A stretch of DNA of 44,888 nucleotides, taken from the NCBI GenBank assembly GCA_013697905.1, contig JACCVZ010000067.1, positions 1 through 44,888 on the forward strand, given 5' to 3'. The notes under the pieces were generated by a model. The model was given only the letters and a program-made list of their open reading frames with translations. It had not been told where the DNA came from and searched no databases. The stretch comes from Nocardioidaceae bacterium (lineage in GTDB: Bacteria > Actinomycetota > Actinomycetes > Propionibacteriales > Nocardioidaceae). Within the stretch, counting starts at the first letter, position 1. The number at the start of each line of letters is the position of its first letter. Positions 1 to 44,888 of the stretch are shown piece by piece. The translations under genes and the position numbers were made by a program.

Positions 1-2
1 GT

Positions 3-119
<117 letters not shown>

Positions 120-266
120 CGCCCCTATCATTCGACCGACCCGCTCGTACCGCCGCCGCAATGCACCCGGCGACCGCACCCTGCGCGTTTCGAATTGTTC
201 CGCACCCGTGCTGAGAGCCGGTTGTCCACCCCTCAGACCTCGCCACGGTGATGCGGGACTGATAAC

Positions 267-281
267 CTATGTCTCACATAG
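267..281. promoter_or_regulatory. Perfect inverted repeat CTATGT-CTC-ACATAG in the promoter region of the dimethylglycine operon
   Basis: Six-base arms (267-272 and 276-281) are separated by CTC. The repeat lies about 100 bases upstream of the flavoprotein start and 10 bases before the GTTGCG palindrome at 291-307. It could be a regulator half of a composite promoter or part of the 5' leader. No second copy was noticed in the window. Confidence 0.35.
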
Positions 282-290
282 CGATGCTTG

Positions 291-307
291 GTTGCGCCAA
301 ACGCAAC
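291..307. promoter_or_regulatory. Putative IclR operator, copy 1 (GTTGCG-N5-CGCAAC)
   Basis: The sequence is GTTGCGCCAAACGCAAC, a perfect 6-base inverted repeat with a 5-base spacer, 76 bases before the flavoprotein start at 383. Closely related 17-mers occur at 12098-12114 (upstream of betB) and 22630-22646 (at the metF start). Copy 1 is followed by AAG, so its right end reads ACGCAACAAG. The same ten bases recur just beyond copy 2 (12128-12137). The assignment to the IclR gene at 12208-13005 is inference from location. Confidence 0.55.
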
Positions 308-382
308 AAGTTCCTCTCGAGTTCGCCTGCTAGGCCCCAGCATCGTCCGTCAGCCCTCGAACGTTCGGAGGAAGGCATCTCC

Positions 383-2899
383 ATGGCAGCTCTGCCCCCT
401 AGCGCCCGCGCCGTCGTCATCGGTGCGGGCATCGTCGGCAACAGCCTCGTCTACCACCTGGCTCGGCTCGGCTGGAGCGACATCGTGCAGATCGACAAGG
501 GCGCACTTCCGAACCCGGGTGGCTCGACCGGCCATGCGTCCAACTTCATCTTCCCCGTGGACCACTCCCGCGAGATCACCGACCTGACCCTCGACTCCGT
601 GAAGCAGTACATGGAGATGGGTGTCTTCACACAGTCCGGTGGCTTCGAGGTCGCGCGGACCGAGGAGCGGATGGAGGAGCTGCGCCGGCGGATGTCGTCG
701 GCGAAGGCGTGGGGCATCGAGTCCGAGCTCGTCACCCCCGAACAGGTCGTAGAGACAGTGCCCTTCCTCGACCCGTCAGCGATCGTCGGAGCGTTCTGGA
801 CCCCGTCGGTCGGGGTCGTCGACTCGTTGCGCGCGGGCACGATCATGCGAGAGCGCGCCTTGGAGCTTGGCGCGCTGAGGGTCGTCTCGAGCGTCGAGGT
901 CACCGGATTGGACGTCGAGGAGGGGCAGATCCGCCGGGTCCGTACGTCGGGGGGCGACGTTGAGGCCGAGACCGTCGTCATCGCGTGCGGCGTCTGGAGT
1001 CCCAAGGTTGCGAAGATGGCCGGCGCCCACATCCCGCTCACCCCGGCCGTGCACCAGATGATCAGCGTCGGCCCGGTTCCCGTCCTCGCCCAACAGGACG
1101 GCGAGATCACCTTTCCGATCGTGCGCGACATGGACACCTTCTGCTACGAGCGGCAGCACGGCGCCGACATGGAGGTCGGCTCCTACGCGCACCGGCCGAT
1201 CCTGCACGACCCCGAGGACATCCCATCGATCGAACAGGCCAAGCTCTCGCCGACCGAGATGCCATTCACGGCCGAGGACTTCGACCAGCAGCTCGAGGAG
1301 GCGCTCGAGCTCATGCCCGACATCCTCGGCGACGAACAGGCCGAGATTCGCTACGCTATCAACGGCCTGCTGTCGTTGACCCCGGACGGTGCACCACTAC
1401 TGGGTGAGACCCCGGAGGTCAAGGGCCTCTGGTCCGCGGCCGCGGTGTGGATCAAGGAGGGACCCGGCGTTGGTCGCGCGGTCGCGGAATGGATGACAAA
1501 CGGGTTGCCCGAGATCGACCTCGCCCACTCCGACATCGCACGCTTCTACCCGCACCAGCAGACTCGCGGCCACATCAGGGCACGCACCAGCGAGGCGTTC
1601 AACAAGACCTACGGGATCGTCCACCCGGGCGAGCAATACCAGAGTGACCGCTGCCAGCGACTGGCCCCGATGCACGCCTCCCAGCAGGACATGGGGGCGG
1701 TCTTCATCGAGGCCGCCGGCTGGGAGCGCCCGCTCTGGTACGCCTGCAACGACGGACTTCTCGAGGAGTATGGCGCCGCCGTGATGCCCCGCGAGCACGA
1801 GTGGGACTCCCGCTGGTGGTCGCCGACCATCAACGCCGAGCACTTGGCCATGCGCGACCGCGCCGGCATCATCGACCTCTCGGCCTTCGCCATCTTCGAC
1901 GTCGTCGGGCCTGACGCCACCGATGCCGTCCAGTCGATTGTGGTCGCTCAGGCCGATGTGGCGCTCGGTCGCGTCATCTACACGCCGGTGCTCGACGGCC
2001 GCGGCGGCTTCCGGTCCGACCTCACGGTGATGCGGCTGGCGCACGACCGGTTTCGGGTCGTGACCGGTGGCGCCCACGGCATGGTCGACCGTAAGTGGTT
2101 CGCCGACCGGATGCCGAAGGACGGCACCGCCTCCGTCGTCGACCTCACGTCGGCGTACACGACCATCGGGCTCTGGGGGCCAAGGGCACGCGACATCCTC
2201 GGCGAGCTGACCCGAGACGACATCAGCCACGAGGGCTTCGGCTTCGGATCCTGCCGAGACATCGAGGTCGACTCGATGTCGGTTCTCGCGTCGCGGATCT
2301 CGTATGTCGGCGAGCTGGGTTGGGAGCTGCATGCTCCGATCGAGCAGGGCGCACGACTGTGGAGCCTGCTCCACGAGGCGGGTGCCACCCACGGTGCCGT
2401 CCCGGTCGGCATCGGCGTCTACGGCACCACAGGTCGGATCGAGAAGAGCTATCGCGCGTTCGGCTTCGAGCTCGATGCCGAGCGCAGCATCGTCGAGGCC
2501 GGAATGCCGCGGCCGAAGGTGAAGTCGGTCGACTTCGTCGGGCGCGAGGCCTACCTCAAACAGCGAGCCGAGGACCCCAAGGCGGTGCTCTGCACCATGG
2601 CCGTGGATGACCACACCTCCGCAACCGGGGTGAAACGCTACATGCTCGGCGGCGAACCCATCCTGACCTCCGACGGGGGCGTGCTGACAGACGACCACGG
2701 TCATCGGCCCTACGTCACGACCGCCGGCTCCGCGCCCTCGCTCGGCAAGCACCTGCTGATGGCCTACCTCCCGCCCTCGGAGGCCGTGGTCGGCAACGAG
2801 CTGTCGGTCTCCTACATGGAGGAGCGGTATCCCGTCACCGTGGCTGCGGCGGACGCGACACCGGTGTTCGATCCCGACAACGACCGGATCCGGGGGTAG
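383..2899 (+). CDS. Dimethylglycine dehydrogenase/oxidase-like flavoprotein with GcvT domain
   Basis: The product is 838 aa and is predicted to demethylate dimethylglycine (or sarcosine), passing the one-carbon unit to THF through its C-terminal domain. An N-terminal DAO/FAD domain carries GAGIVG (residues 14-19). The segment GGSTGHA puts His51 where the covalent FAD-linked His sits in DMGDH-family enzymes (GSTxHA). An FAO_M-like linker lies around 370-430, followed by aminomethyltransferase (GcvT) domains to the end. The length and the terminal R-RG resemble Arthrobacter dimethylglycine oxidase, about 830 aa. I chose ATG 383 because GGAGG at 367-371 precedes it; an upstream in-frame start at 269 would add 38 unconserved residues covering the operator. 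The adjacent etfBA genes, 5 bases downstream, suggest it is a dehydrogenase using ETF rather than an oxygen-using oxidase. Sarcosine dehydrogenase is the main alternative. Confidence 0.85.
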   Translation: MAALPPSARAVVIGAGIVGNSLVYHLARLGWSDIVQIDKGALPNPGGSTGHASNFIFPVDHSREITDLTLDSVKQYMEMGVFTQSGGFEVARTEERMEELRRRMSSAKAWGIESELVTPEQVVETVPFLDPSAIVGAFWTPSVGVVDSLRAGTIMRERALELGALRVVSSVEVTGLDVEEGQIRRVRTSGGDVEAETVVIACGVWSPKVAKMAGAHIPLTPAVHQMISVGPVPVLAQQDGEITFPIVRDMDTFCYERQHGADMEVGSYAHRPILHDPEDIPSIEQAKLSPTEMPFTAEDFDQQLEEALELMPDILGDEQAEIRYAINGLLSLTPDGAPLLGETPEVKGLWSAAAVWIKEGPGVGRAVAEWMTNGLPEIDLAHSDIARFYPHQQTRGHIRARTSEAFNKTYGIVHPGEQYQSDRCQRLAPMHASQQDMGAVFIEAAGWERPLWYACNDGLLEEYGAAVMPREHEWDSRWWSPTINAEHLAMRDRAGIIDLSAFAIFDVVGPDATDAVQSIVVAQADVALGRVIYTPVLDGRGGFRSDLTVMRLAHDRFRVVTGGAHGMVDRKWFADRMPKDGTASVVDLTSAYTTIGLWGPRARDILGELTRDDISHEGFGFGSCRDIEVDSMSVLASRISYVGELGWELHAPIEQGARLWSLLHEAGATHGAVPVGIGVYGTTGRIEKSYRAFGFELDAERSIVEAGMPRPKVKSVDFVGREAYLKQRAEDPKAVLCTMAVDDHTSATGVKRYMLGGEPILTSDGGVLTDDHGHRPYVTTAGSAPSLGKHLLMAYLPPSEAVVGNELSVSYMEERYPVTVAAADATPVFDPDNDRIRG

Positions 2900-2904
2900 C
2901 CGCG

Positions 2905-3678
2905 ATGGTCAACGTCATGGTGTGCATCAAACGTGTCCCGGAGACGTCAGGTCAGATCCTGCTTTCCGACGATGCCCAGTCGATCGACGCGCGGCACGTC
3001 GGATACACGCTCAGCAGCCACGAGGAGTGCGCGGTCGAGCTGGCCATCCAGATCGCCAAGGCGACCGACGGAGAGTCGACCGTGCTCACCGTAGGGTCGC
3101 AGGACGCGGTCGAGCAGGTGCGCAACGCGTTGGCCGTCGGCTGCTCGGCCGCTGTGCTGGTCGAGGCCGACCCGGCGGCGTACGGTCCCGCCGATGTCGC
3201 ACAGGCCATCGCCCAGGTGGTGCGGGCGCGTGAGGCGGCGGGTACGTCGTACGACGTCATCCTGGTCGGCAACGACGCGGCCGACACCGGCGACTTCCAA
3301 GTCGGCGTCCGGCTCGCCTACGCTCTCGGTCGACCGGTGCTCACTGGGATCTCGACTGTCGAGATGTCCGGCGACACCGCGATCGCCAAGGGCAAGGGTC
3401 CCGAGGGCACCGAGGTCTTCGAGATCCCGCTACCAGTGGTGATCGCCATCCAGGAAGGCGGCATCGAGCCGCGTTACCCCTCGATTCCTGGCCGCATGAA
3501 AGCCAAGCGCATCCCGATCGACACCGTGAGCTCGCCGATCGAGCCAGCGGGCACGGGGCGAGTACGGCTCGAGCTTCCACCGGCCCAACCGAGCGTGGTC
3601 GAAGTGTTGGGTGAGGGACCAGAGGCCGCGCCTGCGGTCGTCGAATTGTTGTACAGGCTGGGGGTGGTGACGAAATGA
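2905..3678 (+). CDS. etfB: Electron transfer flavoprotein beta subunit
   Basis: The product is 257 aa and begins with MVNVMVCIKRVPET, the characteristic EtfB N-terminus. It has the adenine-nucleotide-binding alpha/beta fold, with the LVGNDAADTGDFQVG segment in the middle and a late IEPRYPSIPGRMKAK segment, which corresponds to the conserved EtfB signature. It forms a heterodimer with EtfA and carries electrons from a flavin dehydrogenase towards the quinone pool. It starts 5 bases after the dimethylglycine flavoprotein and overlaps etfA by ATGA. These three genes are therefore almost certainly one transcript, and this ETF is probably dedicated to that dehydrogenase rather than to fatty-acid oxidation. 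Confidence 0.93.
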   Translation: MVNVMVCIKRVPETSGQILLSDDAQSIDARHVGYTLSSHEECAVELAIQIAKATDGESTVLTVGSQDAVEQVRNALAVGCSAAVLVEADPAAYGPADVAQAIAQVVRAREAAGTSYDVILVGNDAADTGDFQVGVRLAYALGRPVLTGISTVEMSGDTAIAKGKGPEGTEVFEIPLPVVIAIQEGGIEPRYPSIPGRMKAKRIPIDTVSSPIEPAGTGRVRLELPPAQPSVVEVLGEGPEAAPAVVELLYRLGVVTK

Positions 3679-4673
3679 GCTCGGCAGTCCTCGTCCTGGT
3701 GGAGACCGACGCGCACCGGGTCACCGAGACGTCGCTCGAGACGCTGACGTTCGCCCGTGACCTCGTGAAGCGTCGCGACGGCGCCCAGTCGCATGCCTTG
3801 CTGGTAGGGCCGGTGGACGCAGACCTGCGCGCCACCGCGCTTTCCCAGCTCGCCGACCAGGGCGTAGACGTCGTCCACGTTGCGCAGCACGACGGGTTGT
3901 CCGCCTACTCCGCAGCCAGTTGGGCCACTGCAGTGGTCGCAGCGGCGGCCGCTTCCTCTGCAGCCGTCGTGCTCGCTCCGGGCACTCCGCGCGGCAGCGA
4001 GATCATGGCGCATGTCGCCGCCCGGCTCGACACGGCGATGGCGGCCAACGTTGTGGCCGTCGGCGAGGTCGACCCGCTGGTCGTGTCCCGACAGGTGATG
4101 GGCGGCGCCGTGCTCGAGCTGATGCGGTTGACGGGCCGGCCCGCCGTCCTGACTGTTGCGGGGCACGCTGTCGAGCCGGCGAGCGCCGACCACTCGACAC
4201 AGCCGGAGGTGAACGAGCTGCAGATGGACCTGCTCGAAACCGACCTGCTGGGTCGCGTCGTCCGCGTCGAGGCCAGCGAGCTCGACGACACAGCGGCCCT
4301 CACCGGAGCTCGCGTGGTCATCGGTGCCGGTCGCGGCGCGGGGAGCGCCAACGGCTTCGACGGCCTGCTGGAGCTGACCAGGCTGCTCGGCGGGGCCCTC
4401 GGGGTCTCGCGGGTGGTCACGGGTCTGGGCTGGCGCCCCCACCACGAGCAGGTGGGACAGACCGGCACCCGGATCACCCCCGACATCTACATCGCCTGCG
4501 GCATCAGCGGGGCGATCCAGCACTGGGCGGGATGCCAGGGGGCGAAGACGATCCTGGCCATCAACACTGACCGGGACGCGCCGATGGTGACCCGAGCGCA
4601 CTACGCCGTGATCGGGGACCTGCACGAGATCGTCCCTGCGGTCAACGAGGAGCTGCAGCGACGAATGGGTTGA
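3675..4673 (+). CDS. etfA: Electron transfer flavoprotein alpha subunit
   Basis: The product is 332 aa. The C-terminal FAD-binding domain has the family pattern: [15 protein letters not shown], then [15 protein letters not shown], then [11 protein letters not shown] and a [10 protein letters not shown] tail. The N-terminal half is the usual variable EtfA domain I. It overlaps etfB by four bases (ATGA, 3675-3678), consistent with translational coupling. A strong hairpin at 4707-4737 ends the transcript, so the operon is flavoprotein-etfB-etfA. The FAD of this subunit is expected to be the entry point for electrons from the upstream dehydrogenase. Confidence 0.94.
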
Positions 4674-4706
4674 ACCGACCCGCCAAGGCCGTCCGCTGCG
4701 ACGGGT

Positions 4707-4737
4707 GAGGGCCCACGACCGGAGGTCGTGAGCCCTC
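4707..4737. terminator. Bidirectional hairpin terminator between etfA and the betaine-binding protein gene
   Basis: The arms are GAGGGCCCACGACC (4707-4720) and GGTCGTGAGCCCTC (4724-4737), with a GGA loop. They pair over 14 bases with one mismatch. The hairpin lies between the convergent stops at 4673 and 4760, so it can serve both transcripts. There is no T-run, as is common in GC-rich actinobacteria. Confidence 0.75.
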
Positions 4738-4759
4738 CACGTCGAGTAATGGACGCCGG

Positions 4760-5731
4760 CTACTGCCCGAGCCAGGCGTTGACCTTGTCGGGGTTCTCCT
4801 CGACCCACTTCTGCGCCGCGTCGTCAGGGTCCATCTGGTCTTCGGCGATCATCTTGGCGACCTCGTTCTGATCATCGTTCGTCCACTGGAAGTTCTTCAC
4901 CAAGTCGTAGCCGGGTGAGCCAGACTCGGCGAAGTCCGTTGCCACGATCTTGTCCAACGTGTAGACCGGGTAGTCGCACGCAACCTTCTCCGGGTCGGCG
5001 TCACAGCCCTCGGTGTACTTCGGGAGCTCGACCTTCTCGAGCGGCACCTCGGACAGGAACCACTGCGGCGCATAGAAGTAGCCAAGCATCGGCGTCTTGT
5101 TCTCCTCCGCGTTGCGGAAGCCCTCGATCAGAGCGTTCTCGCTGCCCGCGAAGACGACCTTGTAGTTCAGGTCGAGGTTCTTGACCAGCGCCTCGTCGTT
5201 CGTCACGAACCCGGGGTCACCGTCGAACAAAGTGCCCTTGTCGCCGGACTCCGGTGTCTTGAAGAGATCGGCGTACTTGTTCAGGTTCTTCCAGTCGAGA
5301 ATGTCCGGGTACTTCTCGACCATCCACGGCGGGACGTACCAGCCGATGATGCCTTCGTTGCCGTTGGGCCCGGCGCTCATCGCCGACCCGTCGCCACCTG
5401 GGGACTTGAAGTACTTCTTCTGCAACTCGGGATGCCCCCAGTTCTCGATGACGACGTCGACCTCGTCCTCTGCGAATCCCTGCCAGGACACCTGCTCGTC
5501 GAGGTCCTTGTAGTCGACCGTGCAGCCGAGCTTGGACTCGGCGATGTAGCCGACGACATGGGCGCTGGCCTCGTAGCCGACCCAGGGGTTGATCGCCATG
5601 TTGATCGTCCCGCAGTCCTCGCCCCCGGCGGCTGTCTCGTTCTTGATGTCGCCGCCGCCGCACGCGCTCACGGCGAGCACGGACGACACGGCAACAACCG
5701 CGAGCACTGCTCGCGAGCGGGTGACTCTCAT
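4760..5731 (-). CDS. Glycine betaine/choline ABC transporter substrate-binding lipoprotein (ProX/OpuAC type)
   Basis: The product is 323 aa and captures a quaternary amine outside the membrane for the ProW/ProV importer. The start is an N-terminal signal: MRVTRSR, a hydrophobic stretch, and the lipobox LAVSAC followed by GGG, so the mature protein is lipid-anchored at that Cys. The mature part has the OpuAC pattern, including INPWVGYEASAHVVGY and VDVVIENWGHPE, with the aromatic residues expected for a betaine cage. I chose ATG 5731 because AAGGAGG precedes it directly; an in-frame start at 5755 would bury that site. It is the last gene of the betB-betA-proV-proW-proX transcript. Whether choline or betaine is preferred cannot be decided by eye. 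Confidence 0.88.
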   Translation of the reverse strand: MRVTRSRAVLAVVAVSSVLAVSACGGGDIKNETAAGGEDCGTINMAINPWVGYEASAHVVGYIAESKLGCTVDYKDLDEQVSWQGFAEDEVDVVIENWGHPELQKKYFKSPGGDGSAMSAGPNGNEGIIGWYVPPWMVEKYPDILDWKNLNKYADLFKTPESGDKGTLFDGDPGFVTNDEALVKNLDLNYKVVFAGSENALIEGFRNAEENKTPMLGYFYAPQWFLSEVPLEKVELPKYTEGCDADPEKVACDYPVYTLDKIVATDFAESGSPGYDLVKNFQWTNDDQNEVAKMIAEDQMDPDDAAQKWVEENPDKVNAWLGQ

Positions 5732-5759
5732 TTTTCCTCCTTGGGGACGGCCCACACCG

Positions 5760-7811
5760 TCACGAACTGCTTGACAACAACGGAAATCTCTTTCTGGTGG
5801 TGTTCTTGGCCCTGGCCCCGGCAGGTGCGGCCGAGGACGAACGCCGGGCGCTGTAGGTGGTGATCCGGTCGAGCATGATGCCGATCAAGACGATCGACAC
5901 GCCGGCGGCCAAGCCCTTGCCGGCGAACTCGGACTGACGGAATCCGTAGACGATGTCGAACCCGAGGGCGCCTGCCCCCACCATGCCTCCGATCACAACC
6001 ATCGACAAGACGTAGAGGAGACCCTGGTTCGCGGCGAGCAGTAGCGCGCCGCGAGCCATCGGCAGCTGCACCTTCCAGATCATCTGCAGGCGGCTCGTTC
6101 CGGCAGCCTCGGCGGCCTCGACCGTGGTGGCGGAGACTCCACGCACCCCGTCGGCGATCAGCTTGATTGCGACCGGTGCGGCGTAGATGACTCCGGCCAC
6201 CATGGCAGTGAACCGGTTCGCGCCGAACAGAACCAGCACAGGGATCAGGTACACGAATGGCGGCAGCGTCTGGGCGGCGTCGAGGAAAGGTCTGACGGCG
6301 CGATCGACATTCTTGCTGCGACCCATCCAGACACCGACGACGATTCCGAGGAGCATCACGACCACCGTCGCCACCAGGACCGCGGTGAGCGTGATCATCG
6401 CGTTGTTCCACAGGTCCAGGAAGTACAGGCCCGTGAGACAGATGACTGCCGCCCCGAGCGCCCGGTTGCCCCCAGCGATCCAGGCGATCGCACAGATCGC
6501 CGCGCCGGCAACGAACCAGGGCGACCCGGCAATCAGGTCTTGCACAGGGTTGAGGAATGACAGCGTGAACCGCTCCTGGATGCTCGTTGTCACGCTGGAG
6601 AAGTCCGCGCGCAGCCAGCCGGAGAAGTCGTCGACCCGCAGCTGGATCCAGGTGCCGATGTCGAGGCCGGCGGGGAACTCGTTGGCCCAGCTGTAGCCGT
6701 TGGACAGGTAGACCGCGACCGCCGCGACAGCAGCGCCGACACCCAGCACCACCCACCGCTGGCGCCCTCTGTCGCGTCCGGAGCGAGCAGCCGTTTCGGC
6801 CCGGATGCTCGCCGCCGTCGTCGTGCGGTCGAGCATGATCGCCATGATGACGATGGCGAGGCCGGCGACGAACGCCTTGCCGAGCTGGCCTCGGCGGAGG
6901 CCCTCGAGCACCGGTTGCCCAAGACCGGGTCCGTCGACGTAAGCCGCGATGGTGGCCATCGACAACGCCGCCATCGTGGTCTGGTTGACGCCGACGATGA
7001 TCGTGCGTTTGGCCATCGGCAGCTCGACGTTGCGCAGCCGCTGCCAGCGGCTCTGGCCGAGCGAGTCGGTGGCCTCGATCGTGGTCGACGAGACGGCACG
7101 GATCGCATACGCCGTCACCCGCACCGCGGGCGGCATCGCGTAGACGAGGGTCACGAGGGCCGCTACCGCTGGACCGATGCCGAACAGGATGCTGAACGGC
7201 AACAGGTAGACGAACGACGGCATCGTTTGCATCACGTCGAGGATCGGGGTCACGATCGCAGAGACCACCTTGCTGTGTCCCATCCAGATTCCGATCGGGA
7301 TGCCGAGCAGCAGCGCGACTGCCACCGCAACGCTCGTGACGATCAGCAGGTCCATCGCGTCGGGGTAGTAGCCGAGCATCCCGAAGAGCAGGAAGCTCGC
7401 AGCCACGATCAGTACCGGACGCCAGCCGGCGACAGCGTAGGTCGCCAGGCTCGCCAGGGCCAGCGCGCCGAGCCAGCCGACTTGTGGAAGGGGTCGCGGG
7501 AACTCCGGAACGGTGAAGAGATGCTGGAAGAACAACAACGTTGCATCCATGGCGTCCGCGAGAGCGGCGAGTGCGGCGGTGACGACATTGTTGGCTTCCT
7601 CGATCGACGTCGTCAGGCGCAGGAACCAGCCGTGGATGTCAGTGCGGTCCGACGCCTGGATTGCCAGGGTGGAGTCACCGCGCGTGAAGGTCCAGACCAG
7701 CACCCAGATGACGATGACGGCGAGGAGGGAGACCAGACGCCACCGAGATCGCAGCGTCGCGACCAGCCCAGTGTCGAGGGTCCTGGCGCTCCTGGTGGCG
7801 ACGGAGCTCAC
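5760..7811 (-). CDS. Glycine betaine ABC transporter permease, tandem-duplicated (ProW type)
   Basis: The product is 683 aa, roughly twice the usual ProW/OpuAB length. It contains two complete permease domains in one chain. Each has the inner-membrane EAA loop that contacts the ATPase: [20 protein letters not shown] in the first half and [20 protein letters not shown] in the second. Each half has several membrane segments and matching motifs such as [16 protein letters not shown] and [24 protein letters not shown]. One gene can therefore supply both permease halves. The start is GTG at 7811, overlapping the proV stop (GTGA). The substrate-binding protein starts 28 bases downstream. The fused arrangement is seen in some actinobacterial and proteobacterial betaine transporters. 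Confidence 0.9.
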
Positions 7812-8884
7812 GCCCGCACGCTTTCCTCGGCGACGACGATCCGCAAGATGGCGTCGTCGTCGACGATGCCGACGAGCTTTCCGTCATCGACCACGCGGAC
7901 GACGTGGTCCGAGGCCAAGGCAGCGCGGGCCGCCTGCCGGACGATCGTGTCGGACGACATCACCAGGCCCTCACTGGAGTCATCCGGGCGAGGGTCGCGC
8001 ATCACGTAGCGCAGGGTCAGCACGTGCGAGCGGGGTACGTCGCTCACGAAGTCACGCACGTAGTCGTCAGCCGGGCTGGCGACGACCTCTGCCGGCGTAC
8101 CGATCTGAACGACCTCGCCGTCACGCATGATCAGGATGCGGTCGCCTAGCTTCAAGGCCTCTTGGAGATCGTGGGTGATGAAGACCATCGTCTTCTGCAG
8201 GTCCTCCTGGAGGCGGATCACCTCGTTTTGCATGTCGCGGCGGATGAGGGGGTCGAGCGCCGAGAACGGCTCGTCGAAGAGCAGCAACGCCGGGTCGCCG
8301 GCCAGAGCTCGGGCCAGTCCGACGCGCTGCTGCATGCCGCCCGAGAGCTGGTCGGGATAGGAGTGCTCGTTGCCCTCGAGCCCGACCAGATCCACGATCT
8401 CGGCGGCTCTCTTGCGGCGTTCGGCCTTTCCTACACCGCGAATCTCGAGTCCGTAGGCGACGTTGTCGATCACCTGCCGGTGCGGCAGCAGACCGAAGTG
8501 TTGGAACACCATTGCCACGTGGTTGCGTCGCAGGTCGCGCAGTGTGGACTCGGAGGCGCCGACCACGTCAGTGCCGTTGATGGTGACCGTGCCCGCGGTC
8601 GGCTCGATCAGCCGGGTAAGGCACCGGACCAGCGTGGACTTACCTGAGCCGGACAGCCCCATCACGACGAATACCTCACCCGCGGCGACCTCGAAGGAGA
8701 TGTCCTTGACCGCAGCGACACAGCCGGTCTCTTTCAGCATCTCGTGGCGGGGCAGGTCGGCGTCCGGGCTTCCGATGATCTTGTCGGCCTTGGGCCCGAA
8801 CACCTTCCAAAGCCGATCGACCGCCAGGGCGGCCGGCTGTTCGGCGTTGGCCTGCGGCGGGGTGACGGTCGCGGTGTCGGTCAT
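7808..8884 (-). CDS. Glycine betaine ABC transporter ATP-binding protein with CBS-like tail (ProV/OpuAA type)
   Basis: The product is 358 aa. The Walker A motif GLSGSGKST is at residues 76-84. The signature [15 protein letters not shown] and Walker [12 protein letters not shown] follow, then the H-loop region FITHDLQEA. The N-terminal LWKVFG element and the C-terminal CBS-like part (about 290-350) are typical of the ProV/OpuAA group. In characterised relatives this part senses ionic strength or nucleotides. I chose ATG 8884 because it overlaps the betA stop (ATGA). A longer in-frame reading back to 9319 runs through betA in the wrong frame and has no family similarity. Confidence 0.92.
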
Positions 8885-10593
8885 GACGTGACTTCGCTTT
8901 CGGTGGTGGACCGTGTCGAGGCATGCAGCGGCATCTCGTCGCGGTAGCGGTAGTACGGCACATCCTCGGCGACAAGTGGGGGGTTGTCGAGGATCAGGTC
9001 CGCGGCCTTCTCTGCCACCATCATGATCGGGGCGTAGATGTTGCCGTTGGTGATTGACGGCATCACCGAGGCGTCGACGACGCGGAGCCCCTCGACGCCG
9101 TGGACACGCATCGACTGCGGGTCGACGACCGACATCTCGTCGACACCCATCTTGGCGGTGGAGCAGGGATGCAAGGCCGTCTCGGCGTCCGTCGCCACCC
9201 AGGCGAGGATCTCGTCGTCGGTCTGCACGCTTGGTCCGGGCGAGAGCTCGCCGCCGTCGTAGGGCTCGAAGGCCGGCTGGTTGAGGATCGTGCGGGCGAC
9301 GCGGACCGCCTCGACCCACTCCTTGCGGTCGGTGCGGGTCGAGAGGTAGTTGAACCGTAGCGCCGGGTGCCGCTTGGGATTGGTGTCGGTGATCTTCACG
9401 GACCCGCGCGTGTCGGCGTACATCGGACCGACGTGCACCTGGTAGCCGTGGCCCTTCGTCGGCGCGGAGCCGTCGTACCTGATCGCGAGCGGAAGAAAGT
9501 GGAACATCAGGTTGGGGTAGTCGACCTCGTCGTTGCTTCGGCAGAACCCCCCACCCTCGAAGTGGTTGGTGGCCCCGAGGCCCTTGCGGAAGAACAGCCA
9601 GTCGAAGGCGATCTTGGGGCGAGCGCGCCAGCGCAGCCCGGGTGCGATCGACACCGGCTTCTTTGAGGCGTGCTGAACGTAGACCTCAAGGTGGTCCTGG
9701 AGGTTCTCCCCGACGCCCGGGAGGTGCTGGACGATGCCGATGCCGAGGCGACCCAGCTCGTCGGCATTGCCGACTCCAGACAACTGAAGCAGCTGTGGGG
9801 AGTTAATGGCACCGCCGCACAAGATGACCTCGTGGGCCTCGACGGCGCGGTGCAGCCGGCCGCCCTTCAGGTAGTCGACTCCGACGGCGCGACGGCCCTC
9901 GAAACGGACCTTGGTGGTGAGGGCGAGCGTCTCCACGCTGAGGTTCGGGCGGTCCATCACCGGGTGCAGGTAGGCGCGTGCCGCCGACAACCTGCGACCC
10001 CGATGCACGTTGCGGTCGAAACGAGCAAAGCCTTCCTGACGATAGCCGTTGACGTCGTCGGTCAGGGGATAGCCGGCTTGCTGAGCCGCTTCGAAAAAGG
10101 CCGAAAACAACGGGTTGGCGGCGGGACCGCGTTCAAGCACAAGAGGACCCTGGCCGCCGCGCCACTTGTCGGCGCCGGCCAGACAGGTCTCCATCCTCTT
10201 GAAGTACGGCAGACAGTGCAGATAGTCCCAGCCCGCCATGCCCGGCTCGGCTGCCCATCGCTCGAAGTCCAACGGGTTTCCCCGCTGGAAGATCATGCCG
10301 TTGATGCTGCTGGACCCGCCGAGCAGCTTGCCGCGCGCATGGAAGACACGCCGCCCACCCATGAACGGCTCGGGCTCGGACTCGTACTTCCAGTCGTAGA
10401 AGCGGTTCTCGATGGGGATCGGCAAGGCCGCTGGCATGTGGACGAGCGGGTCGAGGCGAAAATCGGAGTGGCCCGCCTCGAGCACCAGCACGAACATCGA
10501 CGCGTCGGCGCTGAGACGGTTAGCCAACGCGCAGCCTGCGGAACCACCACCGACGATGACGAAGTCCCAGGGCCGCTCCCTGCCGGGCCGCAT
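8881..10593 (-). CDS. betA: Choline dehydrogenase (GMC oxidoreductase)
   Basis: The product is 570 aa and oxidises choline to betaine aldehyde. The FAD dinucleotide motif GGGSAG is at residues 15-20. The GMC signature [15 protein letters not shown] and the second signature [15 protein letters not shown] are present. The active-site His lies in [11 protein letters not shown], and the conserved C-terminal [19 protein letters not shown] is present. BetA-type features outweigh those of alkanol or glucose-methanol relatives because the gene lies in an operon with betB and betaine-transport genes. It begins one base inside the betB stop (TGATG) and its own stop overlaps proV, so the four genes are tightly coupled. 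Confidence 0.92.
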
Positions 10594-12065
10594 CAGCCGT
10601 CCCCGAACCAGCGCTGGACCTCAGGTCGCACGTTGTGCCAGATGTGCTTGGTCTCGCGGTACTCGTCGAGGCCCGCCACCCCCAGCTCACGGCCGACGCC
10701 GGACTGTTTGTAGCCGCCCCACTCGGCCTGGGGTACGTAGGGGTGGTAGTCATTGATCCAGACCGTGCCCATGCGCAGCCGGCTCGCCACCCGCTCCGCA
10801 CGGCCGGCGTTGCTCGTCCAGACGGCGCCGGCGAGGCCGAAGATGGTGTCGTTGGCGATGCGAACGGCATCGTCTTCGTCCACGAAAGTCTCGACCGTGA
10901 GCACCGGCCCGAAGGACTCGTTCTGCACGACGCTCATTGAGGACGTGCAGCCATCGAGGATCGTGGGGAGATAGTAGAAGCCCACGCTCAACGCCGGGTC
11001 GTCTGGGCGCGACCCACCGCAGCGAACCTGCGCGCCCTCGCCGCGGCCCGCCTCGACGTACGCCTCGACCTTGGCGCGGTGCTCGGCGGAGATGAGCGGG
11101 CCTGTCTCGGCCTTGTCGTCGAACGGCCCTCCAAGCCGGATGCGCTCAGCGCGGACGACGAGCTCGTCGACGAACTTGTCCTTGACCGAACCCTCGATCA
11201 GGAGCCGGGCGCCGGCGGAGCAGACCTGGCCGGAGTGCAGGAATATCGCAGTCAGCGCGAAGTCGAGGGCAACCTCGAGATCGGCGTCCGCGAAGACGAT
11301 GTTGGGATTCTTACCGCCGAGCTCGAGGGCCACCTTCTTCACCGTCGGCGCGACGGCGGCCATCAGCTGGCGCCCGGTGCCCAGCCCACCGGTGAACGAG
11401 ACCAGATCGACGCCCGGATGGGTCGTCAGCAGGGCACCCGCCTGTGGGCCGGCTCCCAGCACGAGGTTGCCGACGCCTGCAGGCAGGCCCGCCTCGATGA
11501 GATAGCGCATCAACAAGATGGCTGTCGAGGGTGTCAGCTCGCTCGGCTTGAGGACGAACGTGTTGCCGGCAGCCAGGCAGGGCGCCACCTTCCACGACGT
11601 CTGCAGGAGGGGGTAGTTCCAGGGCGTGATGAGCGCGCAGACGCCGATCGGCTCGTGCACGACGCGGCTGCGTACGTCGGGGCGGCCGGTATCGACGACG
11701 CGCCCGGCGGTCCCCGCCGCGGCGCCCGCATAAAAGCGGAAGACGGCCACGACGTCGTCGACGTCGTACTCGCTCTCGACCAGGCGCTTGCCGGTGTCGA
11801 GCGACTCGGCTCTGGCCACGTCACTCTTGTGGCTGGCGAGCAGGTCGGCGACCCGGTGGAGAAGGGCACAGCGGTCGTGGACCGAACCGCTGGGCCAGCT
11901 CGACTCGTCGAAGGCTCGTCGGGCAGCGAGGATCGCGTCCAGCGTGTCATCGGGTCCGGCCTCGTCGACGGTGACGGTCAGCGAGCCGTCGGCAGGGCAG
12001 CGGATATCGCGCTGGCCACCGGCCAGCGCGGCCCGCCAGGCACCGTCGATGTAGAGCTCGGGCAC
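10593..12065 (-). CDS. betB: Betaine aldehyde dehydrogenase
   Basis: The product is 490 aa from GTG 12065. It oxidises betaine aldehyde to glycine betaine with NAD(P)+. ALDH hallmarks are PWNYPLLQ, the catalytic Glu248 in LELGGKNP, catalytic Cys282 in [10 protein letters not shown], and the ending [14 protein letters not shown] chose GTG 12065 because GGAG precedes it by five bases and the protein then has the normal family length. The longest reading begins with TTG at 12113 and would translate the operator at 12098-12114. It is the first gene of the choline operon and runs directly into betA. Other aminoaldehyde dehydrogenases look similar, but the context makes BetB likely. Confidence 0.9.
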
Positions 12066-12097
12066 ATCATCTCCGCTGGGGGTAGATCCGCAGGATT

Positions 12098-12114
12098 GTT
12101 GCGGATGATGCAAC
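12098..12114. promoter_or_regulatory. Putative IclR operator, copy 2 (GTTGCG-N6-GCAAC)
   Basis: GTTGCGGATGATGCAAC has 5-base inverted ends and the same 17-base overall length as copy 1. It ends 33 bases before the betB GTG start, in the 142-base gap between betB and the IclR gene. The nearby ACGCAACAAG (12128-12137) repeats the right end of copy 1 and may be an extra half-site. The spacing suggests promoter overlap and therefore repression, but that is inference. Confidence 0.55.
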
Positions 12115-12207
12115 TATTTCTGCTGGACGCAACAAGACAACCAGGGTCGCTGCAGCACCGTCAAGCACTGGTACGCGTTCGTGACCCCGCGAGCAGGACT
12201 TTCGGCC

Positions 12208-13005
12208 TCATCCACGCCAGCCCAGTCGTCCCGAAACCTCGTCCGCCGCCGACATCACGTCGTCGGCAAGCAGGGGCACTCGCCGCGCGTCGAGCCGGAA
12301 CGTCGGGCCGGAGATGCTCATCGACGCCGTCACCTCCCCGTGGCTGTTGCGCACCGGCGCGGCCACCGCCGTGAGGCCGATCTCGAGCTCATCAATGGCA
12401 ATGGCATACCCGCGGTCGCGCACCTCGGCCAGCTCTCGCGCGAGCGCGTCGGTCGTGGTGATCGTATGGACGGTGAAGGATCTGAGGTTGCCAGTGTGGG
12501 TCGCCACGTCGGTCTGGTCGAGGCCGCTCAGCAGCACCTTGCCGTTCGACGTCGCGTGCAACGGGATCCGCTGTCCTACCCAGTTGTGCGGTTGCAGCGC
12601 CGACGACCCTGCCACCTGGTCCATGTAGAGCGCGGCACCGTCGGAGAGGACCGCTATGTTGACCGTCTCGCCGGTCCGCTTGGCCAGCAGCCGGGTGACC
12701 GCTCTGCTCTCCTGAACCAGGTCGAGCCGCGACGTCGTCGCACCCGCGAGGCGGAGGATGCCGGTGCCGAGCCGATACTTGCCGCGCCCGACATTCTGCT
12801 CCACGAGTCGGCGCCGTTCCAGCGCCGCCACCAACCGGAAGGCCGTCGACTTGTGGACCCCCAGCTCCCTCGCCAGGTCGGTGACACCCACCTCACCTGA
12901 GCGAGCCAGGATCTCCAGGATCGTGACCGCCCGGTCGACCGACTGGACCGTACTGCTCCCGGCCGCAGCCGACGAGATGGTGGAAGGAGAGGCGATGTTG
13001 CTCAT
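12208..13005 (-). CDS. IclR-family transcriptional regulator (choline/betaine island regulator 1)
   Basis: The product is 265 aa. An N-terminal winged helix-turn-helix (about 20-80: QSVDRAVTILEILARSGEVG, then DLARELGVHKSTAFRLVAAL) is followed by the IclR effector-binding domain (TGETVNIAVLSDGAALYMDQV, RIPLHATSNGKVLL, ELEIGLTAVAAPV). The family binds small organic acids or amines and regulates adjacent catabolic genes. It is encoded just upstream of betB on the same strand and divergently from purU. GTTGCG-type palindromes near betB, the flavoprotein operon and metF are candidate targets. A degenerate copy over its own start codon suggests autoregulation. The effector (choline, betaine aldehyde, betaine or dimethylglycine) is unknown. 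Confidence 0.9.
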   Translation of the reverse strand: MSNIASPSTISSAAAGSSTVQSVDRAVTILEILARSGEVGVTDLARELGVHKSTAFRLVAALERRRLVEQNVGRGKYRLGTGILRLAGATTSRLDLVQESRAVTRLLAKRTGETVNIAVLSDGAALYMDQVAGSSALQPHNWVGQRIPLHATSNGKVLLSGLDQTDVATHTGNLRSFTVHTITTTDALARELAEVRDRGYAIAIDELEIGLTAVAAPVRNSHGEVTASMSISGPTFRLDARRVPLLADDVMSAADEVSGRLGWRG

Positions 13006-13013
13006 GGCGAGAC
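12997..13013. promoter_or_regulatory. Degenerate IclR operator-like site at the regulator's own start
   Basis: GTTGCTCATGGCGAGAC keeps GTTGC at one end but only G-AC-like bases at the other. It overlaps the ATG of the IclR gene (13003-13005) and faces purU. It is much weaker than copies 1-3, and I list it only because of its position in the divergent promoter region. Confidence 0.25.
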
Positions 13014-13064
13014 ACTAGTGCATGAATAGCGACAGTGCGCCGAGCCACCGGTCATACTTTCGCC

Positions 13065-13931
13065 ATGGCTGCCACTCACTCGCACGACTTCGTCCTCACC
13101 TTGCGCTGTCCAGACCGACCAGGGATCGTGCACGCCGTCTCCGGCTTTCTCGTCGAGCAGACGGGCAACATCAGCCAGAGTCAACAGTACGGTGACGTCG
13201 AGACCGGGAGCTTCTTTCTGCGCGTCCAGTTCGAGGTGCTCGGCGAGCAGGTGACGGTCGAGCAGCTGCGGGGACGCTTCGCCCCCGTCGCCGAGAGCTT
13301 CTCGATGACGTGGGAGATGTGGGACGCTGGCGCTCGCTACACCACCTTGATCATGGTGTCGCGCTTCGGCCACTGCCTTAACGACCTGCTCTTTCGCTGG
13401 AGCAGCGGAGCCCTGCAGATCGACATCCCCGCCATCGTGTCGAACCACCGTGACTTCGAGCGGTTGGCCGCGTCGTACGACATCCCGTTCCACCACATCC
13501 CGGTGACGCCGGACAACAAGCCCGCCGCCGAGCAGCAGCTGCTCGAGCTGGTCGACGGGCTCGACGTGCACCTGGTCGTGCTGGCGCGCTATATGCAGGT
13601 GTTGTCGGACGATACCTGCCGGGCGCTCTCGGGTAAGGCGATCAACATCCACCACTCGTTCCTGCCCAGCTTCAAGGGCGCTCGGCCCTACCATCAGGCG
13701 CACCAGCGGGGTGTGAAGCTGATCGGCGCGACCGCGCACTACGTGACCTCCGACCTCGACGAAGGTCCGATCGTCGAGCAGGACGTCGCACGCGTCGACC
13801 ATAGCTTCACCCCTGACCAGCTTGTGGCGGCCGGCCGAGATGTCGAGAGCCAGGTCCTCTCGCGGGCCGTCCGATGGCATGGCGAGACCCGGGTCATGCT
13901 CAACGGCACCAAGACGGTCGTCTTCCGTTGA
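13065..13931 (+). CDS. purU: Formyltetrahydrofolate deformylase
   Basis: The product is 288 aa and hydrolyses 10-formyl-THF to formate and THF. An N-terminal ACT domain (about 8-85, LTLRCPDRPGIVHAVSGFL) is followed by a formyltransferase-fold domain. The catalytic residues are Asn194 and His196 in NIHHSFLPSFKGA and Asp232 in DLDEGPI. The start at 13065 gives the normal family length. No clear ribosome site precedes it; CATACT at 13053-13058 sits where a -10 box would give a leaderless transcript. Inside a demethylation island its role is probably to drain one-carbon units and regenerate THF, as purU genes do beside sarcosine oxidase genes elsewhere. Its stop codon lies inside the first unit of the downstream repeat array. 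Confidence 0.93.
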   Translation: MAATHSHDFVLTLRCPDRPGIVHAVSGFLVEQTGNISQSQQYGDVETGSFFLRVQFEVLGEQVTVEQLRGRFAPVAESFSMTWEMWDAGARYTTLIMVSRFGHCLNDLLFRWSSGALQIDIPAIVSNHRDFERLAASYDIPFHHIPVTPDNKPAAEQQLLELVDGLDVHLVVLARYMQVLSDDTCRALSGKAINIHHSFLPSFKGARPYHQAHQRGVKLIGATAHYVTSDLDEGPIVEQDVARVDHSFTPDQLVAAGRDVESQVLSRAVRWHGETRVMLNGTKTVVFR

Positions 13932-14013
13932 CCTGCCACCTTCTTGGCGTTGACCCGCCACCTTCTTGGGTTGACCCGCCACCTTCTTGGCGTTGACCCG
14001 TCAAGTTGTCGGC
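13927..14013 (+). repeat. Left repeat array: 3 units plus a degenerate unit of GTTGACCCGCCA-type, about 22-base period
   Basis: Units begin at 13927, 13949, 13970 and 13992. The first three read GTTGACC(C/T)GCCA followed by CCTTCTTGG; the fourth is diverged (GTTGACCCGTCAAGTTGTCG). The core GTTGACCCGCCA reappears inverted at 15077-15110, beyond the next gene. Unit 1 overlaps the purU stop codon (13929-13931). Confidence 0.9.
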
Positions 14014-14024
14014 GTAACGCCGAC
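14008..14024. terminator. Small perfect hairpin GTCGGCG-TAA-CGCCGAC
   Basis: Seven-base arms (14008-14014 and 14018-14024) flank TAA, at the inner end of the left repeat array and about 80 bases after purU. It may terminate the purU transcript or be a structural end of the repeat cassette. With only a three-base loop and no T-run, the terminator role is tentative. Confidence 0.45.
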
Positions 14025-14136
14025 CCCGTCCTGCTTCACTGACATTGGCCGGCCTACCGGCATCCCTCGCCGTGGTTGATGGGACCCCTGTGGATAACAG
14101 CCCCGCGCGTGGCGCGATCTCGGGCAGGGTCCTCTG

Positions 14137-15054
14137 ATGATGCTCGCGACTCAGATTCCTGACGGCCCATTCACCTGGTCGATGATCCGAGACTCCGGCG
14201 TGGCTCGTGAGCAGTTGACCGCCTGGGTCACCAATCGCCAGGTACGACGCATCCTTCAGGGCGTATACGTCCGGAGCGACGCTCCCGACGACCCTCGTGC
14301 CCGCGCCCGTGCCGCTGCGCTCGTGATGAGACCGTTCGCCGTTGTGTGCGACCGTTCCGCGGCGTGGATTCATGGCGTCGACACGTTCGAGTTTCGCGAG
14401 CTTGAGATCTTGCCGCCGCTTGAGACATGGGTCTTGCGCAACCACTCCCGAATCCGTCGGAGGGCTTGCGCAGGCGGACAACGCGACCTTGCCGGCGGTG
14501 ACATCATGACGATCGGTGAGATACGGCTCACCACGCCATTGCGAACCGCACTGGACTTGGCATGCCGGTTGAGCCGTCGCGAGGCCCTGGCTGCACTCGA
14601 TGGATTCAGGCGCGTTCATGGCCTCACCCATAAGGACTTCGAGCGAGAGCTACCTCGGTATCGCCGCCGTCGCGGCGTGGTCCAGCTCCGGCAGCTGATC
14701 CCGTTGGCGGACGGGCGCTCAGAGTCCCCAGGGGAGTCGTGGACCCGGCTGTGCATTGTCGATGACGGGCTCCCCTGCCCCACCCCCCAGTACTGGTTGG
14801 TTCACCGAGGAGTGCCGATCTTCCGGCTCGACCTGGCGTACCCGGCATGCAGGGTGGCGATCGAATACGACGGCTCGGAGTTTCACGACTCCGTCGACCA
14901 GCGGGAGCATGACGCTAAGCGCCGCGAGTGGCTGAGACGACACGGGTGGACGGTCATTGTGGTACGTAAAGACTCTTTCACGGGTGACGTACTGGCGGCG
15001 TGGTTAATCGAGCTCCGCCGCGCGCTGTCTGCTCGCGGCCGTGTCGCCCGGTGA
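14137..15054 (+). CDS. AbiEi-type winged-helix plus DUF559 (Vsr-like) endonuclease-fold protein, flanked by inverted repeats
   Basis: The product is 305 aa. The N-terminal part (about 10-60, with LTAWVTNRQVRRILQGVYVR) is the winged-helix start common to AbiEi-like antitoxins. The middle (about 65-190, including TTPLRTALDLACRLSRREAL) is AbiEi-like. The C-terminus (about 195-290) has the PD-(D/E)XK/Vsr pattern of DUF559: Glu200, Asp232 in FRLDLAYP, Glu243 in VAIEYDG, His250, and basic residues in WTVIVVRKD. The nuclease residues look intact. No AbiEii nucleotidyltransferase toxin gene is adjacent, so a classical toxin-antitoxin pair is not supported. The gene stands alone between convergent purU and the methyltransferase gene, and is bracketed by inverted arrays of the same 12-base core. 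A role in spreading those repeats, or in defence, is inference. Confidence 0.8.
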   Translation: MMLATQIPDGPFTWSMIRDSGVAREQLTAWVTNRQVRRILQGVYVRSDAPDDPRARARAAALVMRPFAVVCDRSAAWIHGVDTFEFRELEILPPLETWVLRNHSRIRRRACAGGQRDLAGGDIMTIGEIRLTTPLRTALDLACRLSRREALAALDGFRRVHGLTHKDFERELPRYRRRRGVVQLRQLIPLADGRSESPGESWTRLCIVDDGLPCPTPQYWLVHRGVPIFRLDLAYPACRVAIEYDGSEFHDSVDQREHDAKRREWLRRHGWTVIVVRKDSFTGDVLAAWLIELRRALSARGRVAR

Positions 15055-15076
15055 CCGTGGCCAACACCAAACGAAC

Positions 15077-15110
15077 TGGCGGGTCAACAACAACGAAATG
15101 GCGGGTCAAC
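15077..15110 (-). repeat. Right repeat array: two inverted copies of the GTTGACCCGCCA core
   Basis: TGGCGGGTCAAC occurs at 15077-15088 and 15099-15110, a 22-base period. It is the exact reverse complement of the left-array core. The linkers (TTTCGTTGTT and GTTCGTTTGG, read on the minus strand) differ from the left linker but share a TTC-TTGG flavour. The array ends 8 bases before the stop codon of the minus-strand methyltransferase gene. Confidence 0.9.
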
Positions 15111-15118
15111 GGAAAGGG

Positions 15119-16558
15119 TCAGTCGCCGAGCTCGGCGCGGCGACGGGAGACGTACTCCGCCAGCTCGGTCCGGATCGCGTCGTCGAGCGGTGGCGGCTCG
15201 AAGGCCTCGAGCTTGGCGCGGTAGATCTTCGTCGCCCGGGCCGCCGTATCGAGGCTGCCACCGCGCATCCACCGCTCGTAGTTGTCGGACGAGGACAGGA
15301 ACGGCCGGTAGAAGCAGGTCCGGAAACGTTCCATCGTGTGCATCGCGCCCAGGAAGTGACCCCCGTGGCCGACCTCCACATGGGCGTCGAACGCCAGCGT
15401 CGCCTCATCGATCTCTAGCGGCGTGAACTCGACCTGCAACATCTCCAGCAGCTGTACGTCGACGATGAACTTCTCGAAGCCCGCGACCAAGCCGCCCTCG
15501 AGCCAGCCGGCCGCGTGCATCACCCAGTTTGCCCCCGCCAAGAATGTCGGGAGCAACGTCATCACCGCCTCATATCCGGCCTGCGCGTCAGAGACCTGGC
15601 TCGACGTCAGTCCCCCACCGGAGCGGAACGGCAGTCCGAAGTGGCGCGCGATCTGGCCGGTGCAGAACAGGCCGATCGCCGACTCAGGGGTGCCGAACGT
15701 CGGCGAGCCCGACTGCATGTCGATGTTGGACAGGAACGAGCCGAAGATGACGGGCGCGCCTGGCCGGATGAGCTGCGCCAGAGCGATGCCCGACAGGGCC
15801 TCGGCGATCTGCTGCACGAGCGCTGCTGGGATCGTCACCGGCGACATCGCGCCCATCAAGATGAACGGCGTCATGACGACGGGCTGCGCCGCACCGGCGT
15901 ACTCGAAGAGCGCGTCAAGCATCCGGTCATCCCAGCGCAGCGGCGAGTTGCAGTTGATGAGCGAGATCGACACCGGGGTCTTCTCGATCACGTCGCGGCC
16001 GCCGAACAGGATCGCTCCCATCGCAATGGTGTCGGCAGCGTTGACGCCTGACACGACGTTGCCCATGTAGATCTTGTCCGTCAGCGTCTGCAGCGCAAAC
16101 GTCATATCGAGGTGGCGCGAGTCGAGCGGAGTGTCGTTGGGCTCGCAGACGACCCCGCCGGCCGAGTCCATCACGTCGTAAGACTGCGCGAGCCTGGAGA
16201 AGTTGCGGAAGTCCTCCATCGTCGCGTCGCGGCGTACGTCGCCCTCCCGCACGAACGGCGGGCCGTACACCGCTCCGAACGCCATCGAGTTGCCGCCGAT
16301 GTGGACCGAGTTGGCCGGGTTGCGGGCCGCCACGTCGAACTCCTTCGGGGCCTTCGCCACCTGAGCGAGCACGAACTCGGGGTCCAGGAAGACGGTGTTG
16401 TCCTCCACCCGTTGGCCGGCTTGGCGAAACAGCGCCAATGCCTGCTCCGACATGAACTCGACACCGATCTCGGTGACGATCCGCCGCCAGCCGGCGTCGA
16501 GCTTGGCCATGGCGTCCTCGGACAGCACCTCGTAGCGCGGCATCGTGTTGGTGAACAT
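15119..16558 (-). CDS. MttB-superfamily trimethylamine/glycine betaine methyltransferase (non-pyrrolysine)
   Basis: The product is 479 aa. The family transfers a methyl group from a methylated amine to a Co(I) corrinoid protein. Recognisable MttB-type segments include RNPANSVHIGG, GVVCEPNDTP, the internal QLIRPGAPVIFGSF and FGLPFRSGGG, and late GHGGHFLGAMHTMERF. There is no in-frame TAG, so unlike true trimethylamine MttB it does not use pyrrolysine; this places it with MtgB-like betaine methyltransferases. I chose ATG 16558 over a TTG at 16582. It is divergent from the IclR-corrinoid-protein operon that encodes its expected partners. With choline-oxidation genes upstream and no other betaine-demethylating enzyme present, glycine betaine is the likeliest substrate; carnitine or proline betaine are alternatives. 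Confidence 0.87.
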   Translation of the reverse strand: MFTNTMPRYEVLSEDAMAKLDAGWRRIVTEIGVEFMSEQALALFRQAGQRVEDNTVFLDPEFVLAQVAKAPKEFDVAARNPANSVHIGGNSMAFGAVYGPPFVREGDVRRDATMEDFRNFSRLAQSYDVMDSAGGVVCEPNDTPLDSRHLDMTFALQTLTDKIYMGNVVSGVNAADTIAMGAILFGGRDVIEKTPVSISLINCNSPLRWDDRMLDALFEYAGAAQPVVMTPFILMGAMSPVTIPAALVQQIAEALSGIALAQLIRPGAPVIFGSFLSNIDMQSGSPTFGTPESAIGLFCTGQIARHFGLPFRSGGGLTSSQVSDAQAGYEAVMTLLPTFLAGANWVMHAAGWLEGGLVAGFEKFIVDVQLLEMLQVEFTPLEIDEATLAFDAHVEVGHGGHFLGAMHTMERFRTCFYRPFLSSSDNYERWMRGGSLDTAARATKIYRAKLEAFEPPPLDDAIRTELAEYVSRRRAELGD

Positions 16559-16656
16559 CAGGTTTTCCGACCTTTCTGCCAAGGCACGCGGCCACCACTT
16601 GGACGTCGACAGGTGCGACCGTACGACGCGCGCGCTTCCAGCATTTAATCATGATG

Positions 16657-16672
16657 TGGAACACAGGTTCCA
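16657..16672. promoter_or_regulatory. Palindrome TGGAAC-ACAG-GTTCCA between the methyltransferase and the second IclR gene
   Basis: A perfect inverted repeat with six-base arms and a four-base spacer lies in the divergent promoter region, 99 bases before the methyltransferase start and 72 bases before the IclR start. It differs from the GTTGCG sites, so it probably belongs to the adjacent IclR regulator and controls both directions. Confidence 0.6.
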
Positions 16673-16743
16673 TATTGTGGTTTCATGGACGGGGTCACAT
16701 CAGCCGACCTGACCGCATCCGTCGACACCGAGGAGTCTGCCTC

Positions 16744-17498
16744 ATGCCCGCCAGCGGCACCCAAGCCATCGACCGCGCCGCCGAACTGCTGTCGCGCGTG
16801 GTGCTGGCCGACGAGCCACCGTACTTCGGTGATCTGGTGCACGACAGCGGGCTCGCCAAGTCGACCGCGTCAAGACTGCTGCAGGCACTCGAGCGTCATC
16901 GCCTCGTGCACCGCGTCCCCGACGGCAGCTACGAGGCCGGTCCGCTGTTCGCTCTGTACGCCACCCGCCACGAGCCGAACGCCGAGCTGATCCGGGTCGC
17001 TCGACCCGTCCTGGAGGCGCTCAGCGAGGCCACCGGAGAGACCGTCAACCTCGCGATGGTCCGCGGCCACACCGTCGTCCAAGTGGCGCAGATCGACTCG
17101 ACCTTCCTGCTCGGTACCACGAACTGGGTCGATCTGGAGGTCCCCGCACACTGCTCGGCCCTCGGCAAGGTGTTCTACGCCGAGGGTGTCATCGCCGTCC
17201 CCGACGCTGAGATGGAGCGGCGCACAGCCACCACCATCACCGACCCCGGCGCCTTCACGCGCAGCCTCGCCCAGGTCCGCGCTCAGGGGTACGCCGAGGC
17301 GCTCGGAGAGCTCGAGACCGGACTCGACGCCGTGGCGGCTCCGGTACGCGACCGAACCGGCAACGTCGTCGCCGCGCTCGGCATATCCGGGCCCAGCAGT
17401 CGGTTCGGCGCGGGGCGACGGCTCGGTGCGCTGTTGAGGTCTCACGCCGAGGAGCTGTCCGAGATCCTCGGCCACCGAAAGAGAAAGGACGGCGCCGC

Positions 17499-17502
<4 letters not shown>
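16744..17502 (+). CDS. IclR-family transcriptional regulator (corrinoid methyltransferase operon, regulator 2)
   Basis: The product is 252 aa. The winged HTH (about 5-65, QAIDRAAELLSRVVLADEPP, then DLVHDSGLAKSTASRLLQAL) is followed by an effector domain (ATGETVNLAMVRGHTVVQVAQ, VPAHCSALGKVFYA, ELETGLDAVAAPVRD). I chose ATG 16744 because AGGAG (16731-16735) precedes it; an in-frame start at 16651 would read through the palindromic operator. Its stop overlaps the corrinoid-protein start (ATGA), so the regulator is the first gene of the operon it probably controls. It resembles regulator 1 in architecture but clearly differs in sequence, so the island has two separately tunable modules. Confidence 0.9.
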
Positions 17503-18164
<662 letters not shown>

Positions 18165-18224
18165 CCACATCCTCGTCCCATCTCTCCCCCCGAGTGCCCA
18201 CCCCTGCCGCTGAGGAAACCGCGC

Positions 18225-19151
18225 ATGCACACTGTCTTGAGCTCCACCACCAAGGACGTCACCATCGGTCACGACCAGCCGTTCTGCGTCATCGGCGAGC
18301 GGATCAACCCGACTGGAAGACGGATCTTCCAAGAACAGCTGCGAGCCGGCGACCTGTCCGCGATCGAGCGCGATGTTGCGGCGCAGGTGGCCCAGGGCGC
18401 GATGGTGCTCGACGTCAACATGGGCGTACCGCTCACCGACGAGCCGGCGCTGTTGAAGAAGGCGATCACACTGATCCAGAGCCTCACGGACCTGCCCATC
18501 TGCATCGACTCATCGGTGGTCGAGGCGCTGGAGGCGGGACTGAGCGTCTACGAGGGGCGGGCGCTAGTCAACTCGATCACCGCCGAGGACGACCGGATGG
18601 CCGAGATCCTCCCGCTGGTGAAGCGGTATCACGCGGCCGTCATCGCGCTGCCCAACGACCACGACGAGATCCCGATGGAGGCAGACAAGCGTCTGCTCCT
18701 GACGAGGAAGATCCTCGACACCGCTGTCGACCGTTACGGACTCGCGGTCGAGGACATCGTGATCGACCCGTTGGCGATGCCGATCGGCGCCGATCCCACC
18801 ATCGTCAACGTCGCCTACGAGACCATTCACCGGATCCGCGACGAGTTCGGCGTCAACATGACGCTGGGCGCATCCAACGTGTCCTTCGGCATGCCGGGGC
18901 GGCATGCGATCGGCGCGGCCTTCCTCCCGATGGCGATGACCGTGGGGTTGACGAGCGCCATCATGGACGCGCGCACACCCCAGCTGATCGAGGCGGTCAA
19001 AGCCGCCGACCTGCTGCTCGGTCACGACGAGTGGGGCATGAGCTGGATCGCAGCCCACCGGGCCAAGCTGGCGACCGCGCAGGCCGCCGACACGGCCGCC
19101 GCCGGTGAGGTCTCCCAGGAGCCGAGCTTGGGCAAGGCCGCGACCAGGTGA
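18225..19151 (+). CDS. Methyltetrahydrofolate:corrinoid methyltransferase (MtgA/AcsE-like, pterin-binding TIM barrel)
   Basis: The product is 308 aa. The pterin-binding fold shows CVIGERINPTGR (21-32), VLDVNMGVP (61-69), PICIDSS (91-97) and the late GASNVSFGMPGR (215-226), whose Asn is the conserved pterin-contacting residue of AcsE-type enzymes. It is predicted to move the methyl group from the corrinoid protein to THF, giving CH3-THF. The homocysteine-binding domain of MetH is absent, so it is a stand-alone enzyme. GAGGAA lies just upstream of the ATG. The C-terminal 25 residues are an Ala/Glu-rich extension without family similarity. It overlaps the RACo gene by GTGA. Confidence 0.9.
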   Translation: MHTVLSSTTKDVTIGHDQPFCVIGERINPTGRRIFQEQLRAGDLSAIERDVAAQVAQGAMVLDVNMGVPLTDEPALLKKAITLIQSLTDLPICIDSSVVEALEAGLSVYEGRALVNSITAEDDRMAEILPLVKRYHAAVIALPNDHDEIPMEADKRLLLTRKILDTAVDRYGLAVEDIVIDPLAMPIGADPTIVNVAYETIHRIRDEFGVNMTLGASNVSFGMPGRHAIGAAFLPMAMTVGLTSAIMDARTPQLIEAVKAADLLLGHDEWGMSWIAAHRAKLATAQAADTAAAGEVSQEPSLGKAATR

Positions 19152-21094
19152 GCATGGGTGACGACACCCCGCGGCTGCACCCCGACGAGCTGAGGCGCGA
19201 GGGCCTGATCGTCCGGCCGGCAGGCCGCGACGACGGCAGCAGCGCGGTGCACGACGGGACGGGCCGCATCCGCCTGCGCTTCCAGCCCTCCGACCGCGAG
19301 GTCAGGGTGCCGCCCGGTGTCAGCGTCTTCGACGCGGCCAGCTGGAACGGCATCGCGATCGACTCGACCTGCGGAGGTCACGGCACCTGCAAGAAGTGCA
19401 AGGTGCAGATCGTCGACGGCTCGGTCCCCGTCCAGCGGCTCGACATACGCAGCTTCACCGGCGAACAGCTGCAGAACGGGTGGCGGTTGGCCTGCCTGAC
19501 CCAGGCGACTCGGGACCTCACCATCGACGTTCCTCCGATGCTCACCCGGCCGAAGGCCGCGACGGTCGGGGTGGGACGGCAGGTGATCTTGCGGCCGGCC
19601 ATTCAGAAGCGCTATGTCGAGCTGACCGAGCCCACCCTGTCCGACCAGACCACCGACCTGGCCCGGCTGTTGGCCGCGATCGAGGACCTCGAGCTGCGCG
19701 TCGACCTGCACGCCCTACGACGACTGCCGGCCGTGGCGCGGCGCAGCGACTTCAAGCTGACCGCCGTCATCGTCGACGACGTGCTCATCGACGTCGAGGA
19801 AGGCGACACGACCGAGCGTCGTTACGCCATCGCCTTCGACCTGGGTACGACGACGGTGGTGGCCACCCTGCTCGACACGGCAACCGGGACACCGGCAGCG
19901 GTCGCCTCCATGCTCAACAAGCAGCAGCCGTTCGGCGGTGACGTCATCACGCGGATCAGCGCGACGATGATGGACCCGAACGCGCTCGACCGCTTGCGCC
20001 GGCTGGCCCACGACACGCTCGACGAGCTGACCCGCGAGGTCTGCGCCGAGGCCGGGATCGACCCGGCGGAGATCTACGAGATCGCGGTGGCGGGCAACGC
20101 CACGATGGCGGCGCTGGCGCTCGGCATCGACCCTGAGCCACTGGGTGTTGCGCCGTTCGTGATGTCGTCGGCGACCATGCCGGAGCTGCTCGCGACCGAT
20201 CTCGGGGTCCGGGTACACCCCCGGGCGCGCGCCGTCGTACTGCCGGCGCTCGGTGCGTACGTCGGCGGCGACATCGTCGCCGGCATGCTCGCCTCCGGGA
20301 TGGACCGGGACAAGCGGCTGCGGCTCTTCATCGATGTCGGCACCAACTGTGAGATCGTCCTCGGCGACGGTGAGCGGATCCTGTCCACCGCGGCGCCGGC
20401 AGGACCGGCGTTCGAGGGCGGCGCGATCCGGTGCGGCATGCGTGCCGCCGACGGGGCGATCGAGGTCGTCAAGGTCGCTGACGACGCCGTCGCGTGCCAG
20501 GTGATCGGCGACGTGCCCGCGCAGGGCCTGTGCGGTTCGGGACTGGTCGACGCGGTCTCGGAGCTGGTGCGCGTCGGACTGCTGGACGCGAGTGGCCGCT
20601 TTGTCGCCGAGGATGTCGCGACGGCGGTCCACCCGGGCCTCGCTGACCGGCTCGGGGTCATCAACGGTGAACGGGTCTTCGCACTGTCCTGGCACGAGGA
20701 CGGCGCGCAGCAGCTGGAAGACTCTGTCTATCTCAGCCAACGCGACGTCCGTGAGCTCCAGTTCGCCAAGGCGGCGATTTCGACCGGGTGGACCTTGCTG
20801 CTCGAGGAGCTTGGCGTCGAGCCCGCCGACGTACAACAGGTGTTGCTCGCAGGTTCCTTCGGGTCCTACCTGTCCCCGGCCAGCGCCATCCGGATCGGGC
20901 TGGTGCCGAAGCTTCCTGTGCTGCGGATCGTCAGCGCTGGCAACGTCGCCGGTGAGGGCGCGAAGATGGCGCTGCTCAGCGTCCAGGAGCGCCGGGGTGC
21001 CCACGCGTTGCTCGAGGAGGTGCGGTATGTCGAGCTCTCCGACCGGCCCGACTTCAACGACCAGTTCATCGACCAGCTCGCCTTCCCCGGCTGA
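19148..21094 (+). CDS. RACo-type ATP-dependent reductive activator of corrinoid protein (2Fe-2S plus ASKHA)
   Basis: The product is 648 aa. It is predicted to return inactive Co(II) corrinoid to Co(I) with ATP hydrolysis. The N-terminal plant-type [2Fe-2S] domain has Cys75, Cys81, Cys84 and Cys116. After a linker, the ASKHA ATPase begins at AFDLGTTT (229-236) and includes [29 protein letters not shown] and [12 protein letters not shown]. It starts with GTG overlapping the previous stop; ATG at 19154 is an alternative. An aerobic host must repeatedly repair oxidised cobalt, so the gene fits the operon. The electron donor to the iron-sulfur domain is not in the window. Confidence 0.92.
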
Positions 21095-21119
21095 ACGAGC
21101 GCACGCTGCGGTTGCAGCC

Positions 21120-21749
21120 GTGCCGGGCTTGAGTCCTTCTGCCGCGCCGCCGACCGGTCACATCGCAGCAAGGCGTGCCGTGATCGCCTGCGGCGCGATC
21201 GCCCAACCCTGCAACGAGATCGTCCAGCGCCGCGGCTGGCCCGTCGACATCCATCCGCTTCCGCCCTTGCTGCACAACCGACCCGACCGCATTGCCGGTG
21301 AGGTTGAACAACTCGCGATGGAACTGGCGAGCCGCTACGACCAGGTCGCCGTCGCATACGCCGACTGCGGGACCTACGGCGCACTTGACGAGGTGTGCGA
21401 CCGCTTGTCGCTGCGACGGTTGGCGGGACTGCACTGCTACGACGTGTACGCCGGCGCAACGCGGCTGCAGGCATTCTTCCGCGAGCAACCCGGTACCTAC
21501 GTGCTCACCGACTTCTTGGCTCGCTCCTTCGCGCGGACGGTCGTCACGGAACTGGGGCTGGACCGCTACCCCGACCTGCGCGACTCCTACTTCGGTCACT
21601 ACACCCGAGTGATGTGGCTGGCCCAGCGACCCGACCGGGAGACGCGGGAGCTGGCCGAGCGCGCTGCCGCCACGATCGGGCTCCCGCTCACCGTCGTCGA
21701 GACCGGGACCGGGGGGCTGGAGCGCGAGCTGGAGAGCTTGCTGACATGA
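21120..21749 (+). CDS. DUF1638 family protein (corrinoid-methyltransferase-associated)
   Basis: The product is 209 aa from GTG 21120. Recognisable family segments are [16 protein letters not shown] at the start, [16 protein letters not shown] in the middle and [10 protein letters not shown]. Conserved Cys and Asp/Cys pairs suggest a metal- or cofactor-handling protein, but its biochemical role is unknown. It is commonly found next to MttB-like and corrinoid proteins. The start is uncertain: ATG 21027 has an excellent GAGGAGG site but would overlap the upstream gene by 68 bases and add a Ser/Thr/Pro-rich tail; GTG 21180 is also possible. It ends 25 bases before the convergent metF stop. Confidence 0.78.
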
Positions 21750-21774
21750 GGCCATCGGGGTCGCTGCCCCCGGC

Positions 21775-22638
21775 TCAGCCCTGCGACCGCGCGTCCGTTC
21801 GGCCGAGGACTTCCTGGCGCCAGGCCTCCGTCTCGGCGACCTGGTTGAACGTGAACAAATGCAGACCGCGCACCTGCAGAGCGGGGTCGGTGAGCAACGG
21901 CGCGGACTTCTGGAGGAACCGCTCCGGACTGAACCCACCGGGCACGGCGATCCGCGCGAAGGTGGTCGCGTGGGACTTCAGGAACCGGACCGACTGACCC
22001 ACCCCGACCTTCGCCGCCATGCTGACCAGCTTGGCCCTTTCGACCGGACCGGGAAGCCCGAGTAGCACCGGCAGCGTGATGCCACGGCGGCGCATCCGAC
22101 CCAACCAGCCGCCGATCGCCTCGGAGTCGAAACACAGGTTGCTGACAACGTACGTCGCGTGCTGGCGCTTGTCCCACATCGACTGGATCGTGACGTCGTC
22201 CTCGATCGCCGGATGGCTCTCGGGGTAGCCGGTGATGCCGACCTCGGCGAAAGGCCGCCCCAGCTGGGTGAGGTGCTCCAGCATGGCGAGGGAGCCGGCG
22301 TACTCTCCGGCGGGTGGGTCGGCGTCCCCTGCGGGGCAGAAGACATTTGTGACGCCGATGCCGACCAGCCGGTCGGCGATCTCGGTCAGCTCGGAGTTGC
22401 CGGAGATCATCCGCGCAGCAAGATGGGGGACGACGCGGTAGCCGTGCGCCACCAGTCGCGAAGTGAGGTCGAGCGTCGCCTCGATGCCTTTCGCGGGGCT
22501 CGCCGTGACCGTCAACGTCACGTCGCGCGGCACCGCGTCGACGAGCGTCTGCTCCACCTTCGCGGTCGGTAGCACCTCGTAACGGGCGGTCGCGAGCGCC
22601 TTCCGCACCACCGCCTGCGTCGCGGCTTTGTTGCGCAT
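21775..22638 (-). CDS. Methylenetetrahydrofolate reductase-like protein (MetF type)
   Basis: The product is 287 aa, a single-domain TIM barrel of the bacterial MetF size. Indicators are LTVTASPAKGIEATLDLTSRL near the start, VPHLAARMIS, VTNVFCPAGDADPPAGEY, the central FAEVGITGYPESHP, and LPVLLGLPG. In this setting it should run in the oxidative direction, CH3-THF to methylene-THF, feeding FolD next door. It is divergent enough from canonical E. coli MetF that the electron acceptor (NAD, FAD-ETF or other) is open. The ATG at 22636-22638 is embedded in a GTTGCG-type palindrome. A TATAAC-like box (GTTATA on the plus strand, 22654-22659) sits just upstream. Confidence 0.82.
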   Translation of the reverse strand: MRNKAATQAVVRKALATARYEVLPTAKVEQTLVDAVPRDVTLTVTASPAKGIEATLDLTSRLVAHGYRVVPHLAARMISGNSELTEIADRLVGIGVTNVFCPAGDADPPAGEYAGSLAMLEHLTQLGRPFAEVGITGYPESHPAIEDDVTIQSMWDKRQHATYVVSNLCFDSEAIGGWLGRMRRRGITLPVLLGLPGPVERAKLVSMAAKVGVGQSVRFLKSHATTFARIAVPGGFSPERFLQKSAPLLTDPALQVRGLHLFTFNQVAETEAWRQEVLGRTDARSQG

Positions 22639-22646
22639 CGCTCAAC
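22630..22646. promoter_or_regulatory. Putative IclR operator, copy 3, overlapping the metF start
   Basis: GTTGCGCATCGCTCAAC is a 17-mer with six-base ends that pair with one mismatch (GTTGCG against GTTGAG). It has the same length and ends as copies at 291 and 12098. It covers the metF start codon and lies just downstream of a TATAAC-like -10 box, a repressor-type position. Partial overlap with coding sequence makes coincidence possible. Confidence 0.42.
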
Positions 22647-22727
22647 CCATCTCGTTATACGCACCAGCACTTGGGGGACCATCGTAGACGGCGCGGACCT
22701 CGCTGGGAATGCCCGGCGTCCGCGTGG

Positions 22728-23012
22728 TCAGGCAGGTCGGGAGGGGATCGCTGCGGCGAGGACGATCATGCCGGCGCAGCAGATACCCAGCGCGGTGAGG
22801 TCGACGTACCGGCGCCGCACCCGGAGCATCCCGGCACGCTCCTCCGGCAACACCGCGCGCGACACAAACGCGACGCCGAACGCGACGCCCATCACGCTGG
22901 TGCCGGTGCGCCAGGCGCCGTACGTCACGATGCCGAGGCCGACGAACAGCACGGCGAGCACCACGAGATAGATGATCCCACCCGTCGTGGAGGGCTTCTT
23001 CAGCCAGTTCAC
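22728..23012 (-). CDS. DUF3017 small membrane protein
   Basis: The product is 94 aa with three hydrophobic segments (about 13-33, 36-54 and 70-90). It matches the actinobacterial DUF3017 family that follows folD. GTG start overlaps the folD stop (GTGA), so it is co-transcribed. No function is known; a role as a membrane partner of neighbouring genes would be guesswork. It is the right backbone boundary of the island: the 89 bases between its stop and the metF start hold only the metF promoter region. Confidence 0.85.
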
Positions 23013-23866
23013 CGCAGCCCGGCCGCACGTTCAGCGGCCTCGACGACATTGGTGAGCAGGAGTGCCCGCGTCATCGGTCCGACGCCGCCCGGCATCGGAG
23101 CGACGTGACCGGCTACCTCGAGCACCTCAGGTGCGACGTCTCCGACGATCCCAGCGGCAGTGCGAGAGGTCCCGACGTCGAGCACGACAGCGCCGGGGCG
23201 AACCATGTCCTCGGTGATGAGCCCGGCGACTCCTGCCGCCGCGACGACGATGTCGGCGCGCTGCACGTGGGTCGCCAGGTCCCTCGTGCCGGTGTGGCAC
23301 AACGTCACCGTGCAGTTCTCCGTACGCCGGGTGAGCAGAAGGCCGAGCGGGCGACCGACCGTGACACCGCGGCCGACAACGCAGACCTCAGCGCCTTCGA
23401 GCGTGACCTCGTACGCGCGCAGAAGCTCGACGATCGCGCGCGGCGTGCAGGGCAATGGGCCGTCGGCCATCAGCACGAGTCTCCCAAGGTTCATCGGGTG
23501 CAGCCCGTCGGCGTCCTTGTCGGGGTCGACCAGCTCGAGGGCGCGCTGCGAGTCGAGATGCTTGGGAAGTGGGAGCTGCACGATGAACCCGGTGCAGGTG
23601 GGGTCCTCGTTGAGCGCGACGATGCGTTCGGTGAGGAACTGCTGGTCGATGTCGGCGGGGTGATGCTCCCGCAAGGAGGCGATGCCGACCTGCGCACAGT
23701 CGCGGTGCTTCCCGCCGACGTAGGACATGCTCCCGGGGTCGTCGCCGACCAGCACGGTGCCGAGACCCGGGGTGACTCCCTGGCCGGCAAGCCGCTCGAC
23801 GCGTTGCTTAAGGTCGTCTCGGATGGCCGCCGCGGTCGCCTTACCATCCAGGATCTGCGCAGTCAC
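23009..23866 (-). CDS. folD: Bifunctional methylene-THF dehydrogenase / methenyl-THF cyclohydrolase
   Basis: The product is 285 aa and converts methylene-THF to 10-formyl-THF in two steps with NADP+. Family motifs are SMSYVGGK (Tyr49 and catalytic Lys53), [13 protein letters not shown], the dinucleotide motif [14 protein letters not shown], and the C-terminal [13 protein letters not shown]. The start is GTG. It is upstream of DUF3017 and downstream of purH. The island's metF and purU sit on either side of its reaction, so FolD is likely to serve both housekeeping purine synthesis and betaine-derived one-carbon oxidation. Confidence 0.96.
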
Positions 23867-23968
23867 GCGCCGATTGTGTCACGGCGCTGACCGCCCGCCT
23901 TGTCGTACGGCCGCTCCTCAACGCGCGGCTTGACCGTCGGGCACTCACCGCGAACAGGACACGCCACC

Positions 23969-25524
<1,556 letters not shown>

Positions 25525-25528
<4 letters not shown>

Positions 25529-26130
25529 AAGATGGTTGCCTTCCTGCCGGTGATGCTGAACCCGCGGCGGGCGATGCGCCCGACCGCATCGACGAGCATG
25601 GCCCGTTCCGCGACCTTGATCCGCTCGTGTAGGGACTCCGCGGTGTCGTCGTTCTCGACGGGCACCGCGGTCTGCGCCAGGATCGGCCCGGTGTCGACGC
25701 CTGCGTCGACGACAAACAACGTCGCGCCGGTGATCTTCACTCCGTGGTCGAGAGCTTCCTGTGGGGCGCGTATGCCGGGGAACGACGGCGACAACGCCGG
25801 GTGGGTGTTGACCGTGCGTCCGCCGAATCTGCGAAGGAACTCCGGGCCGGTCAGCTTCATGAACCCCGCCAGCACCACCAGGTCGGGCTCGTGGGCCGCC
25901 GCCGCGTCGGCGAGGGCCACGTCCCAGCCGGCGCGGTCGGCGTACGACGACAGCGAGAGCTCGAATGTCGCGATACCTGCAGCCGCAGCCCGGGCCACCC
26001 CACCGGTGCCCTGACGGTCGGCACCCACGGCGACGACGTCGGCGCCGTACGCCGGGTCACGACAGGCGTCGAGCAACGACTGCAGGTTGGTGCCGCCCCC
26101 CGACACCAGGACGACCAGACGCGCAGGCAC
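25525..26130 (-). CDS. purN: Phosphoribosylglycinamide formyltransferase
   Basis: The product is 201 aa and transfers formyl from 10-formyl-THF to GAR in purine synthesis. The N-terminal [16 protein letters not shown] binds the phosphoribosyl group. The catalytic triad is Asn108, His110 ([13 protein letters not shown]) and Asp146 (VDTGPI). GTG start has AGGAG six bases upstream. Together with purH and folD it forms a folate-using block. The fold is shared with PurU, but this protein lacks an ACT domain. Confidence 0.96.
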
Positions 26131-26220
26131 ACAGGCTCCTCAGATGGTGGCAACGGCCGACGCACACGATAGCGACATGACCAGAGGCCGGCTTCGCGTA
26201 GTCGGGGGCGGACGGAACGA

Positions 26221-27423
26221 TCAGAGCCCACTCCGGCGCGTCAGGCCGGTGCCGGCCCAGCGCGCTCCGGCAGCCGTCACAGCGCCGCCCAGCAGGAACG
26301 CCAACGCGCAGACGCCCATCGTGCCCCAGACGTCCGGGCCGATGTCCTGCATCCGGCCCGGCCCGACCGAGCCTCGGGACAGCGCGGTCAAGGCTGCGAA
26401 GCCGACTCCGCCCAGCAGCCCGGCCAGGCCACCACGCAGGGCAGCATGGTCCACCCCGTAGACCGGAAAGTGCCGCACGGCGACCACACCGGCGACCGCG
26501 CCGGCCAGAACCGGCAGCACGACGAGCGCGCTCAACCACCAGGAGGAACCGTCACCTTGGGGCAGTGCCCCCAGCAGCGGGAAGGCGGGCAATACGCCGA
26601 GGTGGACGTCGCCGGGCGCGACGGAGGTGCCGGTCCCGAGCGAGAATCCAGGTCCGGCGATGAAGGCACCCGCGCTCAGCACAGCGTTCGGCACCAGAGC
26701 GGCGCCCAGCAGGGCCAGCACAAGACCGCCGAGGATGCCTGCCCCGGCTCCCTCCGCAAGCGTCGTCACGTCGCCGAAGTGAACCAGCAGGCTTGCAGTG
26801 AACAGCAACGCCCCAGACGCCACCATCACCGCTAACCCGGTGACACCGCCGTACAGGCTGGCTCGCACCTCCTCCGGGAGCAGGGCGAAGAGCTCGTGGC
26901 CGCGACCCGTTCCTCGCAGTACGCCGAGGCCGCCGAGCACAAGTGCCAGCCCCGCCGGCGCCACGGCGCTGCGCACCAGGCCGGCGTGCACGGTCTGAGT
27001 CGAGGTGAGCACGGCGACAGCGGCACCGGCGGCGCCGTATCCGAGGGTCCCCGCAGCCACGCCCGCAGCCACGTCGCCCCAGCCGCGCACCACCGAGTGG
27101 GCCCCCGCCCACCGACCGGTGCGGTAGAGCAGGTAGCCCCACAGACACATCAACCCGAGCGGCACGGCAGTAAGAGCGGTGCCTTCAACTATCAGGCCGC
27201 TGCCGTTGCCGACGAGCCAGCCGAAAGCGCCGGTGCGAACGGCCGAGCCGAACGCACCTGAGCCGCCGGAGAACCACACAGCCACGGCAACCGCGAGACA
27301 GCTGATGAGACCGACCGCGGCAGTGCCCGCAACAGCCAGCAGGGTCGACAGCGCCAGGGGTCGGCTCGGCGTCGGCTCGGTCGGCCGGACCCTCAGGATG
27401 GGACGGGACACGAGCTCAGTCAT
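26221..27423 (-). CDS. DUF6350 family polytopic membrane protein
   Basis: The product is 400 aa, strongly hydrophobic, with about ten predicted membrane segments separated by Gly/Ala-rich loops. It sits immediately upstream of purN, where actinobacteria usually carry a DUF6350 (older name: cell-division-type integral membrane) gene. No catalytic motif is visible and I do not assign a function. The start is ATG 27423, divergent from the sigma-like fusion gene with 163 bases between them. Confidence 0.75.
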   Translation of the reverse strand: MTELVSRPILRVRPTEPTPSRPLALSTLLAVAGTAAVGLISCLAVAVAVWFSGGSGAFGSAVRTGAFGWLVGNGSGLIVEGTALTAVPLGLMCLWGYLLYRTGRWAGAHSVVRGWGDVAAGVAAGTLGYGAAGAAVAVLTSTQTVHAGLVRSAVAPAGLALVLGGLGVLRGTGRGHELFALLPEEVRASLYGGVTGLAVMVASGALLFTASLLVHFGDVTTLAEGAGAGILGGLVLALLGAALVPNAVLSAGAFIAGPGFSLGTGTSVAPGDVHLGVLPAFPLLGALPQGDGSSWWLSALVVLPVLAGAVAGVVAVRHFPVYGVDHAALRGGLAGLLGGVGFAALTALSRGSVGPGRMQDIGPDVWGTMGVCALAFLLGGAVTAAGARWAGTGLTRRSGL

Positions 27424-27586
27424 TGCCGTTCATCGTCTCCCGGGGGACGCCCAGCGTGATGGCTGACACGCCGCACGCCTGCGCTCCGAGGCCAAGGATC
27501 GTCACCGCGGCGGGTTTGTTCTTCCTCACCGATACTCGTTACCGTCGCACCAGGGCTGTCCCCACCCCCGGCAAGGAGTGACGTCG

Positions 27587-29434
27587 ATGTCGCGCGCCGA
27601 CGCATACGCTGCGTTCTACCGCGAGGGCCGCACCCGGCTGCTGGTGCAGGTCTACGCCTTCTGCGGCGACACCGAGGTCGCCCAACGGGCGCTGTCCGAC
27701 GCCTACGTCGCCGCCGCGCACCACTGGCGCAAGCTGGCCGGCGTCCGCGACCCGGACGCGTGGATGCGCGAGCGGGCGTTCCGGGCCACGAGCCGCGCCC
27801 AGAACCAGGGCCGCAAGCCGTGGTATGTCCGTGCCAAGAGAACGGCCGACGAGCACCGCGGCCTGCTCCACGTCCTGCACGCACTCGAGCCGGCCGACCG
27901 GCAGCTGCTGATCGTGCGATCACTGGCCGGTGTCGACCTCTCCACCGCGGCCCGCGAAGTCGGGTTGACCGACGAGGCGGCCGAAGCATCACTCCAGCGC
28001 TCCGCCGACCGCCTGCGCAGAGCCGGCACCGACCCCTCCCCTGCCGCCGTCACCGCCGCGCTGGCGGGCCTGCGGCACGACCTGACCGCGGAACCCGTCG
28101 AACGGGCCAGCCGGCTCCGGCGCGAAGGCAACCGTCGCAGGCATACCCACATGGCGCTGGCCGGCCTCCTTTCGCTGGCGCTCGTGATCGGCGCCGGTGC
28201 GCTGACCGCCACCCGGTTGCCGACGCCGAACGCTCCCGAGGCAACTGCCCCGACGCCCGACCGGCCCACCGTCACACCCGACCGGGCGGACCCCGCGCCG
28301 GAGCCGGCGTTCGACACCACCGAGCTGTCCTCCGTCGCAGACCTGCGAAGGCTTGGCTTACCCCGCCCATGGCGACTCATCGAGACATCGCCCGACTTCG
28401 GTGTCACGACGCCGTACGACGCGTGCCTGCCAGCAGTGCCGAGCGACCCACACGCCGAGCACTCATGGGTCCGCACGTTCGAGTCCGGCACCGGGAGTCG
28501 CCGCACCGTGGCTGTCCACGCGCTCGAAGTCTCAAGATCGGCCGACGCCTCTGACCGCAACTACAGGCGACTGGTGAAGACGTACTCCGGCTGCCTCGCG
28601 GACAACCACCAGATTGAGCGTTACGCAGCACTGCGTGGCGTCGGTGACGCAGGCAGCCTGATCACGATGCGATACGTCGACCGCCGAGGCATCCACGACC
28701 AGCAGGTGGCCATCGCCCAGTCCGGAACTGCGGTCATCACCTGGGTCATCGACGCCCCCACGACCGGACCGGTGGTCGGTGCGCGGCTGGTCGGACTCGC
28801 CGCGGCGTCCGTGCGCCGCGTGTGTGCGGCAGCAACCGGCAGCTGCGGTCGGCGCCCTTTCACCGCGGTCGAACAACCACCGCCGAGCGTCGACCGCGCC
28901 AAGGGCTTTCTCACCGTGGTCGACCTGCCGGTCTTCGCCGGTCTCACCGACCCATGGGTCGCGACCGGGCCGAGCACCGCGCGGATCAATCCGGCCGCCA
29001 CCGACTGCGACCGCGCCGACTTCGCCGGTGCCGGGGCCGAGCTGATCCGCGCCCGCAGCTTCGTGGTACCCGACGCAGAGAGGCTGCCGGACATCTTCGG
29101 CATGACGCAGACGGTGGGCAGGTTCGGCTCCGTCGACGCGGCCAACGCGTTCCTCGACGAGGTCGACGCATCCGTCCGAGGTTGCAGCGATCGTCAGATC
29201 TCCCTCGAGGTCAATGCCGACGACCCCATCACGGTGGCGCGGGGGGGCGGGCGCACCTACGAGATCACCCTGACCACCTCGGAGTCACGCACGATCACTT
29301 TCCGGATGGGACTGATCCGGGTGGGCACCCAGGTTGCCCAGATAACCTTCACGCCCAGCGAGCGGTTCGACGTGTCTCCCGACGAGTTCGATCAGGTCGT
29401 GCAACGCGCCGCCTTGCGGGCCACCCAAGCGTGA
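27587..29434 (+). CDS. Sigma-factor-like protein fused to a membrane anchor and extracytoplasmic sensor-like region
   Basis: The product is 615 aa from ATG 27587, with AAGGAG eight bases upstream. Residues 5-75 resemble ECF sigma region 2 (YREGRTRLLVQVYAFCGDTE) and 95-148 resemble region 4 (LEPADRQLLIVRSL, AAREVGLTDEAAEASLQRSA). A basic stretch (171-187) and one membrane helix (188-209) follow, then a Pro/Thr-rich linker. A roughly 370-residue outer part appears to have two similar halves with a few Cys residues, like PknH-type sensor domains. Sigma-like DNA-binding modules tethered to the membrane are unusual; the expected separate anti-sigma gene is absent. It may be a membrane-bound regulator or a diverged non-sigma protein. 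Region 2 lacks clear -10-recognition residues, so true sigma activity is unproven. Confidence 0.7.
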   Translation: MSRADAYAAFYREGRTRLLVQVYAFCGDTEVAQRALSDAYVAAAHHWRKLAGVRDPDAWMRERAFRATSRAQNQGRKPWYVRAKRTADEHRGLLHVLHALEPADRQLLIVRSLAGVDLSTAAREVGLTDEAAEASLQRSADRLRRAGTDPSPAAVTAALAGLRHDLTAEPVERASRLRREGNRRRHTHMALAGLLSLALVIGAGALTATRLPTPNAPEATAPTPDRPTVTPDRADPAPEPAFDTTELSSVADLRRLGLPRPWRLIETSPDFGVTTPYDACLPAVPSDPHAEHSWVRTFESGTGSRRTVAVHALEVSRSADASDRNYRRLVKTYSGCLADNHQIERYAALRGVGDAGSLITMRYVDRRGIHDQQVAIAQSGTAVITWVIDAPTTGPVVGARLVGLAAASVRRVCAAATGSCGRRPFTAVEQPPPSVDRAKGFLTVVDLPVFAGLTDPWVATGPSTARINPAATDCDRADFAGAGAELIRARSFVVPDAERLPDIFGMTQTVGRFGSVDAANAFLDEVDASVRGCSDRQISLEVNADDPITVARGGGRTYEITLTTSESRTITFRMGLIRVGTQVAQITFTPSERFDVSPDEFDQVVQRAALRATQA

Positions 29435-29513
29435 CTCGCCGGACTGGTGGAGCCCAGGGCGATCCGACTGTGACGGCACCGAGGCGACCTGTCGGCCGGA
29501 TTGTTCGGGCACG

Positions 29514-30395
29514 CTACTGCTCGAGCAGGTCCCGCATCAGCTGAGCCGTCTCGGACGGAGTCTTGCCGACCTTGACGCCAGCCGCTTCGAGGGCTTCCTT
29601 CTTGGCCTGCGCTGTCCCGGACGAGCCGGACACGATCGCTCCGGCGTGACCCATCGTCTTGCCTTCCGGAGCGGTGAAGCCGGCGACGTACCCGACTACG
29701 GCCTTGCTGATGTTGTCCTCGATGTACGCCGCCGCACGCTCCTCGGCATCGCCACCGATCTCGCCGATCATCACGATGGCGTCGGTGTCTGGGTCGTCCT
29801 GGAACGCTTGCAGTACGTCGATGTGGGTGGTCCCGACGATGGGGTCCCCGCCGATGCCGACTGCGGAGGAGAAGCCGATGTCACGCAGCTCGTACATCAT
29901 CTGGTAGGTCAGCGTCCCAGACTTCGACACGAGACCGATGCGCCCGGCCTTGGTGATGTCTGCCGGGATGATTCCGGCATTGGACTTGCCGGGGCTGATC
30001 AGCCCGGGGCAGTTGGGGCCGATCACCCGTGAGGTGCCCTTGGACTGCGCATAGGCGAACAGCTCCGCGGTGTCACTGACTGGCACTCCCTCGGTGATCA
30101 CCACGATGAGCGGGATGCCGGCGTCAACGGACTCCACGACCGCAGCCAACGTGTGCTTCGGCGGCACGAAGACCACCGAGACGTCCGCCCCGGTGGCCCC
30201 CACGGCTTCGGCGACAGAGTTGAACACCGGGACGGAAGCACCGTCGAAGTCGACGGTCTGACCACCCTTCTTCGGCGTCACTCCGCCCACGACGCTGGTG
30301 CCGGAGTCGAGCATCCGCTGGGTGTGCTTCGAGCCCTCGGATCCCGTCATGCCCTGCACGATGACCTTGGAGCCCTCGGTCAGGAAGATCGCCAT
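29514..30395 (-). CDS. sucD: Succinyl-CoA ligase (ADP/GDP-forming) alpha subunit
   Basis: The product is 293 aa. Motifs are [14 protein letters not shown] (CoA-binding start), [12 protein letters not shown], and the phosphorylated His250 in [12 protein letters not shown]. With SucC it makes succinate plus nucleoside triphosphate in the TCA cycle. Its ATG lies one base after the sucC stop and an AGGAG is inside the sucC end. It is convergent with the sigma-like fusion. Confidence 0.98.
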
Positions 30396-30396
30396 G

Positions 30397-31581
30397 TCAG
30401 CTCCTGTCCGATGGTGCGGACGATTCGGCGAGCTCGGCGGCCCTGTCGGCGCCGCCGTCCATGGTGTCGGCGAGCGTCACCAGTGGGTGGTGGGCATCGT
30501 CGAGAATCCGGCGGCCCTCCACGACGTTGTTGCCGTCGAGGCGCACGACGAGGGGCTTGTTCGCCTCGTCACCCAGAAGCTCGAGCGCGTTGACGATGCC
30601 GTTCGCGACCGCGTCACAGGCGGTGATGCCGCCGAACACGTTGACGAAGACACTCTTGACCTGTGGGTCGCCAAGAATGATGTGCAGGCCGTCCGCCATC
30701 ACCTCGGCCGACGCGCCACCCCCGATGTCGAGGAAGTTGGCGGGCTTCACTCCCGAGTGCTTTTCCCCGGCGTACGCCACCACGTCAAGGGTCGCCATCA
30801 CGAGCCCGGCACCGTTGCCGATGATCCCGACAGCGCCGTCGAGCTTCACGTAGTTGAGCCCCTTCGCCTTCGCCTCCGCCTCGAGCGGCGCTTCAGCGCC
30901 TTTGTCCTCGAAGGCCGAGTGGTCGGCGTGCCGGAAGTCGGCGTTGTCGTCAAGGGTCACCTTGCCATCGAGCGCGTCGAGGTGGCCGTCACCGAGCCGG
31001 ACGAGAGGGTTCACCTCGACGAGCGACGCGTCCTCCTCGACGAAGACCGTCCACAACTTCTGGATGACGCCGACTGCTTCGTCGGCCACGTCGGCCGGGA
31101 AGCCAGTAGCCTCGACGATCTCGTGAGCCTTGGCCTCGTCGACACCGACCAGCGGGTCGATAGCCACCTGAGCGACGGCATCCGGGTTCTCATGTGCCGT
31201 GACCTCGATCTCGACACCCCCCTCGGTGCTGGCGATGCAGAGGTAGCGACGGTTGGTCCGGTCGACGAGGTACGAGAAGTAGTACTCCTCGGCGATGTCA
31301 GCGGTCGGAGCCACCAGCACTCTGCGGACGATGTGACCGTTGATGTTCATGCCCAGGATCTCGCCGGCCCTCGCGACGGCGTCCTCGGGGCTTTCGGCGA
31401 GCTTCACACCGCCCGCCTTCCCGCGGCCACCGGCCTTCACCTGCGCCTTGACGACGACGCGGCCACCGAGCCGCTGAGCCGCGTCGTGCGCGTCCTCGGG
31501 GTTCTCGACGACTACGCCCATGGTTACGGGCACGCCATGCTTGGCGAACAGCTCCTTCGCCTGGTACTCCATCAGATCCAC
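30397..31581 (-). CDS. sucC: Succinyl-CoA ligase (ADP/GDP-forming) beta subunit
   Basis: The product is 394 aa from GTG 31581, giving the typical N-terminus [19 protein letters not shown]. The ATP-grasp domain shows [20 protein letters not shown], and the C-terminal ligase domain includes [23 protein letters not shown] and [14 protein letters not shown]. An ATG at 31572 is an alternative start; a reading back to 31650 has no support. It is first in the sucCD operon and divergent from the alpha/beta hydrolase gene. Confidence 0.97.
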
Positions 31582-31746
31582 GGTGTCGCCGTCCTTCTGG
31601 CTCTGTCCGACGGGCCGGTGTCCCGCTGCTGCCCAGGCGCCGCCGACCATGGGCGTCAGCAGCGGAAAGGTTCCGTGGGGAGCCTAGCCAGCCGAAACTG
31701 ATTTGGCAGACTCGGGGTAGCCAGCCGCCAAACTCGAGAGGATCCC

Positions 31747-32685
31747 GTGACGGACCACGCCCACCCAGCCGGATCCCCTGCGGCCTCCTCGCCCACGACG
31801 ACGCGCCGGACGGTCATTTCGGGGGATCTTCCGCTTGCGGTCTGGCAGACCCGCGCGATCGGCCCCCCTGTCGTCTTCGTGCACGGGTTCCCTGACACGC
31901 ACACGGTCTGGGACCCGGTGGTGCATCGCCTGCAGGATCGCTTCCACTGCGTGACGTACGACGTCCGCGGAGCGGGCGAGTCCGGGGTGCCCGAGCGCCA
32001 GGACGACTACGCAATCGCACACCTCGTCCGCGACCTGGCAGTGGTGATCGACGTCGTCTCCCCTGACCGCCCGGTGCACCTCGTCGGCCACGACTGGGGT
32101 TCGATCCAGGCCTGGGAGGCAGTCATCCGGGAGACGTCGGACCCGCGTTTCAGCGGTCGAATCGCCACCTACACGACGATCAGTGGGCCCTGCCTGGACC
32201 ACGTGCACGCGTTCTCGCGTTCCGCTCGACGCGGCAGCTGGCAGCTCAGGCGCCAAGGCCTCCACCAGTTGTTGCACTCGTGGTACATCTTCGCGTTCCA
32301 GCTGCCACGCCTGCCGGAGTTCCTCCTGCGACGCCACCATGGTTCGCTGCAAACCGGTGGCGGCCGCTGCAGCCACTTCGGCCCGACACTTCCCGACGAC
32401 GCTGTCAACGGACTCAACCTCTACCGCGCGAACATCTTCGCCCGCCGTGAGCGGGTGCCGGGCGGCGCCACCACCGACCTCCCCGTGCAGCTCATCGTGC
32501 CACTACGCGACAAGTATGTGCTGCCCCAGCTCACCCACGACCTGCACCGCTTCGCCTCGGACCTGACGCGTCTCGAGATCGACGCCGGCCACTGGGTTCC
32601 CCAGTCGCGGCCAGGAGAGGTCGCCGCGGCGTTGGCGGGCTTCGTCTCCGCCCACGACATGGGTCCCCGAGGGCCTTACCCCTGA
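31747..32685 (+). CDS. Alpha/beta hydrolase (epoxide-hydrolase/dehalogenase-like)
   Basis: The product is 312 aa from a GTG start. The oxyanion-hole motif HGFPD (46-50) and the nucleophile elbow GHDWGS with Asp116 point to the epoxide-hydrolase/haloalkane-dehalogenase branch. The catalytic His is in DAGHWVPQ near residue 277. A cap insertion occupies about 150-235. The substrate is unknown. In related actinobacteria a hydrolase with a C-terminal dehydrogenase is common, but here the hydrolase stands alone. It is convergent with the B12-binding protein, with 18 bases between the stops. Confidence 0.85.
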   Translation: MTDHAHPAGSPAASSPTTTRRTVISGDLPLAVWQTRAIGPPVVFVHGFPDTHTVWDPVVHRLQDRFHCVTYDVRGAGESGVPERQDDYAIAHLVRDLAVVIDVVSPDRPVHLVGHDWGSIQAWEAVIRETSDPRFSGRIATYTTISGPCLDHVHAFSRSARRGSWQLRRQGLHQLLHSWYIFAFQLPRLPEFLLRRHHGSLQTGGGRCSHFGPTLPDDAVNGLNLYRANIFARRERVPGGATTDLPVQLIVPLRDKYVLPQLTHDLHRFASDLTRLEIDAGHWVPQSRPGEVAAALAGFVSAHDMGPRGPYP

Positions 32686-32703
32686 GGCCTTAGCGAGCAG
32701 GCT

Positions 32704-33099
32704 TCAGGCGTCTGTCATCGCACGGTGGACCCAGTGCACGACGTCTTGGGTCTTCGTGCCGGGCGTGAAAATCTTGGCGACTCCGACCTCCTCGAGCAGG
32801 GGAATGTCGGCCTCGGGGATGATGCCGCCACCGAAGACGATGATGTCGGAGGCGTCACGCTCGTCGAGCAGCTGCATGACCTTCTTGAATAGCGTCAGGT
32901 GAGCGCCGGATAATACCGACAGGCCCACGATGTCGGCGTCCTCCTGGATGGCGGTCTCGACAATCTGCTCGGGCGTCTGATGCAGGCCGGTGTAGACGAC
33001 CTCCATGCCCGCGTCGCGCAGTGCTCGGGCAATCACCTTGGCGCCGCGGTCGTGCCCGTCGAGTCCGGGTTTGGCGACCACGATCCGTATCGGGGCCAT
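32704..33099 (-). CDS. Stand-alone cobalamin-binding domain protein (methylmalonyl-CoA mutase C-terminal type)
   Basis: The product is 131 aa. [20 protein letters not shown] (5-24) is the B12-binding start of acyl-CoA mutases, with DGHDRG giving His16 as the cobalt ligand. [14 protein letters not shown] and [12 protein letters not shown] complete the fold. No mutase catalytic chain is adjacent, so it may be a subunit of a split mutase encoded elsewhere, or a sensor. I chose ATG 33099; a start at 33129 adds ten unconserved residues. It is unrelated in type to the corrinoid methyl carrier at 17499, which belongs to the methyltransferase branch. Confidence 0.88.
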
Positions 33100-33462
33100 G
33101 TCGAGCTCACCGCCTCTGTGCCGTGCCACGGGCGAGTCCTCGTGACGTCGTACGACGGGTCGAGACTAGCCAATCGGCGTACCACCGGCACGAGGTGGCC
33201 ACGGCGGCCCGGATCCTGCGTCACACCCCGACTCGACCGGTGCGGAGTTTACTCGGAGCAACGCTGAATTCACGCAAGGTCACCGAAGGATGGACGTCGG
33301 GTGACCCCTCACACACCCGGCGTCACAAGGTGAACTTTCCGGCCTCATCGCGTAACCTCGCCTGGGTCCACAGCCGACCAGCCGCCGGTTTCCCACGGTG
33401 GCAGATTCGGCTAGCGTCGGACATTCCTGCCCCACGTTGTCTGCCGGAAGGAACTCCCCAGC
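33100..33462. other. Gene-free interval upstream of the M23 peptidase gene
   Basis: These 363 bases separate the divergent B12-binding and peptidase genes. I see no convincing small gene, repeat or riboswitch. A TAACCT box near 33353 could be a -10 element for a long 5' leader of the peptidase gene; this is weak. Confidence 0.4.
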
Positions 33463-34329
33463 GTGTCGACGCATCGCGCCGCCAGGCACCGCGCCAACCA
33501 GGCCGACGAGCAGCGTCCCCGACAACACTCCTCCTTCTTGGCGCCTGGCCGTCGTAGGACGTTGCCCGCGCCCCGACGATCCGGCCGCGTCGCGACACCG
33601 TCCATGATCGGCGGTCTCGCGCTGCTCGTCGCCGCGGTCGGCGCCGCCACGGCGGGCCAGGCCATCACCGCAGGACAAGACGCCACGCCGACATCATCGG
33701 CGCAGCACGGCTCGTACGTCGCCTCGATGTCGTCGGCCCCCCTCGAAGGTCGTGACGCCACCACGGTGAGTCGGTCCGCCGTGCGCCCGATGCTGGCGCA
33801 GAAGCACACCGCCAAACGCTCGGCCGCCACGACAGCCGCCCAGCAGCTCGCCGCAGAGCGCAACGACAAACTGGGAGATGCGGCCGCGGAGGCCGAGAAC
33901 TACGCCAAGGAGCTGTCGAGCAACGAGTGGGTGTTCCCGACCACCGGCTTCCACATCTCCACCTGGTTCGGCGAGGCCGGCCCCTACTGGGCGTCGGGCT
34001 ACCACACCGGAATCGACTTCGCGACCGCCTACGGTACGCCGACGGTTTCGGTCACCAACGCGACCGTGGTCCAGACGGGCTGGGACGGCCCCTACGGCAA
34101 CCAGGTCCGACTTCGGCTCGAGAACGGCGATGAGGTCTGGTACAACCACCTCAGCTCCATCGACGTGCTCACCGGCCAGCAAGTCGTCAAGGGCCAGCAG
34201 GTGGGTCGGGTCGGTGAGACCGGCAACGCGTACGGCGCACACCTGCACTTCGAGTACCGGCTGGCGTCGGACCTGCACAACGGCATCGACCCGCGTCCCT
34301 ACTTCCTCGAGCACGGTCTCGGTCTCTGA
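33463..34329 (+). CDS. M23-family cell wall peptidase (secreted or membrane-anchored)
   Basis: The product is 288 aa from a GTG start. A basic N-terminal segment (1-46) is followed by a membrane/signal helix (48-70), then a low-complexity Ala/Thr-rich and coiled linker (about 75-150). The C-terminal LytM/M23 domain keeps the zinc ligands His181 and Asp185 (HTGIDFA) and His262 in HLHFE, so it looks catalytically intact. It probably cleaves peptidoglycan cross-bridges outside the cell. It lies just upstream of pcrA, a common neighbour in this group. Confidence 0.88.
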   Translation: MSTHRAARHRANQADEQRPRQHSSFLAPGRRRTLPAPRRSGRVATPSMIGGLALLVAAVGAATAGQAITAGQDATPTSSAQHGSYVASMSSAPLEGRDATTVSRSAVRPMLAQKHTAKRSAATTAAQQLAAERNDKLGDAAAEAENYAKELSSNEWVFPTTGFHISTWFGEAGPYWASGYHTGIDFATAYGTPTVSVTNATVVQTGWDGPYGNQVRLRLENGDEVWYNHLSSIDVLTGQQVVKGQQVGRVGETGNAYGAHLHFEYRLASDLHNGIDPRPYFLEHGLGL

Positions 34330-34422
34330 CCCGGCCACCGCTGCCCCGACTGCCGAGGTCGGCCCATGGCCTGCGATTCGGTGACGTCCTCGTAGGGATC
34401 TGTCGGCGTCGCGACGTAGCAT

Positions 34423-36864
34423 ATGACCACGATGTCCGCGCTCTTCCCACTGCCTCAACTTGCCGAGTCATCGTCGCCACCGCCCACCGAGGACGCGCCC
34501 GCACGGCGACGTCAACCTAGTCGAGAGGAGCTGCTCGAGGGGCTTAACCCGTCGCAGCGAACTGCTGTCACCCATGAGGGGTCAGCCCTTCTCGTGGTCG
34601 CCGGTGCGGGTTCCGGGAAGACCCGGGTCCTCACCCGGCGCATCGCCTGGTTGCTGGCACAGCGCGGCACCCACCCCGGCTCGATCCTGGCGATCACCTT
34701 CACGAACAAGGCAGCGGCCGAGATGCGGGAGCGCGTGGCCGAGCTCGTGGGTGGACGCGCCAAGATCATGTGGGTCTCGACGTTCCACTCGTCCTGCGTC
34801 CGGATCCTGCGCAAGGAGATCGGTCGCCTGGGCTTTCGTTCTAACTTCTCGATCTACGACGACGCCGACGCGCGCCGGTTGATGACGCTGGTGTGCCGCG
34901 ACCTCGACCTCGACGCCAAGCGCTACAACCCGAGGGCGGTGCTGAACTGGGTCAGCAACTGCAAGAACGAGCTGCTCGACCACGAGGCGGCAGCAGCCAG
35001 GGCGAAGAACCACCTGGAGCGGACCTACGCCGAGTGCTACGCCTCCTATCAGCAGCGCCTCCAGGCCGCGAACGCCCTGGACTTCGACGACCTGATTATG
35101 ACGACGGTGCACCTGCTCCATGCGTTCCCTGAGGTGCGGGAGACCTACCGTCGCCGGTTCCGGCACGTGCTCGTCGACGAGTACCAGGACACCAACCATG
35201 CCCAGTACGCCCTCATCCGGGAGCTTTGCTCGGACACGTCGGCCCGGCGTACGTCGGACGGCGACCTTGTCGGGGTCGGGCCCACGAGCACGTCTGCCAG
35301 GCCCGAGACACCTGCAGCCGAGCCGGCCGAGCTGATGGTGGTGGGCGACTCGGACCAGTCGATCTACGCGTTTCGCGGCGCCAACATCCGCAACATCCTC
35401 CAGTTCGAGCAGGACTTCGCAGGCGCGAGCACTGTGGTGCTCGACCAGAACTACCGCTCCACACAGAACATCCTCAGTGCGGCCAACGCGGTGATCGCCA
35501 ACAATCCCAAGCGCCGTCCCAAGAACCTCTGGTCCGAGGCCGGCGACGGCGAGCTGATCTGTGGCTACGTCGCCGACGACGAGCACGACGAGGCGCAGTT
35601 CGTGGCGGAGGAGATCGACAGGCTCACCGACGACGGCATCGCCAAGCCGAGCGATGTTGCCGTGTTCTACCGGACCAACGCCCAGAGCCGTGTCTTCGAA
35701 GAGGTGTTCATCCGGGTGGGTCTTCCCTACAAGGTCGTCGGCGGGGTGCGGTTTTATGAGCGGCGTGAGATCCGTGACGTGCTCGCCTACCTCAGGGTGC
35801 TCGCCAACCCCGACGACACCGTGTCGTTGCGGCGCATCCTCAACGTGCCCAAGCGTGGCATCGGCGACCGTGCGGAGGCCTGTGTCGATGTGCTGTCCCA
35901 GCGCACCGGTGTGTCGTTCTGGGAGTCGTTGCGCAAGGCCGAGGACGCCCCCGCGATCGCCACCCGCTCCCTGAAGAACATCCAGGCATTCGTTGCGGCC
36001 ATGGAGAAGCTGCAACAGATGGTCGAGCAGGGCGAGCGGCCAGACGACATCGTCGACGCGGTGCTCACCTCGTCCGGCTACCTGGCCGAGCTCGAGGCCT
36101 CCGACGACCCCCAAGACGAGGCGCGGGTCGAGAACCTCGGCGAGCTGCTGGCTGTGGCCCGCGAGTTCGCCGACGAACAGGATGCCGCCAGGCTCGGCGA
36201 CTTCCTCGAACGCGTCGCGCTGGTGGCCGACGCCGACCAGATCCCCGATGGCGACGAGTCCGACGGCGTGGTGACCCTGATGACGCTGCACACAGCGAAG
36301 GGACTGGAGTTTCCCATCGTCTTCCTCAGTGGGCTCGAGGACGGCATCTTCCCGCACTCACGTGCGCTCGGCGACCCGGTCGAGCTCGAGGAGGAGCGAC
36401 GACTGGCGTACGTCGGCGTCACCCGCGCACGTCAGCGGCTCTACCTTTCCCGGGCCCTAGTCCGCTCCGCCTGGGGCGCCCCCTCGCACAACCCCGCGTC
36501 ACGGTTCCTCGACGAGATCCCCGGCGCGCTGATCGACTGGAAGCGCACCGAGTCCGCACAGACGACCTGGGGCAGCTCGTCGGCGTCGTCGCGGTATGCC
36601 GACTCCGCAGGCTATCTGCGTGGCCCGGCGACCTCGCCGATTCGCCGCAGCGCCCGCCAGCTTCCGGCGCCCAAACCGACGGGCGGAACCCGTCCCGTCC
36701 CCTCGTTGGCGCCCGGTGATCGTGTCGTCCACGACACGTTCGGCATGGGCAGCGTGGTGACAGTCGAGGGGCAGGCGGACAACGCGGTCGCCTCGGTCGA
36801 TTTCGGCTCGAGCGGGATGAAGCGCCTGTTGCTGCGTTACTCCCCCGTCGAGAAACTGTCCTAG
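34423..36864 (+). CDS. pcrA: ATP-dependent DNA helicase PcrA/UvrD
   Basis: The product is 813 aa, an SF1A 3'-5' helicase. Motif Q is in LNPSQRTAV, Walker A is AGAGSGKT (60-67), motif Ia is AITFTNKAAAEMRERV, motif II is VDEYQDTN, motif III is VGDSDQSIYAFRGA, and motif IV-VI elements include TLMTLHTAKGLEF and YVGVTRARQRLYL. The C-terminus (about 765-813) is the Tudor-like RNA-polymerase-binding domain. An insertion of about 30 residues rich in Ser/Thr/Pro separates motifs II and III. No clear ribosome site precedes ATG 34423. It acts in nucleotide excision repair and clearing of stalled forks. Confidence 0.97.
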   Translation: MTTMSALFPLPQLAESSSPPPTEDAPARRRQPSREELLEGLNPSQRTAVTHEGSALLVVAGAGSGKTRVLTRRIAWLLAQRGTHPGSILAITFTNKAAAEMRERVAELVGGRAKIMWVSTFHSSCVRILRKEIGRLGFRSNFSIYDDADARRLMTLVCRDLDLDAKRYNPRAVLNWVSNCKNELLDHEAAAARAKNHLERTYAECYASYQQRLQAANALDFDDLIMTTVHLLHAFPEVRETYRRRFRHVLVDEYQDTNHAQYALIRELCSDTSARRTSDGDLVGVGPTSTSARPETPAAEPAELMVVGDSDQSIYAFRGANIRNILQFEQDFAGASTVVLDQNYRSTQNILSAANAVIANNPKRRPKNLWSEAGDGELICGYVADDEHDEAQFVAEEIDRLTDDGIAKPSDVAVFYRTNAQSRVFEEVFIRVGLPYKVVGGVRFYERREIRDVLAYLRVLANPDDTVSLRRILNVPKRGIGDRAEACVDVLSQRTGVSFWESLRKAEDAPAIATRSLKNIQAFVAAMEKLQQMVEQGERPDDIVDAVLTSSGYLAELEASDDPQDEARVENLGELLAVAREFADEQDAARLGDFLERVALVADADQIPDGDESDGVVTLMTLHTAKGLEFPIVFLSGLEDGIFPHSRALGDPVELEEERRLAYVGVTRARQRLYLSRALVRSAWGAPSHNPASRFLDEIPGALIDWKRTESAQTTWGSSSASSRYADSAGYLRGPATSPIRRSARQLPAPKPTGGTRPVPSLAPGDRVVHDTFGMGSVVTVEGQADNAVASVDFGSSGMKRLLLRYSPVEKLS

Positions 36865-36885
36865 TTACGCAAGGCCCGCGTGACG

Positions 36886-37227
36886 TCACCAGAAGACGGC
36901 GACACCGACGTTGCCCGCGGTCAGCAGCATGATTGCACCGAACAGCCCGGCGGGGATGGTGTCCTTGCGGCGGTTCACCCAGCAGAGCACGGCGGCAACT
37001 AGCCCGACCGCCAGCTTGACGGTGACCTTCCAGTTGTCGATCGGGTCGTTGGCCCCTTCGATGACTCCGACCAGCAGCAAGCCGGTCACGATTTGGATGA
37101 GTGCGCCGTACAACATGGCTGCGTTGACGACCTTGTACTCGTCGCGGAACTGCACAAGGGCGCCACCGAAGAGCGCTGCGAAGCCCAACAGGTGGATGAA
37201 CAACAAGATGTGGCGCAGCAGGTCCAC
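36886..37227 (-). CDS. Small polytopic membrane protein of unknown function
   Basis: The product is 113 aa from GTG 37227, with AAAGGGG about eight bases upstream. It has four hydrophobic segments (about 3-24, 37-55, 67-82 and 88-108) and almost no soluble part. I do not recognise a named domain; similar proteins occur beside pcrA in actinobacteria. An in-frame start at 37272 would add a charged, unconserved 15-residue leader. It is convergent with pcrA (21 bases between the stops) and downstream of the response regulator. Confidence 0.65.
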   Translation of the reverse strand: MDLLRHILLFIHLLGFAALFGGALVQFRDEYKVVNAAMLYGALIQIVTGLLLVGVIEGANDPIDNWKVTVKLAVGLVAAVLCWVNRRKDTIPAGLFGAIMLLTAGNVGVAVFW

Positions 37228-37278
37228 GGAGCGTCCCCTTTCGGTCGCGGGCGGCGAGCGGTCTTCGGGCATTCTGCC

Positions 37279-37923
37279 CTACAACAGGCGGCGCTCCGAC
37301 GCCCACCGCGTCAACTCGTGGCGGCTCGACAGCTGGAGCTTGCGAAGCACGCTCGACACATGGCTCTCCACGGTCTTGATCGAGATGAACAGCTCCGCAG
37401 CGACCTCTTTGTACGCGTAGCCACGGGCGATCAGTCGCATCACCTCGCGCTCACGCTCCGTCAGCCGGTCGAGGTCCCCGTCGACTGAGGCGACCTCGAA
37501 CTGGCCAGCGAACGCGTCAAGCACGAAACCCGCCAACCGAGGTGAGAAGACCGCGTCGTTGTCGGCGACCCGACGGATCGCGGCGATCAGCTCCGCGCCG
37601 GTGATGTTCTTGGTGACATATCCGCGGGCTCCGCCCCGGATCACCGCGATCACGTCCTCGGCGGCGTCGGAGACGCTCAAGGCGAGGAACTTGACCTCCG
37701 GTTTCCGCGTCGAGATTCGCCGTAGCACCTCGGCACCCCCTCCGCCGGGCAGGTGCACGTCCAGGAGGACGACGTCGGGCAGCGACGACATGATGATCCT
37801 CACCGCCTCGTCGGCATCGGCCGCCTCGCCGACGATGTCGAAGACACCGGTCAGCTCCGACTTCACCCCGGTGCGGAACATGGCGTGGTCGTCGACGATG
37901 ACCAAACGCAGGAGTGGTGTCAT
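37279..37923 (-). CDS. NarL/LuxR-family response regulator
   Basis: The product is 214 aa. The receiver domain has acidic residues Asp11 and Asp12 and phospho-acceptor Asp55 (VVLLDVHLPG). The C-terminal LuxR HTH (about 150-210) reads LTEREREVMRLIARGYAYKE, then ISIKTVESHVSSVLRKL. ATG 37923 overlaps the kinase stop (ATGA), so the pair is co-translated. The linked kinase carries a PspC domain, which suggests an envelope-stress output. An upstream in-frame start at 38001 lies inside the kinase and is not supported. Confidence 0.93.
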   Translation of the reverse strand: MTPLLRLVIVDDHAMFRTGVKSELTGVFDIVGEAADADEAVRIIMSSLPDVVLLDVHLPGGGGAEVLRRISTRKPEVKFLALSVSDAAEDVIAVIRGGARGYVTKNITGAELIAAIRRVADNDAVFSPRLAGFVLDAFAGQFEVASVDGDLDRLTEREREVMRLIARGYAYKEVAAELFISIKTVESHVSSVLRKLQLSSRHELTRWASERRLL

Positions 37924-39218
37924 GGGCGTCCTTCTTCCGCCTCGCGCTTCGACGTGGGGCTCGAAGATGTTGGCCTCGCTGCGGGGGACGCGCCGTTGCA
38001 CGGCATCGTCAACCGCACCTCGGTGCCATCACCCGGCTTGCTGCGGATGACCGCATCGCCACCGTGGCGGGCCACCCGGTCCACGATGGAGCGGCGTACT
38101 CCGAGCCGGTCCTCGGCCACCTGCTCAAGCTCGAAGCCGCGGCCGCGGTCGCGTACAAAGATCTCGGCAGTTCCCGACCCTACCTCGACGAAGACATCGA
38201 CCCGGTCGGCGCCGGAGTGACGCGAGGCGTTGACGACGGCCTCGCGGGTGGCCGCCATCAGCGCCCGCGTCGAGTCGACGAGGGCAAGGTCGCCGACCAT
38301 CACCAGCTCGATCGGAACATGGTGGACGTCCTCGACCTCGGCGACGGCGCGCTGCAGAGCGGAGCGCAGCGTGTCGGTCTGCCGGTCATCAGCCTCGAAC
38401 AGCCAGGTGCGCAGCTCGCGCTCCTGTGTGCGCGCTAGCTGGCTCACCGCAACCGGGTCGGCGGCCTGGCGCTGGATCAGGGCAAGAGTCTGCAGCACGG
38501 AGTCGTGAAGGTGGGCGGCGACGTCGGCGCGTTCCTGGCTGCGGACCCGCTCTGCACGTTCTTGTCGCAGCTGCCGGGTGAGCGTCAGCAGCCATGGCCC
38601 CAGCACGAGTCCGACGCCCACGATGGCAAGCGCGATGGCGCCGAGCGTGTCATCGAGTGCCCCCGACACCCCGGCCTGGAACAGGGCAAGAAACACCGCA
38701 CCGGTGACCAAGGCCAGGCCCACTACGACACGGAGCCAGCTCTTCCAACCGGATCCCAACGAGAGCCAGTCGGTCCGAGAGCCCTCATCGGACTGCCACC
38801 ACAACAGGCCGAGCCCGGCCAGTGCCACTGCAAGCGGCCAGAAGATGCGCGGGCTCGTCCACAGCCCCGCCACCTGCAGCAGCACGACAGCTCCCAGCCC
38901 GAAGATCATCAGCGACAACGCCACTCCCATGTCATCGCCGCGGCGTGAACGGCTCGGGGTCCGCATGCCCCGCCGGGTGGCCGATCCCAGACCTGGTGCG
39001 GTGTCGTCCTCATCGATGGTGGCTACCGGCAACAGCACCCACAGGGCGGCGTACACGACTACCCCGAATCCGCCGCACAGCGCCAGAGCGACGAAACCCA
39101 CCCGCGCATGCAGCGGATCAAGCCCGAGGTGTGTGGCGAGACCCGACGCAACGCCGCCGAGGAACGAGTCCTCAGGGTCGCGGTAGGCGCGCCGGGCACG
39201 CTGGACTGTCTGGGACAT
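37920..39218 (-). CDS. PspC-domain sensor histidine kinase (HisKA_3 type)
   Basis: The product is 432 aa. The N-terminal PspC domain (about 8-68) ends in a membrane helix. More membrane segments lie around 96-120, 125-142, 162-182 and 190-213. The phospho-acceptor is His238 in VAAHLHDSVLQTLALIQ (HisKA_3), and the ATPase domain has NASRHSGAD and RDRGRGFE. I chose ATG 39218; the longer reading to 39296 overlaps the divergent promoter. The kinase and its regulator probably respond to membrane state and control the divergent PspC/LiaF-like gene. Confidence 0.92.
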   Translation of the reverse strand: MSQTVQRARRAYRDPEDSFLGGVASGLATHLGLDPLHARVGFVALALCGGFGVVVYAALWVLLPVATIDEDDTAPGLGSATRRGMRTPSRSRRGDDMGVALSLMIFGLGAVVLLQVAGLWTSPRIFWPLAVALAGLGLLWWQSDEGSRTDWLSLGSGWKSWLRVVVGLALVTGAVFLALFQAGVSGALDDTLGAIALAIVGVGLVLGPWLLTLTRQLRQERAERVRSQERADVAAHLHDSVLQTLALIQRQAADPVAVSQLARTQERELRTWLFEADDRQTDTLRSALQRAVAEVEDVHHVPIELVMVGDLALVDSTRALMAATREAVVNASRHSGADRVDVFVEVGSGTAEIFVRDRGRGFELEQVAEDRLGVRRSIVDRVARHGGDAVIRSKPGDGTEVRLTMPCNGASPAARPTSSSPTSKREAEEGRP

Positions 39219-39358
39219 GTGTCCATGATCGTCGCATAGCGGCTCGGTGACCATCCGATGGCTCCCTGATGTCTGGACGGCCGGTGTCAGGGTCACATCA
39301 AGGAGATGGGGGCTGTCCCCGATACCGCTGCGGCACCACAGCGGCGAGGCTTTCTGAC

Positions 39359-40819
39359 ATGACCCAGCAACCCCAATCCTCCGAGGCCGGTCCCCGAGTC
39401 AGTCGCGAGCAGGTCCGAGACATCCGCACCATGCGCCGGGCCCGGCACGACAAGATGGTCGCCGGCGTCTGCGAGGGACTCAGCCGCCACCTCGACGTCG
39501 ATCCCCTCGTCGTCCGGGTCGTGTTCGCGGCCCTGACGCTCTTCGGCGGAGCGGGGGTGGTGCTCTACTGCCTCGCTTGGATCACCATTCCGACCGAGGA
39601 CAGCTACGACTCGCCTGCGTCGACCTGGTTGCGCCGGGACCCCGAGCGGATCCTCGTTGCCGGCCTGGCGATCGCGGCGGTCGCGACGATCGCGACGATG
39701 ATCGGGGCAATCGGCTTCAGTGCGCCCAACCCGTTCCCTGCCATCGTGATCGGGCTGCTCGCCCTCGTACTCTTCGCCGTCTTCACTCGGCGTCCGAGTG
39801 ACGGCGGGAGCGTGACGACTGCATCGTCAGGCGTGGTCGCCCCGAACCGCTCGTCCGGTGCGGTGATGGATGCGACCAGCGGCTCGGTCTCTTCGCCGGT
39901 GGTCCCGTCGTCGGACGACGAGCCGACGTCCGTGCTGCCGACGACCAGCACCCACGTCGCTGAGCACGACCAGGCTGAGCACACTGCTCCGCTGCCGGTG
40001 GAGGAAACCCGGCGGCCCTGGTGGCGGCGTCCCGGGGGCACGGGTTCGGATGATCCGGCGCAGCCGCGCACCCCTGCGTCGCCCCCTTCGCCTCCCCGGC
40101 CCAAACGGCCGCGGCGCGAGCCCTCCCACCTGCTCGGTGCCACCCTTGCCACCATCGCGCTGGCCCTGGGCACGGTCTGGGTCATCGACGAGACCGTCGT
40201 CGGACTGCTGCCACCGTCGGTCTACCCCGGCACCGCCCTCGGGATCATCGCAGCGGCGCTGCTGGTGGGCACCCGGTTCGGACGCAGCCGCTTCCTCATC
40301 TTCCTCGGCCTGGTCACCACCTTCTTGACGGTGGTCTCGACCGTGGTCGGGCCAGGTCCTTACGGCGAGGCGACCTACCGCCCGACCGCGGCTGCCGACG
40401 TTCGGTCGACGTACGAGCATGGCGCCGGGCTGCTCATCGTGCGCCTCGACGACGTGCAGGACCCCACAGCGCTGGACGGGCGTGTCATCGACGTCGACTC
40501 CTCGGTGGGGCAGGTCGATGTCATTGTGCCGTCGTCGGTGGACGCCACGATCAGCGCACATGTCGACGGTGGCGAGATCACCGGCCCCACCTACGTCGGG
40601 ACGCGGAGCGGTGGCTCACAGTCCGCCACCCTGGTCCCACGAGACGACGACGATCCGGACGTGACAATCGACATCGAGCTGACCTTCGGCCAGATCAACA
40701 TCATGCGTGCTGACTGCCCTGGCGACGGCAACAGCGCCGCTCGCACCGGCATCTTTTCGACCTACCAACCGTTCGACGCACTCTCAGGAGGCACCCGTGT
40801 TCCCTCGGCATGCAACTGA
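39359..40819 (+). CDS. PspC-domain membrane protein with LiaF-like C-terminal part
   Basis: The product is 486 aa from ATG 39359. A PspC domain (about 35-85, with MVAGVCEGLSRHLDVDPLVVR) is followed by a membrane segment pair, a long Thr/Pro/Asp-rich linker (about 145-250), more membrane helices (about 255-330), and a beta-rich C-terminal domain (about 345-480) with repeated VDV-V--S-D motifs, as in DUF2154/LiaF. Such proteins sense or respond to cell envelope stress. It is divergent from the PspC-domain kinase. Confidence 0.85.
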   Translation: MTQQPQSSEAGPRVSREQVRDIRTMRRARHDKMVAGVCEGLSRHLDVDPLVVRVVFAALTLFGGAGVVLYCLAWITIPTEDSYDSPASTWLRRDPERILVAGLAIAAVATIATMIGAIGFSAPNPFPAIVIGLLALVLFAVFTRRPSDGGSVTTASSGVVAPNRSSGAVMDATSGSVSSPVVPSSDDEPTSVLPTTSTHVAEHDQAEHTAPLPVEETRRPWWRRPGGTGSDDPAQPRTPASPPSPPRPKRPRREPSHLLGATLATIALALGTVWVIDETVVGLLPPSVYPGTALGIIAAALLVGTRFGRSRFLIFLGLVTTFLTVVSTVVGPGPYGEATYRPTAAADVRSTYEHGAGLLIVRLDDVQDPTALDGRVIDVDSSVGQVDVIVPSSVDATISAHVDGGEITGPTYVGTRSGGSQSATLVPRDDDDPDVTIDIELTFGQINIMRADCPGDGNSAARTGIFSTYQPFDALSGGTRVPSACN

Positions 40820-41090
40820 CGTCATCTCGTTGGTGTTCGGCGCGATCTTCGCCGGCTTCACCGTCGTCTGGCTGCTCACGCTGACCGAGGCGATCGGCCT
40901 CGACGACGCGCGGCTGGCGGGTCCGGTGGCGTTGATCACCGCGGGCGCCATCGGTCTGGCTGCCGCGCTGCGGCCGCGCAGACGCGGCGGCCAGCCAGGC
41001 GACGACTCGGTCAGGGCCACGCCCGCATACGAAGAACCCGGCGAGGGACGCGATGAAGAACCCGACGAGGGGCGCTCGCTGCGGCTGTGA
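40797..41090 (+). CDS. Small membrane protein with two helices
   Basis: The product is 97 aa from GTG 40797, with AGGAGG (40786-40791) five bases upstream. It overlaps the PspC/LiaF-like gene by 23 bases in another frame. Two hydrophobic segments (about 9-28 and 40-58) precede an acidic, Gly/Glu/Pro-rich tail. I do not recognise a domain. The overlap and the hairpin after it show that it ends this transcript. An in-frame ATG-type reading further upstream, inside the preceding gene, lacks support. Confidence 0.75.
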   Translation: MFPRHATDVISLVFGAIFAGFTVVWLLTLTEAIGLDDARLAGPVALITAGAIGLAAALRPRRRGGQPGDDSVRATPAYEEPGEGRDEEPDEGRSLRL

Positions 41091-41116
41091 CACACGGTCG
41101 GGACGGGCCGGGGGAA

Positions 41117-41154
41117 GGGACCGGCGGGTCGAGGTGTCTCGATCCGCCGGTCCC
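41117..41154 (+). terminator. Strong 17-base hairpin after the PspC/LiaF-like operon
   Basis: GGGACCGGCGGGTCGAG (41117-41133) and CTCGATCCGCCGGTCCC (41138-41154) pair fully apart from one G-T wobble, with a GTGT loop. It lies 27 bases after the small membrane protein stop and before the ABC exporter genes. No T-run follows. Confidence 0.85.
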
Positions 41155-41251
41155 TGTCGGTGCCCCGTTCGCCGCCGACGACCGCCGCCGGGGCGTGCGC
41201 ACGCTAAACGGTTGGCGCCGCAGGCCCTCTCATCTCTACCGTTGGTGTGTT

Positions 41252-42961
41252 ATGCGTCAGCTGCCCCTCCCCGACCCGGGGACACCCGACGCCCGCTCCC
41301 CCGGCCGCTACCTGTGGTGGGTGGCTTGCGGGCAGCTTCCGACGATGGTCGCAGGGATCACCTTCGGCATCGTGTGGATGGTGGCGCAGGCGGTGATGCC
41401 GGCGATCATCGGCCGAGCCATCGACGAGGGCGTGCGTGCCGACGACATGGGGCGGCTGGCCTACTGGGCGGCGGCGCTACTCGGCATCGGCGTCCTCCAG
41501 GCTGTCGCCGGGGTCGCGCGCCACCGCTTCGCCGTGCAGAACTGGCTGATTGCGGCGTACCGGACAGTGCAGGTGGTCGCGCGGCACAGTGTCCGGCTCG
41601 GCGCCACTCTGCCGCGGAGGATCTCCACCGGCGAGGTGGTTTCGATCGGCGCGTCCGACCTCGCCCATGTCGGCAACTCGATCGAGGTGATGGGCCGGGC
41701 GTTCGGCGCCGTCGCGGCCTTCTTCGTGGTCGCAGCGATCTTGCTCAACGCGTCGATGACACTGGGCCTGCTCGTCCTCATCGGTGTCCCGGCCCTACTG
41801 CTGTTGCTGGGCCCACTGCTGAAACCGCTGCAGAGACGAAACCTGGCTCAGCGCGAGATGATGGGCGAGCTCAACACGCTCGCCTCCGACATCGTCGGTG
41901 GGCTCCGGGTGCTGCGAGGCGTCGGCGGCGAAGAGGTCTTCCACCACCGGTACTCCGAGGAGTCCCAGAAGGTTCGCCAGGCCGGTGTCCAGGTGGCTCG
42001 GCTTCAGTCCATGCTCGACGCTCTGCAAATCTTCCTGCCAGGAGTGTTCGTTGTGCTCGTGGTGTGGCTCGGCGCACGCTTCGCGGTCGAGGGCAAGATC
42101 GAGCCGGGCGAGCTGGTGGCGTTCTACGGCTATGCGGCGTTCCTCATGATCCCCCTCCGGACAGGAACGGAGGTCGCCAACAAGCTCATCCGAGGGCTCG
42201 TCGCGGGCCGTCGTATCTGCCGGGTGTTGTCGGTGGAGCCCGAGGCGCAAGACATCGAGCAGCCGCGGGTCGCGTCGACCGCGAGCGACCTGGTCGACGT
42301 CCGCACCGGTCTCCGTGTCCGGCCAGGACACCTGACGGCGATCGTGTCCGAGCTGCCACACGAGTCGGCAGCCATCGCCGACCGGCTCGGCCGGTTCGCC
42401 GACGGCCCGGCAACGCTTGACGGCGTGTCGCTGTCCGACCTCGAGCGGGCCTTTGTTCGCCGAGCGATCGTCGTCAGCGACGCCAACGCCACGCTCTTCA
42501 GCGGACGGCTTCGCGACGAGCTCGACGTCCATGGCACGGCGGGCGACGACGACCTGATGTCGGCGATCTTGACGGCATCCGCTGAAGACGTGATGGACAC
42601 GCTCTCCGACGGCCTCGACACCGATGTCGAGGAGAGAGGTCGTTCGTTGTCGGGTGGGCAACGGCAGCGCCTGGTGCTCGCCCGTGCCCTCGTCGGCGAC
42701 CCAGACATCTTGGTGCTGGTCGATCCCACGTCCGCCGTGGACGCGCACACCGAGGCCCGGATCGCCACCCGGCTGCGCGAGCATCGCGCCGGGAAGACGA
42801 CGGTCGTCATCACCGCAAGTCCGTTGATGCTCGACCAGGCCGACGAGGTGGTGCTGGTGCAGGCCGGCAGAGCGGTCGCCGTCGGGACGCACCGTGACCT
42901 GCTCGACGAGCCTCGGTACCGACGCGTAGTGGCACGCGGTGAGGATGAGGTGTCGGCATGA
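41252..42961 (+). CDS. ABC exporter half-transporter with degenerate ATP site (subunit A)
   Basis: The product is 569 aa. The membrane domain (about 20-320) precedes a nucleotide-binding domain (about 335-569). The P-loop region is lost: the position equivalent to Walker A reads IVSELPHES (364-372), without GK(S/T). The signature LSGGQRQRL is intact (466-474). Walker B reads LVLVDPTS, with Val at the usual Asp and Asp at the usual Glu. The H-switch position is Ser523. It is therefore the helper half of a heterodimer; the consensus ATP site needs the next gene. I chose ATG 41252, which lacks a clear ribosome site. The substrate is unknown. Confidence 0.9.
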   Translation: MRQLPLPDPGTPDARSPGRYLWWVACGQLPTMVAGITFGIVWMVAQAVMPAIIGRAIDEGVRADDMGRLAYWAAALLGIGVLQAVAGVARHRFAVQNWLIAAYRTVQVVARHSVRLGATLPRRISTGEVVSIGASDLAHVGNSIEVMGRAFGAVAAFFVVAAILLNASMTLGLLVLIGVPALLLLLGPLLKPLQRRNLAQREMMGELNTLASDIVGGLRVLRGVGGEEVFHHRYSEESQKVRQAGVQVARLQSMLDALQIFLPGVFVVLVVWLGARFAVEGKIEPGELVAFYGYAAFLMIPLRTGTEVANKLIRGLVAGRRICRVLSVEPEAQDIEQPRVASTASDLVDVRTGLRVRPGHLTAIVSELPHESAAIADRLGRFADGPATLDGVSLSDLERAFVRRAIVVSDANATLFSGRLRDELDVHGTAGDDDLMSAILTASAEDVMDTLSDGLDTDVEERGRSLSGGQRQRLVLARALVGDPDILVLVDPTSAVDAHTEARIATRLREHRAGKTTVVITASPLMLDQADEVVLVQAGRAVAVGTHRDLLDEPRYRRVVARGEDEVSA

Positions 42962-44718
42962 GAGAGCTCCTGCCCGTGGCCGACGCACGCGAGGTCCGTC
43001 GCTATGCGCGCCAGATGGCGCGGCAACATCCACGTCAGCTCACGACAGCAATCTGCTTGCACGTGCTCGCCGCCATTGCTGGCCTGGCGGCACCGCGGCT
43101 GATCGGCAACCTCGTCCAGGACGTGTCCGAAGGCACCACGGTCTCGACAGTGGACAAGACGATCATCGCCATCGCGGTCTTCTTGCTGGTGCAGACCGTG
43201 CTCACCCGCTATGCGCGGTACGCGTCCTTGGTGTTGGGCGAGAAGGTGCTCGCTGAGCTGCGCGAGAACTTTGTGAAGCAGTCGCTGGCATTGCCGGTTA
43301 GCACCGTGGAGCGGGCCGGCACCGGCGACCTGCTGACGCGCACCTCGCGCGACGTCGAAGCGCTCGGCTGGTCGGTCAGGTTCGCGCTGCCCGAGACCAT
43401 CATCGCGTTCGTCACGACGGTCTTCTCGATCGGTGCCTGCATCTTGGTGGGGGTCTGGGTGCTGGTGCCCCTCATGCTCGGCGTACCGCTGCTGTTCGTG
43501 GCGACGCGCTGGTACCTGCGGCGTGCCCGCGACGGCTATCTGCGCGAGTCGGCGTCGTACGCCGCCATCAACGCGAGCCTCGCCGAGACGGCCGAAGGTG
43601 CCCGCACCGTCGAGGCGCTCGGGCTCGAGAAGCGGCGGCTGGACCGGATCGACGCCGACATCGCCGAGTCGTTCGCGGCGGAGCGCTACACGCTGATGTT
43701 GCGGACCGTGTGGTTCCCGTCGGCGGAGATCGGTTACCTCATCCCCACGGTCGCCACACTGCTGTTCGGCGGCTGGTTGCACAGCCGCGGCCAGGTGGAG
43801 CTTGGTGACGTCATCGCTGCAACGCTGTATGTCCAAGCGCTGATCGACCCCGTCGACCGGTTGTTGTCGTGGCTGGACGAGCTCCAGATCGGTGCGACGT
43901 CGCTGGCCCGGCTGCTCGGCGTCGGCAGCGTCCCCGACGATCGGGCGGTGTCGGGCCGAGAGCCGGCGCACGAGCGCATCGACGCAGACGACGTGCACTT
44001 CGCCTATGTCGAGGGCCGCGACGTCCTGCACGGGATCGACCTGCACGTCGACCGAGGTGAGCGCATTGCCATGGTAGGTCCCTCCGGCGCCGGCAAGTCG
44101 ACGATGGGCCGGCTGCTGGCTGGGATCCATCCTCCCGGCGCCGGTACGGTGACGATCGGTGGCGTCGGGATGACTGAGCTGCCCCTTGATGACCTCCGCA
44201 GACATGTCGCGCTGGTTACCCAGGAGCACCACGTCTTCGTCGGCACGTTGCGTGAGAACCTCGCGCTTTCCCTCAGTGACCGGGACTCCGACGAGACGAT
44301 GCGGGCGGCGCTGCGGGCCGTCGACGCCGAGGCGTGGGCGCTGGCACTGCCGGACGGCCTCGACACCCGGGTGGGCTCCGGCGGCCTGTCGCTGGCGCCT
44401 GCCCAGGCGCAGCAGCTGGCGCTGGCCCGGCTGGTCCTCGCCGACCCGCACACCTTGGTGCTCGACGAGGCGACGTCGCTGATCGACCCTCGGGCCGCCC
44501 GACATCTCGAGCGTTCGCTTGCAGGCGTCCTCGCTGGACGAACGGTGATCGCCATCGCGCACCGGCTCTTCACCGCGCACGACGCCGACAGAGTCGCCGT
44601 CGTCGAGGACGGTCGGATCACGGAGATAGGCTCCCACGACGAGCTGATCGCCGCCGATGGTTCCTACGCCGCGCTGTGGCGGTCCTGGCACGGCGAGACC
44701 GAAGGAGTCTCGGCATGA
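42958..44718 (+). CDS. ABC exporter half-transporter with intact Walker motifs but altered signature (subunit B)
   Basis: The product is 586 aa. The membrane domain (about 25-320) is followed by an NBD with intact Walker A GPSGAGKS (374-381), Walker B LVLDE (500-504) and H-switch His535. The signature motif is changed to LAPAQ (479-483) where LSGGQ is expected. It overlaps subunit A by ATGA and the downstream gene by ATGA. Its Walker site plus the partner's LSGGQ would form the single active ATP site. Exporters of this kind move drugs, lipids or peptides; nothing here identifies the substrate. Confidence 0.92.
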   Translation: MRELLPVADAREVRRYARQMARQHPRQLTTAICLHVLAAIAGLAAPRLIGNLVQDVSEGTTVSTVDKTIIAIAVFLLVQTVLTRYARYASLVLGEKVLAELRENFVKQSLALPVSTVERAGTGDLLTRTSRDVEALGWSVRFALPETIIAFVTTVFSIGACILVGVWVLVPLMLGVPLLFVATRWYLRRARDGYLRESASYAAINASLAETAEGARTVEALGLEKRRLDRIDADIAESFAAERYTLMLRTVWFPSAEIGYLIPTVATLLFGGWLHSRGQVELGDVIAATLYVQALIDPVDRLLSWLDELQIGATSLARLLGVGSVPDDRAVSGREPAHERIDADDVHFAYVEGRDVLHGIDLHVDRGERIAMVGPSGAGKSTMGRLLAGIHPPGAGTVTIGGVGMTELPLDDLRRHVALVTQEHHVFVGTLRENLALSLSDRDSDETMRAALRAVDAEAWALALPDGLDTRVGSGGLSLAPAQAQQLALARLVLADPHTLVLDEATSLIDPRAARHLERSLAGVLAGRTVIAIAHRLFTAHDADRVAVVEDGRITEIGSHDELIAADGSYAALWRSWHGETEGVSA

Positions 44719-44888
44719 CCCCCACTCCGCCCGACCGCGTACGCCCGGACTGGTCCGGTGGCGAGCGCTCCCAGCTGGCACAGGTGCTCGACTACAACCG
44801 GGCCAGCGTGCGGCTCAAGGCCGCAGGGCTCACCGACGAGCAGGCCCGCCAGCGGCTCACACCGTCGCCGTTGACCTCGATCGCCGGC
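44715..44888 (+). CDS. DinB/DUF664 family protein, N-terminal fragment (3' end outside window)
   Basis: The first 58 codons are visible. ATG 44715 overlaps the exporter stop (ATGA), with GAAGGAG at 44701-44707. The sequence (LAQVLDYNRASVRLKAAGLT, then LTPSPLTSIAG) is the typical opening helix and Pro-Ser-Pro-Leu turn of DUF664/DinB four-helix proteins, which often act with a thiol cofactor such as mycothiol. The metal-binding His residues lie beyond the window. Confidence 0.8.
   Translation, partial: MTPTPPDRVRPDWSGGERSQLAQVLDYNRASVRLKAAGLTDEQARQRLTPSPLTSIAG

Follow-up and report, generated by a model that had tools for sequence, protein, structure and literature searches.

The window, as we call the whole 44,888-nucleotide stretch analysed here (Nocardioidaceae bacterium, contig JACCVZ010000067.1), carries a gene for a protein of 615 residues in which a sigma-like domain is followed by a short cytoplasmic segment, a membrane helix and a large outer part (Table 1). 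Homologues of this fusion begin at the same start position as the window gene in the relatives that we compared. A sequence-only reading of this DNA had placed the gene between DUF6350 and sucD and had noted that no separate anti-sigma gene is adjacent. Both neighbours were found there, and no separate anti-sigma gene adjoins the fusion gene in the window; the syntenic relatives were inspected as well. Elsewhere in the window, positions 32704–33129 (−) encode a further protein of 141 aa; by eye it resembles a cobalamin-binding subunit of the methylmalonyl-CoA-mutase type.

Table 1. Features of the fusion gene and its surroundings, with related genes at named loci (L) of other genomes.
Feature	Sequence	Position	Strand	Basis or remark
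DUF6350 membrane protein	window	26221–27423	−	divergent neighbour; syntenic marker
Shine-Dalgarno AAGGAG	window	27573–27578	+	8 nt before ATG at 27587; read off the sequence
Pseudo-sigma/membrane sensor fusion gene (putative)	window	27587–29434	+	615 aa, stop included
Sigma region 2-like domain, residues 3–73	window	27593–27805	+	TIGR02983, AlphaFold (AF2), residue census
Sigma region 4-like domain, residues 88–146	window	27848–28024	+	Pfam, AF2, Foldseek, residue census
Juxtamembrane cytoplasmic segment, residues 150–182	window	28034–28132	+	split-partner profile, AF2
Single transmembrane (TM) helix, residues about 188–209	window	28148–28213	+	hydropathy, charge count
Pro/Thr-rich disordered linker, residues 210–245	window	28214–28321	+	AF2, conservation
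Outer domain 1, residues 246–424	window	28322–28858	+	invariant Cys 280, 336, 413, 420
Outer domain 2, residues 425–615, PknH_C-like	window	28859–29431	+	invariant Cys 474, 533
sucD	window	29514–30395	−	convergent neighbour; syntenic marker
Short sigma-TM proteins of family f22	L156	6568–7521		also L181, L182, L184, L185, L186
Tandem duplicates of family f23	L143	2591–3166 and 4604–5098		also L118, L123, L127
Kynureninase-like genes	L034; L041; L042; L143	7963–9387; 7872–9104; 4602–5861; 6635–7867		

The N-terminal part had been read as sigma regions 2 and 4, and searches of the separate parts bear this out. TIGR02983, the profile of SigE-family sigmas, matches residues 3–146 at E 4e-11, and AlphaFold and Foldseek give an ECF sigma fold over the same residues. 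The score of the window protein (43.1 bits) is below the curated cut-off of 141.55, Pfam Sigma70_r4_2 matches region 4 weakly (E 0.07), and phmmer with the window protein found no match in the PDB. Residues 1–182, modelled with 38 homologues of the cytoplasmic part, reached a pLDDT of 91.5 and a pTM of 0.87, and Foldseek matched the model to ECF sigma factors (SigG1, E 3.3e-4). Over the whole chain, closed-form sigmas bound to an anti-sigma (SigW/RsiW, RpoE/NepR and CnrH/CnrY) matched it with target TM 0.64–0.70, and RNAP-bound sigmas with just 0.29–0.37. The open anti-sigma complexes (sigmaE/RseA, AlgU/MucA and SigK) were also poor matches, so that the likeness is specifically to the closed class. 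As evidence the closed form is weak, since AlphaFold might give free ECF sigmas such a shape in any case. By sequence and predicted fold, the domain is a descendant of the SigE-family ECF sigmas (TIGR02983). The fusion occurs in 141 of the 150 genomes of its family, the Nocardioidaceae, and chance resemblance to sigma was ruled out by this spread together with the high-confidence model.

The remainder of the chain also has the outline given to it earlier, a single helix at 188–209 followed by a duplicated extracytoplasmic part. Hydropathy gives one hydrophobic helix at about those residues, and the two outer domains are related to each other (hhalign, E 4.5e-6). The 38 residues before the TM helix hold eight K/R, and this basic cluster on its N side indicates an N-in orientation. 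AlphaFold draws two helices in the juxtamembrane segment (152–166 and 174–181) and gives pLDDT below 50 at 186–239; the linker is the least conserved region, and the full-length model, from an alignment of 17 full-length homologues, has a mean pLDDT of 80.8. The cysteines of the window protein are at 26, 280, 336, 413, 420, 474 and 533. With none between 27 and 279 there is no zinc finger between sigma and TM, and a zinc-finger anti-sigma domain in that stretch was thereby ruled out. PF14032 (PknH_C) matches outer domain 2 of the window protein at E 6e-4, with 20.2 bits against a gathering score of 27, and it matches 9 of the 17 homologues at E <0.01. By fold, PknH (4ESQ) is a tentative match to the outer domains, with target TM 0.56 and a Foldseek probability of 1.00 but E 8.5e-3, and 4ESQ and TiME (7CU8) span target TM values of about 0.56–0.61. 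This anatomy, a sigma fold, a juxtamembrane segment, a TM helix and two outer domains, is almost certainly correct.

What the segment after the sigma domain may be is suggested by relatives in which the two parts are separate genes. Directly after each of the 42 canonical sigma ORFs examined comes a gene for a single-TM partner, in most cases with an ATGA-type start/stop overlap. In these split partners the TM helix is preceded by about 40 cytoplasmic residues, which in many end in an LPxxEVRRRGDRxRRR-like motif, and the pairing and architecture of the partners lead us to infer that they are anti-sigmas. A profile of their segment plus TM finds 38 of the 39 fused proteins, at approximately residues 150–205, with no matches among reversed or shuffled controls; for the window protein its i-E is 9.5e-5, or 3.5e-3 for a profile limited to the cytoplasmic part. 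Split partners and fused proteins can also be aligned in their outer domains, at E 3.5e-15 over 327 columns. Together, the profile matches and the outer-domain alignment indicate that residues 150–615 are the membrane partner, a candidate anti-sigma, and its presence in the same chain would explain why no separate anti-sigma gene lies nearby. To judge from these comparisons, the gene is very probably an ECF (SigE-family) sigma fused with its own single-pass membrane partner.

Sigma residues were compared across 39 fused proteins, aligned with 31 intact sister-clade sigmas and with 21 SigE-family sigmas from outside that clade. In sigma70, the region 2.2 Gln (Q406) contacts the beta-prime coiled coil. 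This Gln, within the DxxQE motif, is present in 52 of 52 canonical sigmas and 1 of 39 fused proteins, and the window protein has S37 there (27695–27697). The acid of region 2.2 is retained in only 10 of the 39. The Lys of the region 4 recognition helix is found in 51/52 canonical and 1/39 fused proteins, with E133 replacing it in the window protein; its equivalent in SigW, K170, contacts a −35 base (PMC6713349). Both residues occur together in 51 of 52 canonical SigE-family sigmas and in none of the fused proteins, which have also all lost the Gly of the GTVK motif (0/39). The recognition helix (129–145; 27971–28021) reads EAAEASLQR in the window protein and GTVKARLSR in canonical relatives, and its mean charge shifts from +3.3 in canonical to −1.9 in fused proteins. 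R61, R105 and W47, residues of the fold and the clade, are kept in 39/39 fused proteins. The clade-specific acid E124 is kept in all 39 as well, and it is present in 31/31 sister-clade sigmas and 0/21 other SigE sigmas. We had considered E124 as the counterpart of SigW E157, which belongs to the fold and contacts sigma2 (PMC6713349), and rejected this, as counting along the helix puts SigW E157 at T120. By this census, the pseudo-sigma has most likely lost sigma function.

The sequence-only reading had proposed a tethered regulator whose release depends on proteolysis. Taken as release of a working sigma, this is contradicted by the census, since RNA-polymerase and promoter-contact residues are lost in all 39 fused homologues. 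A working ECF sigma held at the membrane and freed by regulated cleavage between residues 150 and 210 would fit the order of sigma, TM helix and outer part, which is that of ECF48, ECF52 and ECF53 (PMC8999054). Moreover, Nocardioides iriomotensis (L219; L042 2585–4495) does carry an intact sigma fused to the same kind of partner. However, in a tree of sigma domains this second fusion falls among the canonical sigmas and was thus a separate event, and we consider a released working sigma improbable for the window protein. The same residues bear on the idea of a membrane decoy that binds core polymerase through other residues and so blocks or localises it. The region 2 fold is the best-conserved part of the fusion, but the near-complete loss of the region 2.2 Gln and the infrequent retention of the acid make a decoy very hard to credit.

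Across fused pairs, mean identity is 0.44 in region 2 and 0.33 and 0.37 in the outer domains. The pN/pS of region 2 is 0.10–0.44 in the five closest fused pairs, and purifying selection on region 2 is also seen in pairs of the genus g19, in whose listed genomes no member of the intact sigma clade was found. These substitution patterns indicate that the pseudo-sigma is under purifying selection as strong as, or stronger than, that on the outer domains. The other possibility raised by the sequence-only reading, a family in which sigma domains have become cytoplasmic scaffolds, came near to this result, a sigma fold under purifying selection without sigma determinants; what that reading had missed was the anti-sigma candidate within the same chain and the intact pair next door in relatives. 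The selection also argues against a sigma domain that is a vestige in the course of being lost. In f2, f3 and one f1 genome (G009), only the TM helix and outer part were recognised at the slot between DUF6350 and sucD, as would be expected of a vestige, but retention of the pseudo-sigma across nearly the whole family, under selection at least equal to that on the outer domains, makes decay a very improbable account.

The slot itself differs among relatives. An intact SigE-type sigma gene, overlapping or abutting the gene of a single-TM protein, occupies it in the related family f4 as well as in f12, f31 and f23. Family f23 has a tandem duplication of this pair, and the copy adjoining DUF6350 is half-decayed, having lost the recognition-helix Lys and kept the region 2.2 Gln; this copy is possibly an intermediate toward the pseudo-sigma. 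In the sigma-domain tree the fused pseudo-sigmas form one group (support 78/86). As a separate observation, genomes of f22 (7–10 Mb) encode at the DUF6350/sucD slot a sigma-like protein that is short, having a TM helix but hardly any outer part, and this protein also lacks the sigma determinants. With four of these shorter proteins joined to it, the pseudo-sigma group has support of 89/93, and two further f22 rows fall elsewhere in the tree, on very long branches. The series suggests, tentatively, an order of events that would run from split pair through duplication and fusion to loss of the sigma part.

Wherever the slot was inspected, the fusion adjoins DUF6350 and usually also sucD. Members of the intact sigma clade, matched at E 1e-25, occur in 55 of the 150 genomes of the family; the genome of the window has none at this threshold and hence has no intact sigma/partner pair. 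A scan of genome contigs gave no loci with the window protein as query, and loci were obtained with intact sigmas as queries. The resulting 80 named loci were picked by the presence of an intact sigma, and a full-length fused pseudo-sigma protein is encoded in 54 of them. In 53 of the 80, a proportion that is not a family frequency because of how the loci were chosen, the fusion lies upstream of the intact sigma, on the same strand and no more than 3 kb away. The gap between them is 73–171 bp in 46 named loci, mostly Nocardioides, and 0.96–1.5 kb in seven, several of these seven gaps containing kynureninase. Downstream of the partner of the intact pair usually comes sucD. A kynU-like gene lies between the fusion and the intact pair, or after the pair, in several relatives (Table 1), and its placement hints either at a link to tryptophan/kynurenine metabolism or at a variable slot. 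The genus of the window genome is represented by draft genomes only, and in one of these, G003 (L033 2242–3379), the gene is broken over several frames, which is a draft-assembly error or a broken copy.

This linkage bears on what the pseudo-sigma might bind. It could be a general cytoplasmic adaptor, or the structural base of a sensor, that binds a protein unrelated to sigma control, and strong conservation of the fold without sigma determinants would suit such a role, as would the presence of the fusion where the intact pair does not exist. Against this, both the tight linkage to an intact sigma and its partner in many Nocardioides and the retention of E124, shared only with the intact sister sigmas, point to sigma-related binding; we regard an adaptor as unlikely, yet as an alternative to be taken seriously. 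As a whole, an account of the protein as a membrane-held sigma mimic with envelope-sensing outer domains and no role as a transcription factor seems to us the best explanation, with about an even chance of being right. Sigma mimicry taken by itself is a plausible proposal that we hold tentatively, at somewhat less than even. Under the mimic model, the two cysteine-bearing PknH-like outer domains would sense the state of the envelope, and the two juxtamembrane helices would pack against the sigma fold, giving a closed form similar to that of sigmas bound to CnrY or NepR. A signal might then alter this packing, upon which the pseudo-sigma would bind or release an anti-sigma segment, its own or that of a paralogue, so that the fusion would act as an anti-anti-sigma at the membrane rather than as a transcription factor. 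In Nocardioides, where an intact sigma is encoded about 100 bp downstream, its membrane partner would be the natural target. Mimicry of the intact pair cannot be the whole function, since neither the window's genome nor most of the family has that pair. More speculatively, and with a lower likelihood again, such proteins may form a widespread class of membrane-anchored mimics, arising when an ECF sigma/anti-sigma pair is duplicated and one copy is fused and loses its polymerase and promoter contacts; they would pass on envelope signals by acting in one step as anti-anti-sigmas, either on the neighbouring intact pair or, in genomes without it, on other anti-sigmas.

PhyR, a soluble response regulator, is the known case of sigma mimicry, and fused membrane sigmas are known but have been taken as working factors freed by proteolysis; in our literature search, no membrane-tethered or pseudo-sigma factor of this kind had been described before. 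Since the working residues are missing from the sigma part of a conserved fused family, architecture alone is no sufficient ground for annotating a sigma-TM protein as a transcription factor. The present fusion may well relay envelope signals by imitating a sigma, not by switching genes on itself. The locus also offers a natural series, from split pair through decaying duplicate and fused pseudo-sigma to loss of the sigma part, for testing how regulators evolve.

Among known systems, ECF48, ECF52 (SCO4117) and ECF53 of Actinobacteria likewise join in one chain a sigma, a C-terminal membrane-spanning anti-sigma-like part and a large outer region; their descriptions include a zinc-finger (ZAS) domain and treat them as working sigmas (PMC8999054, PMC5826349). 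Proteolytic release has been proposed for ECF52/53 and shown for IutY. The window fusion differs in having no zinc finger, PknH_C-like outer domains and a sigma part without its determinants, which, judged by those residues, appears unable to act in transcription as that of an ECF52/ECF53-like protein would. Compared with the SigE-family sigmas of TIGR02983, it falls below the profile's curated cut-off and lacks key functional residues. CnrH/CnrY is alike in the about 40 cytoplasmic residues and one TM helix of the split partners and in its fit to the model (target TM 0.65), a likeness seen in structure, and the outer domains of the fusion are PknH_C-like. These tentatively match the PknH sensor domain and TiME by fold, whereas the fusion has two copies on a pseudo-sigma base and no kinase. 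In PhyR, a sigma fold frees the real sigma by binding its anti-sigma (the PhyR/NepR/EcfG partner switch; PMC4598750); NepR was not found. PhyR, which is also among the Foldseek matches, shares with the fusion a sigma fold without polymerase or promoter determinants, and it is genetically linked to a real sigma and anti-sigma. For the fusion, genes for an intact sigma and its presumed anti-sigma are linked in 46–53 named relatives and are not present in the window's genome. A receiver domain controls the soluble PhyR, whereas the fusion has none (Pfam, AlphaFold) and its control would pass through the TM helix and the outer domains.
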